Assembly (NCBI RefSeq): GCF_007290395.2
Contig: NZ_CP041656.2
Location: 7,207,216-7,271,215, forward strand
Origin: Bradyrhizobium cosmicum
GTDB lineage: Bacteria > Pseudomonadota > Alphaproteobacteria > Rhizobiales > Xanthobacteraceae
DNA: 64,000 nucleotides
Reading direction: 5' to 3'
Shown: piece after piece, positions 1 to 64,000 of the stretch
Layout of the letters: every line of letters starts with the position of its first letter
Numbering within the stretch: position 1 is the first letter of the stretch
The notes under the pieces: generated by a model
What the model saw: only the letters and a program-made list of their open reading frames with translations
The model's database searches: none
What the model was told of the DNA's origin: nothing
Made by a program: the position numbers and the translations under genes

Positions 1-2484
1 GAGCGCATGGCGGTGGTTGCGACCGGCGGCTATGGCCGCGGCCTGATGGCTCCCGAGTCCGACATCGATCTGCTGTTCATCCTGCCCTACAAGCAGACCG
101 CCTGGGGCGAGCAGGTCGCCGAAGCCATCCTCTATTGCCTCTGGGACATGGGGCTGAAAGTCGGCCATGCCACGCGCTCGGTCGACGAGTCGATCCGCCA
201 GGCACGCGGCGACATGACGATCCGCACCGCGATCCTGGAGACGCGCTTCCTCACCGGCGACCAGCCGCTCTATGACGAGCTGGTCGAACGCTTCGACAAG
301 GAAGTGGTGCAGGGCACGGCGTCCGAATTCGTCACCGCAAAGCTCGCCGAGCGCGAGGAGCGGCACCGCCGCGGCGGCCAGTCGCGTTATCTGGTCGAGC
401 CCAACGTCAAGGACGGCAAGGGGGCGCTCCGCGACCTGCATACGCTGTTCTGGATCGCGAAGTACGTCTATCGCGTGCGCGACACCGACGAGCTGGTCGA
501 GCGCGGCGTGTTCGACGCGCAGGAATATCGCACCTTCCGCCGCTGCGCCGATTTTCTCTGGTCGGTGCGCTGCAATCTGCATTTCTACTCGGGACGCGCC
601 GAGGAGCGCCTCTCCTTCGACCTCCAGCGCGAAATCGCGGTCCGGCTCGGCTACACCTCGCATCCCGGCATGCAGGACGTCGAGCGCTTCATGAAGCACT
701 ACTTCCTGGTCGCCAAGGAAGTCGGCAACCTCACCGCTATTCTCTGCGCCAAGCTCGAGGACCAGCAGGCCAAGCCCGCGCCGGTGCTGAGCCGGATGAT
801 GGCGCGGCTGCGCCCGACCCCGGTGAAGCGGCGCGTGCCCGACAGCGACGACTTCATCGTCGACAACAACCGCATCAACGTCGCCGCCCCCGACATCTTC
901 AAGCACGATCCGGTCAATCTGATCCGCATCTTCCGTCTGGCGCAGAAGAACAACCTTGCCTTCCATCCGGACGCGATGCGCGACGTGACGCGCTCGCTCG
1001 GCCTGATCAACGCGCAGATGCGCGAAAATCCCGAGGCCAACCGGCTGTTCATGGAGATCCTGACCTCCGACAACGCCGAGATCGTGCTGCGGCGGATGAA
1101 CGAGACCGGCGTGCTCGGCCATTTCATTCGCGCCTTCGGCAAGATCGTCTCAATGATGCAGTTCAACATGTATCATCACTACACGGTCGACGAACATCTG
1201 ATCCGCTGCGTCGGCTTCCTGCAGGACATCGAGCGCGGCGGCCTCGATGAGTTCGCGCTCGCCAGCGACCTGATGCGCAAGATCCGGCCCGAGCACCGCG
1301 CGGTGATCTACATCGTGACGCTGCTGCACGACATCGCCAAGGGCCGGCCCGAGGATCACTCGATCGCAGGCGCCAAGGTGGCGCGACGGCTGTGCCCCCG
1401 GCTCGGCTTCAGCGCGGCCGACACCGAGCTCGTGGCCTGGCTGATCGAGGAACACCTGACCATGTCCACGGTGGCGCAGTCGCGCGACCTCTCCGACCGC
1501 AAGACGATCGAGAATTTCGCCGCCGTGGTGCAGTCGGTCGAGCAGATGAAGCTGCTCACGATCCTCACCACCGCCGACATCCGCGGCGTCGGCCCGGGCG
1601 TGTGGAACGGCTGGAAGGCGCAGCTGCTGCGCTCGCTCTATTACGAGACCGAGCCGGTGCTGACCGGCGGCTTCTCGGAAGTCGATCGCGGCAAGCGCCT
1701 CACCGCCGCCTATGCCGAATTCCGCATGGCTTTTGCCGAATGGCCGGCGGACGAGCTCGATGCCTATATCGGCCGGCACTATCCGGCCTATTGGCTCAAG
1801 GTCGAGCTGCCGCGCAAGATCCGCCACGCGCGCTTCGTCCGCTCCAGCGAGCAGGCCGGCCACAAGCTCGCGATCAATGTCGGCTTCGACGAGGTGCGAG
1901 GCGTCACCGAGCTGACGATCTTCGCCGCCGACCATCCCTGGCTGCTGTCGATCATCGCGGGCGCCTGCGCCTCGGCCGGCGCCAACATCGTCGACGCGCA
2001 GATCTACACCACGACCGACGGACGCGCGCTCGACACGATCTCGATCTCGCGGGAATACGACCGCGACGAGGACGAGGGGCGGCGCGCCACCCGCATCGGC
2101 GAGATGATCGAGGACGTGCTGGAAGGCAAGCTGCGCCTGCCCGAAGTGGTGGCGCGGCGCACCGTGCGCAACAAGGCGCGGCCGTTCGTGATCGAGCCGG
2201 AAGTGACCATCAACAACCAGTGGTCCGACCGCTACACCGTGATCGAGGTATCCGGCCTCGACCGCCCCGGCCTGCTCTACGAGCTGACCACCGCGATCTC
2301 GAAGCTCAACCTCAACATCGCCTCGGCCCATGTCGCGACCTTCGGCGAGCGCGCCCGCGACGTGTTCTACGTCACCGACTTGCTGGGTGCACAGATCAAC
2401 GCCCCGACGCGGCAATCGGCCATCAAGAGTGCGCTGACCCATGTGATGGCCGGCGACAAGGCGGTTGCTGCACCGGCGGCGTGA
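1..2484 (+). CDS. glnD: PII uridylyltransferase/uridylyl-removing enzyme GlnD, 5'-truncated by the window edge
   Basis: GlnD uridylylates and deuridylylates PII proteins in response to glutamine, setting the nitrogen status signal in the cytoplasm. The frame is open through base 1, and the visible protein begins inside the nucleotidyltransferase domain (GGYGRG followed by the DxD of SDIDLLF), so about 100 N-terminal residues of the usual ~930 lie outside the window. The HD uridylyl-removing domain carries LLHDIAKG near visible residue 441. Two C-terminal ACT domains follow: one begins at ELTIFAADHPW, the other at VIEVSGLDRPG. All key motifs present are intact. The next gene lies on the opposite strand and converges on it. 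Confidence 0.97.
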   Translation, partial: ERMAVVATGGYGRGLMAPESDIDLLFILPYKQTAWGEQVAEAILYCLWDMGLKVGHATRSVDESIRQARGDMTIRTAILETRFLTGDQPLYDELVERFDKEVVQGTASEFVTAKLAEREERHRRGGQSRYLVEPNVKDGKGALRDLHTLFWIAKYVYRVRDTDELVERGVFDAQEYRTFRRCADFLWSVRCNLHFYSGRAEERLSFDLQREIAVRLGYTSHPGMQDVERFMKHYFLVAKEVGNLTAILCAKLEDQQAKPAPVLSRMMARLRPTPVKRRVPDSDDFIVDNNRINVAAPDIFKHDPVNLIRIFRLAQKNNLAFHPDAMRDVTRSLGLINAQMRENPEANRLFMEILTSDNAEIVLRRMNETGVLGHFIRAFGKIVSMMQFNMYHHYTVDEHLIRCVGFLQDIERGGLDEFALASDLMRKIRPEHRAVIYIVTLLHDIAKGRPEDHSIAGAKVARRLCPRLGFSAADTELVAWLIEEHLTMSTVAQSRDLSDRKTIENFAAVVQSVEQMKLLTILTTADIRGVGPGVWNGWKAQLLRSLYYETEPVLTGGFSEVDRGKRLTAAYAEFRMAFAEWPADELDAYIGRHYPAYWLKVELPRKIRHARFVRSSEQAGHKLAINVGFDEVRGVTELTIFAADHPWLLSIIAGACASAGANIVDAQIYTTTDGRALDTISISREYDRDEDEGRRATRIGEMIEDVLEGKLRLPEVVARRTVRNKARPFVIEPEVTINNQWSDRYTVIEVSGLDRPGLLYELTTAISKLNLNIASAHVATFGERARDVFYVTDLLGAQINAPTRQSAIKSALTHVMAGDKAVAAPAA

Positions 2485-2503
2485 GGAACGACGCGTTGCG
2501 TCG

Positions 2504-3034
2504 CTAGACCGCCACGCCTTCGTGCCGCAACAGCCAGCGCTTGCGTTCCAGCCCGCCGCCGTACTTCACCAGCGAACCATCCGCGCCGATCAGGCGGTGA
2601 CAGGGCAGCACCACGCTGATCGGGTTCGAGCCGTTGGCATGACCGACGGCGCGAATAGCCCTGGGCGTCTCGATCCTTGCGGCGAGCGCACCGTAGCTCA
2701 TGGTGGTTCCGGCTGGTATTTTCGCCAGCGCGGTCCAGACTTTTTGCTGGAACGGCGTGCCAGCGATCCGCCACGGGACACATGAGAGCCGGCCGAGGTC
2801 GCCTTCGAAATACTCCGACAGCGCAGTCTTCATCGCCGTCGGCGCAGGCCGATCGCGGAGATCCACGGAGCCGTAGTGCAGGCGCAACAGCTCGCACATG
2901 CGGTGCTCGTAGTCGTCCCAATCGAGCGCGCGCAAGGCGCCCTCGGCATCGGTGACGAGCAGCGCGATCCCGATCGGCGTCGTCAGGCGATCGAGGCCGA
3001 AGCTGACAGGCGTCTTGGTTGACCGAGCAGGCAT
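2504..3034 (-). CDS. ogt: Methylated-DNA--protein-cysteine S-methyltransferase
   Basis: This is a suicide repair enzyme that transfers the alkyl group of O6-alkylguanine to its own cysteine. The active-site signature VLPCHRLIG is present near the C-terminus, with the upstream helix-turn-helix-like stretch TTMSYGALAARI that inserts into DNA. The 176-residue length from the ATG at 3034 fits the Ogt class without an Ada regulatory domain. A GTG at 3058 would add eight residues; neither start has a convincing ribosome-binding site. The gene converges on glnD with a 19-base gap, so there is little room for separate terminators. Confidence 0.93.
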   Translation of the reverse strand: MPARSTKTPVSFGLDRLTTPIGIALLVTDAEGALRALDWDDYEHRMCELLRLHYGSVDLRDRPAPTAMKTALSEYFEGDLGRLSCVPWRIAGTPFQQKVWTALAKIPAGTTMSYGALAARIETPRAIRAVGHANGSNPISVVLPCHRLIGADGSLVKYGGGLERKRWLLRHEGVAV

Positions 3035-3128
3035 GACGACACCATTGAACCGAAACACGGCATCGCACTTGCCATGCCGGCCGTGCTAACGTCCACCCGA
3101 AAGCTGATGCTTTTTGGGGGAGCTCAAC

Positions 3129-3491
3129 TTGGTTCTGATCGCCAATATCCTGGTGGCGCTGGTCGCCGCACTGCACGCCTACTTCCTGATCCTCGAGATG
3201 TTTCTCTGGGACAAGCCGCTTGGCTTGAAGACATTCCGCAATACGCCGGAGAAAGCCGAGATCACGAAGGTGCTGGCGGCCAACCAGGGCCTCTATAACG
3301 GCTTCCTTGCCGCCGGCCTGATCTGGGGCCTGGTGCATGGCAACCCGGCCTTCGCGTTCCAGATCAAGGCATTCTTCCTGCTCTGCGTGATCGTCGCCGG
3401 TGCTTACGGTGCCGCGACCGTCAGCACGCGCATCCTGATCGTACAGGCCCTGCCGGCGGCGATCGCGCTGGTTGTCCTGTTCCTCGCTTAA
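3129..3491 (+). CDS. DUF1304 family small membrane protein
   Basis: This is a conserved inner-membrane protein of unknown function, about 120 residues with roughly four hydrophobic segments. It shows the family pattern of an N-terminal segment ending in EMFLWDKP and the central ANQGLYNG motif. I place the start at the TTG at 3129 because the purine run GGGGGAG at 3116-3122 sits six bases upstream. A TTG at 3114 is also in frame but would have no spacing from that site. The gene stands alone between the divergently read ogt and the binding-protein genes. No substrate or partner can be inferred. Confidence 0.85.
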   Translation: MVLIANILVALVAALHAYFLILEMFLWDKPLGLKTFRNTPEKAEITKVLAANQGLYNGFLAAGLIWGLVHGNPAFAFQIKAFFLLCVIVAGAYGAATVSTRILIVQALPAAIALVVLFLA

Positions 3492-3641
3492 GGTTCTTTG
3501 CCTGAGACGCTAGAGCGCAGCGCCGCGATCCTTGCGCGGCACCTCACCTTCCTCCACAATCTTCGGCAGCGATGGCGACCGTTGGCAATCAACGGGAAAA
3601 GACCGTCGACCGGAAAATTCCGTCAGGAGGAACAACCCAAC

Positions 3642-4883
3642 ATGAGCAATCGCAGAGCTTTCGTAGCTGCCACGGCGGCGCTCGCCTTCGCGTTCTCCGC
3701 CAACCAAGCCTTCATAAGTCCAGCCTTCGCCCAGAAGAAATACGACACCGGAGCCAGCGACACCGAGATCAAGATCGGCCAGACCGTGCCGTTCTCCGGG
3801 GCCTATTCGGTCTATGCCAATATCGGCAAGACCCAGGCGGCTTACTTCAAGATGATCAACGATCAGGGCGGCATCAACGGCCGCAAGATCAATCTGATCC
3901 AGTATGACGACGCCTATTCGCCGCCGAAGACTGTCGAGCAGGTGCGCAAGCTCGTCGAGGGCGACGAGGTGCTGTTCACCTTCCAGATCATCGGCACGGC
4001 CGCGAACGCCGCCGTGCAGAAATATCTCAACGGCAAGAAGATCCCGCAGCTGCTGGCCTCGACCGGCGCGGCGCGATTCAACGATCCGCAGAACTATCCC
4101 TGGACCATCGCTTACAATCCCAACTACGTGTCCGAGGGACGCATCTATGCCAAGTACATTCTCAAGGAGCATCCGAACGCCAAGATCGGCGTGCTCTACC
4201 AGAACGACGACATGGGCCGCGACTATCTCGCGGGCCTGAAGAGCGGTCTCGGCGACAAGGCCGCCAGCATGATCGTCGGCGAAGTCTCCTACGAGGTCAC
4301 CGATCCGACGGTGGACTCGCAGGTGGTCAAGCTGAAGTCGCTGGGGGCCGATCTTTTCTACGATGCCTCGACGCCGAAATTCGCGGCGCAGGCCATCAAG
4401 AAGGTCGCCGAGCTCGGCTGGAACCCGGTGCACATCCTCGACATCAATGCGAGCCCGATCTCGGCGACGCTGAAGCCGGCCGGCCTCGACATATCCAAAG
4501 GCATCATCTCGACCCAGTACGGCAAGGAGCCGAGCGATCCGCAGTGGAAGGACGATCCGGGCGTGAAAGCGTTCTTCGCCTTCATGGACAAGTATTTCCC
4601 CGAAGGCGACAAGCTCAACACGGTCAATACCTATGCCTATTCGGTCGCCGAGCTGCTGACGCAGGTTCTGAAGCAGTGCGGCGACGACCTGTCGCGTGAG
4701 AACGTGATGAAGCAGGTCGCCAACATCAAGGACTTCACCCCGAGCTTCGCGCTGCCCGGCATCAAGATCAACACCGGGCCGAACGACTACCGCGTCAACA
4801 AGCAGATGCAGATGATGAAGTTCAACGGCGAACGCTGGGAGCTGTTCGGACCCATCATCGAGGACAATGGCCCTGCGGGTTAG
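3642..4883 (+). CDS. Branched-chain amino acid ABC transporter substrate-binding protein (first of tandem pair)
   Basis: This is a periplasmic binding protein of the LivJ/Peripla_BP_6 class, 413 residues, with a Sec signal peptide ending near PAFAQKK. The start is the ATG at 3642, with AGGAGG at 3625-3630 upstream; an in-frame upstream extension to 3498 lacks a ribosome-binding site and signal peptide logic. The mature part begins YDTGASDTEIKIGQT and holds the usual two-lobe fold pattern (KMINDQGGINGRKI, YQNDDMGRDY). No permease or ATPase gene is adjacent. The next gene encodes a close paralogue, so this is an orphan tandem duplication; the ligand is unknown. Confidence 0.93.
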   Translation: MSNRRAFVAATAALAFAFSANQAFISPAFAQKKYDTGASDTEIKIGQTVPFSGAYSVYANIGKTQAAYFKMINDQGGINGRKINLIQYDDAYSPPKTVEQVRKLVEGDEVLFTFQIIGTAANAAVQKYLNGKKIPQLLASTGAARFNDPQNYPWTIAYNPNYVSEGRIYAKYILKEHPNAKIGVLYQNDDMGRDYLAGLKSGLGDKAASMIVGEVSYEVTDPTVDSQVVKLKSLGADLFYDASTPKFAAQAIKKVAELGWNPVHILDINASPISATLKPAGLDISKGIISTQYGKEPSDPQWKDDPGVKAFFAFMDKYFPEGDKLNTVNTYAYSVAELLTQVLKQCGDDLSRENVMKQVANIKDFTPSFALPGIKINTGPNDYRVNKQMQMMKFNGERWELFGPIIEDNGPAG

Positions 4884-4892
4884 TCTCGCTTC

Positions 4893-4980
4893 GTAGGGTG
4901 GATTAGCGAAGCGTAATCCACCTCTTTGGTTTCCGCGGAAGCTGAAGAGGTGGGTTACGCCTTCGGCTCACCCACCCTAC
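4893..4980. repeat. Intergenic inverted repeat between the paired binding-protein genes
   Basis: The element starts GTAGGGTGGATTAGCG and ends CTCACCCACCCTAC, so its ends are inverted copies. Two inner arms (GGATTAGCGAAGCGTAATCC and GGTGGGTTACGCCTTCGG) are themselves nearly palindromic. It has the build of a small non-coding repeat of the sort dispersed in Bradyrhizobium intergenic regions. As RNA it would fold into a long hairpin between the two genes and could limit readthrough. Confidence 0.75.
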
Positions 4981-5105
4981 CAAGGACGGGCACCTCCCCA
5001 CCTTGCGTTGCAGCAAGGCCTCATCCACAATCGCCCTCAGCGATGGCATCGGACGCACCGTGCGCCCGGCAGACCATCGGCGATAACAAACTGAGGAAAT
5101 TGCGA

Positions 5106-6332
5106 ATGAGGAACGGAATTCTGCATGCGGCCACGGCCGCGGCGCTGACCCTGGCGCTGTCGGTCTCTGCGGCCAATGCCCAGAAAAAATATGATCCGGG
5201 CGCCAGCGACACGGAGATCAAGGTCGGACAGACCATGCCGTTCTCCGGACCGGCGTCGGCCTATTCGTCGATCGGCAAGACCCAGGCCGCCTATTTCAAG
5301 ATGATCAACGACCAGGGCGGCGTCAACGGCCGCAAGATCAATCTGATCCAGTATGACGACGCCTATTCGCCGCCGAAAGCCGTGGAGCAGATCCGCAAGC
5401 TGGTCGAGAGCGACGAGGTGCTGCTGACCTTCCAGATCATCGGCACGCCCGTGAACGCGGCGGTGCAGAAATATCTGAATTCCAAGAAGGTGCCGCAGCT
5501 GTTCGCTGCCACCGGCGCATCGAGGTTCACCGATCCGAAGAACTTCCCGTGGACGATGGGCTTCAATCCGAACTACTTCGTCGAAGGCCGCATCTACGGC
5601 CAGTACATCCTGAAGGAGCATCCGAACGCCAAGATCGGCGTGCTCTATCAGAATGACGACCTCGGCAAGGACTATCTGAACGGCATCAAGGCCGGCCTCG
5701 GCGACAAGGCCGCCAAGATGATCGTGACCGAAGCGTCCTACGAAGTCTCCGATCCGACGGTCGACTCGCAGGTCCTCAAGATCAAGGACGCCGGCGCCGA
5801 TCTGTTCTTCAGCGCGACGACACCGAAGCAGGCTGCGCAGGCGATCAAGAAGATCGCGGAGATGGGCTGGCATCCGGTGCAGATCGTCGACATCAACGCC
5901 ACCTCGGTCGGCGCGGTGCTGAAGCCCGCTGGCCTCGATGCCGCCAAGGGCCTGATCAGCGTCAACTACGGCAAGGAACCGCTCGATCCGACCTGGAAGG
6001 ACGACGCCGGCCTGAAGAGGTATTTCGACTTCATGGACAAATACTATCCGGACGGCGACAAGGACTCGAACTTCAACACCTACGGCTACAGCACGGCGCA
6101 GCTCCTGGTCCATGTGCTGAAGCAGTGCGGCGACGACCTGACGCGCGAGAACGTCATGAAACAGGCGGCGTCGCTGAAGGACGTCGTCAGCGACACCGCG
6201 CTGCCCGGCATCAAGGCCAACACCTCGCCGACCGACTACCGCGTCAACAAGCAGCTTCAGATGATGAAGTTCAACGGCGAGCGCTGGGAGCTGTTCGGCC
6301 CGATCCTGGAGGATGCCGGTCCGGCGGGTTAG
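5106..6332 (+). CDS. Branched-chain amino acid ABC transporter substrate-binding protein (second of tandem pair)
   Basis: This is a 408-residue LivJ-type periplasmic protein with a signal peptide ending near SAANAQKK. It is very similar along its whole length to the preceding protein (same YDPGASDTEIKVGQT beginning, same ERWELFGPI ending), so the two arose by duplication and have since diverged moderately. The ATG at 5106 follows GAGGAAATTGCG and is preferred over upstream in-frame ATGs, which give no signal peptide. The 222-base spacer to the first copy contains a palindromic repeat, so the two may be transcribed separately. Confidence 0.93.
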   Translation: MRNGILHAATAAALTLALSVSAANAQKKYDPGASDTEIKVGQTMPFSGPASAYSSIGKTQAAYFKMINDQGGVNGRKINLIQYDDAYSPPKAVEQIRKLVESDEVLLTFQIIGTPVNAAVQKYLNSKKVPQLFAATGASRFTDPKNFPWTMGFNPNYFVEGRIYGQYILKEHPNAKIGVLYQNDDLGKDYLNGIKAGLGDKAAKMIVTEASYEVSDPTVDSQVLKIKDAGADLFFSATTPKQAAQAIKKIAEMGWHPVQIVDINATSVGAVLKPAGLDAAKGLISVNYGKEPLDPTWKDDAGLKRYFDFMDKYYPDGDKDSNFNTYGYSTAQLLVHVLKQCGDDLTRENVMKQAASLKDVVSDTALPGIKANTSPTDYRVNKQLQMMKFNGERWELFGPILEDAGPAG

Positions 6333-6358
6333 CGGTTGAAAACAACTGCCTCGACGAC

Positions 6359-6442
6359 GTCATGCCCGGGCTTGTCCCGGGCATCCACGTTCTTGGGGCG
6401 ATAAAGGAAGCCGTGGATGGCCGGGTCAAGCCCGGCCATGAC
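6359..6442. repeat. GTCAT...ATGAC palindromic repeat, CCCGGGC type
   Basis: The outer ends are GTCATGCCCGGGC and CCCGGCCATGAC; the inner arms carry ATCCACG on one side and CCGTGGATGG on the other. Closely related copies lie at 59016-59099 and 60834-60918, with a short solo form at 51504-51532. Confidence 0.85.
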
Positions 6443-6466
6443 GGCGGAGAGGCGCGCCTTCGGCTC

Positions 6467-6892
6467 TCAGTCCGGTATCTCCCCAAAGTTCTTCCCCACC
6501 GGCAGCACCGCGTGCCGGATCAAGCGCGAATCCTCCACGGCAGCCTGCCGATGCTTTACCGCTTCGCGGTAGACGGGATCGCGGATCATCTCGACGAAGG
6601 CGCCGACGCTCGGATACTCGGCGATGAAGCAATGGTCCCAGCGCTCATCCTGCGGGCCGATCAGCATCAGCTCGAACCTGCCCTGCCAGACGATGCGGCC
6701 ACCGAGGCGTTCGAACACCGGGCCGCTCTCACGGCCATAGGCGGCATAGGCTTCCGCGCCGCTGGCCTTGCGGCCATCAGGGTAAGCCGCCTCCTTGCGC
6801 AAGCGGACCAGGTTGAGCATGTGGATCGGGCCCGGGCGGTTGTTGTCCCGGAATTGCGCGAAGACGTCCTTGGTCGGATCGATGTGGCCCAT
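6467..6892 (-). CDS. DUF1330 domain-containing protein
   Basis: This is a 141-residue cytoplasmic protein of the dimeric alpha/beta-barrel superfamily; the function of the family is not known. It shows GPIHMLNLVRLR near the N-terminus, YAAYGRESGPVFERLGGRIVW in the middle and the FIAEYPSVGAFVEMI segment typical of DUF1330 proteins. The ATG at 6892 is preceded by GAGGGAACCGC, a good ribosome-binding site. A second, shorter DUF1330 gene lies at 43012-43305. The gene is divergent from the PBP gene, with a 166-base gap that holds TTAA sites. Confidence 0.85.
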   Translation of the reverse strand: MGHIDPTKDVFAQFRDNNRPGPIHMLNLVRLRKEAAYPDGRKASGAEAYAAYGRESGPVFERLGGRIVWQGRFELMLIGPQDERWDHCFIAEYPSVGAFVEMIRDPVYREAVKHRQAAVEDSRLIRHAVLPVGKNFGEIPD

Positions 6893-6984
6893 GCGGTTCC
6901 CTCTTGTTTTATGCCCGCGATCCTAGCCCTGCGGCCCAGGAAGCGGAACTGCGGCGAGCGAATGCCGCACCTCCTAATCGCGCG

Positions 6985-7010
6985 TTAACGTCGGGGTAAC
7001 CGGGCCTTAA
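6985..7010. promoter_or_regulatory. CtrA-like array TTAA-N7-GTAA-N7-TTAA
   Basis: Three TTAA-like half sites occur at exact 11-base periodicity: TTAA at 6985, GTAA at 6996 and TTAA at 7007. This equals two overlapping copies of the alphaproteobacterial CtrA box (TTAA-N7-TTAA) with one mismatch in twelve specified bases. It lies 49 bases upstream of the preferred PBP start. Binding by CtrA is inferred. Confidence 0.6.
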
Positions 7011-7058
7011 ACAGCGACCGCTAGCGTGCGGCGGGGCGGGCTGACCGGGCGTTTGCGT

Positions 7059-9281
7059 ATGGGGTTGGGAAAGAAAAAGGGTGGGCGGAAGGAGCCGTTG
7101 TTCGGCTTGCCTGCTGCGCTCGCCGATCTGCGCCTGACCGCGGCGGACCGCATCCCCAACGCCGAGGACAAGCCGAAGAAGCCAACGAAATCATCCGCCA
7201 AGCGCAAGGTTGAAGAACCGGACGACGAGCCGCCGCGGGAGCGCAAGGCGTCGGCCGGCCGCAGCGGCGCCAAGCGCCGCTCGAAATCGCGCTTCGGTGC
7301 CGGCCTCGGCCGCCTGGTCTATTGGGGCGCGGTGCTGAGCCTGTGGGCCGCGATCGCCGTGGTCGGCGTCGTGGTTTATGTCGGCGCCCATCTGCCGCCG
7401 ATCGACTCGCTGGAGATCCCCAAGCGCCCGCCGACGATCCAGATCGTCGGCATGGACGGCAGCATGCTGGCGCAACGCGGCGAGATGGCCGGCGCCAACG
7501 TCTCGCTGAAGGACCTGCCGCCGTATCTGCCGAAGGCTTTCATCGCCATCGAGGACCGCCGCTTCTATTCGCATTTCGGCATCGACCCCGTCGGCATTTT
7601 GCGCGCGCTCGTCACCAACGTGCTCCATCGCGGCGTGTCGCAGGGCGGCTCGACCCTGACACAGCAGCTCGCGAAAAACCTGTTCCTGACCCAGGAACGC
7701 ACCATGCAGCGCAAGCTGCAGGAAGCCGAGCTCGCGATCTGGCTGGAGCGCAAGCACTCCAAGAACGAGATTCTGGAGCTCTATCTCAACCGCGTCTATT
7801 TCGGCTCGGGCGCCTACGGCGTCGAGGCCGCGGCGCAGAAATATTTCGGCAAGCCGGCGAAGAGCGTCACCGTCGCCGAAGCCGCGATGCTGGCCGGCCT
7901 CGTCAAATCGCCCTCGCGCCTTGCGCCGAACCGCAATCCGGAAGGCGCGGAAGCGCGCGCGAAGATCGTGCTCGCGGCGATGGCGGATGCGAAGTTCATC
8001 ACCGACGCGCAGGCGCAGGCCTCGATCGGCCATCCCTCCTACAATGTGAAGCCGGCCGGTGCCGGCACGGTCAACTATGTTGCCGACTGGATCGGCGAGG
8101 TGCTGGACGATCTCGTCGGCCAGATCGACGAGAGCATCAAGGTCGAGACCACGATCGATCCGAAGCTGCAGGGCGTGGCGGAAGCCGCCATCATCGACGA
8201 GCTCGCGGCCAAGAGCGTGAAGTTCAACGTCAGCCAGGGCGCGCTGGTGGCGATGACGCCCGACGGCGCCGTGCGCGCCATGGTCGGCGGGCGGAACTAT
8301 TCCGACAGCCAGTACAACCGCGCGGTGACCGCCAAACGCCAGCCGGGCTCCTCGTTCAAGCCGTTCGTGTACCTGACTGCGCTCGAGCAGGGCCTGACGC
8401 CCGACACCCTCCGGCAGGACGCGCCGATCGAGGTCAAGGGCTGGAAGCCTGAGAACTACACCCATGAATATTTCGGCGCGGTGACGCTGACGCAGGCGCT
8501 GGCGATGTCGCTCAACACGGTCGCGATCCGCCTCGGCCTCGAGGTCGGGCCGAAGAACGTGGTGCGCACCGCGCACCGGCTCGGCATCTCCTCGAAGCTC
8601 GAGCCCAACGCCTCGATCGCGCTCGGCACCTCGGAAGTTTCGGTGGTCGAGCTGGTCGGCGCCTATGCCCCGTTCGCCAATGGCGGCTTCGCGGTGACGC
8701 CGCACGTCGTCACGCGGATCAGGACGCTCAGCGGCAAGCTGCTCTACATGCGCCAGCCCGATGAGCGCAACCCGGTGGTCGACCCGCGCTATGTCGGCAT
8801 GATGAACGCGATGATGCGGGAGACCTTGATCAGCGGCACCGCCAAGAAGGCGGAGATCCCCGGCTGGCCGGCCGCCGGCAAGACCGGCACCAGCCAGGAT
8901 TACCGCGACGCCTGGTTCATCGGCTACACCGCCAACCTCGTCACCGGCGTCTGGCTCGGCAATGACGACAACTCGCCAACCAAAAAGGCGACCGGCGGCG
9001 GCCTGCCGGTGGAAGTCTGGACGCGCTTCATGAAGACCGCGCACGAGGGTGTGCCGGTGGCGAACCTGCCGAGCGCACCAGGTGGCTGGGGGCTGTCGAA
9101 CCTCGCACAGGCCGCCTCGCAGGTGTCGCCGCCGACCGCGCCAGCATCAGGACCAGCGCCGGCCCAGCCTTCATACGGTGGCGGCTATCGCCCGCCGCCC
9201 ACGCGCGCCAATGCGCGGCCGGAAGCAGCCGCGGGGCTCGATGGCTGGCTGATGGACCGGCTGTTTGGCGGGAATCGGTAG
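7059..9281 (+). CDS. Class A penicillin-binding protein (PBP1A family)
   Basis: This bifunctional peptidoglycan synthase polymerises glycan strands (GT51) and cross-links peptides on the outer face of the inner membrane. A basic cytoplasmic N-terminus (KKKGGRKEP, SGAKRRSKSRFG) precedes a membrane anchor (LWAAIAVVGVVVYVGAHL). The glycosyltransferase domain shows IEDRRFYSHFGID and GGSTLTQQLAKNL. The transpeptidase domain shows the SxxK box in PGSSFKP, then MSLNTVAIR and AAGKTGTSQ (KTG). A proline-rich tail ends the 740-residue protein. I prefer the ATG at 7059; a GTG at 7026 is in frame but would lie only 16 bases from the TTAA array. Confidence 0.93.
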   Translation: MGLGKKKGGRKEPLFGLPAALADLRLTAADRIPNAEDKPKKPTKSSAKRKVEEPDDEPPRERKASAGRSGAKRRSKSRFGAGLGRLVYWGAVLSLWAAIAVVGVVVYVGAHLPPIDSLEIPKRPPTIQIVGMDGSMLAQRGEMAGANVSLKDLPPYLPKAFIAIEDRRFYSHFGIDPVGILRALVTNVLHRGVSQGGSTLTQQLAKNLFLTQERTMQRKLQEAELAIWLERKHSKNEILELYLNRVYFGSGAYGVEAAAQKYFGKPAKSVTVAEAAMLAGLVKSPSRLAPNRNPEGAEARAKIVLAAMADAKFITDAQAQASIGHPSYNVKPAGAGTVNYVADWIGEVLDDLVGQIDESIKVETTIDPKLQGVAEAAIIDELAAKSVKFNVSQGALVAMTPDGAVRAMVGGRNYSDSQYNRAVTAKRQPGSSFKPFVYLTALEQGLTPDTLRQDAPIEVKGWKPENYTHEYFGAVTLTQALAMSLNTVAIRLGLEVGPKNVVRTAHRLGISSKLEPNASIALGTSEVSVVELVGAYAPFANGGFAVTPHVVTRIRTLSGKLLYMRQPDERNPVVDPRYVGMMNAMMRETLISGTAKKAEIPGWPAAGKTGTSQDYRDAWFIGYTANLVTGVWLGNDDNSPTKKATGGGLPVEVWTRFMKTAHEGVPVANLPSAPGGWGLSNLAQAASQVSPPTAPASGPAPAQPSYGGGYRPPPTRANARPEAAAGLDGWLMDRLFGGNR

Positions 9282-9312
9282 GCGTTGCTGAGGCCCCGCA
9301 ACCAAAACCGCG

Positions 9313-9334
9313 AAAACAACCCCATGCACAGTAG
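9313..9334. repeat. Short conserved repeat, copy 1
   Basis: The 22 bases contain AACAACCCCATGCACAGTAG and are identical to 54484-54505. In both places an A-rich run precedes and a gene-free, repeat-rich region follows. No function is known to me. Confidence 0.7.
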
Positions 9335-9468
9335 GCGACGGCTTCGCGCGTGATGCTGGGTGAGGTGTGCGAACGCTTTGATGCGGCGGAGTAAATTGCG
9401 CGACACGCAATGATCGAGAGATGTGGCGAGAATTGAGCGGGAGGCTCCAACGTCGTCCCACTCTCGGT

Positions 9469-9595
9469 GTCGTCCCGGCGAACGCCGGGACCCATACCGC
9501 GCGATCTATCGATAGCGAAGGGTGGGAGTACCGAATGACTGGTCTTCGCCAAACTTCTCTCTGTGGTTATGGGTCCCTGCTTTCGCAGGGACGAC
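9469..9595. repeat. GTCGT...ACGAC palindromic repeat
   Basis: The element starts GTCGTCCCGGCGAACGCCGGGA and ends GTCCCTGCTTTCGCAGGGACGAC, so each end is a small hairpin and the outer ends are inverted copies. A solo end-like hairpin of the same type occurs at 16555-16580. Confidence 0.7.
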
Positions 9596-9624
9596 AGGGA
9601 GTGTTGTTGGGCTAGCCGCGCGCC

Positions 9625-10380
9625 CTAATCCTCGACCCCGTACCGGTGCAGGTCGTTGCCGTAGGTGTCGAGCCACTTCTTGGCGCGCTCCATTGACGGG
9701 CAGACCTTGCCGCAAACGCGCCAGAACTTCGCCGAATGGTTCATCTCGACGAGATGAGCGACCTCGTGGGCGGCGAGATAGTCGAGCACGAAGGGCGGCG
9801 CGAGGATCAGGCGCCAGGAGAACGACAGCGAGCCCGCCGAGGTGCATGAGCCCCAGCGGCTGGACTGGTCGCGGATCGAGAGCCGCTTGACCTTGACGCC
9901 GAGCTCGGCGGCATAGGCGTCAGCCGAGCGCTGAAGATCGTGGCGCGCCTCGCGCTTGAGGAAGTCATGGACGCGACGGTCGGCATGTTCGACACCGCCG
10001 GCGACGCAGAGAATGCGTTCACCGCTGTCGCGCACCTCGGTCCACACCGTGCCGCGGGTGCCAGCGCGATGAACGATGCGATGAGGAACGCCGCGAAGCG
10101 GTATCACTGTGCCAGGTTGGAACGGCGCGGCCTTCGGCAAGCGGCCGAGGCGTGCCGCAATCCATGCGCCGTGACGCTGCGCGAAGTCCTTGGCTTCAGC
10201 CAAAGTGCCGCGCGGCGGGATAGTCAGGATCGCCTCGCGGTCGCTCGGATGAATTCGAAGGGTGTAACGGCGCGCGCGGCGATGCCGGCGCAGCCGAATC
10301 GCAAACATTTGCGACCCGTGGGTGATCACGAGGGCCTTCGGTTCGTGGGGCCGCCGATAAAGGAGTGCGCGTGTGGCCAT
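9625..10380 (-). CDS. YgjP-type zinc metallopeptidase-like protein (DUF45/SprT-like)
   Basis: The protein has the gluzincin motif HEVAHLVEMNHSAKFW, that is HExxH followed by a third histidine, and the upstream SSRWGSCTSAGSLSFSWRL segment typical of the YgjP/DUF45 family. The family is widespread and cytoplasmic; its substrate is not established. I start it at the ATG at 10380, giving 251 residues beginning MATRALLYRRP, because a further in-frame 28 residues look non-conserved. No strong ribosome-binding site distinguishes the starts. The gene is downstream of phaZ on the same strand, 301 bases apart. Confidence 0.88.
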   Translation of the reverse strand: MATRALLYRRPHEPKALVITHGSQMFAIRLRRHRRARRYTLRIHPSDREAILTIPPRGTLAEAKDFAQRHGAWIAARLGRLPKAAPFQPGTVIPLRGVPHRIVHRAGTRGTVWTEVRDSGERILCVAGGVEHADRRVHDFLKREARHDLQRSADAYAAELGVKVKRLSIRDQSSRWGSCTSAGSLSFSWRLILAPPFVLDYLAAHEVAHLVEMNHSAKFWRVCGKVCPSMERAKKWLDTYGNDLHRYGVED

Positions 10381-10681
10381 GTCTGTCAGTCCGGGGAGCA
10401 GGAGTTCGCCCGGATTCTGCCATAACCGCCGCCAGGGAAAGCGCTCGGCGCAAAAACAAATCATTTGCCCAATATACAGGGGTTCTGGCGTCCGGAGACC
10501 CTACAGACTGGGGTTGGAACCCCGATTTTTCGCCCCCGCTGGACGCATGCGGCACCCCCAAGGGGTGAGGCCTGACTCACTCCTATAAAGCTACCTAAAT
10601 ACCTCGAATCTGGTGGGCCCCGCCCCCTGCCGGAGGCTCCGGCAGACCCCGAATTTTCGACGGGAAAGCCGAAAAGCGGAG
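10381..10681. other. Spacer between phaZ and the metalloprotease gene with weak hairpins
   Basis: No coding frame is credible here. A hairpin with 8-base arms CTGCCGGA/TCCGGCAG lies at 10627-10645, just past the phaZ stop, but no T-run follows on the minus strand. A GGGGTT/AACCCC hairpin at 10510-10523 is followed by a T-run only on the plus strand, where no gene ends. Confidence 0.4.
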
Positions 10682-12010
10682 TTATTCGGCCGCGAGCGCC
10701 TGCAACGAGCTCGGATTCGCTGCGGAGACCATGAAGTCGTGAATCCTCGGCACGATTTCCGACTTGAAACGCGATCCGTTGAACACACCGTAATGGCCGA
10801 CGCCCTTCTGGACGTAATGAACGCGGCGATGATCGGGAATCGAGCTGCACAATGTGTGCGTTGCTTCGGTCTGACCGAGACCTGAGATGTCGTCGTTCTC
10901 GCCTTCGACCGTCATCAACGCCACGCGCGTGACCTTGGAGGGATCGACGCGAGTTCCACGATGGGTCATCTCGCCCTTCGGCAGCGAGTGCTTCACGAAT
11001 ACCGTGTCGACCGTCTGCAGGTAATATTCGGCGGAGAGATCCATCACCGCGAGATATTCATCGTAGAATTCACGATGCTTGTCGACGAGATCACCGTCGC
11101 CCTTCACCAGATTGGCGAAGAGCTGCTTGTGGGCATCCATGTGCCGGTCGAGATTCATGCTGATGAAGCCGTTCAGCTGCAGGAATCCCGGATAGACGTC
11201 GCGCATCATGCCCGGATGCGGGAACGGCACCTTGGTGATGACGTGGTTGCGGAACCAGTCGATGCCGCGCTCCTGGGCGAGGTTGTTCACCGCGGTCGGA
11301 TTGCGGCGGGTGTCGATCGGGCCGCCCATCAGCGTCATCGAGGTCGGCACGAAGGGATCGCGCCGCGCTTCCATGATCGAGACGGCAGCGACGACCGGCA
11401 CGGAGGGCTGGCACACCGCCAGCACATGCGTGTTGCCGCCGAGAACGTGCAGCATCTCGATGACATAGTCGATGTAGTCGTCGAGATCGAAGCGGCCTTC
11501 GCTGAGCGGCACCATGCGGGCATCGGCCCAATCGGTGATGTAGACCTCATGCGCCGGCAGGAGGGCTTCGACCGTGCCCCGCAGCAGCGTCGCATAATGG
11601 CCGGACATCGGTGCCACGATCAGCACGCGCGGCTGCGGGCTGCGCAGCGGACGGGTGAACTTGCGATCGAAGTAGAGCAAGCGGCAGAACGGCTTTTCCC
11701 AGACGGAGCGAACCTCGACGGGGACGCGGATGCCATTGACCTCGGTGTCGTCGAGACCCCATTCCGGCTTGCCGTAGCGGCGCGTGGTGCGCTCGAACAA
11801 CTCGCAGGCTGCGGCGACCGACTTGCCGACCTCGGTGCGCGTCCAGGGGTTCAACGGATTCTGAAACAGGAATTTGGTCGCGTCGGTAACTGCACGCGCC
11901 GGATTGAGAGAGGCGTGCGCCATCTCGTACATCCAGTACATCGGCGTCGTCAGGACCGGGCTGCCTTCAGCTGCCAGGGGCGGCGCGCCGCCGAACTCAC
12001 CAATAGGCAT
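10682..12010 (-). CDS. phaZ: Intracellular polyhydroxyalkanoate depolymerase
   Basis: This enzyme degrades intracellular PHB granules to hydroxybutyrate units for carbon and reductant mobilisation. The 442-residue protein shows the family N-terminus (YWMYEMAHASLNPARAVTD), the segment EVYITDWADARMVPLSEGRF and a nucleophile-elbow-like VLAVCQPSVP, consistent with the cysteine lipase box of intracellular depolymerases. Its C-terminus shows GVGHYGVFNGSRF around the probable catalytic histidine. The ATG at 12010 follows AGAGGGATTTGATC; a TTG six bases earlier is less likely. A degenerate CtrA-like TTAA-N7-TGAA at 12100-12114 lies upstream. Confidence 0.93.
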   Translation of the reverse strand: MPIGEFGGAPPLAAEGSPVLTTPMYWMYEMAHASLNPARAVTDATKFLFQNPLNPWTRTEVGKSVAAACELFERTTRRYGKPEWGLDDTEVNGIRVPVEVRSVWEKPFCRLLYFDRKFTRPLRSPQPRVLIVAPMSGHYATLLRGTVEALLPAHEVYITDWADARMVPLSEGRFDLDDYIDYVIEMLHVLGGNTHVLAVCQPSVPVVAAVSIMEARRDPFVPTSMTLMGGPIDTRRNPTAVNNLAQERGIDWFRNHVITKVPFPHPGMMRDVYPGFLQLNGFISMNLDRHMDAHKQLFANLVKGDGDLVDKHREFYDEYLAVMDLSAEYYLQTVDTVFVKHSLPKGEMTHRGTRVDPSKVTRVALMTVEGENDDISGLGQTEATHTLCSSIPDHRRVHYVQKGVGHYGVFNGSRFKSEIVPRIHDFMVSAANPSSLQALAAE

Positions 12011-12131
12011 GATCAAATCCCTCTTCGCATCGCAGCATACTGCCGAATGCGTAATATTGCGTCAATGCTTGGTTCCGTACATCTACGTAGCGAAGGCGGT
12101 TAAATCAGCCTGAATCCACGATAAAGTGACG

Positions 12132-12950
12132 TTATTCGCCGCCCGACAGCAGCGAGCCATTCTTCCTGGCGCTGCGCAAAAGGGCAAGGAATGCCCAAAA
12201 AGAAGCAACCAGCAGCACTGCATTGATGGCTAACGCCTCCAGCATCAGATCGATCCGGAAGGTCTGCTCGATCAGCAACGCGCGCATTCCCTCGAACACG
12301 TAAGTCGGCGGCAGCGCCCAGGCGACATATTGCAGCCAGACCGGCAGCACGCTGACGGGATAGTAGATGCAGGCGAGCGGCATGATCGCGAACATCAAGG
12401 TCCAGACGATGCTCTCGGCGCCAAGACCGTTACGGAGCACCAGCCCCGAGACGAAGATGCCGACCGACCAGCTCGTGAAGATCAGATTGCAGAAGAACGC
12501 GATCAGCGGCAGGCCGAGGCCGTAGACGTTGAAGTGAAATAGGACCAGTGCCAGCAGCGTCATCGGGATGACGCCGATCGCGAGCCGGATCAGGCTCATC
12601 ACCATGAGCGACAGCAGAAACTCGATCGGCTTGAGCGGGCTCATCATGAGGTTGCCGAGATTGCGCGCCCACATCTCTTCCAGAAACGAGATCGAGAAGC
12701 CGAGCTGCCCGCGGAACAGGATGTCCCAGAGGATGACGGCGCCGATCAGCGTGCCGCCGGCACGCGCGAAGAAATTGGAATTCTCGGCGATGTAGTACTG
12801 GATGAAGCCCCATGTGATGACCTGCAGCGCCGGCCAGTACAGCAGCTCGAGCAGCCGCGGCCAGGACGACATCAGCAGATACCAGTAGCGCAGGATCATC
12901 GCGCCGATGCGCTGCAGGGAGATGCCGCGGTGGAGGGAGAGCTCACTCAT
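12132..12950 (-). CDS. ABC-2 type transporter permease
   Basis: This is the integral membrane subunit of an ABC exporter, 272 residues with about six membrane spans, ABC-2 family. Conserved features include an amphipathic N-terminus (LSLHRGISLQRIGAMILRYWYLLMSSWPRLLELLYWPALQ) and EEMWARNLGNLMMSPLKPIEF after the second span. Its ATG overlaps the stop of the ATPase gene by four bases (ATGA), showing translational coupling. The exported substrate cannot be inferred. Confidence 0.92.
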   Translation of the reverse strand: MSELSLHRGISLQRIGAMILRYWYLLMSSWPRLLELLYWPALQVITWGFIQYYIAENSNFFARAGGTLIGAVILWDILFRGQLGFSISFLEEMWARNLGNLMMSPLKPIEFLLSLMVMSLIRLAIGVIPMTLLALVLFHFNVYGLGLPLIAFFCNLIFTSWSVGIFVSGLVLRNGLGAESIVWTLMFAIMPLACIYYPVSVLPVWLQYVAWALPPTYVFEGMRALLIEQTFRIDLMLEALAINAVLLVASFWAFLALLRSARKNGSLLSGGE

Positions 12951-13750
12951 CTCGCCGCCTCCTTCGCGCCGTTGCCCCGGCCACGCGCGACGTCCAGGAA
13001 CACCTCTTCCAGGGTGGTGCGGTTGTAGCGGGCCATGATGGCTTCCGGCGTGTCGTCGTCCTCGATGCGGCCGCGCTTCATGATGATGACGCGGTCGCAG
13101 AGCCGCTCGACCTCGAGCATGTTGTGCGAGGCCAGGAGGATGGTGGCGTTGTTCTCCTTGCGATAGCGCTCCATATGCGCCCGCACCCAATCGGCAGTGT
13201 CAGGGTCGAGCGAGGCGGTCGGCTCGTCCAGCAGCAACAGCTCCGGGTGGTTGATCAGCGCCTTGGCCAGCGCGACACGGGTCTTCTGGCCGGCGGAGAG
13301 CTTGCCGTTGGCGCGGTCGATGAAATCGGTGAGGTCGAGCTCGTCGGCGAGCTCCGCGATGCGGTCGGAAAGATTGTTCACCGCATAGAGCTTGCCGAAC
13401 ACGGTGAGATTCTGGCGTACCGTGAGCCGCATCGGCATGTCGACATAGGGGCTCTCGAAATTCATCCGCCCCAGCACGGACGCGCTTTCCTCGGGCATCG
13501 CTCGCCCGAGCACCCTGACGCGGCCGGAGGTCGGCAGCACCAGGCCCATGATCATCGCAATGGTGGTGGTCTTGCCGGCGCCGTTGCCGCCCAGAAGTCC
13601 GGTGATGCTGCCGCGCGGGAGCGAAAAGGAGATATCGTCGACGGCGCGGGTCTGCTTGTAGACCTTGACGAGGTGATCGACCTCAATTGCCGCAGAGGAG
13701 CTGCGCTCCGCGACAGTCGGCGGACTTGAAGCTTTGTCGTTCCCGGTCAT
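12947..13750 (-). CDS. ABC transporter ATP-binding protein, ABC-2 exporter
   Basis: This cytoplasmic ATPase powers the permease encoded immediately downstream. The 267-residue protein has Walker A GGNGAGKTT, the signature LSAGQKTRVALAKAL, Walker B LLLLDEPTASLDPDTAD and the switch histidine in LLASHNMLE. The start is the ATG at 13750 (MTGNDKASS); the open frame upstream runs antisense through regS and is not coding. The gene is divergent from regS, with about 97 bases between the two starts that must contain both promoters. Confidence 0.94.
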   Translation of the reverse strand: MTGNDKASSPPTVAERSSSAAIEVDHLVKVYKQTRAVDDISFSLPRGSITGLLGGNGAGKTTTIAMIMGLVLPTSGRVRVLGRAMPEESASVLGRMNFESPYVDMPMRLTVRQNLTVFGKLYAVNNLSDRIAELADELDLTDFIDRANGKLSAGQKTRVALAKALINHPELLLLDEPTASLDPDTADWVRAHMERYRKENNATILLASHNMLEVERLCDRVIIMKRGRIEDDDTPEAIMARYNRTTLEEVFLDVARGRGNGAKEAAR

Positions 13751-13847
13751 GCTGGGCGTTCTTCTGCTATTGCAGCGGAGAGCGCAAGGCTTGTAATCCG
13801 GGTGGTTCCGCGAGCCCCGCGTTTGTGACCGAGAAGGCACCGCCACA

Positions 13848-15179
13848 TTGGCCGACATGACCGAAATTGCCGCCTCCGACTTTCGCCCTGCGCAGCGGCA
13901 TATCCGCCTGGACACGATCCTGCGGCTGCGCTGGCTCGCGGTGCTCGGCCAGCTCGCCGCGATCTTCATCGTGGCGCAGGGACTGGAGTTCAACGTCGAG
14001 ATCGTCCCCTGCGTCAGCATCATCGCCCTGTCGGCGGCGATCAACCTGGCACTCCAGACCGTATCGAATCCGCTGCAGCGGCTGGAGCCGATGCAGGCGG
14101 CCGGACTGCTGGCGCTGAACATCATCGAGCTGGCCGCGCTGTTGTTCTTCACCGGCGGTCTGCAGAACCCGTTCTCGTTCCTGTTCCTCGCGCCCGTGCT
14201 GATCTCGGCCACCGCGCTGCCGGCCCGCTTCACCTTCGGGCTTGGCGTGCTCGCCGTTGCCTGCGCTTCGGTGCTGTTCTTCTACCATTTCCCCCTGCCC
14301 TGGGATTCCGACGATCCGCTGGTACTGCCGCCGATCTATCTCGTCGGCGTCTGGCTCTCGATCGTGCTCGCGATCGGCGTCACCAGTCTCTACTCGTTCC
14401 AGGTCACCGAGGAGGCGCGCAAGCTCGCCGACGCGCTGGCCGCGACCGAATTGGTGCTGACGCGCGAGCAGCATCTGACCCAGCTCGACGGCCTCGCCGC
14501 CGCCGCCGCGCACGAGCTCGGCACGCCGCTTGCGACCATCTTCCTGATCTCGCGCGAGCTCGAAAAGACCGTAAAGGATCCGAGCTTCGCCGCCGACCTG
14601 AAGACCCTGCGCGAACAGACCCAGCGCTGCCGCGAGATCCTCAGCAAGATCACCCAGCTCTCCTCCACCGGCGCGCCGTTCGACCGCATGAAGCTGTCGG
14701 AGTTGATCGAGGAGGTGGTGGCGCCGCACCGCGATTTCGGCGTCGACATCAAGGTGCGGATCGCGGTCGCCGTGGCCGCCGAGCCGGTCGGCTCGCGCAA
14801 CCCGGCGATCCTGTACGGCGTCGGCAACATCGTTGAGAACGCGGTGGATTTCGCCCGCACCACGGTCGAGGTGAATGCATGGTGGAACAAGGACAATATC
14901 GAACTCGTGATTTCCGACGATGGTCCCGGCATTCCGCCCGACATCTTGAACCGGATCGGCGAACCCTATCTGTCGCGGCGGCGCACCCTGGATGACGGCG
15001 GCGGCCAGCAGCGCGGCCTCGGCCTCGGCGTGTTCATCGCGCGGACCTTGCTGGAACGCACCGGCGCCAAGGTGTCGTTTACCAACCGGACCTTTCCGGA
15101 ACACGGCGCCGTGGTCCAGATCACGTGGCCGCGAGAGCGTTTTGAGGCTATCGAGACGCTCGAAGAAACAATAGGATAG
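13848..15179 (+). CDS. regS: RegB/PrrB-family redox-sensing histidine kinase RegS
   Basis: This inner-membrane kinase phosphorylates RegR in response to redox state and in Bradyrhizobium feeds nitrogen-fixation control. About six hydrophobic spans include the RegB-type ubiquinone motif GGLQNPFSF. The H-box is HELGTPLATIF, and the redox-active cysteine position is kept in TQRCREI, 39 residues after the H-box histidine. ATPase boxes GVGNIVENAVDFA, DDGPGIP and RGLGLGVFIA follow. The TTG at 13848 has GAGAAGG ten bases upstream; an ATG at 13857 is the alternative. regR follows 103 bases downstream. Confidence 0.94.
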   Translation: MADMTEIAASDFRPAQRHIRLDTILRLRWLAVLGQLAAIFIVAQGLEFNVEIVPCVSIIALSAAINLALQTVSNPLQRLEPMQAAGLLALNIIELAALLFFTGGLQNPFSFLFLAPVLISATALPARFTFGLGVLAVACASVLFFYHFPLPWDSDDPLVLPPIYLVGVWLSIVLAIGVTSLYSFQVTEEARKLADALAATELVLTREQHLTQLDGLAAAAAHELGTPLATIFLISRELEKTVKDPSFAADLKTLREQTQRCREILSKITQLSSTGAPFDRMKLSELIEEVVAPHRDFGVDIKVRIAVAVAAEPVGSRNPAILYGVGNIVENAVDFARTTVEVNAWWNKDNIELVISDDGPGIPPDILNRIGEPYLSRRRTLDDGGGQQRGLGLGVFIARTLLERTGAKVSFTNRTFPEHGAVVQITWPRERFEAIETLEETIG

Positions 15180-15282
15180 ACCGCGACCTTGCGTCGCACG
15201 GCAGGGCCGATCGACTATTGGCGGCCTTGGCACCGCTTGCTTGCGACGCCATATGTAGATGTGCAGGACAGAGGACAACACC

Positions 15283-15837
15283 TTGAACGCCATCGCCGAA
15301 CTGAACGAACAGACCGACCGCTCGCTTCTCATCGTGGAGGACGACAAGCCGTTTCTGGAGCGGCTGTCGCGCGCCATGGAAACCCGCGGTTTTGCGGTGA
15401 CGTCGTGTGACACGGTTTCGGATGGTCTTGCACAGATCGGCAAGGCCGCGCCGGCATACGCCGTGGTCGATCTTCGCCTCGGCGACGGTAACGGCCTCGA
15501 CGTCGTCTCCGCGCTGAAGAAGAAGCGCCCCGAAGCCCGCGCCATCGTGCTGACCGGCTACGGCAACATCGCCACCGCCGTTACCGCGGTGAAGATGGGT
15601 GCGATCGACTATCTTTCGAAGCCCGCGGATGCCGACGACGTGGTCGCAGCGTTGCTCTCGACCAACACCGACAAGTCCGAGCTGCCGGCAAACCCGATGT
15701 CGGCCGACCGTGTCCGCTGGGAACACATCCAGCGCATCTACGAAATGTGCAATCGCAACGTCTCGGAGACGGCGCGCCGGCTCAACATGCACCGCCGTAC
15801 GCTGCAGCGGATCCTGGCGAAGCGCGCGCCGAGGTAA
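15283..15837 (+). CDS. regR: Response regulator RegR (ActR/PrrA family)
   Basis: This is the DNA-binding partner of RegS; in B. japonicum RegR activates fixR-nifA and many other genes. The receiver domain has the acidic pair in VEDDKPF, the phospho-acceptor Asp63 in VVDLRLG and the lysine in SKPADADD. A Fis-type helix-turn-helix (SETARRLNMHRRTLQRIL) ends the protein. I choose the TTG at 15283 because GAGG sits eight bases upstream and it gives the 184-residue form known for the family. An ATG at 15259 would add eight unrelated residues. Confidence 0.94.
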   Translation: MNAIAELNEQTDRSLLIVEDDKPFLERLSRAMETRGFAVTSCDTVSDGLAQIGKAAPAYAVVDLRLGDGNGLDVVSALKKKRPEARAIVLTGYGNIATAVTAVKMGAIDYLSKPADADDVVAALLSTNTDKSELPANPMSADRVRWEHIQRIYEMCNRNVSETARRLNMHRRTLQRILAKRAPR

Positions 15838-15850
15838 TCATCACCGCAAT

Positions 15851-15984
15851 CGTGCCCCGGACGCAGCGCAGCACGAAGTGATGCGCTGCTGAGCCGGGGC
15901 CCATGCCTCAGCTTAATACGTCGCCTTCTGGGTCCCGGCTCTGCGCAGCAACGCCAATGCGTTGCAGCGCGTCCGGGACACGAG
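15851..15984. repeat. Palindromic repeat, CCCCGGACGC type, copy 1
   Basis: The ends read CGTGCCCCGGACGCAGCGC and GCGCGTCCGGGACACGAG, with an inner pair GAGCCGGGGCCC and GGGTCCCGGCTC. A second copy with the same outer and inner arms lies at 25321-25462. It sits between convergent regR and mmcB. Confidence 0.8.
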
Positions 15985-15990
15985 ACCGCC

Positions 15991-16482
15991 CTACTCCCAA
16001 AATTCCGCATGCCCCTGCGGATCGACCAGCCGGTTGATCCGCAGCGCCGCAGCCATTCCAAACCGCACCGTCATCTGCTTGCGCGTGGCGGCTGCGATCT
16101 TGTGCTCGGGTGCCTCGCACTGCAGATGCGCGCCATAGGCGTCGGCGATGATCAGGCCGGTATCTCGCGGAAAGATCTCGCACGGCAGGTCCTGCGTAAA
16201 GGCGAAGAACAGCCGGTCGCAATGGGCGCGGTATTCGTGCCATTTCTGGTCGGCGCGCAGATCCTCGACCGACGACTTGATCTCGACGATCCAGATCTCG
16301 CCGCGCTCGTTCAGCGCCACGAGGTCGGCGCGCCGCCCCGACGGCAGCGGCAATTCGCTGATGCAGGTGAAGCCCAGCGAGCGCAACAGCCGCGCGGTGC
16401 CGCGCGCGATCGCCAGCGCCGTCTCCGATTGGCGACGGTCCGGCGGCGGCACGAGGGCGATGTTTCGGGCGGGGCTGTCCAT
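15991..16482 (-). CDS. mmcB: MmcB family DNA repair protein (DUF1052)
   Basis: This is a 163-residue cytoplasmic protein of the PD-(D/E)XK-like MmcB family, which in alphaproteobacteria contributes to mitomycin C resistance. The nuclease-like core is visible as SGRRADLVALNERGEIWIVEIKSS, with the acidic, ExK arrangement expected, and AHCDRLFFAF with DTGLIIADAYG follows. The ATG at 16482 gives the usual length. I looked for a GTTC-N7-GTTC SOS box upstream and did not see one, although the Caulobacter gene is damage-inducible. Confidence 0.88.
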   Translation of the reverse strand: MDSPARNIALVPPPDRRQSETALAIARGTARLLRSLGFTCISELPLPSGRRADLVALNERGEIWIVEIKSSVEDLRADQKWHEYRAHCDRLFFAFTQDLPCEIFPRDTGLIIADAYGAHLQCEAPEHKIAAATRKQMTVRFGMAAALRINRLVDPQGHAEFWE

Positions 16483-16554
16483 GAGGGGAGTTTAGCCGAT
16501 TCCGTCGGGTGCGGACACCGTCCGATAGAGGCGAATCGCCACCACCTACTCTGT

Positions 16555-16580
16555 GTCGTCCCCGCGTTCGCGGGGGCGAC
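16555..16580. repeat. Short GTCGT hairpin repeat
   Basis: The sequence GTCGTCCCCGCGTTCGCGGG ends in GGCGAC, forming one compact hairpin. It matches the terminal hairpins of the 9469-9595 element in type and may be a solo end. Confidence 0.55.
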
Positions 16581-16667
16581 AACGAGCATGAAGTGGGAAC
16601 CACGCCTCCCTCTCGCACTTATCACGCAGCCGCCGCAGCTCGGCGGAACCATCGAGGCTGCCCCGGC

Positions 16668-18365
16668 ATGATCGACGACCTCTGGTACAAGAACGGCGTA
16701 ATCTATTGCCTGTCCGTCGGCACCTATATGGATGCCAACGGCGACGGCATCGGCGACTTCAAGGGCCTGTTGCGGCGGCTCGATTATCTGCACGGCCTCG
16801 GCATCACCACGATCTGGCTGATGCCGTTCCAGACCTCGCCGGGCCGCGACGACGGCTACGACATCGCCGACTATTACAGCGTCGATACCCGCTACGGCAC
16901 GCTCGGCGACTTCGTCGAATTCACCCATGGCTGCAAGCAGCGCGGCATTCGCGTCATCATCGATCTCGTCGTCAACCACACCTCGGACCAGCACCCCTGG
17001 TTCAAGGAGGCGCGGCGCGACAAGAACTCGCCCTACCGCGACTGGTATGTGTGGTCCGACAAGAAGCCGGCCGGCGCCAACCAGGGCATGGTGTTTCCCG
17101 GCGTGCAGAAATCGACCTGGACGCGCGACAAGGAAGCCGGCGCCTGGTTCTTCCATCGCTTCTATGATTTCCAGCCTGATCTCAACACCTCGAACCCGCA
17201 TGTGCAGGCCGAGATCCTCAAGATCATGGGCTTCTGGATTCAGCTCGGCGTCTCCGGCTTCCGCATGGACGCCGTACCCTTCGTGATCGCGACCAAGGGC
17301 GCCAAGGTGAAAAAGCCGGTCGAGCAATACGACATGCTGCGCGCGTTCCGCGAGTTCCTGCAATGGCGGAAAGGCGACGCCATCATCCTGGCCGAAGCCA
17401 ACGTGCTGCCCGAGACCGACATGGAATATTTCGGCCGCGATGGCGACCGCATGCACATGATGTTCAACTTCCACGTCAACCAGCACCTGTTCTACGCCCT
17501 GGCCTCCGGCGACACGCGGCCGCTGGCGAAGGCGTTGAAGGCGACCAAGCCAAGGCCGACCGCGGCGCAATGGGGGCTGTTCCTGCGCAATCACGACGAA
17601 CTGGATCTGGGACGGCTGACCAAGGCGCAACGCGACGTGGTCTTCAAGCGCTTCGGTCCCGACAAGGACATGCAGCTCTACGACCGCGGCATCCGCCGCC
17701 GCTTCGCGCCGATGGTCGGCGGCGACCGCAGGCGGCTCGAGCTCGCCTACAGCCTGATGTGCACGCTGCCGGGGACGCCGGTCATCCGCTACGGCGACGA
17801 GATCGCGATGGGCGATGATCTTTCACTGCCCGAACGCAATTGCGCGCGCACGCCGATGCAATGGTCTACCGAACCGCATGGCGGCTTCACCAAGAGCGAC
17901 AAGCCGGCATGTCCCGTGATCGACGAGGGTCCCTACGGCTACGAGCACGTCAACGTCGCAAAACAGCGGCGCGATTCCAATTCCATGCTGAACTGGACCG
18001 AGCGCATCGTCCGCATGCGCAAGGAGGTACCGGAGATCGGCTGGGGTGATTTCGCCATCATTGCGACGCGCGATCCCGCAATCCTCATCATGCGCTACGA
18101 CTGGCGCAACAACTCGGTACTGTTCGTGCACAATCTCGACGAACAGCCACGCGAGACCGCGTTCTCGGTGGGGCTGCCGGGCGGTGCCGGCGAACATCTC
18201 ATCAACCTGCTCGCGGAAGACCACAGCCACGCCGACAAGCGCGGCCAGCACCGGATCGTGCTGGAGCCCTACGGTTATCGCTGGTACCGGGTGGGCGGGC
18301 TGGACTACCTGCTGAAGCGGAGCGATATCGACGAGAGCACGGCCGGCAACAAGCATCCGGGGTGA
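16668..18365 (+). CDS. GH13 alpha-amylase family enzyme, trehalose-synthase-like
   Basis: This 565-residue cytoplasmic enzyme of glycoside hydrolase family 13 resembles trehalose synthases that interconvert maltose and trehalose. The four GH13 regions are seen: DLVVNHTS, GFRMDAVPF with the nucleophile near residue 200, ILAEANV with the acid/base near 243, and FLRNHDELDL near 310. The LRNHDEL form is typical of the TreS group, but no maltokinase domain is fused. The ATG at 16668 starts MIDDLWYKNGVIYCL; the upstream open frame is not conserved. A convergent alpha-glucosidase follows. Exact substrate specificity is uncertain. Confidence 0.85.
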   Translation: MIDDLWYKNGVIYCLSVGTYMDANGDGIGDFKGLLRRLDYLHGLGITTIWLMPFQTSPGRDDGYDIADYYSVDTRYGTLGDFVEFTHGCKQRGIRVIIDLVVNHTSDQHPWFKEARRDKNSPYRDWYVWSDKKPAGANQGMVFPGVQKSTWTRDKEAGAWFFHRFYDFQPDLNTSNPHVQAEILKIMGFWIQLGVSGFRMDAVPFVIATKGAKVKKPVEQYDMLRAFREFLQWRKGDAIILAEANVLPETDMEYFGRDGDRMHMMFNFHVNQHLFYALASGDTRPLAKALKATKPRPTAAQWGLFLRNHDELDLGRLTKAQRDVVFKRFGPDKDMQLYDRGIRRRFAPMVGGDRRRLELAYSLMCTLPGTPVIRYGDEIAMGDDLSLPERNCARTPMQWSTEPHGGFTKSDKPACPVIDEGPYGYEHVNVAKQRRDSNSMLNWTERIVRMRKEVPEIGWGDFAIIATRDPAILIMRYDWRNNSVLFVHNLDEQPRETAFSVGLPGGAGEHLINLLAEDHSHADKRGQHRIVLEPYGYRWYRVGGLDYLLKRSDIDESTAGNKHPG

Positions 18366-18400
18366 CGTCGCTGGGGTTTTACTCCACCGCTCCCAAGAGC

Positions 18401-18478
18401 GTCATTGCGAGCACAGCGAAGCAATCCAGAATCTTTCCGCGGAGGCAGTCTGGATTGCTTCGCTGCGCTCGCAATGAC
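18401..18478. repeat. GTCAT...ATGAC palindromic repeat, TGCGAGC type
   Basis: The outer ends GTCATTGCGAGC and GCTCGCAATGAC and inner arms GCGAAGCAATCCAGA and TCTGGATTGCTTCGC are near-perfect inverted copies. The element lies between the convergent GH13 genes, where its transcript would form a long hairpin on either strand. Confidence 0.85.
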
Positions 18479-18500
18479 GGGGAGGGAATGTCGACGACAG

Positions 18501-20132
18501 TTAGGCCGGCGGCGTCACGATCACCCCTTCGTTGCCGCGCAGATCCAGTACGCCTTCAAGCTTTTCGCCTTCACGATCGAGGAAGGTCGAGATGAGAATC
18601 TCGCTGCCAAACCTTATCGCGCTCGTCGTCACCGCGATCGGCTCTGGCCCGAGATTGAGCACGACGATCACGCCCCTGCCCTCGGCGTCACGGCGATAGA
18701 TCAAGAGATCGCCTTGCGTGGCGATCGGATGATAGTCGCCGGCCACCAGCGGCAGGCAGCCTTTCCGCAACGCAATGAGACGCTTGTAGAGGCTGAGAAT
18801 CGAGCGCGTGTCGGCGTCGAGGTTGACGACGTTCTCGTGGACATGATCCTCGGGCAGCGGCAGCCAGGGCTTCGTTTCCGAGAAGCCGGCAAATTGCGAA
18901 GAATCCCACTGCATCGGCGTGCGGCAGCCGTCGCGGCCGACGCCGATGCCGGGGACATTCTTCTCGAAGGGGTCGCGCACGTCCTCGGGCGCGATCGCGA
19001 GCTGATGCATGCCGATCTCGTCGCCGTAATAGAGCGTCGGCGTGCCGCGCAATGTCAGCAGCAGCATGGCGGCGACGCGCGCCTGCTCCGCCCCGACGCG
19101 GCTTGCGACGCGCGGGCGGTCATGATTGCCGAGCACCCAGTTCGGCCAGGCGCCTTTCGGCAGCGCCTTCTCGTAATCGTGAATGATCTGCTCGATCGAG
19201 CGCGCGCTCCAGAAGGTCGAGAGCAGCGCGAAATTGAACGGCATCTGCGCGCCGCTGAGATCGTTGCCGTAATAGGCCATGAGGCGGTGCAGCGGCAGAT
19301 AGACCTCGCCGATCAGCACGCGGTCACCGAAAGAATCAATGACGCGCCGCATCTCGGCGATCACGTCGTGCACCTCCGCTTGATCGGTGGAATATTGCGT
19401 CAGGATCTTCTCGTGCGGCGGCCGGCCCTCGACGTAGTGCGGGTTGGGCGGATTGTCGCGGAATTCGGCGTCCTTGATCAGGTGCCAGATCACATCGACG
19501 CGAAAGCCGTCGACGCCCTTCTCGAGCCAGAACCGCATCACGTCGTAGATCGCCGCGCGAACGTCGGGATTGCGCCAGTTGAGATCCGGCTGCTGGGCGA
19601 GGAAGGCGTGGTAGTAATATTGACCCGTGGTCTCGTCGAATTGCCACGCGCTGCCGCCGAACTCCGACAGCCAGTTGTTGGGCGGCCCGCCATCGGCCGC
19701 CGGATCGCGCCAGACGTACCAGTCGCGCCTGGGATTGTCGCGCGAGGCGCGGCTCTCGACGAACCAGGGATGCTGGTCGGAGGTGTGGTTCGGCACCAGA
19801 TCGAGGATCAGCTTGAGGCCGCTGTCATGCGCGGCCGCAAGCAGCGCGTCGAAATCCTCCATCGTGCCGAACAGCGGCGCGATGCCGGTATAGTCGGAAA
19901 TGTCGTAGCCGAAATCCGCCATCGGCGAGGGGAAGACCGGCGACAGCCAGATCGCATCGACACCGAGCGATTTCACATAAGGCAGCCGCCGCAAGATGCC
20001 GGCGAGATCGCCGACACCGTCGCCGTCTGAGTCCTGAAACGAGCGCGGATAGATCTGATAGAAGATGCCGTGCCGCCACCAGTTCTCGCCGCCCTGTGCC
20101 ATCCTCGAAATACCACCCTGTAACTGCGCCAT
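18501..20132 (-). CDS. GH13 alpha-glucosidase / oligo-1,6-glucosidase-like
   Basis: This 543-residue enzyme hydrolyses terminal alpha-glucosyl bonds of maltose or sucrose-type sugars. The N-terminus WWRHGIFYQIYPRSFQDSDGDG and motifs DLVPNHTS, DGFRVDVIWHL (nucleophile Asp), LIGEVYLP (acid/base Glu) and VLGNHDRPR are characteristic of the family. There is no signal peptide, so it is probably cytoplasmic. An internal ATG at 20102 is an alternative start. It converges on the TreS-like gene at 16668; together they would let the cell use maltose, trehalose and related osmolytes. Confidence 0.9.
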   Translation of the reverse strand: MAQLQGGISRMAQGGENWWRHGIFYQIYPRSFQDSDGDGVGDLAGILRRLPYVKSLGVDAIWLSPVFPSPMADFGYDISDYTGIAPLFGTMEDFDALLAAAHDSGLKLILDLVPNHTSDQHPWFVESRASRDNPRRDWYVWRDPAADGGPPNNWLSEFGGSAWQFDETTGQYYYHAFLAQQPDLNWRNPDVRAAIYDVMRFWLEKGVDGFRVDVIWHLIKDAEFRDNPPNPHYVEGRPPHEKILTQYSTDQAEVHDVIAEMRRVIDSFGDRVLIGEVYLPLHRLMAYYGNDLSGAQMPFNFALLSTFWSARSIEQIIHDYEKALPKGAWPNWVLGNHDRPRVASRVGAEQARVAAMLLLTLRGTPTLYYGDEIGMHQLAIAPEDVRDPFEKNVPGIGVGRDGCRTPMQWDSSQFAGFSETKPWLPLPEDHVHENVVNLDADTRSILSLYKRLIALRKGCLPLVAGDYHPIATQGDLLIYRRDAEGRGVIVVLNLGPEPIAVTTSAIRFGSEILISTFLDREGEKLEGVLDLRGNEGVIVTPPA

Positions 20133-20275
20133 GCGCGAGAGAACGCGGAAGCCACGCCCCGGTTCAAACCGACAGGCGAATTGGGACAGCCGTGTGACGG
20201 ATGGGGCCGTTGTTCCCGATGCGCCGGCACGAATCTTTTGCTTGGCCCTCGGCCAAAAATCGGCATTGTGGCGCC

Positions 20276-20944
20276 ATGAGCGAGCAAAATGACCCCCAAT
20301 CCAAGGCCGGCGCGATCATCGTTCCCGTGACGCTGTTCGAGCAGAACTGCACCATCATCTGGGACGAGCCCGGCAAGAAGGCGGTGGTGATCGATCCGGG
20401 CGGCGACGTGCCGAAGATTCTGGAAGCGATCAAGCAGTCCGGCGTCACCGTCGAGAAGATCTGGCTGACCCACGGCCATATCGACCATGTCGGCGGCGCG
20501 GCGGAATTGCGCGATGCTCTCAAGGTGCCGATCGAGGGCCCGCATGCCGCGGACAAGTTCCTGCTCGACAACGTCGTGGAGAGCGGCGCGCGCTTCGGCA
20601 TGACGGGCGGGCGCAACTTTGCACCGGACCGCTGGCTGGAGGAGGGCGACACCGTGTCGATCGGCGACCTGTCGTTCGACATCCTGCACTGCCCCGGCCA
20701 CTCGCCCGGCAGCGTGGTGTTCTTCAACAAGGACTTACGTTTCGCCCATGTCGGCGACGTCTTGTTCGCGGGCTCGGTCGGGCGCACCGATCTGCCCGGC
20801 GGCAGTCACGCCACGCTGATCAACTCGATCAAGACCAAGCTGCTGCCGCTCGGCGACGATGTCGGCTTCATCTGCGGCCACGGCGCCGGATCGAGCATCG
20901 GCCAGGAGCGGATGACCAATCCGTTCATCACCGGCGAGATGTGA
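20276..20944 (+). CDS. MBL-fold metallo-hydrolase, glyoxalase II-like
   Basis: This is a 222-residue metallo-beta-lactamase fold hydrolase. It has the metal-binding signature THGHIDHVGG, the later ligands in HCPGHSPGS and HVGDVLFAGSVGR, and FICGHGAGSSIGQER at the end, as in the YcbL/GloB-like group. The ATG at 20276 starts MSEQNDPQSKAG; the upstream frame is antisense and non-conserved. It is convergent with the esterase gene, with only 12 bases between stops. A thioester substrate is likely but unproven. Confidence 0.9.
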   Translation: MSEQNDPQSKAGAIIVPVTLFEQNCTIIWDEPGKKAVVIDPGGDVPKILEAIKQSGVTVEKIWLTHGHIDHVGGAAELRDALKVPIEGPHAADKFLLDNVVESGARFGMTGGRNFAPDRWLEEGDTVSIGDLSFDILHCPGHSPGSVVFFNKDLRFAHVGDVLFAGSVGRTDLPGGSHATLINSIKTKLLPLGDDVGFICGHGAGSSIGQERMTNPFITGEM

Positions 20945-20956
20945 GCGCGGCGCGCG

Positions 20957-22144
20957 CTACTTCATCAGCCCCGCGGCCGTCAGCGCCCGGGTGATGACCG
21001 CACTGATATCGAGGCGACGGCTTTTCTCGGGGGGCGGCTTCGCCGCTTGATCGGCGACGGCCGATCGGATCGACCTGGCAAGATGCGGCGCTGGTGACAG
21101 TGCTGGCACCGGCTTCGGCGCTGGCGCAGACTTTGCTGCCGCTTTCTTCGTGGCAAGGTTCGGAATCCAGCCGGTCAGGCCGAAGAACTTGGCGATGTGG
21201 TAGGACGACGAAATTCCAGCTTCAATCAGGAAGGCGCCTTCGACGCCATAACGCTGATCGTTGTCGGCAATGCCAAGCGGCGTGCCGTGCGACATGCCGG
21301 TGATGGCGTAGGATTCGACGACGGTTTCGCCGTCCTTGTCCCACCAGGTCTGGCGCGGGTAGCCGTCGACGATCGTCTCGGCCATCGGCGCGCCGGGCAG
21401 ACCGTGCAGATCCAGCCACTGCTTGACGATCGCGTTGGCATTGCCGGGATTGACGGTGCGGTCGGCGCTGCCATGCCAAACCGAGATTTTCGGCCAAGGC
21501 CCACGGTGGTTCGACGCCTGTCGTACGAGCTTTCCGAGCTCCCGCGCCGGCCGATCCGGCGAATGAAACATGCCCTCCAGTGCTTCGCGCAGATTGGTCG
21601 CGATGCCGTAAGGCAGGCCCGCGACAACAGCCCCGGCCGCAAAGACTTCCGGATAGGTCGCGAGCATCACGGAGGTCATCCCGCCACCCGCGGACAGACC
21701 GGTAATGAAGACTCGCCGCGCGTCGATGCCGTGCGTTTCGGCCATGTGCGCGATCATCTCGCGGATCGATTGCGCCTCGCCGCTGTCGCGCGTGATGTCT
21801 TCGGTGTTGAACCAGTTGAAACAGGTGTTGGCGTTGTTGGCGCGCTGCTGCTCCGGCATCACAAGGGCGAATCCGTAATGATTTGCCAGCGTCGACCATC
21901 CCGCGCCGAGATCGTAAGCGGCTGCAGTCTGGCCGCAGCCGTGCAAGACGACGACCAGCGCGCGCGGCTGCTGCAACTGCGCCGGCACAAAGCTGTACAT
22001 GCGCAGCTGACCAGGATTGGAGCCGAAGCCTGTGACCTCCTCCAGCGGGCTCGATACGCTGGCGCCAAGGCCGAATTCGCGCAAGCGAAACCCATCCAGC
22101 TTGGGCAGCTGCCGTAACAGTTCGAGATTTTTGGCTAATGACAC
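20957..22144 (-). CDS. PHB depolymerase family esterase
   Basis: This alpha/beta-hydrolase resembles extracellular PHB depolymerases and feruloyl-esterase-like enzymes. It shows the oxyanion-type VVLHGCGQTAAAYD, a lipase box GLSAGGGM with the nucleophile serine, WHGSADRTVNP for the aspartate region and GMSHGTPL for the histidine. I see no signal peptide, which is unusual for a secreted depolymerase. The GTG at 22144 has GGAG six bases upstream and yields MSLAKNLELLRQ, 395 residues; a TTG at 22186 would add 14 residues. Confidence 0.87.
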   Translation of the reverse strand: MSLAKNLELLRQLPKLDGFRLREFGLGASVSSPLEEVTGFGSNPGQLRMYSFVPAQLQQPRALVVVLHGCGQTAAAYDLGAGWSTLANHYGFALVMPEQQRANNANTCFNWFNTEDITRDSGEAQSIREMIAHMAETHGIDARRVFITGLSAGGGMTSVMLATYPEVFAAGAVVAGLPYGIATNLREALEGMFHSPDRPARELGKLVRQASNHRGPWPKISVWHGSADRTVNPGNANAIVKQWLDLHGLPGAPMAETIVDGYPRQTWWDKDGETVVESYAITGMSHGTPLGIADNDQRYGVEGAFLIEAGISSSYHIAKFFGLTGWIPNLATKKAAAKSAPAPKPVPALSPAPHLARSIRSAVADQAAKPPPEKSRRLDISAVITRALTAAGLMK

Positions 22145-22557
22145 CGGCAGCTCCAGGTGGGGTGACCCAATCAACGTCCACCTCAACCAAATAGTTGCTG
22201 CAGTGCAAAATAAAAAGACCGTGTGCTGTCGATCAGCGTGGAATCACGGGAATTCCTGCGGAAATTCGCATGGATTAACCGTAATGCCTCAACTTCGTGC
22301 AGATGCGCGGCACATTCACGCCGGAATGCGGTCGAGATCGTGATCAACGCCGTAAACAGCACGGGGAAACGACAAGGCCTGCGCGCGCAGATTGCACAGA
22401 TTCGATCGCGAAGGACACGGGATACGACTGCGAGGAGAGGGAAGAAGACGCGCATGCCTGCATTCCGTAACGCGGGACACCGCGCGATTGCGTTCACTGT
22501 TTCCAGCACGTAGCCTCGCCGCTCAACAAACAGAAAATGACAGCCGGAGAAACCGCC
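22145..22557. other. Divergent intergenic region without a credible gene
   Basis: This region separates two divergent genes and must hold both promoters. Short frames within it (for example 22223-22513) have arginine-rich, non-conserved products and no ribosome-binding site. I did not find a clear promoter or repeat. Confidence 0.5.
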
Positions 22558-23793
22558 ATGGCGCGCCTGAAATTCGGAGCTTTCCTTGCCCCGCATCACC
22601 CGATCGGGGAGCATCCGATGCTTCAGTTCCGGCGCGATCTCGATCTGGTCGAGCAGCTCGACGCGCTCGGCTATGACGAGTTCTGGTGCGGCGAGCATCA
22701 TTCCTCCGGCTGGGAGATGATTGCCTCGCCCGAGATGTTCTTGGCGGCAGCCGGCGAGCGCACCAAGCGGATCAAGCTCGGCACCGGCGTGGTATCGCTG
22801 CCCTATCACCATCCCTACAACGTCGCGCAGCGCATGGTGCAGCTCGACCACATGACCGGCGGCCGCGCCATCTTCGGCTCCGGCCCCGGCGCGCTGGCCT
22901 CCGACGCGCATACGCTCGGCATCGACCCGATGACGCAGCGCGACCGCCAGGACGAGGCGATCGGCGTGATACGGCGGCTGTTCAACGGCGAGCGCGTCAC
23001 CGCCAAGAGCGACTGGTTCACCATGAACGACGCGGCGCTGCAGATCCTGCCGCTGCAGGAGGAGATGCCGTTCGTGGTGGCGTCGCAGATCTCGCCCTCC
23101 GGCATGACGCTCGCCGGCAAATACGGCATCGGCATCATCTCGCTGGGCTCGATGACGACGCAGGGCCTGATGTCGCTGCAGCAGCAATGGCAGTTCGCCG
23201 AGGACGCCGCCAAGAAGCACGGCACCACGGTCGATCGCGCGAACTGGCGCGTGCTGCTGACCTTCCACGTCGCCGAGACCCGCGAGCAGGCCCGCAAGGA
23301 GGCCGGCGCCGGGCTGATGCGCTGGCACAACGAATATAATGTCGGCACGCTGAAGCGGCCGGGCCTGACCGCATTCGCCTCCCCCGACGAGGCCGTGGAC
23401 AAGACCGCGTTCGTCGAGGGCGCCGCCTCCGTCATCGGCACGCCCGACGATCTCGTCAAGATGATCAAGAACGTGATGCAGGTCTCCGGCGGCGTCGGCG
23501 CCGTGATCGGCTTCGTGCACGACTGGGCCAATCCGGAAGCCACGCGCCGGAGCTGGGACATGGTGGCCCGCTATGTCGTGCCGGAGATCAACGGCTATAC
23601 CGACGGCCTGCGCAGGTCGCAGAAATTCGTGATCGAGAACCGCGCGATCTTCGAGCGTGCGGGACAGGCCGTGATGGCCAAGATCATGGAGAACGACAAG
23701 GCCGCCGAGGCGCTGAAGGTGACCGGCCCCGGCCGCGTCGCCATTCCCGCCGTCAACGCCCCGGATCTGCAGAAGGAAGCGGCGAAGCGATAG
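22558..23793 (+). CDS. LLM-class flavin-dependent oxidoreductase
   Basis: This 411-residue luciferase-like monooxygenase family protein would use reduced flavin from a separate reductase. The N-terminal beta-strand LKFGAFLAPHHP, the conserved YDEFWCGEHHSSGWEMIASPEMFLAAA and GSGPGALASDAHTLG are typical of limonene monooxygenase-like members. The ATG at 22558 follows GGAG by nine bases; an ATG at 22537 is in frame. The downstream P450 on the same strand is separated by 140 bases and may act in a related hydrophobic-substrate pathway, which is inference. Confidence 0.9.
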   Translation: MARLKFGAFLAPHHPIGEHPMLQFRRDLDLVEQLDALGYDEFWCGEHHSSGWEMIASPEMFLAAAGERTKRIKLGTGVVSLPYHHPYNVAQRMVQLDHMTGGRAIFGSGPGALASDAHTLGIDPMTQRDRQDEAIGVIRRLFNGERVTAKSDWFTMNDAALQILPLQEEMPFVVASQISPSGMTLAGKYGIGIISLGSMTTQGLMSLQQQWQFAEDAAKKHGTTVDRANWRVLLTFHVAETREQARKEAGAGLMRWHNEYNVGTLKRPGLTAFASPDEAVDKTAFVEGAASVIGTPDDLVKMIKNVMQVSGGVGAVIGFVHDWANPEATRRSWDMVARYVVPEINGYTDGLRRSQKFVIENRAIFERAGQAVMAKIMENDKAAEALKVTGPGRVAIPAVNAPDLQKEAAKR

Positions 23794-23933
23794 GCTGCGC
23801 CGGCGTTACACGCGTAACCACGATCTCGAGCAGGCGATATCGGCCTGTGCTATGCTGACCCGGTCGGCTGGCGCAGGCCGGAATGCTGTCACGGGCCGCG
23901 CGCTGTTCGGTCAGCCAACCGGAGCAATCGTCA

Positions 23934-25310
23934 ATGTCGATGCAGAATGTGGCCGCCCCTGCGCTTCAGTTCACCGCACCCAAACGCAACGAGCTGACGC
24001 ACATCCCCGGCGACGAGGGCTGGCCGGTGATCGGCAAGACCTTTCAGGTGCTCGCCGATCCCAAGGGACACATCGAGGCGAACGCCGCCAAATACGGCCC
24101 AGTCTACCGCACCCATGTTTTCGGCGAGACCAATGTCGTGCTGCTCGGGCCCGAGGCCAACGAGCTCGTGATGTTCGACCAGCAGAAGCTGTTCTCCTCG
24201 ACCCATGGCTGGAACAAGGTGCTCGGGCTGCTGTTTCCGCGTGGCTTGATGCTGCTCGATTTCGACGAGCACCGGCTGCATCGCAAGGCACTGTCGGTCG
24301 CGTTCAAGTCCGGGCCGATGAAATCCTATCTGTCCGATCTCGACAGCGGCATCGCCGCACGGGTTGCACAATGGAAGGCGAACCCCGGTGAGATGCAGCT
24401 TTATCCGGCGATGAAGCAGCTCACGCTCGATCTGGCCGCGGCGTCCTTCCTCGGCGCGGACATCGGGCCGGAGGTCGACGAGATCAACCGCGCCTTCGTC
24501 GACATGGTCGCCGCCGCCGTCGCGCCGATCCGCCGCCCCCTCCCGGGCACGCAGATGGCGCGTGGCGTGGCGGGCCGCAAGCGCATCGTCGCCTATTTCC
24601 GCCAGCAGATTCCGCTGCGGCGCGGCAATCATGGCGGCGACGATCTGTTCTCGCAGCTCTGCCGTGCCACCCATGAGGATGGTGCCCTGCTGTCCGAGCA
24701 GGACATCATCGACCACATGAGCTTCCTGATGATGGCGGCGCACGACACGCTGACCTCGTCGCTGACGTCCTTCGTCGGCGAGCTCGCCGCCAATCCGGAC
24801 TGGCAGGACAGGCTGCGGGCGGAGGTCCTTGCACTCGGGCTTGCTCCCGGTGCGCCGAGCAGTTTTGACGATCTCGAAAAGATGCCGCTGTCGGAGATGG
24901 CGTTCAAGGAGGCGCTGCGGATCAAGCCGCCGGTGCCCTCGATGCCGCGCCGCGCGATGCGCGACTTCACCTTCAGGGGATTCACGATTCCCGCCGGCAC
25001 CGCGGTCGGCGTCAATCCGCTCTACACGCACCACATGAAGGAGATCTGGCCGGAGCCTGATAAGTTCGATCCCCTGCGATTCACCGAGGAAGCCCAGCGC
25101 AACCGCCACCGCTTCGCCTGGGTGCCGTTCGGCGGCGGCGCGCATATGTGCCTCGGCCTGCACTTCGCCTACATGCAGGCCAAATGCTTCGCGCGGCACT
25201 TCCTGCAGAACATCGAGGTCTCGCTGGAGCCAGGCTACAAGCCGGACTGGCAGATGTGGCCGATCCCGAAGCCGCGGGATGGGCTGAGGGTAAGGATGAA
25301 GGCGGTGTAG
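23934..25310 (+). CDS. Cytochrome P450
   Basis: This 458-residue soluble haem-thiolate monooxygenase has the haem loop FGGGAHMCLG with axial cysteine near residue 406, the ExxR motif in FKEALRIKPP and the I-helix oxygen-activation segment MMAAHDTLTSS. The A-H-D-T form of the I-helix motif replaces the commoner A-G-x-D/E-T. Its overall look is that of CYP51/CYP120-like sterol or retinoid enzymes. The ATG at 23934 follows GGAG by nine bases. No ferredoxin or reductase gene is adjacent, so electron donors come from elsewhere. Confidence 0.93.
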   Translation: MSMQNVAAPALQFTAPKRNELTHIPGDEGWPVIGKTFQVLADPKGHIEANAAKYGPVYRTHVFGETNVVLLGPEANELVMFDQQKLFSSTHGWNKVLGLLFPRGLMLLDFDEHRLHRKALSVAFKSGPMKSYLSDLDSGIAARVAQWKANPGEMQLYPAMKQLTLDLAAASFLGADIGPEVDEINRAFVDMVAAAVAPIRRPLPGTQMARGVAGRKRIVAYFRQQIPLRRGNHGGDDLFSQLCRATHEDGALLSEQDIIDHMSFLMMAAHDTLTSSLTSFVGELAANPDWQDRLRAEVLALGLAPGAPSSFDDLEKMPLSEMAFKEALRIKPPVPSMPRRAMRDFTFRGFTIPAGTAVGVNPLYTHHMKEIWPEPDKFDPLRFTEEAQRNRHRFAWVPFGGGAHMCLGLHFAYMQAKCFARHFLQNIEVSLEPGYKPDWQMWPIPKPRDGLRVRMKAV

Positions 25311-25320
25311 CGCCCACGCC

Positions 25321-25462
25321 TCTCGTGTCCCGGACGCGCTGCAGCGCTTGCGCTGCTGCGCAGAGCCGGGACCCAAAATCTTGAGACACGTCCACTCCAG
25401 AGAGATAGGCCCCGGCTCTGCAGCGCACCGCTGAAGCGCTGCGCTGCGTCCGGGGCACGAGA
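25321..25462. repeat. Palindromic repeat, CCCCGGACGC type, copy 2
   Basis: The element starts TCTCGTGTCCCGGACGCGC and ends GCGTCCGGGGCACGAGA, with inner arms GCAGAGCCGGGACCC and GGCCCCGGCTCTGC. It matches the element at 15851-15984 and also sits between convergent genes. Confidence 0.8.
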
Positions 25463-25467
25463 CCTTC

Positions 25468-26307
25468 CTACGCCCCCTGATCGAAAGCATTGCGCAAGGC
25501 CGCCAGGCCCTGCTGCTGCTGGCTCCAGTTGCGGCCGCCGGTGATGGCGCCGTCGATGACGAGGTCGTGGCCGTTGATGAAGCTGGATTCGTCGCTCGCC
25601 AGGAACACCGCTGCATGGGCGATGTCGTCGGGGATGCCGGCACGCGGGATCGGCTGGGCGGTCTTGTAGACATCACGCATCACCGCCGGCGTCTTCTCGG
25701 CAGCTTCCGTCGACAGGCCCAGCGCCTTGCCGAAAATGCCGGTCGCGATCGCTCCGGGTGAGATCGAATTGACGCGCACGTTGGACTCGCCGAGCTCCAT
25801 CGCCACGCATTTGGTGAGATGGATCACCGCCGCCTTGGCCGCGCCGTAGACCAAGGACGAGGAAAAGCCAGCGAGGCGGCCGGCAATGCTGCCGTTGTTG
25901 ATGATGCTGCCCGAGCCCTGCTTCTTCATGAAGGGCGCCGCGTGCTTCATCCCGAGCATGACGCTGCGCACCAGCGTCGCCATCGCCGCGTCGAAGCGCT
26001 CGACCTCGAGACCTTCGATGCCGCCGGTCTGCGCCGGACCGCCGGCATTGTTGAAGAGGCAGTCAATCCGGCCGAACTTCTCCACCGCGAGCGCGATCAG
26101 CGCCTGCATCTGCGCCTCGACCGTCACATCGGTCTGGCGGAAGAGGCAGTTGGCCCCGAGCTGCTTCGCCAGCGCCTCACCCTCCGGTATACGCCGCCCC
26201 GCGATCACAATTTTGGCACCTTCGGCAACGAAGACTTCCGCAGTGCGCAATCCGATCCCGCTCGTCGCGCCAGTGATCACCGCAACCTTGCCGTCAAGCC
26301 TGCCCAT
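25468..26307 (-). CDS. Short-chain dehydrogenase/reductase
   Basis: This 279-residue classical SDR has the dinucleotide motif TGATSGIG, NNAGG of the NNAG motif, the catalytic serine in NNGSIAG and the YxxxK pair in VYGAAKAAV. The start is the ATG at 26307, with GGGAG upstream; a longer in-frame start at 26352 lacks support. The C-terminal tail past the usual DGAITGG is about 20 residues of glutamine-rich sequence. The substrate is unknown; the gene converges on the P450. Confidence 0.9.
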   Translation of the reverse strand: MGRLDGKVAVITGATSGIGLRTAEVFVAEGAKIVIAGRRIPEGEALAKQLGANCLFRQTDVTVEAQMQALIALAVEKFGRIDCLFNNAGGPAQTGGIEGLEVERFDAAMATLVRSVMLGMKHAAPFMKKQGSGSIINNGSIAGRLAGFSSSLVYGAAKAAVIHLTKCVAMELGESNVRVNSISPGAIATGIFGKALGLSTEAAEKTPAVMRDVYKTAQPIPRAGIPDDIAHAAVFLASDESSFINGHDLVIDGAITGGRNWSQQQQGLAALRNAFDQGA

Positions 26308-26501
26308 GGAATCTCCCTGCTCTTGAACGATTTGATGCCAAATGGCCGACACCGATCGATGACGGCGCTGCGACAGTCGGGGTCGCGACGCTCACTATTC
26401 CTGCCAGCTATCGACAAGGCAAGCTTTGCTTGCGCATGCGAGATGCGTAACATCCTCGCCCACCTCTCGATTTTCGAGCGCATCTGGCAACCGGGCGGCG
26501 C

Positions 26502-27467
26502 ATGCAGAAGCTGATCGAAGAATTCCGCAAGGGTTGGCAGGGCGAGGCGCCGCCATCGCCCGCGCTGGGCATCGCCTTCGCGGTCGCCTGCCTGCTGGTC
26601 GCGACGCTGGCGCGCTGGGGCCTCGCGCATGTGCGACCGGACGTCTACTTCACGCCGTACTTCCCGGCGGTGTTCTTCGCCGCGGCGTTCGGCGGCTTGC
26701 GGATCGGCATCATCACCGCGCTGGTCGGCGGCCTACTCGGCGTCATCGTCAATTTCAGCGATGTTTTTGCCGATCGGTCCCGGTTCACCCTGCTGACGCT
26801 GTATTGGTGCGTCTGCGCCCTCACCATCTGGGGCGTCGAGCACTATCGCACGATGCTGACGGAGCAGCGGCGGATTTCCAAGCGCCTGATCGAGGAAGAG
26901 GACTATCGCAAGCTATTGGTCGACGAGCTTCAGCACCGTCTGAAGAACAAGCTGTCGACGGTGCATGCCGTGCTGCATCAGGTGCTGCATGACGAACCGC
27001 AGGTCTGGGCCCGGATCGACCCCCGGCTGCGCTCTCTGGCCACGACCGACGATTTGATCTCGCAGATCGACAAAGCGGGCTGCGACATCCGCGACCTGTT
27101 GATCGCGGAGCTCGGGCCTTACGGCCATGTCCGCTTCACTCTCAATGGCGACCGCCTGTTCCTGCCGCCGAAGCTCGCGGTCACGCTGTCATTGATGTTT
27201 CACGAGCTCGCCACCAACGCCGGCAAATATGGTGCGTTCTCGTCGCCGCGCGGATTGTTGCAGGTGTCATGGACCGTCAGCGGCGACCGTCTGACCATTA
27301 CCTGGGACGAAACCGAAGGCCCGAGCATCGGCAAGGTGTCGGCGCCGGGCTTCGGCACCAAATTGCTGAAGTCCGCGCTATCGGCGTTCGACGGAAAGAC
27401 CGAGGTCTCGTATCTGGCGACCGGCCTGCATTGCATCATGCAATGCCGCATCCCGCCAAGCGGCTAG
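26502..27467 (+). CDS. HWE-family sensor histidine kinase
   Basis: This is a 321-residue membrane kinase. Three or four hydrophobic segments of the DUF4118-like type occupy the N-terminal third. The kinase core then has the HWE-type phospho-acceptor LQHRLKNKLSTVHAV (His near residue 145), the N-box FHELATNAGKYGA and WDETEGP, which supplies the W-x-E of the family name. HWE kinases in alphaproteobacteria often feed single-domain or PhyR-type regulators; none is adjacent, so the partner is unknown. The signal sensed is unknown. Confidence 0.9.
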   Translation: MQKLIEEFRKGWQGEAPPSPALGIAFAVACLLVATLARWGLAHVRPDVYFTPYFPAVFFAAAFGGLRIGIITALVGGLLGVIVNFSDVFADRSRFTLLTLYWCVCALTIWGVEHYRTMLTEQRRISKRLIEEEDYRKLLVDELQHRLKNKLSTVHAVLHQVLHDEPQVWARIDPRLRSLATTDDLISQIDKAGCDIRDLLIAELGPYGHVRFTLNGDRLFLPPKLAVTLSLMFHELATNAGKYGAFSSPRGLLQVSWTVSGDRLTITWDETEGPSIGKVSAPGFGTKLLKSALSAFDGKTEVSYLATGLHCIMQCRIPPSG

Positions 27468-27677
27468 ATCCAGTACAAGAGAAACAGCACCGCGCGCCCC
27501 GCTCGCGGTTTCGCAAGCGGCGTTGACCCTCTGTTAATGACGATCGGGCGCACGCGTCGCATCGCCGCAAGTTTGCCCCGAAACACCCTCGTATTTCTGC
27601 GGACCCCTTAACCAAACCTAAGAGGGAACTGCGCAAGATCGCGTCCATTGCAAAGGCGCGCTGAAACAACAAGATTC

Positions 27678-29423
27678 ATGACTTCTATGAACGACAACAG
27701 ATACTCCGGCGCGAGCGAAGCCGAACTCGGATTTCTCAAGGAAATCGTTAGAATGCTTCCGGCCGGCCTGACCGTGCAGGACGCGCAAGGCGAGCTTCTG
27801 CTGGTTAACGATGTCGCGGCCGCCCAACTCGGCATGGACGGCAGCCGTCCCTCACCCGATCTTGCGCAGCGCCGGGAAGCCTGCCAGCGGGCACTGACCG
27901 CCGGCCAGGCTGTCGTCACCGAGGAAGCACTTCACGACGGCGCCGCGCGCCAGGTGCTGCTGACCACACATCGTCCGGTCCGCCTAGCCGGACGCGAGCT
28001 CCTGATCTCGGCCTCCTCGGATATCACCGAGCAGAAGAACTTCGAGGACCAGCTGTTCCGGTCGGCCTATTTCGACGAGCTGACCGGCCTGCCCTCGCGG
28101 CGCGTGATCGAGCATCGCGCCAACGGCCTGCTGACGCGCGACAGCAAGACTGAACGCTTCGCGCTCGCCTTTCTCGACGTCGACAATTTCAAGCACATCA
28201 ACGATTATTACGGCCACGCCGTCGGTGACGCGCTGTTGGTCGAGCTGTCGAAGCGGCTCGGACGCGACTTGCGCGAGTCCGACATGCTGTCGCGCATCTC
28301 CGGCGACGAATTCCTGCTGCTGCTCTCCCCGATCCAGAGCCAGGAGGAGGTCGCTGAATTCATTCAATCGACGCTGGAGCGACTGACCGCGCCATTCTTC
28401 ATCGACAATTCGGAGGTCTTCGCCTCCACCTCAGTCGGCGTCAGCCTCTATCCCGATCACGGCCGAACCTTCGAGGCGCTGCGCCAGAACGCCGACATCG
28501 CGATGTACCGCATCAAGAACGGCGGCAAGGGATCGGCGGCCTTCTTCGATTCCAGCATGGAGCGCGAGGCCCTGGCGCGGATGAAGATCGAGCAGTCGCT
28601 GCGGCTCGCCATCCTGGAAAAACGCTTCTGCTGCGCGTTCCAGTCCAAGGTCGACATCAGGACGCAGGCGGTCAAGGGCATCGAGGCGCTGGTGCGGCTG
28701 CGCGACGACGAAGGCGTGATCCAGGCGCCGGGTTCGTTCATCAACCTGGCCGGCGAGCTCGGGCTGATCGACGAGCTGACCCATCTCGTGCTGGCCGAGA
28801 TCGTCAAGTCGATCGACCTGATCAACGACACCTTTGGCGCGGAAGCCACCATCAGCATCAACGTCGCCGCCAAGCAGGCGGGCAACCCGGAATTCATGCG
28901 CAACTTCGCGCAGGCGCTGCAAAACACCGGCTTTCCGCAGCGCTTCATGATCGAGGTGACGGAAGACGCCTTCGTCGCCAAGAACCATTTCCAGTCGGAA
29001 ATCCTGCCGATGTTCCGCAAGCTCGGCGTCGGCATCTCCATCGACGATTTCGGGACCGGCTATTCCTCGCTCTCGGCACTCGCCGACATCACCGCCGACG
29101 AGATCAAGATCGACCGTTCCTTCATCACCGACATCCATAAGCGCCCGCGCAGCCAGGGCATCTTGCGCGCGATCGAATCCCTGAGCGAGGCGCTCGGCAT
29201 GACCGTGATCGCCGAAGGGCTCGAATCCTACGAAGAGCTCGCCTATCTCCAGGCCGCGACCAAGATCCGCTACGCGCAGGGCTATTATTTCGCCCGGCCG
29301 ATCTTCCTGGAGGAGCTGAAGCTCGCAACGCCCGCCTCCAGCGAGGCACGGGGCAGCGTCGCCAGCCGCCCGCTGCAGCAGAACCGCCAGAGTTATTCAC
29401 GGGCGAACGGGTATCGGCGGTAG
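27678..29423 (+). CDS. PAS-GGDEF-EAL cyclic-di-GMP protein with a degenerate GGDEF
   Basis: This is a 581-residue cytoplasmic protein: PAS near residues 15-130, GGDEF near 140-300, EAL near 310-560. The cyclase signature reads RISGDEFLLLL, that is SGDEF rather than GGDEF, while DVDNFKHINDYYGH is normal. The EAL domain keeps GIEALVRLR, EVTEDAFV and IDDFGTGYSS, so phosphodiesterase activity is the more likely output. The start is the ATG at 27678; an ATG at 27687 is equally possible. It follows the HWE kinase on the same strand after 210 bases. Confidence 0.9.
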   Translation: MTSMNDNRYSGASEAELGFLKEIVRMLPAGLTVQDAQGELLLVNDVAAAQLGMDGSRPSPDLAQRREACQRALTAGQAVVTEEALHDGAARQVLLTTHRPVRLAGRELLISASSDITEQKNFEDQLFRSAYFDELTGLPSRRVIEHRANGLLTRDSKTERFALAFLDVDNFKHINDYYGHAVGDALLVELSKRLGRDLRESDMLSRISGDEFLLLLSPIQSQEEVAEFIQSTLERLTAPFFIDNSEVFASTSVGVSLYPDHGRTFEALRQNADIAMYRIKNGGKGSAAFFDSSMEREALARMKIEQSLRLAILEKRFCCAFQSKVDIRTQAVKGIEALVRLRDDEGVIQAPGSFINLAGELGLIDELTHLVLAEIVKSIDLINDTFGAEATISINVAAKQAGNPEFMRNFAQALQNTGFPQRFMIEVTEDAFVAKNHFQSEILPMFRKLGVGISIDDFGTGYSSLSALADITADEIKIDRSFITDIHKRPRSQGILRAIESLSEALGMTVIAEGLESYEELAYLQAATKIRYAQGYYFARPIFLEELKLATPASSEARGSVASRPLQQNRQSYSRANGYRR

Positions 29424-29460
29424 GGCACGGAGCTGCTCGATCACCCGATAAGCTAATTCC

Positions 29461-29587
29461 GTCATCCCGAGGTGCGAGTGGCGCGATGCAAGCATCGCGC
29501 CGGGAGCCTCGAAGGATGCGCGGCCGAGCTGCCAGCCGGGCCGTCGCCCTTCGAGGGCCCCTGAAGAAGCGGCCACCTCAGGGTGAC
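29461..29587. repeat. GTCAT...GTGAC repeat, CCCGAGG type
   Basis: The outer ends are GTCATCCCGAGGTG and CACCTCAGGGTGAC. Inner arms include GGAGCCTCGAAGGATGC and GCCCTTCGAGGGCCCC. It lies between the GGDEF-EAL gene and the sigma54 activator gene. Confidence 0.75.
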
Positions 29588-29695
29588 GGAGATGGATTGC
29601 TGGCGCGCAGCTACCGGCGTTAACCCGCCACATCGATTCCCCCTTTGAAATTGCTACTCTTTTGCTAATACAGGCGGACTCCCCCGAGGTACGCC

Positions 29696-31135
<1,440 letters not shown>

Positions 31136-31139
31136 GTTT

Positions 31140-31165
31140 CGAGACAATCCGTGTCCGGAGTCTCG
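31140..31165. promoter_or_regulatory. Candidate upstream activator site (inverted repeat)
   Basis: The six-base arms CGAGAC (31140-31145) and GTCTCG (31160-31165) are separated by 14 bases and lie about 100 bases upstream of the -24/-12 element, the usual distance for an enhancer-binding protein. It could equally be part of the activator gene's terminator. Confidence 0.35.
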
Positions 31166-31254
31166 GATTCCCGACAACATGATGCCGACCTTGTCTTTGG
31201 CATCGTCAGCGCTTCTGCCGCATTTTCAGCCATTCCAACGCAAAGCTCCGCATC

Positions 31255-31270
31255 TGGCGCAGAGATTGCT
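31255..31270 (+). promoter_or_regulatory. Sigma54 (-24/-12) promoter of the liv operon
   Basis: The sequence TGGCGCAGAGATTGCT matches the RpoN consensus TGGCAC-N5-TTGCW. The GG at 31256-31257 and GC at 31268-31269 are separated by exactly ten bases. Transcription would begin near 31281. Confidence 0.8.
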
Positions 31271-31465
31271 GTAGGCGGCCAGAGGAAACGCATGGGCTGA
31301 TGCACGACGCGGCGGCGTCCAGACATCGCGAACGTCGCGACGCCCACACGTCAAGAGATTGTCACATGCACCTCATGCAGGCTCTGCCGGAAGGTGGAAT
31401 TGCAATGTATGCACATGTGTGCAAATCGCTGTGATCAAGGCAGTTCATTCAAGGAGGAACCTATC

Positions 31466-32650
31466 GTGCGTCGATCGCTCATTCTCACAGCAGCCATCCT
31501 CGGCTTGGCCGCGACCACCTCCGCCCGAGCCGACGACCTCAAGGTCGCGCTGATCTACGGCAAAACCGGCCCGCTTGAGGCTTACGCCAAGCAGACCGAA
31601 ACCGGCCTGCAGATGGGCTTTGAATACGCCACCAAGGGCACGATGACGCTCGACGGCCGCAAGATCGTCGTTATCACCAAGGACGACCAGGGCAAGCCGG
31701 ACCTCTCCAAGGCCGCGCTCGCCGAAGCCTATCAGGACGACAAGGCGGACATTGCGATCGGCACGACCTCGTCGGCCGCAGCGCTCGCGATTCTCCCCGT
31801 CGCCGAGGAGAACAAGAAGATCCTGATCGTCGAGCCTGCGGTTGCGGACCAGATTACCGGCGAGAAGTGGAATCGCTATATCTTCCGAACCGGGCGCAAT
31901 TCATCGCAGGATGCGATCTCGAACGCGGTCGCGATCGGCAAGCAGGGCGTCACCGTGGCGACACTGGCGCAGGACTACGCCTTCGGCCGCGACGGCGTCG
32001 CCGCCTTCAAGGAGGCGCTCGCAAAGACCGGCGCGACGCTCGCCGCGGAAGAATATGCTCCGACCTCGACCACCGACTTCACCGCGGTCGGCCAGCGCCT
32101 GTTCGACGCGCTGAAGGACAAGCCCGGCCGCAAGGTGATCTGGGTGATCTGGGCCGGCGCCGGCAATCCGCTGGCCAAGCTGCAGGACATGGATCCGAAG
32201 CGCTATGGCATCGAGCTGTCGACCGGCGGCAACATCCTGCCGGCGCTGGCGGCCTATAAGGGCCTGCCGGGCATGGAAGGCGCGACCTATTACTACTACG
32301 ACATCCCGAAGAATCCGGTGAACGACTGGTTCGTCGCCGAGCACCAGAAGCGCTTCAACGCGCCGCCGGACTTCTTCACCGCCGGCGGCTTCGCCGCTGC
32401 GATGTCCGTCGTCGCCGCCGTCACCAAGGCGAAGTCGACCGACACCGAGAAGCTGATCACGGCGATGGAAGGCCTGGAGTTCGACACGCCGAAGGGCAAG
32501 ATGGTGTTCCGCAAGGAGGACCATCAGGCGCTGCAGAGCATGTATCACTTCAAGGTCAAGGTCGATCCGAACGTCGCCTGGGCCGTGCTCGAGCCGGTCC
32601 GCGAACTGAAGATCGAGGACATGGATGTTCCGATTAAGAACAAGCGCTGA
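31466..32650 (+). CDS. Branched-chain amino acid ABC transporter substrate-binding protein of the liv operon
   Basis: This is a 394-residue periplasmic LivJ-type protein with a signal peptide (RRSLILTAAILGLAATTSARA). The GTG at 31466 is supported by AGGAGG eight bases upstream; the in-frame ATG at 31394 has neither. The mature protein starts DDLKVALIYGKTGPLEAYAKQ and shows the two-lobe receptor pattern. It is the first gene behind a sigma54 promoter and is followed after 162 bases by livG. The ligand may be an amino acid, amide or urea-like compound; sequence alone does not decide. Confidence 0.93.
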   Translation: MRRSLILTAAILGLAATTSARADDLKVALIYGKTGPLEAYAKQTETGLQMGFEYATKGTMTLDGRKIVVITKDDQGKPDLSKAALAEAYQDDKADIAIGTTSSAAALAILPVAEENKKILIVEPAVADQITGEKWNRYIFRTGRNSSQDAISNAVAIGKQGVTVATLAQDYAFGRDGVAAFKEALAKTGATLAAEEYAPTSTTDFTAVGQRLFDALKDKPGRKVIWVIWAGAGNPLAKLQDMDPKRYGIELSTGGNILPALAAYKGLPGMEGATYYYYDIPKNPVNDWFVAEHQKRFNAPPDFFTAGGFAAAMSVVAAVTKAKSTDTEKLITAMEGLEFDTPKGKMVFRKEDHQALQSMYHFKVKVDPNVAWAVLEPVRELKIEDMDVPIKNKR

Positions 32651-32661
32651 GTTGTTCTTCA

Positions 32662-32762
32662 CCTCTCCCGCTTGCGGGAGAGGCCGGGAGAGGGCTCTGT
32701 CGTCTTGGGGTTCTCCCGCGGAGACACCCCCTCCCCCGCCCTCCCCCGCAAGCGGGGGAGGG
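32662..32762. repeat. Two CTCTCCCGC hairpins inside the liv operon
   Basis: A perfect hairpin with ten-base arms CCTCTCCCGC/GCGGGAGAGG and a TT loop spans 32662-32683. A second with eleven-base arms CCCTCCCCCGC/GCGGGGGAGGG and an AA loop spans 32739-32762. They lie between the binding-protein gene and livG and could stabilise the upstream mRNA or attenuate readthrough. Confidence 0.8.
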
Positions 32763-32812
32763 AGCGCAGCGTAGCCGCGGCGATATCCCGATCATCACTT
32801 GCCAGACATCCA

Positions 32813-33589
32813 ATGACGCTGACTCTCGAAACCCGCGACCTCACCATCCGCTTCGGCGGCCATGTCGCGGTCAACAACGTCACCTGCACGTTCCGCCCCG
32901 GCGAGCTCACAGCCATCGTCGGGCCGAACGGCGCCGGCAAGACCACTTATTTCAACCTGATCTCGGGCCAGCTCCGCGCGAGCAGCGGCAGCATCCTGTT
33001 CGACGGCACCGACATCACTCAGCAATCCGCACCGATGCGCACCCGCGCCGGCCTTGGCCGCGCGTTCCAGCTGACAAACCTGTTTCCGAACCTCTCCGTG
33101 GAAGAGAACGTTCGCCTCGCGGTGCAGGCCGCCGATGGCACCCATTACGACATGCTGCGGCCCTGGATGGTCCGCCGCGATTTGATCGCCCGCGCCGACG
33201 CCATCCTCGACCAGGTCATGCTCGGCAACCGGCGCAGCGTCGCCGCGACCGCGCTGTCGCATGGCGACCAGCGCAAGCTCGAGGTCGCACTGATGATCGC
33301 GCTGGAGCCGAAAGTGTTCATGTTCGACGAGCCGACCGCCGGCATGAGCATCGACGAGGTGCCGGTCGTGCTGAACCTGATCGCGCAGCTCAAGCAGGAC
33401 AGGAGCAAGATCATCCTCCTCGTCGAGCACAAGATGGACGTGGTGCGCTCGCTCGCCGACCGCATCATCGTGCTGCACAACGGGCAGCTCGTCGCGGACG
33501 GCCTGCCGGCCGAGGTGATCGCCTCGCCGATCGTGCAGGAAGCCTATCTCGGCGTCGCACCCAAGAACGCCGCAGAGAGCGCAGCATGA
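32813..33589 (+). CDS. livG: Branched-chain amino acid ABC transporter ATP-binding protein LivG
   Basis: This is one of the two cytoplasmic ATPases of the transporter, 258 residues. It has Walker A GPNGAGKTT, a Q-loop around RAFQLTNLFPNLSVEENV, a slightly altered signature LSHGDQRKLEVALMI, Walker B VFMFDEPTAGM and LLVEHKMDVV. The LivG-specific insert (TRAGLGRAFQ) is clear. The ATG at 32813 starts MTLTLETRDLTIRFGG; the 162-base gap before it contains hairpins. Its stop overlaps the livF ATG by four bases. Confidence 0.95.
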   Translation: MTLTLETRDLTIRFGGHVAVNNVTCTFRPGELTAIVGPNGAGKTTYFNLISGQLRASSGSILFDGTDITQQSAPMRTRAGLGRAFQLTNLFPNLSVEENVRLAVQAADGTHYDMLRPWMVRRDLIARADAILDQVMLGNRRSVAATALSHGDQRKLEVALMIALEPKVFMFDEPTAGMSIDEVPVVLNLIAQLKQDRSKIILLVEHKMDVVRSLADRIIVLHNGQLVADGLPAEVIASPIVQEAYLGVAPKNAAESAA

Positions 33590-34308
33590 CCGATCTGCTC
33601 AAACTCTCCGGCGTGCACACGCATATCGGCCGCTATCACATCCTCCAGGGCATCGACCTCACGGTGCCGCAGGGGCAGACCACGATGCTGCTCGGCCGCA
33701 ACGGCGCCGGCAAGACCACGACATTGCGCACCATCATGGGCCTGTGGCAGGCCTCCAGCGGCGAGATCAGTCTCGCCGGTCAGCGCATCGAGAGCCGCGC
33801 CACGCCCGACATCGCCCGGCTCGGCGTCGGGTACGTGCCGGAGAGCATGGCGGTGTTCTCCGATCTCTCGGTGAAGGAGAATCTCGTTCTCGCCGCCCGC
33901 GACGGGCCGATGGACGACAAGCAGTTGGAATGGATTTTCGGCTTCTTCCCTGCGCTGCGCCGGTTCTGGCTGTCGCGCGCGGGCAGCCTCTCGGGCGGGC
34001 AGAAACAAATGTTGTCCATCGCACGCGCCATCATCGAGCCGCGCAAGCTGCTCCTGATCGACGAGCCGACCAAGGGCCTGGCGCCGGCGATCATCGTGGC
34101 GCTGATCGAGTGCCTGAAGGAGATCAAGCGCAAGGGCGCGACGATCCTGCTGGTCGAACAGAATTTCTTTGCCGCCCGCGAGCTCGGCGACAACGTGCTC
34201 GTGATGGACAACGGCACCATCGTCCATCGCGGCGAGATGGCGGCGCTGGCCGCCGACGTGCCGCTGCAGGAGCGGCTGCTCGGCTTGAGCCTGGAGGCGC
34301 ATCAGTGA
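33586..34308 (+). CDS. livF: Branched-chain amino acid ABC transporter ATP-binding protein LivF
   Basis: This is the second ATPase of the Liv system, 240 residues. It has Walker A GRNGAGKTT, the LivF-typical GVGYVPESMAVFSDLSVKENL, the signature LSGGQKQMLSIARAI and Walker B LLIDEPTKGLAPAI. It overlaps livG at the start (ATGA) and livH at the end (GTGA), so the three are translationally coupled and expected in equal amounts. Confidence 0.95.
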   Translation: MTDLLKLSGVHTHIGRYHILQGIDLTVPQGQTTMLLGRNGAGKTTTLRTIMGLWQASSGEISLAGQRIESRATPDIARLGVGYVPESMAVFSDLSVKENLVLAARDGPMDDKQLEWIFGFFPALRRFWLSRAGSLSGGQKQMLSIARAIIEPRKLLLIDEPTKGLAPAIIVALIECLKEIKRKGATILLVEQNFFAARELGDNVLVMDNGTIVHRGEMAALAADVPLQERLLGLSLEAHQ

Positions 34309-35315
34309 CTGAACTTGCCGCAACCGATCCGCTGCCGAAACCGAAGCGCGATCTCGCCCCGATCCTGCTGCCGATCGCGCTGGCGCTGGCGATGATTCCG
34401 CTGATCGGCTCGCCCAGCACCTGGCTGACACTGACCGCGGCGAGCCTCGCGATGGGCATGATGATCTTCATCATGGCCTCCGGCCTGACGCTGGTGTTCG
34501 GCCTGATGGACGTGCTCAATTTCGGCCACGGCGCCTTCATCGCGGTCGGCGCCTATGTCGCGACGCTGGTGCTGGCGCCGTTCGCGGCCTCCATCCAGGC
34601 CGACTCGCTCTGGATCAACCTCGCGGTGCTGGCGCCCGCGGCCCTGCTGTCGATGGCGGTGTCCGGCGCACTCGGCCTGGTCGTGGAGCGTGTGCTGATC
34701 CTTCCCGTCTATGGCCAGCACCTGAAGCAGATCCTGATGACGACGGGCGGGCTCATTGTCGCCGAACAGACGCTCTACGCGCTGTGGGGGCCGCAGATCA
34801 TCCCGATGCCGCTGCCCACCTCGCTGCGCGGCTCTTTCATCCTCGGCGACGTCGCGATCGCCAAATATCGCGTGCTGGCGACGCTGATCGGGCTTGCCGT
34901 GTTCATCGCGATCCAGCTCGTGCTCAATCGCACCAAGCTCGGCCTTCTGATCCGCGCCGGCGTCGAGAACCGCGAGATGGTCGAGGCGCTCGGCTACCGC
35001 ATCCGCCGGCTGTTCCTCGGCGTGTTCATGACCGGATCAGCGCTCGCCGGCCTCGGGGGCGTGATGTGGGCGCTCTATCGCGAGCAGGTCCATGCCTCCA
35101 TGAGCGACGAGCTCACCGTCCTGATTTTCGTCGTCGTCATCATCGGAGGCCTCGGGTCGATCGGCGGCTGCTTCATCGGCGCGATCCTGGTGGCGATGGT
35201 CGCCAATTACGGTGGCTTCCTGGTGCCGAAACTCGCCCTCGTCTCCAACATCCTGCTGATGGTCGCCATTCTGATGTGGCGCCCGCGCGGCCTCTATGCG
35301 GTGACCAGCCGATGA
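34305..35315 (+). CDS. livH: Branched-chain amino acid ABC transporter permease LivH
   Basis: This is an integral membrane permease, 336 residues with about eight spans. It shows the family motif LTLVFGLMDVLNFGHGAFIAVGAYVA after the first spans and the cytoplasmic coupling segment LIRAGVENREMVEALGYRIRRL. The GTG at 34305 is within the livF stop and is preceded by GGAGG at a seven-base spacing. The open frame further upstream runs through livF in another frame and is not coding. Confidence 0.94.
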   Translation: MTELAATDPLPKPKRDLAPILLPIALALAMIPLIGSPSTWLTLTAASLAMGMMIFIMASGLTLVFGLMDVLNFGHGAFIAVGAYVATLVLAPFAASIQADSLWINLAVLAPAALLSMAVSGALGLVVERVLILPVYGQHLKQILMTTGGLIVAEQTLYALWGPQIIPMPLPTSLRGSFILGDVAIAKYRVLATLIGLAVFIAIQLVLNRTKLGLLIRAGVENREMVEALGYRIRRLFLGVFMTGSALAGLGGVMWALYREQVHASMSDELTVLIFVVVIIGGLGSIGGCFIGAILVAMVANYGGFLVPKLALVSNILLMVAILMWRPRGLYAVTSR

Positions 35316-36391
35316 TGATCCTGTCAGGCGATCCGCCGCGCAGCCGTGTTCTCACCGTCCTCCTCGTCGTCATCATCCTGGCGCTGGCGTTAACGCCGTT
35401 CCTGTTCCCGGGCGCGAAGGCGCTGAACGTCGCCGCCAAGATCTGCGTCTTCGCCGCGTTGGTCGCGTCCTACGATTTGCTGCTCGGCTATACCGGCTCG
35501 GTGTCGTTCGCTCACACCATGTTCTACGGCATCGGCAGCTACGCCATCGCGATCGCGCTGTACGGGATGGGGCCGAACTGGGCCGCGGTCGCCACGGGCA
35601 TCGTCGTCGGCCTGCCGCTGGCAGCGTTGCTGGCGCTCGCGATCGGCCTGTTCTCGCTGCGTGTCGCCGCGATCTTCTTTGCCATGATCACGCTCGCGGT
35701 CGCCTCCGCCTTCCAGGTGCTGGCTTCGCAGCTGTCCTGGCTGACCGGCGGAGAGGACGGCCGCAGCTTCCAGCTGCCCGAGCTGCTCCGCCCCGGCACG
35801 GTGCTGATCTCCAAAAGCCTGTTCGGCTTCGAGATCAACGGCCGCATCCTGACCTTCTACCTGGTGTTCGCGATCTCCGCCCTGATGATCCTCGCCCTGT
35901 TGCGCGTCGTGAACTCGCCGTTCGGGCGTGTGCTGCAGGCGATCCGCGAGAATCGCTTTCGCGCCGAGGCGCTCGGCTTTCGCACCGTGTTCCATCTCAC
36001 CTACGCCAACTGCCTGGCCGCGCTGGTCGCGGCCGGCGCCGGCATCCTGAATGCACTGTGGCTGCGCTATGCAGGCCCCGACACATCGCTCAGCTTCTCG
36101 ATCATGCTCGACATCCTGCTGATGGTCGTAATCGGCGGCATGGGCACGATCTACGGCGCCATCATCGGCGCCACGATCTTCATCCTCGCCCAGAACTATC
36201 TGCAGGCGCTGATGGGCGTCGCATCCAAGGCGGCGTCGGAGGCCGGGCTGCCGTTGCTGCCGGGGCTTCTCCACCCCGACCGCTGGCTGCTGTGGCTTGG
36301 ACTGCTGTTCATCGCCAGTGTCTATTTCTTCCCGACCGGCGTGGTCGGACGGCTGCGCAGCGGCGGTGGCGACAAGGGCGCCCCGCATTAA
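35312..36391 (+). CDS. livM: Branched-chain amino acid ABC transporter permease LivM
   Basis: This is the partner permease of LivH, 359 residues, with DLLLGYTGSVSFAHTMFYGIGSYA after the first spans, GRVLQAIRENRFRAEALGFR as the coupling loop and VIGGMGTIYGAIIGA near the end. Two ATGs at 35312 and 35315 are in frame; the first overlaps the livH stop. It closes the operon; its TAA stop lies inside a perfect TTAA-N7-TTAA site that may serve the next gene. No intrinsic terminator follows. Confidence 0.94.
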   Translation: MMILSGDPPRSRVLTVLLVVIILALALTPFLFPGAKALNVAAKICVFAALVASYDLLLGYTGSVSFAHTMFYGIGSYAIAIALYGMGPNWAAVATGIVVGLPLAALLALAIGLFSLRVAAIFFAMITLAVASAFQVLASQLSWLTGGEDGRSFQLPELLRPGTVLISKSLFGFEINGRILTFYLVFAISALMILALLRVVNSPFGRVLQAIRENRFRAEALGFRTVFHLTYANCLAALVAAGAGILNALWLRYAGPDTSLSFSIMLDILLMVVIGGMGTIYGAIIGATIFILAQNYLQALMGVASKAASEAGLPLLPGLLHPDRWLLWLGLLFIASVYFFPTGVVGRLRSGGGDKGAPH

Positions 36392-36402
36392 GTGGCGATT
36401 AA
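36388..36402. promoter_or_regulatory. Perfect CtrA-like box TTAA-N7-TTAA
   Basis: TTAA at 36388-36391 and TTAA at 36399-36402 are separated by GTGGCGA. The site overlaps the livM stop codon and lies 165 bases upstream of the dCache-GGDEF-EAL gene. Confidence 0.55.
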
Positions 36403-36489
36403 TGATGCAGCGCAGCGGTTGTTGCCGGTGTCGCACAACCGCGAGATGATTCCCGCTTCGCGGCATGCGAGCCTGGCCGCGCAACCGGA

Positions 36490-36504
36490 TTAATCCTTAG
36501 GTAA
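36490..36504. promoter_or_regulatory. CtrA-like box TTAA-N7-GTAA with overlapping dyad
   Basis: TTAA at 36490-36493 and GTAA at 36501-36504 are separated by seven bases. An overlapping dyad CCTTAG-N13-CTAAGG spans 36495-36519. Both are within 80 bases of the start of the dCache-GGDEF-EAL gene. Confidence 0.45.
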
Positions 36505-36566
36505 CTGGCTTTGCTAAGGTTTGCGCCATTTGTGCGGTGTATTCGTGTTCCCTGAGGGGAGGGGGA

Positions 36567-39500
36567 ATGCGCCAGGTCTCTGCAAGGATCGCAGCCGGAA
36601 TGTCTCTAGCCGCAAAGAGCGGCTGGGAGGCGGCGACGCGGCGCGGCCCGGTGCTCTGGCTCACCCTGTGCGGCGTGTTGCTGGTCGCGGGCATCTTCGC
36701 TGTGACCGCCATGGCCATCGGCGATTTTCGCGAGCGCACGCTGACCAACCGCGAGCGCGAGCTGGCAAACACCGTGCAGCTGATCGCGCGGCATTTCGAT
36801 CAGCAGTTTGAGGATTCCGACGTCGTGGCCGCCGACCTGATCGGGCAGATGAACCTGCCGGAGATCACCTCGCCCGCGATGTTCCGCGAACGAATGTCCG
36901 GCCCTGCCGCCAACCAGATGCTGCGCGGCAAGATCAGCGCGGTCTCCTATCTCGGCGACATCGTGATCTACGACGCCGACGGCGACATCATCAACTGGTC
37001 GCGCGCCCAGCCGCTGCCCGCGATCAACGTCTCGTCGCGCACCTATTTCCAGACCTTCAAGTCAAATCCGGCATCGGAGCCGGTGCTGCTGGAATCCGTG
37101 CGAAGCTTCATCATCGGAAAATGGACGACCATCGTCGCGCGCCGGCTCAACATGCCGGACGGCACCTTCCTCGGCGTCCTGGTCCGCCGGATCGATCCCG
37201 AGAGCTATCAACGCTATTTCGCATCGGTCGCATTGGCGGAAGGCGCCGCCATCTCGCTGTTCGATCGTGAAGGCAAGATGCTGGCGCGTTACCCGCATGT
37301 TGAAGAGCTGATCGGCAGGAATTTCAAGGACGCGCCGCTGATGCGCAAGATGCTGACCGAAGGCGGCCGGCATACGCTGCGCGTCAAGGGTCCGATCGAC
37401 GGCGAGGACCGCCTCGGCTCGGCGGCGTCGCTGTCGCATTTCCCGCTGGTCATCGTCGCGACCAACACCGCGAGCGCCGCGCTTGCCGACTGGCGCCACC
37501 AGACCGGCTTCATGATCACCACGGCGACGGGTTTGGCCGCGGTGATCGCGCTGATCCTCTTCCTGATCATTCGCCAGATCCGCCGGCAGAACCGGGAGGC
37601 CCATGAGCGGATCGAGGCGGAGCGGCAGCGCCTGGACACCGCCCTGAACAACATGTCGCAGGGTTTGATCCTGTACGACGCCGCCGGCTATATCGTCACC
37701 TGCAACCGCCGCTACGCCGACATGTTCGGCCTGTCTACGGACGTCATCAAGCCGGGCTGCCACATTCACGAGGCCATGTATCACCGCAAGGAGCGCGGCG
37801 CATTCCGCGGTGACGTCGAGGCGTTCTGCGCCGAAGTGATGCGGGTGGTCGCCGAAGGCAAGGTTTCGACCAGGATCCACGAGCTGCCCAACGGCCGCGC
37901 CTTCCAGGTCATCAACACGCCGCTGGCGCAGGGCGGCTGGGTCGCCACGATCGAGGACATCACCGAGCGCCGCAATCTCGAGCAGGAGCGCGACCGCAAC
38001 TACACGTTCCTGCGCGAGATCATCGATCACATCCCCTCCCAGATCACGGTGAAGGACGCCCGGACGCGGCAATACCTGCTGCTCAATTGCGTCGCCGAAC
38101 AGCTGTTCGGCCAGTCTCGTCAGGACGTCGTGGGCAAGACCGCTTTCGACATCTTCCCGAAGGCGCCCGCCGACCGCATCACCGAAGACGACAGCAATGC
38201 GCTGAAATCGGCCGAGGGATTGTTCAAGGACGAACACGCCTGGCAGATGCCGGGCACGGGGCTGCGCTACATCACATCGACCCGGATCGGCATTCGCGAT
38301 GAAGCCGGCGAGCCACGCTATCTCATCCATGTCATCGATGACGTCACCGAGCGGCGACGCGCCGACGAGAAGATCGCGCATATGGCGCATTACGATGCGC
38401 TGACCGACCTGCCGAACCGCACGCTGTTCCGCGAACAGATCGAAGCCGAGCTTGCCAAGGTCGTCGGCGGCGGTCAGTTCGCGCTGCTCTACATTGACGT
38501 CGACGAATTCAAGGGCATCAACGATTCGCTCGGCCATCACGTCGGCGACGATCTGCTGAAGGCGATCGCGACCCGGCTGCGCGGCTGCCTCAAGAAGAGC
38601 GACCTGATCGCGCGGCTCGGCGGCGACGAGTTCGCGGTGATCCAGACCGGAATCCAGTCCTCTGCGGACGTGCTGTCGTTCGTGACGCGGATCTACGAGG
38701 CGATCCGGCAGCCCTATCACTGCCTCGGCCACCAGCTCTCCACCGATGCCAGCATCGGCATCGCGCTGGCACCGCAGGACGGCACGGAGCTCGACCAGCT
38801 CATCAAGAACGCCGACCTCGCGATGTACGGCGCCAAGGGTTCAGGCCGCCGCACCCATCGCTTCTTCGAGCCGGCGATGGACGCGAGCGCCAAGGCGCGC
38901 CTGACCATGGAGCAGGACCTGCGCCAGGCCCTGGTGAATGGCGGCTTCGAGATTCACTATCAGCCGCTGGTCGATCTGCGCACCAACGAAGTCTCGGGCT
39001 GCGAGGCGCTGCTGCGCTGGCGTCATCCCGAACGCGACTGGGTCTCGCCGGCCGAGTTCATTCCGATCGCCGAGGACACCGGCCTGATCAACGAGCTCGG
39101 CGACTGGGTGCTGCGCATGGCCTGCAACGAGGCCGCGACCTGGCCAGCGCATGTGCGGATCGCGGTCAACGTCTCGCCGGTGCAGCTCAAATGCGACACG
39201 CTGGCGCTGCGGATCGCCGGCGCCCTCGCCGCGTCCGGGCTCGACCCGCGCCGGCTCGAGCTCGAGATCACCGAGGCCGTCCTGATCCGCGACGACGAGG
39301 CCGCGCTCTCGATCCTGCATCAGCTCCGCTCGATCGGCGTGCGCATCGCGCTCGACGATTTCGGCACCGGCTATTCCTCGCTGAGTTATCTGAAGCGCTT
39401 CCCGTTCGACAAGATCAAGATCGACCGCTGCTTCGTCGCCGACATCGCGGATGAAAGCGGCGCGCCCGTGATCGTGCAGGCCGTGGTGAACATCGCTGCC

Positions 39501-39677
39501 GCCAGCAACATGACCACGGTGGCCGAAGGCGTCGAGACCGAGGCGCAGCGCGAGATGCTGCGTTCGCTCGGTTGCACCGAGATGCAGGGCTATCTGTTCA
39601 GCAAGCCGAAGCCGGCGGCCGAGGTGCGCAAGCTGTTCAGCCCGGGCGATGCCCGGCCCATCGCGGCGGTGGCCTGA
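36567..39677 (+). CDS. dCache-PAS-PAS-GGDEF-EAL cyclic-di-GMP sensor protein
   Basis: This is a 1036-residue inner-membrane protein. A membrane span near residues 30-55 and another near 315-340 flank a periplasmic dCache-like region (ISAVSYLGDIVIYDADGDI, SSRTYFQTFKSNPAS). A PAS domain beginning LDTALNNMSQGLILYD and a second beginning LREIIDHIPSQITVKD follow. The cyclase motif is intact (LGGDEFAVI), as is the EAL domain (GCEALLRWRHPE, EITEAVLI, LDDFGTGYSS, AEGVETEAQ). GGGGAGGGGG precedes the ATG. dCache domains often bind amino acids, and a liv operon lies upstream, so amino acid sensing is possible. Confidence 0.93.
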   Translation: MRQVSARIAAGMSLAAKSGWEAATRRGPVLWLTLCGVLLVAGIFAVTAMAIGDFRERTLTNRERELANTVQLIARHFDQQFEDSDVVAADLIGQMNLPEITSPAMFRERMSGPAANQMLRGKISAVSYLGDIVIYDADGDIINWSRAQPLPAINVSSRTYFQTFKSNPASEPVLLESVRSFIIGKWTTIVARRLNMPDGTFLGVLVRRIDPESYQRYFASVALAEGAAISLFDREGKMLARYPHVEELIGRNFKDAPLMRKMLTEGGRHTLRVKGPIDGEDRLGSAASLSHFPLVIVATNTASAALADWRHQTGFMITTATGLAAVIALILFLIIRQIRRQNREAHERIEAERQRLDTALNNMSQGLILYDAAGYIVTCNRRYADMFGLSTDVIKPGCHIHEAMYHRKERGAFRGDVEAFCAEVMRVVAEGKVSTRIHELPNGRAFQVINTPLAQGGWVATIEDITERRNLEQERDRNYTFLREIIDHIPSQITVKDARTRQYLLLNCVAEQLFGQSRQDVVGKTAFDIFPKAPADRITEDDSNALKSAEGLFKDEHAWQMPGTGLRYITSTRIGIRDEAGEPRYLIHVIDDVTERRRADEKIAHMAHYDALTDLPNRTLFREQIEAELAKVVGGGQFALLYIDVDEFKGINDSLGHHVGDDLLKAIATRLRGCLKKSDLIARLGGDEFAVIQTGIQSSADVLSFVTRIYEAIRQPYHCLGHQLSTDASIGIALAPQDGTELDQLIKNADLAMYGAKGSGRRTHRFFEPAMDASAKARLTMEQDLRQALVNGGFEIHYQPLVDLRTNEVSGCEALLRWRHPERDWVSPAEFIPIAEDTGLINELGDWVLRMACNEAATWPAHVRIAVNVSPVQLKCDTLALRIAGALAASGLDPRRLELEITEAVLIRDDEAALSILHQLRSIGVRIALDDFGTGYSSLSYLKRFPFDKIKIDRCFVADIADESGAPVIVQAVVNIAAASNMTTVAEGVETEAQREMLRSLGCTEMQGYLFSKPKPAAEVRKLFSPGDARPIAAVA

Positions 39678-39678
39678 G

Positions 39679-40746
39679 ATGGCGAAGCCGGGCAAGACCG
39701 CGGGCAGGACTCCAGCCAGGCCCGTCGACGTCGCCGATTCCTACGCCGTGCGGCTGATGCAGCATCTCGTGGTGCCGACCTTCGTGATCGACCCCAGGCG
39801 CCGCGTCGTGATCTGGAACAGGGCCTGCGAGCGGCTGACCGGCGTCGCTGCCTCCGAGGTGATCGGCACCACGAAACACTGGCAGGCCTTCTACGAGACC
39901 AAGCGCCCGTGCCTTGCCGACCTCGTGGCGCTCGACCGCCCCGAGCAGCTGCCGGAGTTCTATTCGGAATATGCCGCGCGCGGCCATAACGGCCTCGGCT
40001 TCAGCGCCGAGAACTGGTGTGTGATGCCGAAGCTCGGCAGCCAGCTCTATCTCGCCATCGACGCCGGCCCGATCCACGACGAGGCCGGCCATCTGATCGC
40101 GGTGGTGGAGACGCTGCGCGACCTCACCGACCAGAAGCGCGCCGAGAGCGCGCTGAAGGAGCTCGCCACCAAGGACGGCCTGACCGGCCTGTCGAACCGC
40201 CGCGCCTTCGACCAGATGCTGCAGGCGGAATGGGCCCGCGCTCAGCGCACGCAGAAGCCGATGGCGCTGCTGTTCGTCGACGTCGATCATTTCAAGCAGT
40301 TCAACGACCGCCACGGCCACCAGAGCGGCGACGAATGCCTGCGCGCGGTCGCCGCCGTCGTCAGCCGCCATGCCGTGCGCCCGCTCGACCTCGCCAGCCG
40401 CTATGGCGGCGAGGAATTCGCGCTGATCCTGCCGGACATGGATTGCGATGCCGCCTGCGCGATCGCCGACGAGATCCGCCGCGCCGTGATGGCCCTGGCG
40501 ATCACCCATGGCGCCGACGGCGCCGGCGACCACGTCACCCTCAGCGTCGGTGTCGCCAGCCGGATTCCCGGCGAAGCCGACGCCGGCCCCGACCGGCTGC
40601 TGGGCTCGGCCGACGAGGCGCTCTATGCGGCCAAACGGCTCGGCCGCAACCGCGTCATCTGCGCCGAGCGGCTGCTCGCCGAGTTTGCAGGCCTCGGCCG
40701 GGACAGCGAGCCGGTTCCTGGCCGGCTGGGGCGCAAATCAGCCTGA
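39679..40746 (+). CDS. PAS-GGDEF diguanylate cyclase
   Basis: This is a 355-residue cytoplasmic cyclase: a PAS domain near residues 25-150 (VPTFVIDPRRRVVIWNRACERLTG) and a GGDEF domain with the active GGEEF form (SRYGGEEFALILP) and DVDHFKQFNDRHGH. An allosteric RxxD upstream of GGEEF reads RPLD, so product inhibition is plausible. The ATG at 39679 begins one base after the stop of the preceding GGDEF-EAL gene, so the two are co-translated. It therefore supplies a second cyclase to the same output. Confidence 0.92.
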   Translation: MAKPGKTAGRTPARPVDVADSYAVRLMQHLVVPTFVIDPRRRVVIWNRACERLTGVAASEVIGTTKHWQAFYETKRPCLADLVALDRPEQLPEFYSEYAARGHNGLGFSAENWCVMPKLGSQLYLAIDAGPIHDEAGHLIAVVETLRDLTDQKRAESALKELATKDGLTGLSNRRAFDQMLQAEWARAQRTQKPMALLFVDVDHFKQFNDRHGHQSGDECLRAVAAVVSRHAVRPLDLASRYGGEEFALILPDMDCDAACAIADEIRRAVMALAITHGADGAGDHVTLSVGVASRIPGEADAGPDRLLGSADEALYAAKRLGRNRVICAERLLAEFAGLGRDSEPVPGRLGRKSA

Positions 40747-40805
40747 TCGATGCGGTGGGAAGCGGTTGCCCGCCCCCCGCCAATCGGCTAAATGAGGCTC
40801 GACTA

Positions 40806-40882
40806 GCACCCGTAGCTCAGCTGGATAGAGCGTTGCCCTCCGAAGGCAAAGGTCACACGTTCGAATCGTGTCGGGTGCGCCA
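40806..40882 (+). tRNA. tRNA-Arg (anticodon CCG), CCA encoded
   Basis: The cloverleaf is complete: acceptor GCACCCG pairing with CGGGTGC, D-arm GCTC...GAGC, anticodon stem TTGCC/GGCAA with loop CTCCGAA (anticodon CCG), T-arm ACACG-TTCGAAT-CGTGT, discriminator G and encoded CCA. It reads CGG arginine codons, which are frequent in this GC-rich genome. No integration remnant or duplicated 3' end was seen nearby. Confidence 0.97.
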
Positions 40883-40990
40883 CCTCATGGCGCGGTCTTC
40901 CCAATCAAACGCCCGTCCGTCGCCCGACCGCTAACTGTCGATGCTTCACGCGCTCGGATTCCTGGCGTCTGCTCTCCCTGGAGGAAGCGC

Positions 40991-41200
40991 CTACGTCAGC
41001 ATCGCAATGATCTGCTGGATCTGGTCGGAGGCGGACGTCACCAGTCCGTCATACGATGTCTGGCCGTGTGCGGCAGCCCTCAGGATGCACTCGGCCACGG
41101 CGGCTTTCAGACCGAACACCGATTGATCGGCTGGCACGCTCGCCATCACGGTCTCGAGGGCCTGTCGCATGGTCTGAACGAACTCGGAGCTGTATTGCAT
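40991..41200 (-). CDS. Small conserved-looking hypothetical protein (69 aa)
   Basis: I do not recognise this protein. It is short and amphipathic, with two probable helices (FVQTMRQALETVMASV and SVFGLKAAVAECILRAAAHG), ends DQIQQIIAMLT and has no signal peptide or cysteine pattern. The ATG at 41200 has an excellent GGAGGA six bases upstream, and the composition is normal for a coding gene, so I accept it as real. It lies between the tRNA and dinB, on the opposite strand to both. Confidence 0.65.
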   Translation of the reverse strand: MQYSSEFVQTMRQALETVMASVPADQSVFGLKAAVAECILRAAAHGQTSYDGLVTSASDQIQQIIAMLT

Positions 41201-41339
41201 CGGCTGTCCTCCGCGCTCCGATATAGGAACGCGTGCCCAGGCTCGCCACTCACAAGCCTGAGATTGATGGTCACGGCGAAGTCACAGGTGAAGCATCCAT
41301 CACCTCGCGCTTCTGACCGCACAATTGTATCATCTTCCC

Positions 41340-42440
41340 ATGAGCGAATCCGGCACGGCGACTGGCGAGGGCTCGCCCGTCCGCAAGATCATCCATATCG
41401 ACATGGATGCCTTCTATGCGTCCGTGGAACAGCGCGACAATCCGGAGCTGCGCGGCAAGCCGGTTGCCGTGGGCGGCTCCGCCGAACGCGGCGTCGTTGC
41501 GGCCGCGAGCTACGAGGCCCGCGCGTTCGGCGTTCGCTCTGCGATGCCGTCGGTGACCGCGAAGCGACAATGTCCCGATCTCATCTTCGTCAAGCCGCGC
41601 TTCGAGGTCTACAAGGCCATCAGCAGGCAGATCCGCGACATCTTCGCCGAGCACACACCGGTCATCGAACCGTTGTCGCTCGACGAGGCCTATCTCGACG
41701 TGACGGAGAATTTGCAGGGCATCCCGCTGGCACGGGACGTCGCGCTGCGGATCCGCGAGACAATCAAAGCCGAGACGGGCCTCAATGCTTCGGCGGGCAT
41801 CTCCTACAACAAGTTTCTCGCAAAACTTGCCTCCGATCATCGCAAGCCGAACGGTCAGTTCGTGATCTCGCCGGAGATGGGCCCCGCCTTCGTCGAGACG
41901 CTGCCCGTTGGCAAATTCCACGGGATCGGCCCGGCGACGAGCGCCAAGATGAATGCGCTCGGCCTGTTCACCGGCCTCGACATCCGCAACCAGTCGCTGG
42001 AATTCATGAATGCGAATTTCGGCAAGTCAGGTGCTTATTACTACTGGATCTCGCGCGGAGTCGACGAACGCCCGGTCCGGGCCAACCGGGTCCGCAAGTC
42101 CATCGGCGCGGAGACCACGTTCCAGGCCGACCTCGACGCATTCGACGCGCTGGTCATCGAACTCAGGCCGCTCGTCGACAAGGTCTGGCGCCATTGCGAG
42201 GCGACCGGCAACCGCGGCCGAACCGTCACCCTGAAGATCAAATTCGCCGACTTCGAGATCATCACGCGCAGCAGATCACTTCCGGCGCCGGTATCAGGCC
42301 GCGACGAACTGGAGCGGCTGGCCTGCGGCCTGCTCGAGGTCGAGATGCCGCTGCCCAAGCGCGTCAGGCTCTTGGGCGTATCGCTGTCTGCTCTTCAGAT
42401 CGGGGATGAGGCGGAGCCACAGCTGACTTTCGGCATTTGA
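41340..42440 (+). CDS. dinB: DNA polymerase IV (Y-family)
   Basis: This is a 366-residue translesion polymerase. The catalytic acidic residues are in HIDMDAFYASVEQRD and SLDEAYLDVT, the finger segment is AASYEARAFGVRSAMP and the helix-hairpin-helix thumb is KFHGIGPATSAKMNALG. The little-finger domain follows, but the protein ends FGI with no obvious beta-clamp pentapeptide. The ATG at 41340 starts MSESGTATGEG. No GTTC-N7-GTTC SOS box was visible upstream, so regulation by LexA is not supported here. Confidence 0.94.
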   Translation: MSESGTATGEGSPVRKIIHIDMDAFYASVEQRDNPELRGKPVAVGGSAERGVVAAASYEARAFGVRSAMPSVTAKRQCPDLIFVKPRFEVYKAISRQIRDIFAEHTPVIEPLSLDEAYLDVTENLQGIPLARDVALRIRETIKAETGLNASAGISYNKFLAKLASDHRKPNGQFVISPEMGPAFVETLPVGKFHGIGPATSAKMNALGLFTGLDIRNQSLEFMNANFGKSGAYYYWISRGVDERPVRANRVRKSIGAETTFQADLDAFDALVIELRPLVDKVWRHCEATGNRGRTVTLKIKFADFEIITRSRSLPAPVSGRDELERLACGLLEVEMPLPKRVRLLGVSLSALQIGDEAEPQLTFGI

Positions 42441-42512
42441 ACCGGACCGGCAATGACAGCGGCGGGATTTTCAAACCCGCCACCGATCACGCGGTCGACC
42501 CGCTCGAACCCG

Positions 42513-42806
42513 TCAATGCCGCACATGCTCGAACACCACGATCACGCCCGTCGGCTCGGGCTCATGCGCCATCAGGCGCGTCAGCTCCGCATCGCTCCAG
42601 TCGGCGAGGCTGACGACCTCGCCGGTCTGGCGCTCCGCACCCAATGACGGCGTCGGTTCAAGCACCTTGAGACCCGTCTCGTCGACGAAGAAGGTGTGCT
42701 CGCCGAACATGCTGTTGAGCTGCGGCATGGCGGGATGCTCGTCGGGCAGCACCTGGGCGCCGAGCTGGTTGACGGTCTGCTTCACCTGTTCGGTCGTGAG
42801 CTTCAT
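42513..42806 (-). CDS. Small hypothetical protein behind an EcfG-type promoter
   Basis: I do not recognise this 97-residue acidic cytoplasmic protein. It starts MKLTTEQVKQTVNQLGAQVLP, has GEHTFFVDETGLKVLEP in the middle and ends VIVVFEHVRH, with no membrane segment. The ATG at 42806 is preferred over one at 42836 because the conserved-looking part begins there. A perfect GGAAC-N16-CGTT promoter lies about 90 bases upstream, so it is probably part of the PhyR-EcfG general stress response. It converges on dinB. Confidence 0.7.
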   Translation of the reverse strand: MKLTTEQVKQTVNQLGAQVLPDEHPAMPQLNSMFGEHTFFVDETGLKVLEPTPSLGAERQTGEVVSLADWSDAELTRLMAHEPEPTGVIVVFEHVRH

Positions 42807-42895
42807 GCACTGGTCCGTTCTGTTGTCGGGTTTCATTTGAGCTGGACGAGATGCGGGCGTTCCCTGCGCCCCTTTTCGCCCGCCTCAACTTCCCG

Positions 42896-42920
42896 AACGG
42901 GTGCTGCACACAAACGTTCC
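42896..42920 (-). promoter_or_regulatory. EcfG-type general stress promoter GGAAC-N16-CGTT
   Basis: On the minus strand GGAAC (42920-42916) is followed after exactly 16 bases by CGTT (42899-42896), matching the EcfG consensus of alphaproteobacteria at all nine specified bases. Confidence 0.75.
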
Positions 42921-43011
42921 CGAGAAATGCTTTTCGTGATCGCGAGTTTCGTCCGCCGCGCTCGCGGCACGACCTCGCCACACGATGTCCACGATCCCGT
43001 GGTGGGCGGCG

Positions 43012-43305
43012 CTAATCGACAGCTTCGACGATCCGGATGTCGCGATCCGCACCGTCGCCGAGCAGATCGTGCGCGGCCTTGTAGGCCGGGCTTTCATACG
43101 CCGCCCTGGCGCTCGCGACGCTGTCGAACTCGATGAGAACGACGCGTTCCATCTGGCCGTGCTCGAAGGCTGCGGCCGGCATCCCGCGTGCGAGCACGCG
43201 GCCGCCGGCGGCCTCGATCGCAGGGCGCGACAGCTTGGCGTAGGCCGCCATGGCGTCGGGGTTCTTGATCGCGCGGTAGGTAGCAACCCAATAGGCCTTT
43301 GCCAT
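43012..43305 (-). CDS. DUF1330 domain-containing protein (short form)
   Basis: This is a 97-residue dimeric alpha/beta-barrel type protein of unknown function. It has the classical DUF1330 sequence pattern: AYWVATYRAIKNPDAMAAYAK, GRVLARG, ERVVLIEFDSVASARAAYESPAYKAA and RIVEA. The ATG at 43305 has AAGGAGAG six bases upstream. It lies 28 bases downstream of the glycosylase gene on the same strand and is probably co-transcribed with it. It is a much closer match to the family core than the copy at 6467-6892. Confidence 0.88.
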   Translation of the reverse strand: MAKAYWVATYRAIKNPDAMAAYAKLSRPAIEAAGGRVLARGMPAAAFEHGQMERVVLIEFDSVASARAAYESPAYKAAHDLLGDGADRDIRIVEAVD

Positions 43306-43333
43306 TTCGTCTCTCCTTGTTTCTCGTGACCGG

Positions 43334-44020
43334 CTACTCGCCGCGGTTCTCGCCAACCGAGAGCGCGCAGATGCGTGACAGATATGTGTAAGGCAGGCCG
43401 GTCTCCTCGGCCCAGGCATTGAATTGCGCCTGCACTTTTGCGAGATCGCCCTTGGACTTGACCTCTTCGGCGATATCGAGGCCGGCCTCGCGCAAGGACG
43501 CGACGACGTCCTTCGAGGTGACAAAGCCGTCCCAGCCGACGAAACGCAGCAGCATCTGCCCGGTATTGCCCCCCAACCGGCTGCCGCGCTTGGCGAGGAG
43601 ATCGAGCAGGCCGATCTCGTTGGCCGGCGGCCATTTCGCCAGAAACTTGCCGAAGCTGCCGTGCTCCCTCGCGATCTCCTGCACGAAGGCGGCGTTGTCG
43701 CGCACCGACATGATCTTGGCGCCGTTGCGCACGATGCGCGTATCGCGCAGCAGGCCCTCCCAATAGTCCTCAGGCTGGAAGCTGAGCTTGGCCGGCTGGA
43801 AGTGCAGGAAAGCCTCTTCAAAGCCGTCCCATTTCGAATCGATCACGCTCCAGGCAAAACCGGCGCAGAACACCCGCCTGGTCATCTCGGCAAGGATACG
43901 GTCGTCGCCGAGCTTCGCCAGACGCTTGAGGTCGGGCTTCTCGGGCATCAGCTTCTCGAGCGCCTTGGGCCCACCCTTGCGTTTCTCGGCGCGGGCGCGA
44001 ATGGTCTTGAACGAGGTCAT
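43334..44020 (-). CDS. DNA-3-methyladenine glycosylase I family protein
   Basis: This 228-residue protein of the Tag-like HhH superfamily would excise 3-methyladenine. It shows MTRRVFCAGFAWSVIDSKWDGFEEAF followed by RDTRIVRNGAKIMSVRDNA, the pattern of the family core. I do not see the full zinc-binding set of E. coli Tag, so it belongs to a divergent branch and activity is uncertain. The ATG at 44020 is chosen because upstream sequence is not conserved. It is divergent from the metallophosphoesterase gene. Confidence 0.8.
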   Translation of the reverse strand: MTSFKTIRARAEKRKGGPKALEKLMPEKPDLKRLAKLGDDRILAEMTRRVFCAGFAWSVIDSKWDGFEEAFLHFQPAKLSFQPEDYWEGLLRDTRIVRNGAKIMSVRDNAAFVQEIAREHGSFGKFLAKWPPANEIGLLDLLAKRGSRLGGNTGQMLLRFVGWDGFVTSKDVVASLREAGLDIAEEVKSKGDLAKVQAQFNAWAEETGLPYTYLSRICALSVGENRGE

Positions 44021-44229
44021 GCGGACGCCCGCGTTGGGAATGCCGGCAAGACACCAGAAATCGACGGCCCGGTCCAGCCCTGCGACGCACCAGCACTTGC
44101 GCCCGCGCCGCCGCCGCAGCATGCTTGCCACATTGGACGCTCCGAGCAGACGGCCATGCTGGTCTGCTTCTTGCTTCATGCCGTTTTGGAATTCCCAGAC
44201 ATTTTCGATCTCTTGCGGACGGATTTTCA

Positions 44230-45057
44230 ATGCGTTGCCTGGTCGTGGCCGACCTGCACTACTCGCTGCCGCAGCTCGACTGGCTCGTGAGCGCGGCGCC
44301 GCAATTCGACCTCCTGATCTTCGCCGGCGATGCGCTCGACATCGGCTCGATGGTGGATTTTCGCGCGCAGATCGTGGTGGTGAAGAAGTACCTCGCGCTG
44401 CTTGCCGAAAGAACGCGCGTTATCCTCTGCTCCGGCAATCACGACCTCGACGAACGCAATACCGAGGGCGAGAAGATCTCGCGCTGGATTTCGGAGGTGC
44501 GCGAGCTGGGGATTGCGTGTGACGGCGACAGCATCACCATCGGCGACACCCTGTTCACGGTGTGCCCGTGGTGGGACGGGCCACTGGTCAAGCAGCGCAT
44601 CGTCGAGCAGCTGCGCGATGCCGCAGTCGATCGGCCGCAGCGCTGGATCTGGGCGCACCATGCGCCGCCGGCGAATTCACCGACGAGCTGGGGCGGCAAG
44701 CGCTTCTTCGGCGATGTCGAGCTGGTGCAATGGATCATGCAGTATCAGCCGTCGATGGTGATCTCGGGCCACGTCCATCAATCACCCTTCATCACGGACG
44801 GATCGTGGTTCGACCGGCTGGGCCAGACCTGGGTGTTCAATGCCGGCCTGCAGCCGGGCCGGCCGCCGACGCATATCGTGCTGGATCTCGATGCGAACAA
44901 GGCGTTCTGGCTGGCAGCAGGCGAAGCGCAATGGATCGACCTCGACGCGCCGCTGAAGCGACCCGGCAAGTACATCGAGGAGCCGCCGGACTGGCTTACA
45001 TCCTTGGGTCGGATTGCCGATCCGAGCCTGGCGAGACCTCAAGCGGCGGCAGGTTGA
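44230..45057 (+). CDS. Metallophosphoesterase
   Basis: This is a 275-residue calcineurin-like phosphoesterase. The metal-binding motifs are DLHYS (D-x-H), FAGDALD (G-D), CSGNHDLDERN (G-N-H-D), WAHHAPP and SGHVHQSPF (G-H-x-H). The substrate could be a nucleotide, phospholipid or protein; the sequence does not tell. The ATG at 44230 begins MRCLVVADLHYS. Its last 62 bases overlap the end of the opposing cNMP-domain gene, so both C-termini are encoded by the same DNA. Confidence 0.9.
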   Translation: MRCLVVADLHYSLPQLDWLVSAAPQFDLLIFAGDALDIGSMVDFRAQIVVVKKYLALLAERTRVILCSGNHDLDERNTEGEKISRWISEVRELGIACDGDSITIGDTLFTVCPWWDGPLVKQRIVEQLRDAAVDRPQRWIWAHHAPPANSPTSWGGKRFFGDVELVQWIMQYQPSMVISGHVHQSPFITDGSWFDRLGQTWVFNAGLQPGRPPTHIVLDLDANKAFWLAAGEAQWIDLDAPLKRPGKYIEEPPDWLTSLGRIADPSLARPQAAAG

Positions 45058-45481
45058 TCATGCTCTGCAGCACTTCGCCGACCATGGCCAGATGCGTGCC
45101 ATGGCCGGCATATTGCCGCTTGAGGTCGGCAAGATAAGTGTTGGCGACGTTCAGCCGCTGCGCCAGCATTTGCGCAATCAGCAGCGCCACCCCCGGCTCC
45201 TGCTTGAGGAACGAGGCGGCGTCCTCGAACTCGTAGACGACCGCATCCGAACACGCCCGCACGGTTGCAGTGTGCGGCTGGCCGAGCAGCACCGACATCT
45301 CGCCGAGCACCGCGCCGGGCTCGGTGACGGTGGCGACGATCATCTCGCCCTTGAGCACTTCGAGCTTGCCCTGCATCAACACGTAGAGATGACCGGTGGT
45401 GCTGCCCTCGGTGACGACGACGGTGCCGGCCGTAACCTGCCGCTCCGTCCCGCCGGTGCAATAGTTCAACACTGCGCGCAT
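44996..45481 (-). CDS. Cyclic-nucleotide-binding-domain protein without a DNA-binding domain
   Basis: This is a 161-residue cytoplasmic protein with a single CRP-type cNMP domain (VVVTEGSTTGHLYVLMQGKLEVL, GAVLGEMSVLLG) and a helical tail; no helix-turn-helix is present. In the phosphate-binding cassette the arginine that usually contacts the cyclic phosphate is replaced (QPHTATVRA, His for Arg), so it may not bind cAMP or cGMP in the usual way. The ATG at 45481 follows GGGAG by nine bases and is preferred to a GTG at 45529. Confidence 0.83.
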   Translation of the reverse strand: MRAVLNYCTGGTERQVTAGTVVVTEGSTTGHLYVLMQGKLEVLKGEMIVATVTEPGAVLGEMSVLLGQPHTATVRACSDAVVYEFEDAASFLKQEPGVALLIAQMLAQRLNVANTYLADLKRQYAGHGTHLAMVGEVLQSMINLPPLEVSPGSDRQSDPRM

Positions 45482-45537
45482 CGCCGAAGGCTCCCGTGAC
45501 GGGAGATAATAGAGCACGATCCGTGCCACCCGGCAAA

Positions 45538-46080
45538 TCAGCGAGATGACGACTGGCGCGACAGGCTCTTCGCGAAATGGACCGACTGCCAGTCGCCGAG
45601 CCCGGTATCCGCAAACCCCGCTTTCTTCGCAAGACCGCGCATCTCCGCATTCACCCGGGCCGTCTCGGCGGCAATCATCCCGTGACCGAGATCGCTTGCG
45701 CGCATCTCCATCGCCATCATCATCTGCAAGCCGAGGCCCCTGCGCTGAAAGACATCGGCGACGGAGATGGCGAATTCGCCTTGCCGTGCGGCCGCGTCGT
45801 AGACGTAGAGCGTCTCACCTATGATCGTGCCATGCCCGCCCTGCCTGAGCTCGGCCAGCAAGGTGAAATGATCGGGATGGCCGGCCCTGGCGACGCATTC
45901 TGCCGCAACCATTGCGACGTCCGTCCGCGCGCCCATGAAGCGCTTGTTGCGCGTCGTCGTGGAAAGGCCCGTGAAATAGATCGAGAGGCTCTCGACGTCG
46001 GAGGCATCGGCGGCCCTGATGCAGACCGCGCCCTTGGCCAGGTCCAGCTCGGCAACGGCATCCAAAAATAGCTGTGACAT
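45538..46080 (-). CDS. GNAT family N-acetyltransferase
   Basis: This 180-residue protein has the GNAT fold: VCIRAADASDVESLSIYFTGLS at the N-terminus, EFAISVADVFQRRGLGLQMMMAMEMRA carrying the Q/RxxGxG/A acetyl-CoA loop (QRRGLG), and MIAAETARVNAEMRGLAKKAGF at the end. The TTTRNKRFMG segment resembles the GNAT modules fused to acyl-CoA synthetase-type lysine acetylases, but here it stands alone. The start is the ATG at 46080. It is upstream of the cNMP-domain gene on the same strand, 56 bases away, and the two may form one transcript. Confidence 0.87.
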   Translation of the reverse strand: MSQLFLDAVAELDLAKGAVCIRAADASDVESLSIYFTGLSTTTRNKRFMGARTDVAMVAAECVARAGHPDHFTLLAELRQGGHGTIIGETLYVYDAAARQGEFAISVADVFQRRGLGLQMMMAMEMRASDLGHGMIAAETARVNAEMRGLAKKAGFADTGLGDWQSVHFAKSLSRQSSSR

Positions 46081-46201
46081 GCGCGACGCCCTCGGCAGGT
46101 TGCGTTGAACGCACACCTAGCCGAGGCCGCGCGGGGGCCGCTTGGACATTGCCGCCAATCACGCGGCTGAAAACGAACAGCCGATCGCTCCGTGCCGTGC
46201 G

Positions 46202-46942
46202 TCACACACGGGAGAGTGAGGGCACCTCGTCCGGCATGATCGCCTGAAGGCCGCCGAAGCGGCGCTCGCGGCCGTGGAAGGAGGCCAAGGCGGCGGCAAG
46301 ATCGGCCGCGTCGAATTCGGGCCACATCCGCTCGGTGAAATGCAACTCGGCATAAGCGCCTTCCCAGAGCAGGAAGTCCGACAGCCGCTTCTCGCCCGAG
46401 GTGCGGATGATGAGATCGACGTCGCGAAGGCCGGCCTCGCCGGTGACAAGTTGCGAGAAAGCTTCTCGCGTGAGGCTCGTCAGTGCTGCCGCCTTTGCAG
46501 CCGCGTTGAGGATGGCGTCACGCGCGGAATAGTCGACGGCAATACGCAGATGAAGCGTGCTGCCGCCGGCTGTGGCATCTTCGGCGCGCGCGATCGCATT
46601 GGCGATGCCGTCGGGCAGGCGGTCGCGGCGGCCGATCACGGTGAGGCGCACGCCGTTCTTGACCAGACTCTGCACCTCGTTGGCGAGATAGAAGCGCAGA
46701 AGCGTCATCAGCGCGGCGACCTCGGCTTTCGGCCGGCGCCAATTGTCGGTGGAGAAGGCATAAAGCGTCAGCGTGCCGATGCCCTGCCTGGGCGCGGCCT
46801 CGACGATGCGCCTGATCGCCTCGACGCCGGCCTCGTGGCCGCGCAGGCGGGACAGGCCGCGCCGCGTCGCCCAGCGTCCGTTGCCGTCCATGATGATGCC
46901 GACGTGAAGCTTGTCGTCGCGAGGCGCAAGGTCGCTTTGCAT
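46202..46942 (-). CDS. uppS: UppS-like cis-prenyltransferase (polyprenyl diphosphate synthase)
   Basis: This 246-residue cytoplasmic enzyme condenses isopentenyl diphosphates into a long cis-polyprenyl diphosphate. The signature [14 protein letters not shown] holds the catalytic aspartate; [40 protein letters not shown] and the tail [10 protein letters not shown] are typical. It is not in the usual cdsA-dxr context, so it is probably a second copy with a special role. The ATG at 46942 follows GGAG by eight bases, and the ATG itself lies inside a perfect palindrome shared with the operon promoter. Confidence 0.9.
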
Positions 46943-46950
46943 TGCAAAGT
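46934..46950. promoter_or_regulatory. Palindromic operator at the uppS start
   Basis: The 17 bases GCTTTGCATTGCAAAGT contain perfect seven-base arms CTTTGCA/TGCAAAG around a central T. The uppS ATG (46942-46940) lies at its centre. Related sites occur at 48001-48034. Confidence 0.6.
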
Positions 46951-46969
46951 CTCCGGTCAAAAAGGGGGA

Positions 46970-47344
46970 TCAGGTCGAGACGATGCCGAGACGGCCGAGC
47001 GGCGGCGCCTCACGGCCGGCCGCCTTGGCGGCGTCGCGCACCAGGCGCTCGAGCACGGTGAGATAGTCGAGGAAACGGCGGCGGCCGGCCTTGGTCAGGC
47101 GGCAGGTGGTATGCGGGCGATTGCCCTCATAGCCCTTGGTCACCTCGACGAGCCCGGCTTCCTGGAGCACGGCCAGATGCCGGCTGAGATTGCCGTCGGT
47201 GAGGCCGCAGAGCTGCTTGAGATCGGCGAACGCCAGACCCTTGGGATGCGCCATCAGCGAGGTCAGAAGCCCGAGCCTCGCCTTCTCGTGGATCACGCGG
47301 TCGAGCCCTTCATAGGAGAACGGCGCGCTGTCAGTCTTCGGCAT
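46970..47344 (-). CDS. Winged-helix transcriptional regulator
   Basis: This is a 124-residue DNA-binding protein of the small ArsR/MarR-like winged-helix group. The HTH is LAFADLKQLCGLTDGNLSRHLAVLQEAGLVEVTKG and the wing is NRPHTTCRLTKAGRRRFLDYL. There is no separate ligand domain and no cysteine metal site. Of two adjacent ATGs, the second (47344) has the better six-base spacing from GGAG. It overlaps the end of the membrane-protein gene by 14 bases and precedes uppS by 27 bases, so the three form one operon. It probably binds the palindromes in this operon. Confidence 0.87.
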   Translation of the reverse strand: MPKTDSAPFSYEGLDRVIHEKARLGLLTSLMAHPKGLAFADLKQLCGLTDGNLSRHLAVLQEAGLVEVTKGYEGNRPHTTCRLTKAGRRRFLDYLTVLERLVRDAAKAAGREAPPLGRLGIVST

Positions 47345-47948
47345 CATGGTCTCCGGACGCGAAATACAGAATGCCCGCCATGACCGACTGCCCGATCACG
47401 AAGGGCAGTCCCATGGTCCAGGGCGAGAGCGTGTGGGTCCGGCTCGCGAGCAGAACGACCGCGAAGCCGGACAGGAAATACCAAGCTCCCGCGAGCGCGA
47501 CGCTGCGCGGCAGCGAGCGGACGGAGGCGAAGATGCCGAGCGACACCAGGATCTGCCACAGGCCGGGCAAGAGCCACAGCGTCTCGCTGGCGAACTTCCA
47601 CATCACCACCGCGAGCAGCACGCCGGCGACGCCGGCGGGAAGGAATTGCTCGACCGCCTGGTGGATCATGGCGTCGGCGAGACCGGAATGATGGCGGCGC
47701 GACCGCGCACGCATCTCGATGCCGATCATCAGGCCGGAGAGCGCGGCCGCCATGAACCAGCCCAGGAAGAAGGCGAGCGGCTCGCCGGTAGGGTCACCGA
47801 GCAGCCAGAATTGCAAGATCGCGGTGAAAAGCGCGACGGCGCCGGTCGCGGCCATCGTGGCCGGGCCATAGCCGCGGAACGCCGTACCCGCCGCGATCTG
47901 GCTGCGGATCTCCACGATATCAGCCAGTGCCTTGTCGAGATCGCGCAT
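47331..47948 (-). CDS. Six-span membrane protein of the uppS operon
   Basis: This is a 205-residue integral membrane protein that I do not recognise by function. A cytoplasmic N-terminal helix (MRDLDKALADIVEIRSQIAAG) precedes about six hydrophobic spans, from MAATGAVALFTAILQFWLL to VIGQSVMAGILYFA. I start it at the ATG at 47948. A frame opening at 48077 would read straight through a good promoter and tandem operators at 48001-48042. It is the first gene of the operon with the regulator and the UppS-like enzyme. Confidence 0.75.
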   Translation of the reverse strand: MRDLDKALADIVEIRSQIAAGTAFRGYGPATMAATGAVALFTAILQFWLLGDPTGEPLAFFLGWFMAAALSGLMIGIEMRARSRRHHSGLADAMIHQAVEQFLPAGVAGVLLAVVMWKFASETLWLLPGLWQILVSLGIFASVRSLPRSVALAGAWYFLSGFAVVLLASRTHTLSPWTMGLPFVIGQSVMAGILYFASGDHDAED

Positions 47949-48000
47949 CGGCAACGCCAAAGCCTCGCTCCGCCCTTGAAGTGCGGGGTCAAGCCCCGTT

Positions 48001-48042
48001 ACTTTGTATTGCAAAGTATATAGCAATGCAAAGTAAAGGCAA
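48001..48042 (-). promoter_or_regulatory. Promoter with tandem 17-bp operators for the uppS operon
   Basis: On the minus strand TTGCCT (48042-48037) and TATACT (48020-48015) are separated by 16 bases, a sigma70-type promoter. A near-perfect palindrome ACTTTGTATTGCAAAGT fills 48001-48017, and a half-degenerate copy with an intact TGCAAAGT arm abuts it at 48018-48034. Both overlap the -10 region or spacer, as repressor sites would. Confidence 0.65.
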
Positions 48043-48139
48043 GCAGTCATCGCGAGGTGCCCCGATCGGATGAACAACTGACGGTTGCGTCTCCCGTCCC
48101 CGCGCGGATAAGATAGCGCAAAAGCGTTTCGGGGGAAGT

Positions 48140-49384
48140 ATGTGGCTTAGATCTTTTGTCGTGGCGTCTGTCTTGCATGTGATGCTCGCCGGGTTTGCAA
48201 ATGCGGCGGGGCCTTTCGGTACCATCCGCGTCGGCAACTGGAACGGGGGCGCCTATTCCAATGATTCGACCGGCGGATTTTCTCACTGCGCCGCCAGCAC
48301 GCCTTACGCCAACGGCGTCACCTTGCTTGTTGGCCAGGATGCAAACAATTCGTGGCTGCTCGGCTTTGCAAATCCCGCATTTCGTTTCAAGAAGGGCGAG
48401 AACCTAACGATCGACGTGACCTTCGACGGCCAGGCCGAGGTAAGACTCTTCGCGACTGCATTTTCCGATGTCATGGTTTCGGCGGTTCTGCCCACCAACG
48501 TCGCTCGCGCACTCCAGAAGGCGAGCCTGATGGTTGCGGTGGCGAGAGGCACGCCCTTTCAATTCAGCCTGACATCAACTGCCCCTTTGGTAGCCGCGAT
48601 TACCAATTGTGTGACCAGAGTCAAAGCCGACGGCCTGGACAAGGCCGGCGATTTCACAAAGGTTGCCGCCAAGCCGCAGGAGACGCCGGACAAGCCGCCG
48701 TCACCAACGGCCGGCAAGCCCGCCCGGGCCAGAACCGGCACCGGCTTCGTGGTCAGCGCCAACGGGCACGTCGTCACCAACAATCATGTGATCGACGGCT
48801 GTGTCGGCGACATCAAGGGTAACCTCACCGGCGAAGCGGCCATGGTGTTGCGCGTCGTGTCGAGCGACGCGAACAACGACCTCGCTCTGTTGCAGGCGCC
48901 ATCGACGGCGACATTCAAGGACTTTGCGCGGATTCGCGACCGCTCGCTCCGCTCCGGCGATTCCGTCATCGCGATCGGCTTTCCCTTCCATGGCTGGCTC
49001 ACGTCGGACTTCACCGTGACGACCGGTATCGCGAGCTCGCTCAGCGGCATGCGCAACGACACGCGTTTCCTGCAAATCAGCGCGCCGGTGCAGCCCGGCA
49101 ATAGCGGCGGCCCGCTGTTCGACACCACCGGGCAGATCGTGGGCGTGGTCACCGCTAAGATCCCCGCACTGCGCATCGCCGCAGCGACCGGCACCATTCC
49201 GGAGAACATCAACTTCGCCATCAAGACCGGCATGCTGCGCGACTTCCTCGACAATTCCGTGGTGCCCTACCAGACCGCGGAACCGAAGGGCGAGCTCAAG
49301 ACCACCGACATCGCCGGCAACGCGCGGCCGTATACGATGCTGATCTCGTGCAACGGCACGGAGCAAGCCGACGCGAAGCGGTGA
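48140..49384 (+). CDS. Secreted trypsin-like serine protease (S1C-like)
   Basis: This 414-residue exported protein has a signal peptide ending near GFANA. Residues 25-160 form a domain I do not recognise, with a two-cysteine pattern (SHCAAS, TNCVTR) and NGVTLLVGQDANNSWLLGF. After a proline-rich linker comes a DegP/HtrA-like protease core with His in TNNHVIDG, Asp in NNDLALLQ and Ser in PGNSGGPLFD. No PDZ domain follows; the tail ends at a short cysteine-containing segment. GGGGGAAG precedes the ATG. Confidence 0.88.
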   Translation: MWLRSFVVASVLHVMLAGFANAAGPFGTIRVGNWNGGAYSNDSTGGFSHCAASTPYANGVTLLVGQDANNSWLLGFANPAFRFKKGENLTIDVTFDGQAEVRLFATAFSDVMVSAVLPTNVARALQKASLMVAVARGTPFQFSLTSTAPLVAAITNCVTRVKADGLDKAGDFTKVAAKPQETPDKPPSPTAGKPARARTGTGFVVSANGHVVTNNHVIDGCVGDIKGNLTGEAAMVLRVVSSDANNDLALLQAPSTATFKDFARIRDRSLRSGDSVIAIGFPFHGWLTSDFTVTTGIASSLSGMRNDTRFLQISAPVQPGNSGGPLFDTTGQIVGVVTAKIPALRIAAATGTIPENINFAIKTGMLRDFLDNSVVPYQTAEPKGELKTTDIAGNARPYTMLISCNGTEQADAKR

Positions 49385-49423
49385 GGCATCGGAAGCAAAG
49401 CAAGCAGCCGCACTAACACCGTC

Positions 49424-49520
49424 GTCATTCGCCGCGAAGGCGGGGAATCCTTACGCCGCGGCACCTCGGTCAATCACTGCTGTCGGCGTACTGGATCGCC
49501 CGGTCGAGCCGGGCGATGAC
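49424..49520. repeat. GTCAT...ATGAC repeat, GTACTGGATC type, copy 1
   Basis: The element begins GTCATTCGCCGCGAAGGCGGGG and ends with GTACTGGATCGCCCGG before GGGCGATGAC. A second copy in the opposite orientation is at 54561-54660; both keep GTACTGGATC near one end. Confidence 0.75.
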
Positions 49521-49535
49521 AGCTGTATGCCGCAA

Positions 49536-49814
49536 CTAGTACGGAGCGACCGGCCGCGTGCGGCGCTGCGTGCGCGGTTGCGGCCTCGGCGCCTGCCCGT
49601 AGGCAAATAGCGGATTGGGTCCGCAGAACAGCAGCCGCCCGGACACGCTGGCCTGGCATTGTTCATAGGTGCTGTAGGCGCATTCGCCGGGATAATCATA
49701 TTCACCGCCCTGGGCGCACCAGGGATAGTCGCGCGCCGCGGCGGGCGTGGCGGTGACGAAACCGGCAAGGACCGTTGCGCCAAGGGTCAGCAGCGCCAAA
49801 TGCGTCTTGCGCAT
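49536..49814 (-). CDS. DUF3551 domain-containing small secreted protein
   Basis: This 92-residue exported protein belongs to a family abundant in Bradyrhizobium, with no known function. The signal peptide (MRKTHLALLTLGATVLAGFVTATPAAA) is followed by the family core DYPWCAQGGEYDYPGECAYSTYEQCQASVSG with its paired cysteines, and a basic proline-rich tail. The ATG at 49814 follows GAGGAG by eight bases; an in-frame start at 49880 would bury the signal peptide. Confidence 0.88.
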   Translation of the reverse strand: MRKTHLALLTLGATVLAGFVTATPAAARDYPWCAQGGEYDYPGECAYSTYEQCQASVSGRLLFCGPNPLFAYGQAPRPQPRTQRRTRPVAPY

Positions 49815-49911
49815 GATCCCAACTCCTCTGTTCACGGCGTCAGATACGGCGCCATCTATCATCAGGTTTCGCGGTGCCATTTTATTCCGGATCGACGCCG
49901 CCGACCACTCA

Positions 49912-49940
49912 AGAAAAAAGCCCTGCCGGACGGCAGGGCT
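49912..49940 (-). terminator. Intrinsic terminator of the TctC-type gene
   Basis: On the minus strand the nine-base arms AGCCCTGCC/GGCAGGGCT enclose a four-base loop and are followed by TTTTTTCTT. It lies 25 bases past the stop codon at 49965. Confidence 0.88.
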
Positions 49941-49964
49941 CCATTCCTCACGATCACAAGACCG

Positions 49965-50939
49965 CTACTCGACCTTCAGGCCGGCGAACTCGACGACCTT
50001 CTTCCATTTCGCGGTTTCGGCCTCGACCTCCTTGCCGAACGCCTCCGGCGTCAGCACCAGCGGATCGCCGCCGAGCTCGACCAGGCGCTTGGTCATGTCG
50101 GGCTCCTTCATCAGCGTGTTGATCTCGCTGTTGAGCTTGGCGATCATGTCCTTGGGCATGTTCTTCGGCCCACCGATACCGAACAGTGCGCTCGCCTCGT
50201 AATCCTTCACGGTCTCGCCGATCGCGGGCACGTCGGGCAGCTGCGGCGAGCGCTGTGCCGTGGTGACGCCGAGCGCGCGAAGCGCGCCCGAGCGGATGTG
50301 CTGGATGATCGAGGGCATGTTGTCGAAGATCACCTGCACCTGACCACCCAGCATGTCGGTGATCGCGAGCGCCGCGCCGCGATAGGGCACGTGCTGCATC
50401 TTGCAGCCGGTCATCGCCATGAACATCTCCCCGGACAGATGCACCGAGGTGCCGTTGCCGGACGAGGCCATGTTCACCTTGCCCGGATTGGCCTTCACGT
50501 ACTCGATGAACTCGGCGACGGTCTTGGCCGGAACGTCCTTGTTGACGGTCATCACGTTCGGCACGCGCTGGAAGCCGGCGATCGGCGCAATGTCGCGGAC
50601 GAAGTTGAACTTGAGGTTCGCGTAGAGCGTGGCGTTGATGTAGTTGGCGGGATTGACCAGCAGGACGGTGTAGCCATCAGGCTCGGCGTTCACGACGGAT
50701 TCGGTGCCGATATTGTTGCCGGCGCCCGGCTTGTTCTCGACAATGAATTGCTGACCGAGTCGCTCCGACAGCCGCTGGCCGATCAGGCGCGCGAGAATGT
50801 CGGTGGCACCGCCCGGCGGGTAGCCGACCACGAACTTCACCGGCCGGGACGGATAGTCGGCGGCAAAGGCTTTCGACAGCGGACTGGCTGCAAGAGGCGT
50901 GGCGGCAAGCAGGCCCAGTGCGGAACGGCGAGTGATCAT
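49965..50939 (-). CDS. TctC/Bug-family tripartite tricarboxylate transporter substrate-binding protein
   Basis: This 324-residue periplasmic binding protein has a signal peptide (ITRRSALGLLAATPLAASPLSKAFA, twin-arginine-like) and the family start DYPSRPVKFVVGYPPGGATDILARLI. VNPANYINATLYANL and the conserved TSVHLSGEMFMAMTG follow. The TctA/TctB membrane subunits are not nearby, as is common for the expanded Bug family, so the ligand (an organic acid or similar) is unknown. The ATG at 50939 is used; the frame upstream crosses the opposite-strand VOC gene. Confidence 0.93.
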   Translation of the reverse strand: MITRRSALGLLAATPLAASPLSKAFAADYPSRPVKFVVGYPPGGATDILARLIGQRLSERLGQQFIVENKPGAGNNIGTESVVNAEPDGYTVLLVNPANYINATLYANLKFNFVRDIAPIAGFQRVPNVMTVNKDVPAKTVAEFIEYVKANPGKVNMASSGNGTSVHLSGEMFMAMTGCKMQHVPYRGAALAITDMLGGQVQVIFDNMPSIIQHIRSGALRALGVTTAQRSPQLPDVPAIGETVKDYEASALFGIGGPKNMPKDMIAKLNSEINTLMKEPDMTKRLVELGGDPLVLTPEAFGKEVEAETAKWKKVVEFAGLKVE

Positions 50940-51065
50940 ATGGAGGGTTCTCCCAACGTGTTGTTCTTGAAGGCCGGATAACTTGAAAGTGTCGTCGGCG
51001 CGGTTGTAACAAAGCTTGCCGCAGGCGGAAAGTGCGCGAGGCGCATCACGACGAAAGGATAAGGC

Positions 51066-51477
51066 ATGCCGGTCAAGGTCGAAGCCCTCGATCATCTCGT
51101 GATCAACGTCGCTGACGTCGCGGTGACCGCCGAGTGGTATCGGCGAGATTCTCGGCATGGAAGTCAAGGTGTTCGACCCCGGCGGCGGCAAAGCGCCGCG
51201 GACTTCTCTCCAATTCGGTAACCAGAAGATCAACGTCCGGCCGCGCGATGCCGACAAGGTGGAGTGGTTCACCGCTGATCACCAGACCGCCGGCAGCGAG
51301 GATCTGTGCTTCCTCACCTCCGCCACACCCGACGAGGTGGTGGCGCATTTGCAGGCACATGGCGTCGCGATCGAGGAAGGCCCGGTTCCCAAGCAGGGCG
51401 CGCGCGGCACGCTGCGCTCGGTTTATTGCCGGGATCCGGATGGGAGCTTGATCGAGATTTCGTCGTACGAGGATTGA
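51066..51477 (+). pseudogene. VOC/glyoxalase-family protein gene with a frameshift
   Basis: The reading frame from the ATG at 51066 gives MPVKVEALDHLVINVADVAVTAEWY, a typical VOC N-terminus with metal-ligand histidine. The protein then needs to continue ILGMEVKVFDPGGGKAPR, which is in the next frame. Seven bases (CGGCGAG, 51141-51147) stand where six are expected, and without correction translation stops at 51219. The second part is intact to EISSYED at 51477, with metal-ligand region SVYCRDPDG. It is either a recent pseudogene or a sequencing error. Confidence 0.85.
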
Positions 51478-51503
51478 GGCCGGCTATCACGGCACGCTCT
51501 GTC

Positions 51504-51532
51504 GTCATGCCCGGGCTCGTCCCGGCCATGAC
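51504..51532. repeat. Short GTCAT...ATGAC palindrome
   Basis: Only the outer arms GTCATGCCCGGG and CCCGGCCATGAC remain, giving a single 29-base hairpin of the CCCGGGC repeat type. Confidence 0.65.
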
Positions 51533-51663
51533 GGAGCAGAGAGAGTACGTGCTAAGCGGCATACCTCCTCCCCCCCGATTTGCGCCCCGCGTCATCCGGT
51601 GGCAGGAAGACGCAATAATCAAAAGGCAGCCGCCGACAAGATGCAGGCTGCACGGGAGGAAAC

Positions 51664-53244
51664 ATGCCACGTCAACAGAGTTCAGCCGGAATCGTGGGCC
51701 CGTTCGATGGGCTCGACGTGCCCTGGCTGCTGAAGATGCGTGCCGAGGTGCGCAGCTCGCATCCGTTCCTGATCTGGGCGCCGTTCGACGCGCCGGCGCG
51801 GCGCTGGAGCTATGGCGAGTTTCACGAGCGGGTCGGCGCGCTCGCGGCAGGGCTCGCCAAGCGCGGCGTGAAGCCCGGCGAGTATGTGCTGATCCATCTC
51901 GACAATTGCATCGAGGCGCTGCTGGCCTGGTTTGCCTGCGTCGAGTGCGGGGCCATCGCGGTCACCACCAACACCCGCTCGGCGCCGGTCGAGATCGAAT
52001 ATTTCGCCGATCATTGCGGCGCTGTCGCGGCGATCACGCAGCCGGCCCATGCGGAGATCGTCGCGCAGAACTGCCGCAGCATTCGCTGGATGGCGGTGAC
52101 GTCGCACGATGCCGGCGCTGCGCCTGCACAATCCGTCCCACGCGGCGACAGCTTTGAATCGCTGTTCGCCGACAGCGCGGACCGGCCGCAGCGGGCGACC
52201 GATCCGCTCGCGCCATGCAGCGTGCAATACACGTCAGGCACGACGTCGCGGCCGAAGGCGGTGCTCTGGACCCATGCCAACGCGCTGTGGGGCGCCAAGA
52301 TCAACGCCGCGCATGAGGATTTGCACGCGAGCGACGTGCACCAGACCTATCTGCCGCTGTTCCACACCAATGCGCTGGCCTATTCCATGCTGGCGACGCT
52401 GTGGGTCGGCGCCACCTGCGTGATCCAGCCGCGCTTCTCGGCGAGCCGGTTTTGGGGTGTCGCGCGCGAGCACGGCTCGACCTGGACGTCGACCATTCCG
52501 TTCTGCATGAAGGCGCTGCTCGAGCAGGAGATTCCGAGGGATCACAAATTCCGCCTGTGGGGCACCGCCATCAACGAGCCACCGGCCTTTGCTGCCTTCG
52601 GCGTCAAGATGATCGGCTGGTGGGGCATGACCGAGACCATCACCCACGGCATCGTCGGCGAGGTCGACCAGCCCAACATCCCGATGTCGATCGGCCGCGC
52701 CGCACCGGAATATCAGATCCGCATCACCGACGACGACGGGCGGCCGACCGAGGTCGGCGGCACCGGCAATCTCTCGATCAAGGGCATCCCCGGCCTGTCG
52801 CTGTTCGCCGAATATCTGCACAACGAGAAGGCGACGCGCGAGAGTTTCGACGAGCACGGATTCTTCCTCACCGGCGACCGCGTCGAGCGTCTGACGAATG
52901 GCTTCATCAGGTTCGGCGACCGCGCCAAGGACATGCTGAAGGTCGGCGGCGAGAACGTCGCGGCCTCCGAGATCGAGCAGGTGATCGCTGTTGTGCCCGG
53001 CGTGCGCGAGGCCGCGGTGGTGGCGAAGAAGCATCCGATGCTGGACGAAGTGCCGGTCGTCTTCATCATCCCGCACGGCGGGGTCGCGGGCGCTGCGCCC
53101 GACCTTCATGACAGCGTGATGGCCGCCTGCCGCAAGGGCCTTGCCGACTTCAAGGTGCCGCGCGAGGTGAGATTCGTCGACGACATGCCGCGTTCGACGC
53201 TGGAGAAGGTGGCGAAGGCGGAGCTACGGAAGATGGTGGGGTGA
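51664..53244 (+). CDS. AMP-binding acyl-CoA ligase family protein
   Basis: This 526-residue ANL-superfamily enzyme adenylates a carboxylic acid and probably ligates CoA. The A3 motif is YTSGTTSRPKAV, A5 is GWWGMTET, A7-A8 is FFLTGDRVERL...FIRFGDRAKDMLKVGGENVAASEIE and the C-terminal lysine is in RSTLEKVAK. The A3 signature has serine instead of the usual glycine before RPK. GGGAGGAA precedes the ATG. No thioesterase or dehydrogenase is adjacent, so the acid is unknown; the sequence resembles CaiC-like ligases. Confidence 0.9.
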   Translation: MPRQQSSAGIVGPFDGLDVPWLLKMRAEVRSSHPFLIWAPFDAPARRWSYGEFHERVGALAAGLAKRGVKPGEYVLIHLDNCIEALLAWFACVECGAIAVTTNTRSAPVEIEYFADHCGAVAAITQPAHAEIVAQNCRSIRWMAVTSHDAGAAPAQSVPRGDSFESLFADSADRPQRATDPLAPCSVQYTSGTTSRPKAVLWTHANALWGAKINAAHEDLHASDVHQTYLPLFHTNALAYSMLATLWVGATCVIQPRFSASRFWGVAREHGSTWTSTIPFCMKALLEQEIPRDHKFRLWGTAINEPPAFAAFGVKMIGWWGMTETITHGIVGEVDQPNIPMSIGRAAPEYQIRITDDDGRPTEVGGTGNLSIKGIPGLSLFAEYLHNEKATRESFDEHGFFLTGDRVERLTNGFIRFGDRAKDMLKVGGENVAASEIEQVIAVVPGVREAAVVAKKHPMLDEVPVVFIIPHGGVAGAAPDLHDSVMAACRKGLADFKVPREVRFVDDMPRSTLEKVAKAELRKMVG

Positions 53245-54339
53245 TCAGAACGACCCCAGCGCCACGGGCCTGAATGCCTGCAACAGCTGCTGGTCCAGCT
53301 TGCCGCCCATGCCTTCCATCATCGTGAAGGCGCGGGAGTGGGTGAAGGGCATGCGGTAGGCGCGCTTCTCCACCAAAGCGGCGTAGATGTCGACGATCGT
53401 CGTCACCCGCACGATGTCGCTGATCTGGTTCGACGACAGATTGTTCGGATAGCCCGAGCCGTCGAGGAATTCGTGATGATGCAGGATGACATCCAGCATC
53501 TCCGGCGGGAAGCCGCCTTGCTCGGCGAGCGCGTCGTAGCCGCGGCGCGGATGCTGGCGGACCTCGTCCATCTCCGCGTCGGTGAGCTTGCCGGGCTTGT
53601 CGAGCAGCGCCGCGGGAATGAACGCCTTGCCGACGTCGTGCAGCAGGGCGGCGCGGGTCAGCCGGCGCTGGTCGTCCTCGCGCATGCCGAGATGCTGCGC
53701 GAAGGCGACCGCGAAGCCGGTGACGAACAGGCAATGCCGATAGCTGCCGACATGATGGCAGCCGACGGTGGTGAGCCATTCGCGCAGCGAGGAGTGCTTG
53801 ATCGCCTTCAGGATCTTGTTCTCGGCGGCGATGACGTCGTCGAAGCTCAGCGGCACGCCGAGCGGCAGCTTCTCGAACATCTTCGCCAGCACCGCGTGTG
53901 CCGCTTCGACGCCGCGGTTGAGTGTCTTGCCGCGATCGGTGGCGTCGTAGGTGGCGGTGTCGGGGAACGCGGCGCGGATGCGCTGCAGGATCGCATCGGG
54001 CTGCAGCGGCCGCGAGATCGTGTCGGTGGCCCCTAACGCCCAGGCCTGCATGGTGCCGTGATGCAGGGCATCGGCAAGCACGAACAGGCGCGGCATCGAA
54101 TGATAGGCATCGCCGCGCAGCTTGTTGCGCACCCGTTGCACGCTGTCGGGCGAGCGCAGGTTGATATCGACGACGAGACCGGACAGATCGCGCGAGGGCC
54201 GCTCGGGAATCTGCTCCGTGGTCACCGTCGAGACCTCACCGACCGCCTTCAGGATGCTGGCAAGCTCGCTGCTCGCATCGCTCCGGTCGGAGGCGAGCAG
54301 AAGCCGGCGTTTGGCGGCGGATTTGGCTGGCGCGTTCAT
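53245..54339 (-). CDS. HD-GYP domain protein with a degenerate receiver domain
   Basis: This is a 364-residue cytoplasmic protein. Residues 10-130 look like a response-regulator receiver that keeps an aspartate (LVVDINLR) but has alanine at the switch Ser/Thr (FVLADALH) and arginine at the conserved lysine (ISRPLQP), so it is probably not phosphorylated. The HD-GYP domain has LLHDVGKAFIP and HHHEFLDGSGYP, a slightly altered form of HHExxDGxGYP; c-di-GMP hydrolysis is likely. It abuts the acyl-CoA ligase stop convergently. Confidence 0.9.
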   Translation of the reverse strand: MNAPAKSAAKRRLLLASDRSDASSELASILKAVGEVSTVTTEQIPERPSRDLSGLVVDINLRSPDSVQRVRNKLRGDAYHSMPRLFVLADALHHGTMQAWALGATDTISRPLQPDAILQRIRAAFPDTATYDATDRGKTLNRGVEAAHAVLAKMFEKLPLGVPLSFDDVIAAENKILKAIKHSSLREWLTTVGCHHVGSYRHCLFVTGFAVAFAQHLGMREDDQRRLTRAALLHDVGKAFIPAALLDKPGKLTDAEMDEVRQHPRRGYDALAEQGGFPPEMLDVILHHHEFLDGSGYPNNLSSNQISDIVRVTTIVDIYAALVEKRAYRMPFTHSRAFTMMEGMGGKLDQQLLQAFRPVALGSF

Positions 54340-54483
54340 GGTTTCCCCAAAAGCACGGGAGTGTATTTGGCATCAGCCTATGCCTGATCAGGTTCTCCGG
54401 GCCTTAAGAGGCGTGCTCAAAGGAGCCTTGCGGAATTGGACGCAATTTTACCGATCAGCTCCCGCCCGTCCGGTCAGAACGGC

Positions 54484-54505
54484 AAAAACAACCCCATGCA
54501 CAGTA
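54484..54505. repeat. Short conserved repeat, copy 2
   Basis: It is identical over 22 bases to 9313-9334, and it also lies beside a palindromic repeat with a GTCGT end. Confidence 0.7.
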
Positions 54506-54560
54506 GACCGGCCATTGATGACAAAGGAGAATTTTCGGCGCTCCCGCCTCGCCCCCCCGC

Positions 54561-54660
54561 GTCGTCGCCCGGCCTGACCGGGTGATCCAGTACTCCGGGA
54601 CGGCGGAGGGATACGGAGAAGCTGCGGCGTACTTGATGCCCCGCCTGCGCGGGGCATGAC
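54561..54660. repeat. GTCAT...ACGAC repeat, GTACTGGATC type, copy 2
   Basis: Read on the minus strand it begins GTCATGCCCCGCGCAGGCGG, contains GTACTGGATCACCCGG and ends GGGCGACGAC, matching the element at 49424-49520. Confidence 0.75.
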
Positions 54661-54681
54661 ACCGAGATTGTGGAAGCCGCC

Positions 54682-54717
54682 CCAAACAAATCCGCCGGAG
54701 TTGGCCTCCGGCGGATT
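54682..54717 (-). terminator. Intrinsic terminator of the molybdenum hydroxylase operon
   Basis: The twelve-base arms AATCCGCCGGAG/CTCCGGCGGATT flank a five-base loop. On the minus strand a T-rich stretch (TTTGTTTG) follows. It lies about 26 bases past the stop of the large-subunit gene. Confidence 0.85.
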
Positions 54718-54742
54718 GTCTTATTCGGCAGTCACGCTTGCT

Positions 54743-57028
54743 CTACGCCTTCATCGCGCCCTTCACGGCTTCGGCCGTAATCGGCAGCGCCCGGATGCGG
54801 GCGCCGCTGGCGTTGAAGATCGCGTTGCCGATGGCGGGGGCGACCACCGTGACGGCGGGCTCGCCGACGCCGGTGGCCTTTTCGCCGTTGGCGATCACGG
54901 CGACCGCGACCTCCGGCATCTGGCTCATGCGCAAGGGCGTGTAGCTGTCGAAATTGGTCTGCTCGATGCCACCGTCCTTGAGCGTTGCCTTCTCGTACAT
55001 CGCCAGCGACAGGCCCCACAGCGCCGCACCCTCGACCTGGGCGCGGATGTTGTCGGGATGCACCTGGGTGCCGACGTCGGTTGCGACGGTGAGCTTCTTC
55101 ACCGTCACCTCGCCCGACGGCGCCACCGCGACGTGGGCGACGCACGCCGTCCAGCTCGCGGTCGCGCGCTCCTGCGACGACACGCAGGCGACGCCCATGC
55201 CCTCGCCTTTCGGCAATTGCCTGGTGCCGTAGCCGGACAGCCCCATCGCGGCGAGCAGCGTGTTGCGCAGCCGCTGCGCGCCGCCGTCGTTCTTGCCCTT
55301 GCCGTCGAGCAGCGCGATGCGGAACTGCGCCGGATCCTGGTTGGTCGCAGCCGCGATCTCGTCGATCATGCTTTCGACCGCCCAGAAGGTCCAACCCGGC
55401 GCCACCGAGCGGAGCTGACCTGACGGAGTGGCGTTGTGCGCGAGCTCGTTCTTGATCGCGCGCACATAGTGGTTGGGCACGGTGTAGAAGAAGTCGGCGC
55501 CGTTCACCGTGAAGGAATCGAGTGGACCCTTCTTGTCGACCGAGGGCGTGAGGAAATCGGGGATCCCCCAGCGCGCCGTGGGCCAGGCCGACACGACGTC
55601 GTGGCTGAGCGCGACGAGCTTGCCGTCACCATCCACGCCGGCCTTGACCTTTTGGTAGGTGAGCGGACGCGAGAAATCCATCGTCATGTCGTTCTCGCGC
55701 GTATAGATCACCTTCACCGGCTTGCCGACCGCCTTCGCCGCCTGCACGGCGGGGATCATCATGTCGGCGTCGAGCCTGCGGCCGAAGCCGCCGCCAAGCC
55801 ACATCTGGTGCATGACCACGAACTTCGGATCGATCCCGGCAGCGCCCGCCGCGATCGCACCTGAACGCGTCGCGAACTGGTTGCCGGAATAGATGTGCAG
55901 GATGTCGCCCTTGAACTCCGCGGTGGCGTTCATCGGCTCCATCGGCGCGTGGATGTTGATACTGGTGGTGTACTCCGCCTCCACCACCTTCGCCGCCGAG
56001 CCAAATGCAGCTGCAGGATCGCCGTCCTTGACGAAGAACTGGCCGGAATCCTCCAGCTTCTGAAGCCGCTTGGCCTCATCGAGCAGCGACTGGCTCGACA
56101 CCTTCGCATTCGGACCGGCGTCATAGGCGATCTTCAGCGCCTGCGCTGCCTTCTTGGCGTTGGCGTAGGTGCTGGCCACCGCGACCACCCAGCCCGACGT
56201 CGTCTGGGTCTTGTCGTCGAGGGTGACGGCCTTGATGAAGCCCGGCACCTTTTTCGCAGCCGAATCGTCGACCGATTTCACTGTGGCGCCGAAGCGCACC
56301 GGCGGCGTCACCACTGCGCCATAGGCCATGCCCGGCAGCATCACGTCGATGCCGTATTTGGCCGTGCCGTTGGTCTTGGAGGGAATGTCGAGCTGCGGCA
56401 CCGATACGCCGATCATGGTGTATTGATCGGGCGTCTTCAGCTTGATCGCCTTCAGCTCGTCCGGCGTGAAGGTCTTCGTCGCCTTGCCGCTCTTGACGAC
56501 GTCGGCGAACGACATCTGCTTCTTCGACTTCGCGTGCACGATCATGGAATCGCGCACTGCGAGTTCCGAGGCCGGCACGCCCATCGCGGCGGCAGCGCCC
56601 TCGGTCAGCGCCATGCGTCCGGCCGCACCCGCCCGGCTCATCGCGTCGAAGTTCATCATGGTCGACCAGCTGCCGCCGGTGATCTGGGCGCCCAGCACGG
56701 GATCGTTGAACTTCGGATCGTTGGAGGCGAGATTGACCCGCATGTCGCTCCACTTCGCACCGAGCTCCTCGGCCACGATCTGTGCCATGGTGGAGGCGAT
56801 GTGCTGGCCCATGTCGGCCTTGCCGCACGTGACGGTGACGAGGCCGTCGGGCGCGATCGCATACCAGACGCTCGGCTCGAAACTGGCGGGCGCAGCGGCG
56901 AGCGCTTCACCGATGCCGGGCACGCCGGCATAGCCGAGCACGAGGCCGGTTGCGGCGGTGCCGACCAGGAAGGAGCGGCGGTTGAGGTCGGTCGCCTCTA
57001 GGGTGACGTTTTTCACGTGCTTGTTCAT
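54743..57028 (-). CDS. Molybdopterin-binding aldehyde/isoquinoline oxidoreductase large subunit (IorB-like)
   Basis: This 761-residue molybdenum hydroxylase subunit is exported by Tat (LNRRSFLVGTAATGLVLGYAG), so it acts in the periplasm. It shows GKADMGQHIASTMAQIVAEELG at the start, the duplicated cofactor-binding regions typical of IorB (WLGGGFGRRLDADMMIPAVQ, LRSVAPGWTFWAVESMIDEIA) and TGVGEPAVTVVAPAIGNAIF with the catalytic glutamate at the C-terminus. The ATG overlaps the small-subunit stop (ATGA). There is no FAD subunit; electrons probably pass to a cytochrome. The aldehyde or heterocycle oxidised is unknown. Confidence 0.92.
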   Translation of the reverse strand: MNKHVKNVTLEATDLNRRSFLVGTAATGLVLGYAGVPGIGEALAAAPASFEPSVWYAIAPDGLVTVTCGKADMGQHIASTMAQIVAEELGAKWSDMRVNLASNDPKFNDPVLGAQITGGSWSTMMNFDAMSRAGAAGRMALTEGAAAAMGVPASELAVRDSMIVHAKSKKQMSFADVVKSGKATKTFTPDELKAIKLKTPDQYTMIGVSVPQLDIPSKTNGTAKYGIDVMLPGMAYGAVVTPPVRFGATVKSVDDSAAKKVPGFIKAVTLDDKTQTTSGWVVAVASTYANAKKAAQALKIAYDAGPNAKVSSQSLLDEAKRLQKLEDSGQFFVKDGDPAAAFGSAAKVVEAEYTTSINIHAPMEPMNATAEFKGDILHIYSGNQFATRSGAIAAGAAGIDPKFVVMHQMWLGGGFGRRLDADMMIPAVQAAKAVGKPVKVIYTRENDMTMDFSRPLTYQKVKAGVDGDGKLVALSHDVVSAWPTARWGIPDFLTPSVDKKGPLDSFTVNGADFFYTVPNHYVRAIKNELAHNATPSGQLRSVAPGWTFWAVESMIDEIAAATNQDPAQFRIALLDGKGKNDGGAQRLRNTLLAAMGLSGYGTRQLPKGEGMGVACVSSQERATASWTACVAHVAVAPSGEVTVKKLTVATDVGTQVHPDNIRAQVEGAALWGLSLAMYEKATLKDGGIEQTNFDSYTPLRMSQMPEVAVAVIANGEKATGVGEPAVTVVAPAIGNAIFNASGARIRALPITAEAVKGAMKA

Positions 57029-57516
57029 GTGGGCCTCCGCTCGTTGCCGGAAGCGGATGCGGTGCGCATCTCGGTGGCGGCGCGCATGATTGCCTTCTGG
57101 ATCCGCGAATAGGTCATGCAACGGCAGAGATTGCCGTCCATATGCGCCACGACCTCGTCCTTGGTCGGATTGGGATTCTTGGCGAGCAGCGATGCCGCCT
57201 GCATGATCTGCCCGGACTGGCAGTAGCCGCATTGCGGCACCTGCTCGGCGATCCATGCCTTCTGCAGGGGATGATCGCCCTTCGGGGCGAGGCCTTCGAT
57301 GGTTGTGATCTTCTTGCCGGCGACATCGCCGACCAGGGTCTGGCACGAGCGCACGGCTTCGCCGTTGACGTGCACGGTGCAGGCACCGCACAGCCCGGCA
57401 CCGCAGCCGAACTTGGTGCCGGTCATCTGCAATTGTTCGCGGATAGCCCAAAGGAGCGGCGTGTCGTTTGCCGCATCCACGGACAGACTCCGCCCGTTGA
57501 TGGTGAGCGTTGGCAT
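57025..57516 (-). CDS. (2Fe-2S)-binding small subunit of the molybdenum hydroxylase (IorA-like)
   Basis: This 163-residue iron-sulfur subunit has the plant-type cluster motif FGCGAGLCGACTVHVNG with the last ligand in VRSCQTL, and the second, four-helix cluster in QCGYCQSGQIM and GNLCRCMTYSRI. It passes electrons from the molybdenum centre of the large subunit. It has no signal peptide and would be co-exported with its Tat-bearing partner. The ATG at 57516 is preferred to one at 57540. Confidence 0.94.
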   Translation of the reverse strand: MPTLTINGRSLSVDAANDTPLLWAIREQLQMTGTKFGCGAGLCGACTVHVNGEAVRSCQTLVGDVAGKKITTIEGLAPKGDHPLQKAWIAEQVPQCGYCQSGQIMQAASLLAKNPNPTKDEVVAHMDGNLCRCMTYSRIQKAIMRAATEMRTASASGNERRPT

Positions 57517-57824
57517 AGGCGTCTTCCCCTGCCGGTGCATGAAGCCGCTTACGGCGGCAACTTGTGTTGGCGGACACCCACCGGGCCGGCGCCCGCCTTA
57601 ATCGCAAGAATGATCGGGTTCAGCCGTTGAGGCAAATGCAATCTGGAATCGATCGAAACTATCTCGGCAGCTCGGTGTTGTGCGCTGCGACAAGTGCACC
57701 AACGCAGCGACTCAACGCAACGGACTTCACGCCCGTCCTGCGCGCCCTCGTGACCGTGACAGTTTCCTCCGAGTAACCACGCGGGCTAGGATGAGCCAGG
57801 AACCAGAACAATAAGGGCGGACGG
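57517..57824. other. Divergent promoter region without a gene
   Basis: The region separates the molybdenum hydroxylase operon from the alpha/beta hydrolase gene. No convincing promoter, repeat or small gene was recognised; a 70-codon frame at 57564-57776 lacks a ribosome-binding site. Confidence 0.45.
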
Positions 57825-58589
57825 ATGCCAAGGATCGATCGGGACGGCGTCGGGATCCATTACGAAGTCCATGGCAACGGGCCGCCATTGCTGCTCACTC
57901 ACGGCTATTCCTCGACCTCGGCGATGTGGCATGGGCAGGTCGATGCGCTGGCCAGAGACCACACGCTGATCTTGTGGGACATGCGCGGCCACGGCCAGTC
58001 CGACTATCCCGACGACCCCAAGGCCTACAGCGAAGCGCTGACGGTGGACGACATGGCGGCAATCCTCGATACGGTCGGCGCGGAGCGCGCCATCATCGGC
58101 GGCCTCTCGCTCGGCGGCTACATGTCGCTCGCCTTCTATCGCGCGTATCCGCAAGCGGCCCGCGCGCTGCTGATCATCGACACCGGCCCCGGCTTCAAGA
58201 AGGACGACGCGCGCGAGGCCTGGAACGCGCGGGCGCTGGGAACCGCCGACAGGCTGGATCGCGAAGGTCTCGACATGCTGAAATCAGCGACGCGCGAACG
58301 CGCCTCCGCGAGTCATCGCAACGCCAGCGGATTGGCGCTCGCCGCGCGCGGCATGCTGACCCAGCGCGACGCCCGCGTGATCGAGCTGTTGCCCGACATC
58401 AAGGTGCCCAGTCTGATCGTGGTCGGCGCCGACGACACGCCGTTCCTCGCCGCGTCCGATTACATGGCCGCGAAAATCCCCGGCGCGCAAAAGGTCGTAA
58501 TCCCCGCGGCCGGACACGCCGTCAACATCGATCAGCCCAAGGCTTTTGTTGACGCGGTGCTGCCTTTCCTGAAGAACTTGCCGGGATAG
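57825..58589 (+). CDS. Alpha/beta hydrolase
   Basis: This 254-residue cytoplasmic hydrolase has the oxyanion motif LLTHGYSSTSAMW, the nucleophile elbow GGLSLGGYMS, the acid in VVGADDTPFL and the catalytic histidine in PAAGHAVNIDQP. It resembles 3-oxoadipate enol-lactonase-like esterases, but the lid differs enough that I give no substrate. A weak purine run precedes the ATG at 57825. A small secreted protein gene follows 23 bases downstream and may be co-transcribed. Confidence 0.9.
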   Translation: MPRIDRDGVGIHYEVHGNGPPLLLTHGYSSTSAMWHGQVDALARDHTLILWDMRGHGQSDYPDDPKAYSEALTVDDMAAILDTVGAERAIIGGLSLGGYMSLAFYRAYPQAARALLIIDTGPGFKKDDAREAWNARALGTADRLDREGLDMLKSATRERASASHRNASGLALAARGMLTQRDARVIELLPDIKVPSLIVVGADDTPFLAASDYMAAKIPGAQKVVIPAAGHAVNIDQPKAFVDAVLPFLKNLPG

Positions 58590-58612
58590 AAGGTCGGACG
58601 GGAACACAGGCA

Positions 58613-58954
58613 ATGAAGCGGGTGATGTTGGCTGCGGGCACGGTGTGGCTGGCGATGTCTGCGTCCGCGCAGGCCGAGTCCTTCGGCACGATGCCGCCGC
58701 GCCGGCCCTTCGTCGAGACCTTGTCGAACAACACGCCGCTCGCCTTCGGCATGGATGCCGAGCAGGCCGCACGCGTGCTCGGGCAGAAGCTGCAATATGT
58801 GAAGGGCCGTCCCGGCAACGAGATCTACCTCGCTTTGCGCAACATCGGTGGCAGCGGCCTGATTCCCTATCGCCACCGTCTGTTCCTGCAATTCCGTCAT
58901 GGACGCCTGGCGGGATGGAAGGAGGACTACGGCGAGAACTGGATGTGGGAGTGA
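58613..58954 (+). CDS. Small secreted hypothetical protein (113 aa)
   Basis: I do not recognise this protein. It has a clear Sec signal peptide (KRVMLAAGTVWLAMSASAQA) and a mature part of about 92 residues with LAFGMDAEQAARVLGQKLQYVKGRPGNEIYLAL, which suggests a compact alpha/beta fold like that of small periplasmic SmpA/BamE-type domains; that likeness is only impression. The ATG is 23 bases past the hydrolase gene. Codon use is normal. Confidence 0.75.
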   Translation: MKRVMLAAGTVWLAMSASAQAESFGTMPPRRPFVETLSNNTPLAFGMDAEQAARVLGQKLQYVKGRPGNEIYLALRNIGGSGLIPYRHRLFLQFRHGRLAGWKEDYGENWMWE

Positions 58955-59015
58955 GGCGGCTCTTCATGTCGCAGAGCAAGCATCTCCACGCTGTTTTGGT
59001 TGAAGTTGCCACATC

Positions 59016-59099
59016 GTCATGGCCGGGCTTGTCCCGGCCATCCACGAGCTTTCAAGCGGCACCAAGAACGTGGATGCCCGGGACAAGCCCGGGCATGAC
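59016..59099. repeat. GTCAT...ATGAC palindromic repeat, CCCGGGC type
   Basis: The outer ends are GTCATGGCCGGGC and GCCCGGGCATGAC, with inner arms CCATCCACGAG and ACGTGGATG. It is related to 6359-6442 and 60834-60918. Confidence 0.85.
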
Positions 59100-59155
59100 G
59101 ATGTTGCTGAGCGCGCAGAATTCTCGATCGACGATCAACCAAGAAGGACACCCGC

Positions 59156-59827
59156 GTGGGACAAGACATCAAGCTGACGGCCTCCGACAATTTCCAGCTC
59201 GGCGCCTATCGCGCTGACCCCTCAGGCAGTCCCAGGGGCGCCGTGGTGGTGATCCAGGAAATTTTTGGCGTCAACCACCACATCCGCTCGGTCTGCGACC
59301 GTCTGGCCGGGGAAGGCTATGTCGCGATCGCGCCATCGATCTTCGACCGCACCTCGCCGAACTTCCAGTCGGGCTATACCCCCGACGAGATCGCCGAAGC
59401 GCGCAAGTTCGTCGCCAGTCCCGACTGGGAGGCGATGCTGCGCGACACGCAGGCTGCGATCGATGCGGTGAAGAGCGTCGGCCCGGTCGGCATCATCGGC
59501 TTTTGCCTCGGCGGCAGCGTCGCCTTTGTCGCGGCGACGCGATTGACCGGCCTGAAGGCCGCGATCGGCTATTACGGCGGCGCCGTCGTGCGCTTCGCCG
59601 ACGAGACGCCGAAGGTGCCGACGCAGTTGCATTTCGGCGAGAAGGATTCCGGCATTCCCCTGACCGATGTCGAGACCGTCAAGGCGAAGCGGCCGGACGT
59701 CGAGGTCTTCATCTATCCCGGCGCCCAGCACGGCTTCCATTGCGACGAGCGACCGAGCTACGACAAGGCGAGCGCCGACATCGCCTGGCCCCGCAGCATG
59801 GAATTCTTCGCGAAGCATTTGAAGTAG
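59156..59827 (+). CDS. Dienelactone hydrolase family protein
   Basis: This 223-residue alpha/beta hydrolase of the DLH family has a cysteine nucleophile in GFCLGGSVAF, glutamate in VVIQEIFGVN, aspartate in HFGEKDSGIP and histidine in GAQHGFHCDE, the full triad arrangement of carboxymethylenebutenolidase. The GTG start at 59156 follows AAGAAGGA. No aromatic-degradation genes are adjacent, so a chlorocatechol role is not supported; it may be a general lactone or ester hydrolase. Confidence 0.92.
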   Translation: MGQDIKLTASDNFQLGAYRADPSGSPRGAVVVIQEIFGVNHHIRSVCDRLAGEGYVAIAPSIFDRTSPNFQSGYTPDEIAEARKFVASPDWEAMLRDTQAAIDAVKSVGPVGIIGFCLGGSVAFVAATRLTGLKAAIGYYGGAVVRFADETPKVPTQLHFGEKDSGIPLTDVETVKAKRPDVEVFIYPGAQHGFHCDERPSYDKASADIAWPRSMEFFAKHLK

Positions 59828-59844
59828 GGCGCGCGACTCTCTCC

Positions 59845-59948
59845 GTCATTCCGGGATGCGCCGATAGGCGCAGGCCCGGAATCCATCGGGCGTCAGAGAT
59901 GGAGGAGAAATGGATTCCGGGTTCGCGCTTCGCGCGCCCCGGAATGAC
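59845..59948. repeat. GTCAT...ATGAC palindromic repeat, TCCGGG type
   Basis: The outer ends are GTCATTCCGGG and CCCCGGAATGAC and the inner arms CCCGGAATCCAT and ATGGATTCCGGG. It lies between convergent genes. Confidence 0.85.
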
Positions 59949-59976
59949 TGGAGGAGAGAGTTGGGCTGAAGCCAGC

Positions 59977-60723
59977 CTAGAACCAGCGCTCGCCGACGAA
60001 CACGGTGTCGCCCGGGCTCAGGGGCGTGCCGAGCGGCACCACGGCGCGCATGGAGCCGCCGGCTCCGGTGTGGGTGACGGTGACCACGTCGCGCTTGGCG
60101 CGGGGCGAGAAGCCACCGGCGATGGCGACGGCGCTTTCGACCGTCATGTTCGGCACATAGGGATATTGGCCGGGCGCGGTGACTTCACCGAGAATGAAGA
60201 ACGGCCGATAGGACTCGACCTCGACGGCGACCGAGGGTTCACGGATGTAGCCGTTGCGCAGCCGCGCGGCGATTTCACCGGCGAGTCCCGCCGGAGTGCG
60301 GCCACGTGCCGGCACTCCGCCGATCAGCGGCATCGTGATCGAACCACCGGCGTCGATGGCGTAGCTGTTGGTGAGGCCTTCCTGGCCGTAGACCACGACG
60401 CGCAGCTTGTCGCCGGCGTCAAGATGGTAGGAGGCATCATGGCGCACCGGAGCCCCCATCGGCGCGGCATAGCCGACCGGCATGGGCGCGGGCGAGGCAA
60501 AGGAATTGGTCAGCGCACTGATCGCACCGCCGCCGTTGTTGGCAACGACGACCGGCTGCGGCGCGCCGTAGGGCTGACCGTAGACCATGGTGTCGAGATC
60601 GGCGCGCGGCTGCACCATCGCGACGGGGCCAGCGGTCTGCATGCAGCCGCCAAGGGTCAGCGCGGCGGACGCTGCCAGGAACGCTGCCGAGATCGACCAT
60701 CGAAACGCGCGTGCAACCGGCAC
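59977..60723 (-). CDS. Polysaccharide export lipoprotein (Wza/ExoF-like)
   Basis: This 248-residue outer-membrane-associated lipoprotein has signal peptide and lipobox LTLGGC. A low-complexity Ala/Pro/Gly/Met segment leads to the Poly_export domain (YHLDAGDKLRVVVYGQEGLTNSYAIDAGGSI, RNGYIREPSVAVEV) and a SLBB domain (RPFFILGEVTAPGQYPYVPNMTVESAVAIAGG). The GTG at 60723 follows GAGGGA and places the lipobox near residue 27; an upstream start at 60828 would hide it. No other capsule or exopolysaccharide genes are adjacent. Confidence 0.88.
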   Translation of the reverse strand: MPVARAFRWSISAAFLAASAALTLGGCMQTAGPVAMVQPRADLDTMVYGQPYGAPQPVVVANNGGGAISALTNSFASPAPMPVGYAAPMGAPVRHDASYHLDAGDKLRVVVYGQEGLTNSYAIDAGGSITMPLIGGVPARGRTPAGLAGEIAARLRNGYIREPSVAVEVESYRPFFILGEVTAPGQYPYVPNMTVESAVAIAGGFSPRAKRDVVTVTHTGAGGSMRAVVPLGTPLSPGDTVFVGERWF

Positions 60724-60772
60724 CGGACCTATCCCTCGGAACGAGACAGCCTCAGTGATGCACCGGTTATGG

Positions 60773-60787
60773 TTAATAAAGCGTTGA
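60773..60787. promoter_or_regulatory. CtrA-like site TTAA-N7-TTGA upstream of the export lipoprotein gene
   Basis: TTAA at 60773-60776 and TTGA at 60784-60787 are separated by seven bases. On the minus strand the half site extends to TTAACCAT, the longer form seen in alphaproteobacterial CtrA sites. It lies 50 bases upstream of the GTG. Confidence 0.4.
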
Positions 60788-60833
60788 GGGGGCGTAGGGC
60801 GAAGAGGCCGACGCGAGATCAGCCGCACGCTCC

Positions 60834-60918
60834 GTCATGCCCGGGCTTGTCCCGGGCATCCACGGTCTTCTCTCGCGACACCAAGAACGTTGATGGCCGG
60901 GACAAGCCCGGCCATGAC
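60834..60918. repeat. GTCAT...ATGAC palindromic repeat, CCCGGGC type
   Basis: The outer ends are GTCATGCCCGGGC and CCCGGCCATGAC, with inner halves GGGCATCCACG and AACGTTGATGG. It is the third full-length copy of this type in the window. Confidence 0.85.
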
Positions 60919-60929
60919 GAGAGACTAGC

Positions 60930-61586
60930 TTACGCGCTCACGCCCGCGCCGATCGGACAGGACACGCCAGTGCCGCCGAGCCCGCAATAGCCGGCGGGAT
61001 TCTTCGCCAGATATTGCTGGTGGTAATCCTCGGCGAAATAGAACTCACCGGCGGGCGCGATCTCGGTGGTAATGGCGCCGAGGCCCTTGGCGGCAAGCGC
61101 CTTCTGGTAGAGCGCCCTGGATTCGTCGGCCGCCTTCTTCTGCGCATCGGAATGCGTGTAGATCGCGCTTCGGTATTGCGTGCCGACGTCGTTGCCCTGG
61201 CGCATGCCCTGCGTCGGGTTGTGGCTCTCCCAGAACGTCTTGAGCAATCTCTCGTAGGAGATCTTCTTCGGATCGAACACGACCAGCACCACTTCGGTGT
61301 GGCCGGTGCGCCCCGAGCAGGTCTCTTCATAGGTCGGGTTCGGCGTGTGGCCGCCGGCATAGCCAACGGCGGTCGTGTAGATGCCATCGCCGAGTTCCCA
61401 GAACTTGCGCTCGGCGCCCCAGAAGCAGCCGAGCCCGAACACGGCCTGCTCGAGGCCGGCGGGATAAGGCGGCTGCAACTTGCTGCCGTTGACGAAATGG
61501 GTGGTCGCGGTCGGAATGGCTTGTGCACGGCCGGGCAGCGCCTCAGTTGCGCTCGGCAATGCGGTGGTCTTGCGCATGAACAGCAT
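60930..61586 (-). CDS. msrA: Peptide-methionine (S)-S-oxide reductase MsrA
   Basis: This repair enzyme reduces methionine-S-sulfoxide. The catalytic [11 protein letters not shown] motif, [45 protein letters not shown] and [12 protein letters not shown] are all intact, with a resolving-cysteine region [13 protein letters not shown] at the C-terminus. The ATG at 61586 ([11 protein letters not shown]) follows GGAGG by eight bases. The 218-residue length fits cytoplasmic long-form MsrA. No msrB is adjacent. Confidence 0.95.
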
Positions 61587-61768
61587 GATTGGGCCTCCGC
61601 AACGAGCTGTCCGTCGCTTGAGCCAATTCAATGAGGGCTCAGGCGGCGTGCTCGCGATCAAGTGGGAATATAGGTCTTTACGCGCGAAGGGGCAGCCCTG
61701 TTACGTCGCCGCCAGCGCGAAAGCTCAGTCGCGGAAATTGAAAGATCCGTCCCGGCGGGAATTGAAGA

Positions 61769-62086
61769 TCAATCCCGGGAATAGCCGATCAGCGGCTTGC
61801 GCGGGCGGAACAGGATCATCAGGAGGATGCCCAGAATGCCGAGGACGGCGAAGACCGGCTGATCCAGCACCAGGCGGATCACCGAGGTCCAGAGCCAGGG
61901 CGCCTTGGCCTCGATCCAGGTGCGGAACGCCGTCTGGCTGGCCTGATTGATGTCGTTCCAGAACTGGCCGAACCGGGTGAACCGCAGGGTCTGGTCGGCC
62001 ACCCAGCGGGCGCCGTCATAGACCATGAAGATGAAACCGCCGGCGAGCAGCAGCAGCCCAATCAGTCGGAAAAAGCCGCGGATCAT
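61769..62086 (-). CDS. Small two-span membrane protein
   Basis: This is a 105-residue inner-membrane protein with two hydrophobic segments, FFRLIGLLLLAGGFIFMVYDGARWV at the start and FAVLGILGILLMILF near the end. They are linked by a soluble part TRFGQFWNDINQASQTAFRTWIEAKAPWLWTSV. Similar proteins are conserved beside rpsT in Bradyrhizobium; some databases give them a PetM-like name that I consider uninformative. A perfect 20-base palindrome lies 15 bases upstream of its ATG. Confidence 0.75.
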   Translation of the reverse strand: MIRGFFRLIGLLLLAGGFIFMVYDGARWVADQTLRFTRFGQFWNDINQASQTAFRTWIEAKAPWLWTSVIRLVLDQPVFAVLGILGILLMILFRPRKPLIGYSRD

Positions 62087-62100
62087 GCCTCACCCCATAT

Positions 62101-62120
62101 GGTCGTCCGATCGGACGACC
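62101..62120. promoter_or_regulatory. Perfect 20-bp palindrome
   Basis: GGTCGTCCGATCGGACGACC is identical to its reverse complement. It lies between the small membrane protein start (62086) and the rpsT promoter, so it could be an operator for the former. Confidence 0.5.
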
Positions 62121-62229
62121 CGTCAAACCCCGCCAGCCAATAACCGGGAGACGGCAGAAATTCAACCTGTTCAGGGCGTTACGGCACGCCTCTCGGCGCT
62201 CAAGGCCCGTTTCCAGGCCGGGAAAGCGT

Positions 62230-62258
62230 TGACGGTGCCGCAGACCCTCTCTATAAGG
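62230..62258 (+). promoter_or_regulatory. Sigma70-type promoter of rpsT
   Basis: TTGACG (62230-62235) and TATAAG (62253-62258) are separated by 17 bases. The start of transcription would be near 62265, giving a leader of about 220 bases before the rpsT ATG. Confidence 0.75.
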
Positions 62259-62488
62259 GCGCCAACTGGCGGTGGGCGCAATCCTGCCGCCGCTGTTCTT
62301 TGAGCAGTTGCAGGCGCCTTGAGCTTTAATAGCTCTTTGGAGCCTCAGAGACGGCCCGCAAGGCTGTCGCTCATGTTCCGGGAACAGCCCAGCAATCGAA
62401 CACCCTAAATCCGAGCGTCGATCAAGCGGTCAAGCAGCCGGCGCTACCCGAACAAGACGCGACCGGTACCGCAAAGGATATAGAGACC

Positions 62489-62755
62489 ATGGCCAATACC
62501 ACCTCCGCCAAGAAAGCGACGCGCAAGATCGCCCGCCGCACTGCCGTCAACAAGTCCCGCCGCACCCAGATGCGCGGCGTCGTGCGCACTGTCGAAGAAG
62601 CCATCAAGACCGGCGATCGCGCCGCCGCGGCGCAGGCGCTGGCGAATGCCGAGCCCGCCCTGATGCGCGCCGCGCAGCGCAACATCATTCACAAGAACAA
62701 CGCCAGCCGCAAAGTCTCGCGCCTCACCGCGCAGATCGCCAAGCTCGCGAAGTAA
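62489..62755 (+). CDS. rpsT: 30S ribosomal protein S20
   Basis: This 88-residue, very basic 16S rRNA-binding protein of the small subunit has the family pattern [37 protein letters not shown] and [28 protein letters not shown] precedes the ATG. It has its own promoter, a long leader and an intrinsic terminator 55 bases past the stop, so it is a single-gene transcript. In alphaproteobacteria rpsT commonly lies just upstream of dnaA, which would place dnaA at or beyond the window's right end. Confidence 0.97.
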
Positions 62756-62809
62756 CGTCGCGCCGTCCGGTCGGGTCATCCGATCGGTTGAGCCCATCGA
62801 GCGTCAATC

Positions 62810-62835
62810 AGCCCGGCTTCACGCCGGGCTTTTTG
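62810..62835 (+). terminator. Intrinsic terminator of rpsT
   Basis: The eight-base arms AGCCCGGC/GCCGGGCT enclose TTCAC and are followed by TTTTTG. Confidence 0.93.
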
Positions 62836-62917
62836 TTGTCTGCCATATTCGCGCAAACAGTCGCGCGACGTCCATTCTTCGGTCGGAAGATCTGCATCGT
62901 CCGCACTATGATGCGTT

Positions 62918-63055
62918 CCGTAATTTTACCTGCAGATGTTTTGCAACAGCGGAAACTCTCACTGCGCTGCGAAAAACCCTTGCGAGGCGGGGCTAACTCG
63001 CATTTGCGCGCGCACCGAGTTCTGCACACCGTAATTTTCCCGGAACATGTTTCGC
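62918..63055. repeat. Pair of 27-bp imperfect direct repeats
   Basis: Copies at 62918-62944 and 63029-63055 both begin CCGTAATTTT and contain ATGTTT near the end; 22 of 27 positions agree. They are 111 bases apart in the rpsT-downstream region. Confidence 0.6.
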
Positions 63056-63269
63056 GTCGGGTTACCCTGTGAAACGAGACTCAAAAAACGATGGCTCGCT
63101 AACAACTTATCGACATAGCACCGACAAGCATTTGGAAAATTCGCCCGCGCGTCGCGCGCGCGACGCTTTTGTGAAAAATTTTTGGCGGCGACGGAGAATT
63201 GTCACATGCCGCGCCGCGCTTTCGAATCTGTGCACGGATTCAAACTCTTGCTCGCCAGCCTGTGCACAA
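63020..63269. promoter_or_regulatory. Cluster of DnaA-box-like sequences
   Basis: Against TTWTNCACA, TTTTTCACA (minus strand, 63170-63178) is a full match. TTCTGCACA (63020-63028), TTATCGACA (63107-63115) and TTGTGCACA (minus strand, 63261-63269) each have one mismatch. A GC palindrome GCGTCGCG-CG-CGCGACGC (63149-63166) directly precedes the best box. Confidence 0.45.
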
Positions 63270-63478
63270 CTCCCGCGCGGCGTTAACGCTGGTCAAGTTT
63301 TTAGATCGATCAAACGTGAATCAATTCCGTTGCGAGTCTTTCCGCATAGTGTATTCCTTAGGTCGTCCGCAGCGCCCACGATCTTGAGACCAGCGCGGTT
63401 TTAGAAACGGGGCGAGCGTGCAAATCGGCGGCGGTGTGCACGTAGGCGACGCTTCAACAAGCGATTGTCGGTTCAAAA

Positions 63479-63494
63479 CCCACAGCAATGTGGG
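63479..63494 (+). other. Hairpin with GCAA tetraloop
   Basis: The arms CCCACA/TGTGGG enclose GCAA, a GNRA-type tetraloop typical of structured RNA. Confidence 0.45.
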
Positions 63495-63678
63495 AATGGT
63501 AGCTCTTTGTCTGAATGTCTCCAAGCGGGATTTCTCGATCTCGCTCGCGCCAGGCGCAAATGAGAGATGTCACGAAGCTACCCCGACACGACTGATGCGT
63601 AGCCGGGCGGACGAACAGTACAGACGGGCAGGGCATAAGCGACTTTGGTCGTGGTTGCCTTCAGGACACGCAGGACCT

Positions 63679-63698
63679 TGCCGTGAGCAATCACGGCA
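63679..63698 (+). other. Hairpin with GCAA tetraloop before a ribosome-binding site
   Basis: The arms TGCCGTGA/TCACGGCA enclose GCAA and are perfect over eight bases. GGGGAGG follows at 63703-63709 and an ATG at 63714. Confidence 0.5.
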
Positions 63699-63713
63699 GG
63701 ACGGGGAGGTATC

Positions 63714-63827
63714 ATGTCTTACGGACTCAACGCGGTATTGAAACAAGTCTCATATTCCAACGATGCCGTTCTAATTCCGTCGGACACCCAGCCTCCCGCG
63801 TGTGACGGAGCGCCGAGTACGCGCTGA
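63714..63827 (+). CDS. Possible 37-codon leader or small protein
   Basis: The frame starts MSYGLNAVLKQVSYSNDAV and ends at a TGA at 63825-63827. It has GGGGAGG four bases upstream and a GNRA-capped hairpin directly before that, which is a better initiation region than many genes here. The peptide has no recognisable domain, signal or membrane segment. It may be a leader peptide for the gene beyond the window, a small protein, or chance. Confidence 0.3.
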   Translation: MSYGLNAVLKQVSYSNDAVLIPSDTQPPACDGAPSTR

Positions 63828-63921
63828 CCTCGCGACCCCTCCATCTCTGACATCGCTGATCGGACGCGGCGTTTTCGCCGAACGGTCGAGCCATGCCTGA
63901 CAATGGACTCGCTTAGAGGTC

Positions 63922-63961
63922 GCGCCATTTCAGGGATCCCGGCAGGGATCCTGCATGGCGC
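63922..63961. other. Large imperfect hairpin near the window end
   Basis: Outer arms GCGCCAT/ATGGCGC enclose an inner stem CAGG(G)ATCCC/GGGATCCTG with a single bulged G and a GGCA loop. No T-run follows, so it is not an obvious terminator; it would lie in the leader of a gene starting just past 64000. Confidence 0.5.
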
Positions 63962-64000
63962 TCACAACGCAACTTTATCTCTCAATAGAAGTTTCAAACG

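Follow-up and report, generated by a model that had tools for sequence, protein, structure and literature searches.

A membrane protein, a small winged-helix regulator of the HTH_34 family and a second cis-prenyltransferase (UppS2) are encoded by a conserved three-gene operon in the window (the whole stretch of DNA that was analyzed, which makes up the final 64 kb of a one-contig genome of 7.27 Mb), and copies of one 17-bp palindrome (ACTTTGYRNYRCAAAGT) lie over its promoter and on the uppS2 start codon. We believe, with a probability of roughly 0.7, that these genes constitute an autoregulated module in which a membrane protein and a winged-helix repressor control an isoprenoid-lipid enzyme. 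At the level of sequence, the order of the genes, the conservation and placement of the operators, the confinement of exact motif matches to this operon and the exchange of the genes behind the membrane-protein/regulator pair (the cargo) can be read directly, and they suggest a dedicated, so far undescribed lipid-making circuit. Among the matches listed in searches of the open-access literature, no description of the operon, the motif or the set of cargo genes was found. Polyprenyl carrier lipid is available to bacteria as a small pool that has to be rationed, and a conserved one-operon circuit for an extra cis-prenyltransferase, with a precise predicted operator, would offer a handle on lipid control in some alphaproteobacteria, including the bradyrhizobia.

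Reading frames and sequence place the membrane-protein gene first on the minus strand of the window, followed by the regulator gene and then uppS2 (Table 1). The first two genes share a 17-bp overlap, and 27 nt separate the regulator stop codon from the uppS2 ATG, which bears out the first-pass annotation of a minus-strand operon whose members overlap or nearly touch; the promoter that it proposed, TTGCCT-N16-TATACT, is likewise in place. The program that listed open reading frames had given uppS2 a TTG start at position 46960, which is unnecessary because the ATG at 46942 stands behind GGAG. Upstream of the operon promoter, a divergent gene (48140-49384, plus strand) encodes a trypsin-like protease, a relative of which is present in 35 of the 80 named loci described below.

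Table 1. Features of the operon, with positions counted from the first letter of the window.
Feature	Position	Strand	Basis or remark
uppS2, second cis-prenyltransferase, 246 aa	46202..46942	-	ATG at 46942, inside cargo operator; PF01255, E 1.7e-73
Cargo operator ACTTTGCAATGCAAAGC	46934..46950	-	uppS2 start codon at centre; 1 mismatch to ACTTTGCANTGCAAAGT
T-tract TTTTT	46959..46963	-	ends exactly 8 nt upstream of cargo operator
HTH_34 winged-helix regulator, 125 aa	46970..47347	-	PF13601, E 2.2e-21
Membrane protein, 205 aa	47331..47948	-	ATG at 47948; predicted N-terminal helix and six long helices; AlphaFold2 model
Promoter operator ACTTTGCAATACAAAGT	48001..48017	-	covers -10 element and expected transcription start; 1 mismatch to ACTTTGCANTGCAAAGT
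-10 element TATACT	48015..48020	-	sequence; TAT before operator in 76 of 93 distinct loci
Operator half-site ACTTTGC, in -35/-10 spacer	48028..48034	-	75 of 93 distinct loci match at least 5 of 7 letters
-35 element TTGCCT	48037..48042	-	sequence; TTGC at same place in 72 of 93 distinct loci

The window contains three matches to the palindrome ACTTTGCANTGCAAAGT at three mismatches or fewer, compared with 0.07 expected from shuffled sequence, and none of 100 shuffles reached three. Two of these matches differ from the palindrome by a single letter (Table 1), and the third, at 48018-48034, has three mismatches, all of them in the arm that forms the -10 region. Across 93 distinct loci, the only part of this upstream site that is kept is one arm, ACTTTGC, at an offset of 17 bp upstream from the main operator; the five other offsets tested gave no such match. 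The promoter therefore carries one full palindrome and a half-site rather than the two full, abutting 17-bp sites that were first claimed for it. Strong conservation in the 93 distinct sequences is confined to CTTGC (-26 to -22), ACTTTGC (-17 to -11), TAT (-3 to -1) and the palindrome itself, and falls to background outside these promoter elements. Moreover, the motif recurs upstream of orthologous operons, the promoter operator being present at no more than four mismatches before the membrane-protein gene in 94 of the 94 loci scored (80 named loci and 14 from the family search, with L077 left out), a level reached by 9 of 2640 random 230-bp flank windows. The exception, L100, lies outside the scored set; it has all three genes, but no site at four mismatches or fewer, the promoter operator included, is found in the stretch available. 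In L215, the promoter site is weak.

Exact matches to the degenerate motif were found in 19 of 41 related genomes, at 34 places that all belong to this operon (G010, with two operon copies, accounts for four of these sites), and the reversed pattern used as a control gave none. A relative of the regulator with at least 86% identity is present in the same 19 genomes and only in those, while some relative at E ≤ 0.001 is detected in 26 of the 41. A blind scan for the motif in 385 alphaproteobacteria returned exact matches in five genomes, each at this operon, and in one genome for the reversed control; two of the five belong to families not met before. In the window's own genome, relaxing the search to two mismatches gives a count at the control level (8 versus 10). 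Since exact copies occur only at this operon in 19 of the 41 genomes, the regulator probably acts locally. An operator that lies over the operon's own promoter and is conserved together with the regulator is what an autoregulated operon should possess, and the conservation of the motif in all scored loci, combined with its co-occurrence with the regulator, makes autoregulation with separate control of the cis-prenyltransferase, as the first-pass annotation proposed, well supported by comparative sequence analysis. The palindromes might instead be bound by another DNA-binding protein encoded elsewhere, an idea that draws on the presence of a 42% identical paralog of the regulator in the genome and on the fact that binding by the operon's own regulator is predicted from sequence. 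We regard this as most improbable, however, given that the motif and the operon regulator share the same 19 genomes, that paralogs at about 41-42% identity also occur in genomes that lack the motif (G014, G018 and G022, for example), and that the motif follows the membrane-protein/regulator pair into lineages with other cargo. The paralog in the window's genome (L186, G000:C1:6373500-6380500) lies behind a small gene that overlaps it and whose product looks like a membrane protein, with no Pfam match, an arrangement that fits a general pairing of membrane protein and regulator.

The regulator scores 76.3 bits against HTH_34 (PF13601), for which the Pfam gathering cut-off is 27, and its nearest solved chain by sequence is 1ub9 (PH1061; E 3.9e-7). 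Although it thus shares a domain with PH1061 above a curated cut-off, it differs from known HTH_34 members in having an invariant cysteine, a constant membrane-protein partner and a defined operator. No characterized member of this HTH_34 subfamily appears in the titles and abstracts of the literature matches listed. The cysteine, Cys47, lies just before the recognition helix and is invariant in 15 aligned regulator sequences; it is possible that it serves as a redox or ligand handle. Irrespective of the cargo, regulator and membrane protein are found together in all loci examined; the most likely role of the latter is that of a sensor or ligand handler. Profile searches matched the membrane protein to no Pfam or NCBIfam family, and its AlphaFold2 model (mean pLDDT 86.7), a six-helix bundle with an N-terminal helix, has no match at E ≤ 0.001 among solved structures (Foldseek, PDB). 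The named entries among 120 listed relatives of this protein (of 4023) are from Bradyrhizobium.

Residues 7-234 of UppS2 (of 247 translated) align with E. coli UppS, and the motifs MDGNGRW, GH, NW, IRT-GE-R and YAEL, which contain the residues that matter in cis-prenyltransferases, are aligned in the two proteins with one conservative difference (SENW in the E. coli enzyme, TDNW in UppS2). The window's genome has two UppS matches, only one of which is the window copy. By eye, the second adjoins the rpsB, tsf, pyrH, frr, cdsA, dxr and rseP genes, and so has the frr-uppS-cdsA neighborhood expected of a housekeeping gene, whereas the window copy sits with the membrane-protein/regulator pair; the possibility that the window held the sole, housekeeping uppS of this genome can thus be set aside. 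In addition, UppS2 passes the NCBIfam model NF011412 (PRK14839) with 430 bits against a cut-off of 334, compared with about 265 bits for the other genomic UppS, and no score above the cut-off was seen in 14 control genomes. C. difficile likewise has a second UppS beside its housekeeping copy, thought to serve a separate pathway (PMC4973711). That uppS2 sits in a polysaccharide locus, whereas the conserved unit discussed here contains no polysaccharide genes and has a local regulator at its head. These observations bear on a different, tentative explanation, in which UppS2 would provide spare undecaprenyl-diphosphate capacity while the membrane-protein/regulator pair senses something unrelated, such as an envelope-active compound, and raises the supply of carrier lipid under stress. 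We hold this to be possible, though doubtful: the main E. coli UppS motifs are kept in UppS2, and both extra UppS copies (PMC4973711) and control at the level of UndP (PMC11081497) are known elsewhere, but UppS2 belongs to a family apart from the housekeeping enzyme on the NF011412 scores, and in three loci (L106, L129 and L191) the pair precedes genes of the linalool dehydratase/isomerase (Ldi) and DAGK families, with no UppS.

The three-gene order is found in many alphaproteobacteria, in samples that overlap and include many close relatives, so that the following counts are not independent. A family sample of 198 genomes contains 23 in which NF011412 exceeds its cut-off, and 8 of the 11 genomes of the genus are positive. 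All 23 have the membrane-protein and regulator genes upstream of uppS2 in the same order; in L077, the contig end truncates the membrane-protein gene. At no more than four mismatches, the promoter operator is found in 22, the relevant DNA being missing from L077, and 21 have a site close to the start of uppS. Among the best 80 of 438 named loci returned by a search with the regulator alignment, which include Bradyrhizobium, Methylobacterium, Rhodobium and Faunimonas, both the membrane-protein and regulator genes are present in 80, and uppS2 comes next in 76. When the order was searched with the membrane-protein alignment, 25 of 279 genomes were positive, and all 25 have the three genes in sequence; at four mismatches or fewer, the promoter site is found in 24 and the cargo site in 23 of them, L100 having neither. 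The membrane protein was detected in 13 of 398 genomes of a phylum sample and in 2 of 249 genomes of the family of G605 (sphingomonads, by match to the named locus L102). On these figures, the module is spread through one order and is patchy beyond it. In G010, a distance of about 0.55 Mb on a single contig separates the two operon copies (L009 and L029), both of which have the promoter and cargo operators.

The palindrome copy that the first reading placed on the uppS start codon proves to be real and conserved, being present at no more than four mismatches in 77 of the 80 named loci (it is missing in L102, L103 and L140) and, in a set selected for diversity, in 42 of 49 distinct contexts. 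An ATG occupies its centre in 73 of the 77, and an RBS-like sequence precedes it in 67. The cargo operator is not essential, since L078, L080, L098, L100 and L140, in which it has more than four mismatches, all retain uppS2. In L076, L078, L079, L080, L098, L100 and L140, the operon is kept with the cargo operator lost, weakened or displaced, and the T-run discussed below is absent. Codon usage was compared in the 37 of 41 loci with an ATG at the operator centre, leaving out L074, in which the ATG has moved and the operator remains, and L078, L079 and L080, which have no operator with an ATG there. The second codon of uppS2 is CAA in 36 of these 37 loci, as against 88 of 520 glutamine codons (17%) elsewhere in the three genes, and the third is AGT in 28 of 37, as against 36 of 1112 serine codons (3%); codon 4 varies. 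On this codon bias, codons 2 and 3 are under constraint at the DNA level.

A run of at least five T residues precedes the cargo operator in 72 of the 77 named loci, compared with fewer than 1% of random 25-mers, and where the run has at least four (74 named loci), its end lies exactly 8 nt before the operator in 71. Of the 42 contexts in the diverse set that bear the operator, 33 have TTT ending at 8 nt and nine do not have it; a distance of 2-7 nt is not seen in any. The consensus of 93 distinct loci has no T-tract at the 8-nt distance from the promoter operator. It is possible that the tract serves as part of a repressor-assisted stop, as a DNA bend or as a second contact, and its fixed spacing from the operator may reflect a novel way of controlling transcription within an operon. 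The central AUG and the RBS-like sequence before it could also be taken to mean that the palindrome at the start of uppS works at the mRNA level, folding around the AUG and controlling translation as a thermometer or translational operator. That seems very unlikely, because the same sequence covers the -10 element of the promoter and because the repeat persists without a central ATG in L106, L129, L208 and L191, with TTT at the same upstream distance; altogether, six of eight distinct contexts whose operator has no central ATG retain the T-tract, among them the Ldi cargo of L106, L129 and L191. Within the window's genus, the T-tract continues into a -35-like sequence, TTGACC, so that the cargo operator might mark a second, internal uppS2 promoter that is also repressed by the regulator. 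This, too, is quite unlikely in our judgment, as most loci from outside the genus do not retain TTGACC and inspection by eye reveals neither a -10 element at a workable distance nor any conserved promoter at the cargo operator.

In the autoregulated circuit that we favor, the HTH_34 regulator would bind the 17-bp palindrome as a dimer. Since the operator covers the -10 element and the expected transcription start, the regulator is predicted to be a repressor, and its binding at the promoter operator would, from the position of that site, silence every gene of the operon, that of the regulator among them. Binding at the cargo operator, which lies 1027-1206 bp from the promoter operator (76 loci), would add repression, for which an RNA polymerase stalled at that site or a loop joining the two operators is the likeliest mechanism. 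Operons of the lac type have an internal auxiliary operator. C.Kpn2I is described as exerting roadblock control from a site in coding sequence (PMC6237814), and in both cases, as here, a second site is located in the transcribed region, at or inside a coding region. Compared with these systems, the predicted site here differs in that it coincides with the ATG of uppS2, the final gene, roughly 1 kb away from the promoter operator and with a T-tract at a fixed distance. The membrane protein would sense or handle a signal that relieves repression, and the circuit would then most likely make or top up polyprenyl phosphate or alcohol. A partial parallel is found in B. subtilis, in which SigM controls the use of undecaprenyl phosphate (PMC11081497): a membrane protein and a transcription factor are tied to carrier-lipid supply, as we propose here, but that system is a sigma/anti-sigma pair rather than one built on a winged-helix regulator, and lipid sensing in the present operon is a proposal. 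A more specific version, which we consider unlikely, is that the membrane protein gauges a prenyl lipid and releases or holds the repressor, with the T-tract and cargo operator forming a repressor-dependent terminator that would cut off only the enzyme while the sensor pair is still expressed. If this were true, cargo of the Ldi and DAGK families would point to a new route comprising polyprenol making, isomerization or dehydration, and phosphorylation.

Cargo other than uppS2 is found behind the membrane-protein/regulator pair in several lineages. In L106 (Sphingomonadales), L129 (Boseaceae) and L191 (G1043), the pair is followed by Ldi-family and DAGK_prokar genes without UppS. The Ldi assignment rests on Pfam matches in L106 (E 6e-58) and L129 (E 1.5e-58) and on 47% identity to L106 in L191, and the kinase was identified in the same way (E 1.5e-33 and 3e-30, and 49% identity, respectively). 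All three have the operator in the 5' part of the Ldi gene, with 3 mismatches in L191. Pair, UppS, Ldi and DAGK genes occur in that order in L139, L178, L216 and L217 (the Ldi of L139 and L178 by Pfam, the rest by tblastn; L178 is apparently the same genome as G752 and L183/L219). These lineages with UppS, Ldi and DAGK lend support to the dedicated polyprenyl-lipid function that the first-pass annotation suggested, in which both the product and the part played by the membrane protein are putative. In the Sphingorhabdus-like loci L102 and L103, genes for a VIT-domain protein and an exosortase follow the pair (by Pfam in L102, whose genome is apparently that of G605, and in L103 by identities of 67% and 73%), with the promoter operator only, and this exosortase-type cargo has no obvious fit to a polyprenyl theme. 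L189, also Sphingorhabdus-like, has the pair followed by a VIT-domain protein, again with the promoter operator only. The promoter operator is retained by pairs without uppS in L102, L103, L106 and L129. Swapped cargo of the Ldi, DAGK and exosortase families points to functions for which we found no assignment.

Ldi is rare, being detected in 6 of 385 alphaproteobacteria, and in one of those six genomes it lies in this operon; the window's genome has no Ldi match. In a tree of 41 chosen membrane-protein plus regulator rows, a branch (100/99) separates the Ldi-only and VIT loci from the uppS2 loci, and the cargo needs four changes on this tree, compared with 8.8 in shuffles. It is possible, depending on where the tree is rooted, that the ancestral state combined the pair with UppS, Ldi and DAGK genes and that losses followed. 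A gene for a B12-binding radical-SAM protein follows uppS2 in L136 and L142 (by Pfam) and in L150 (by eye).
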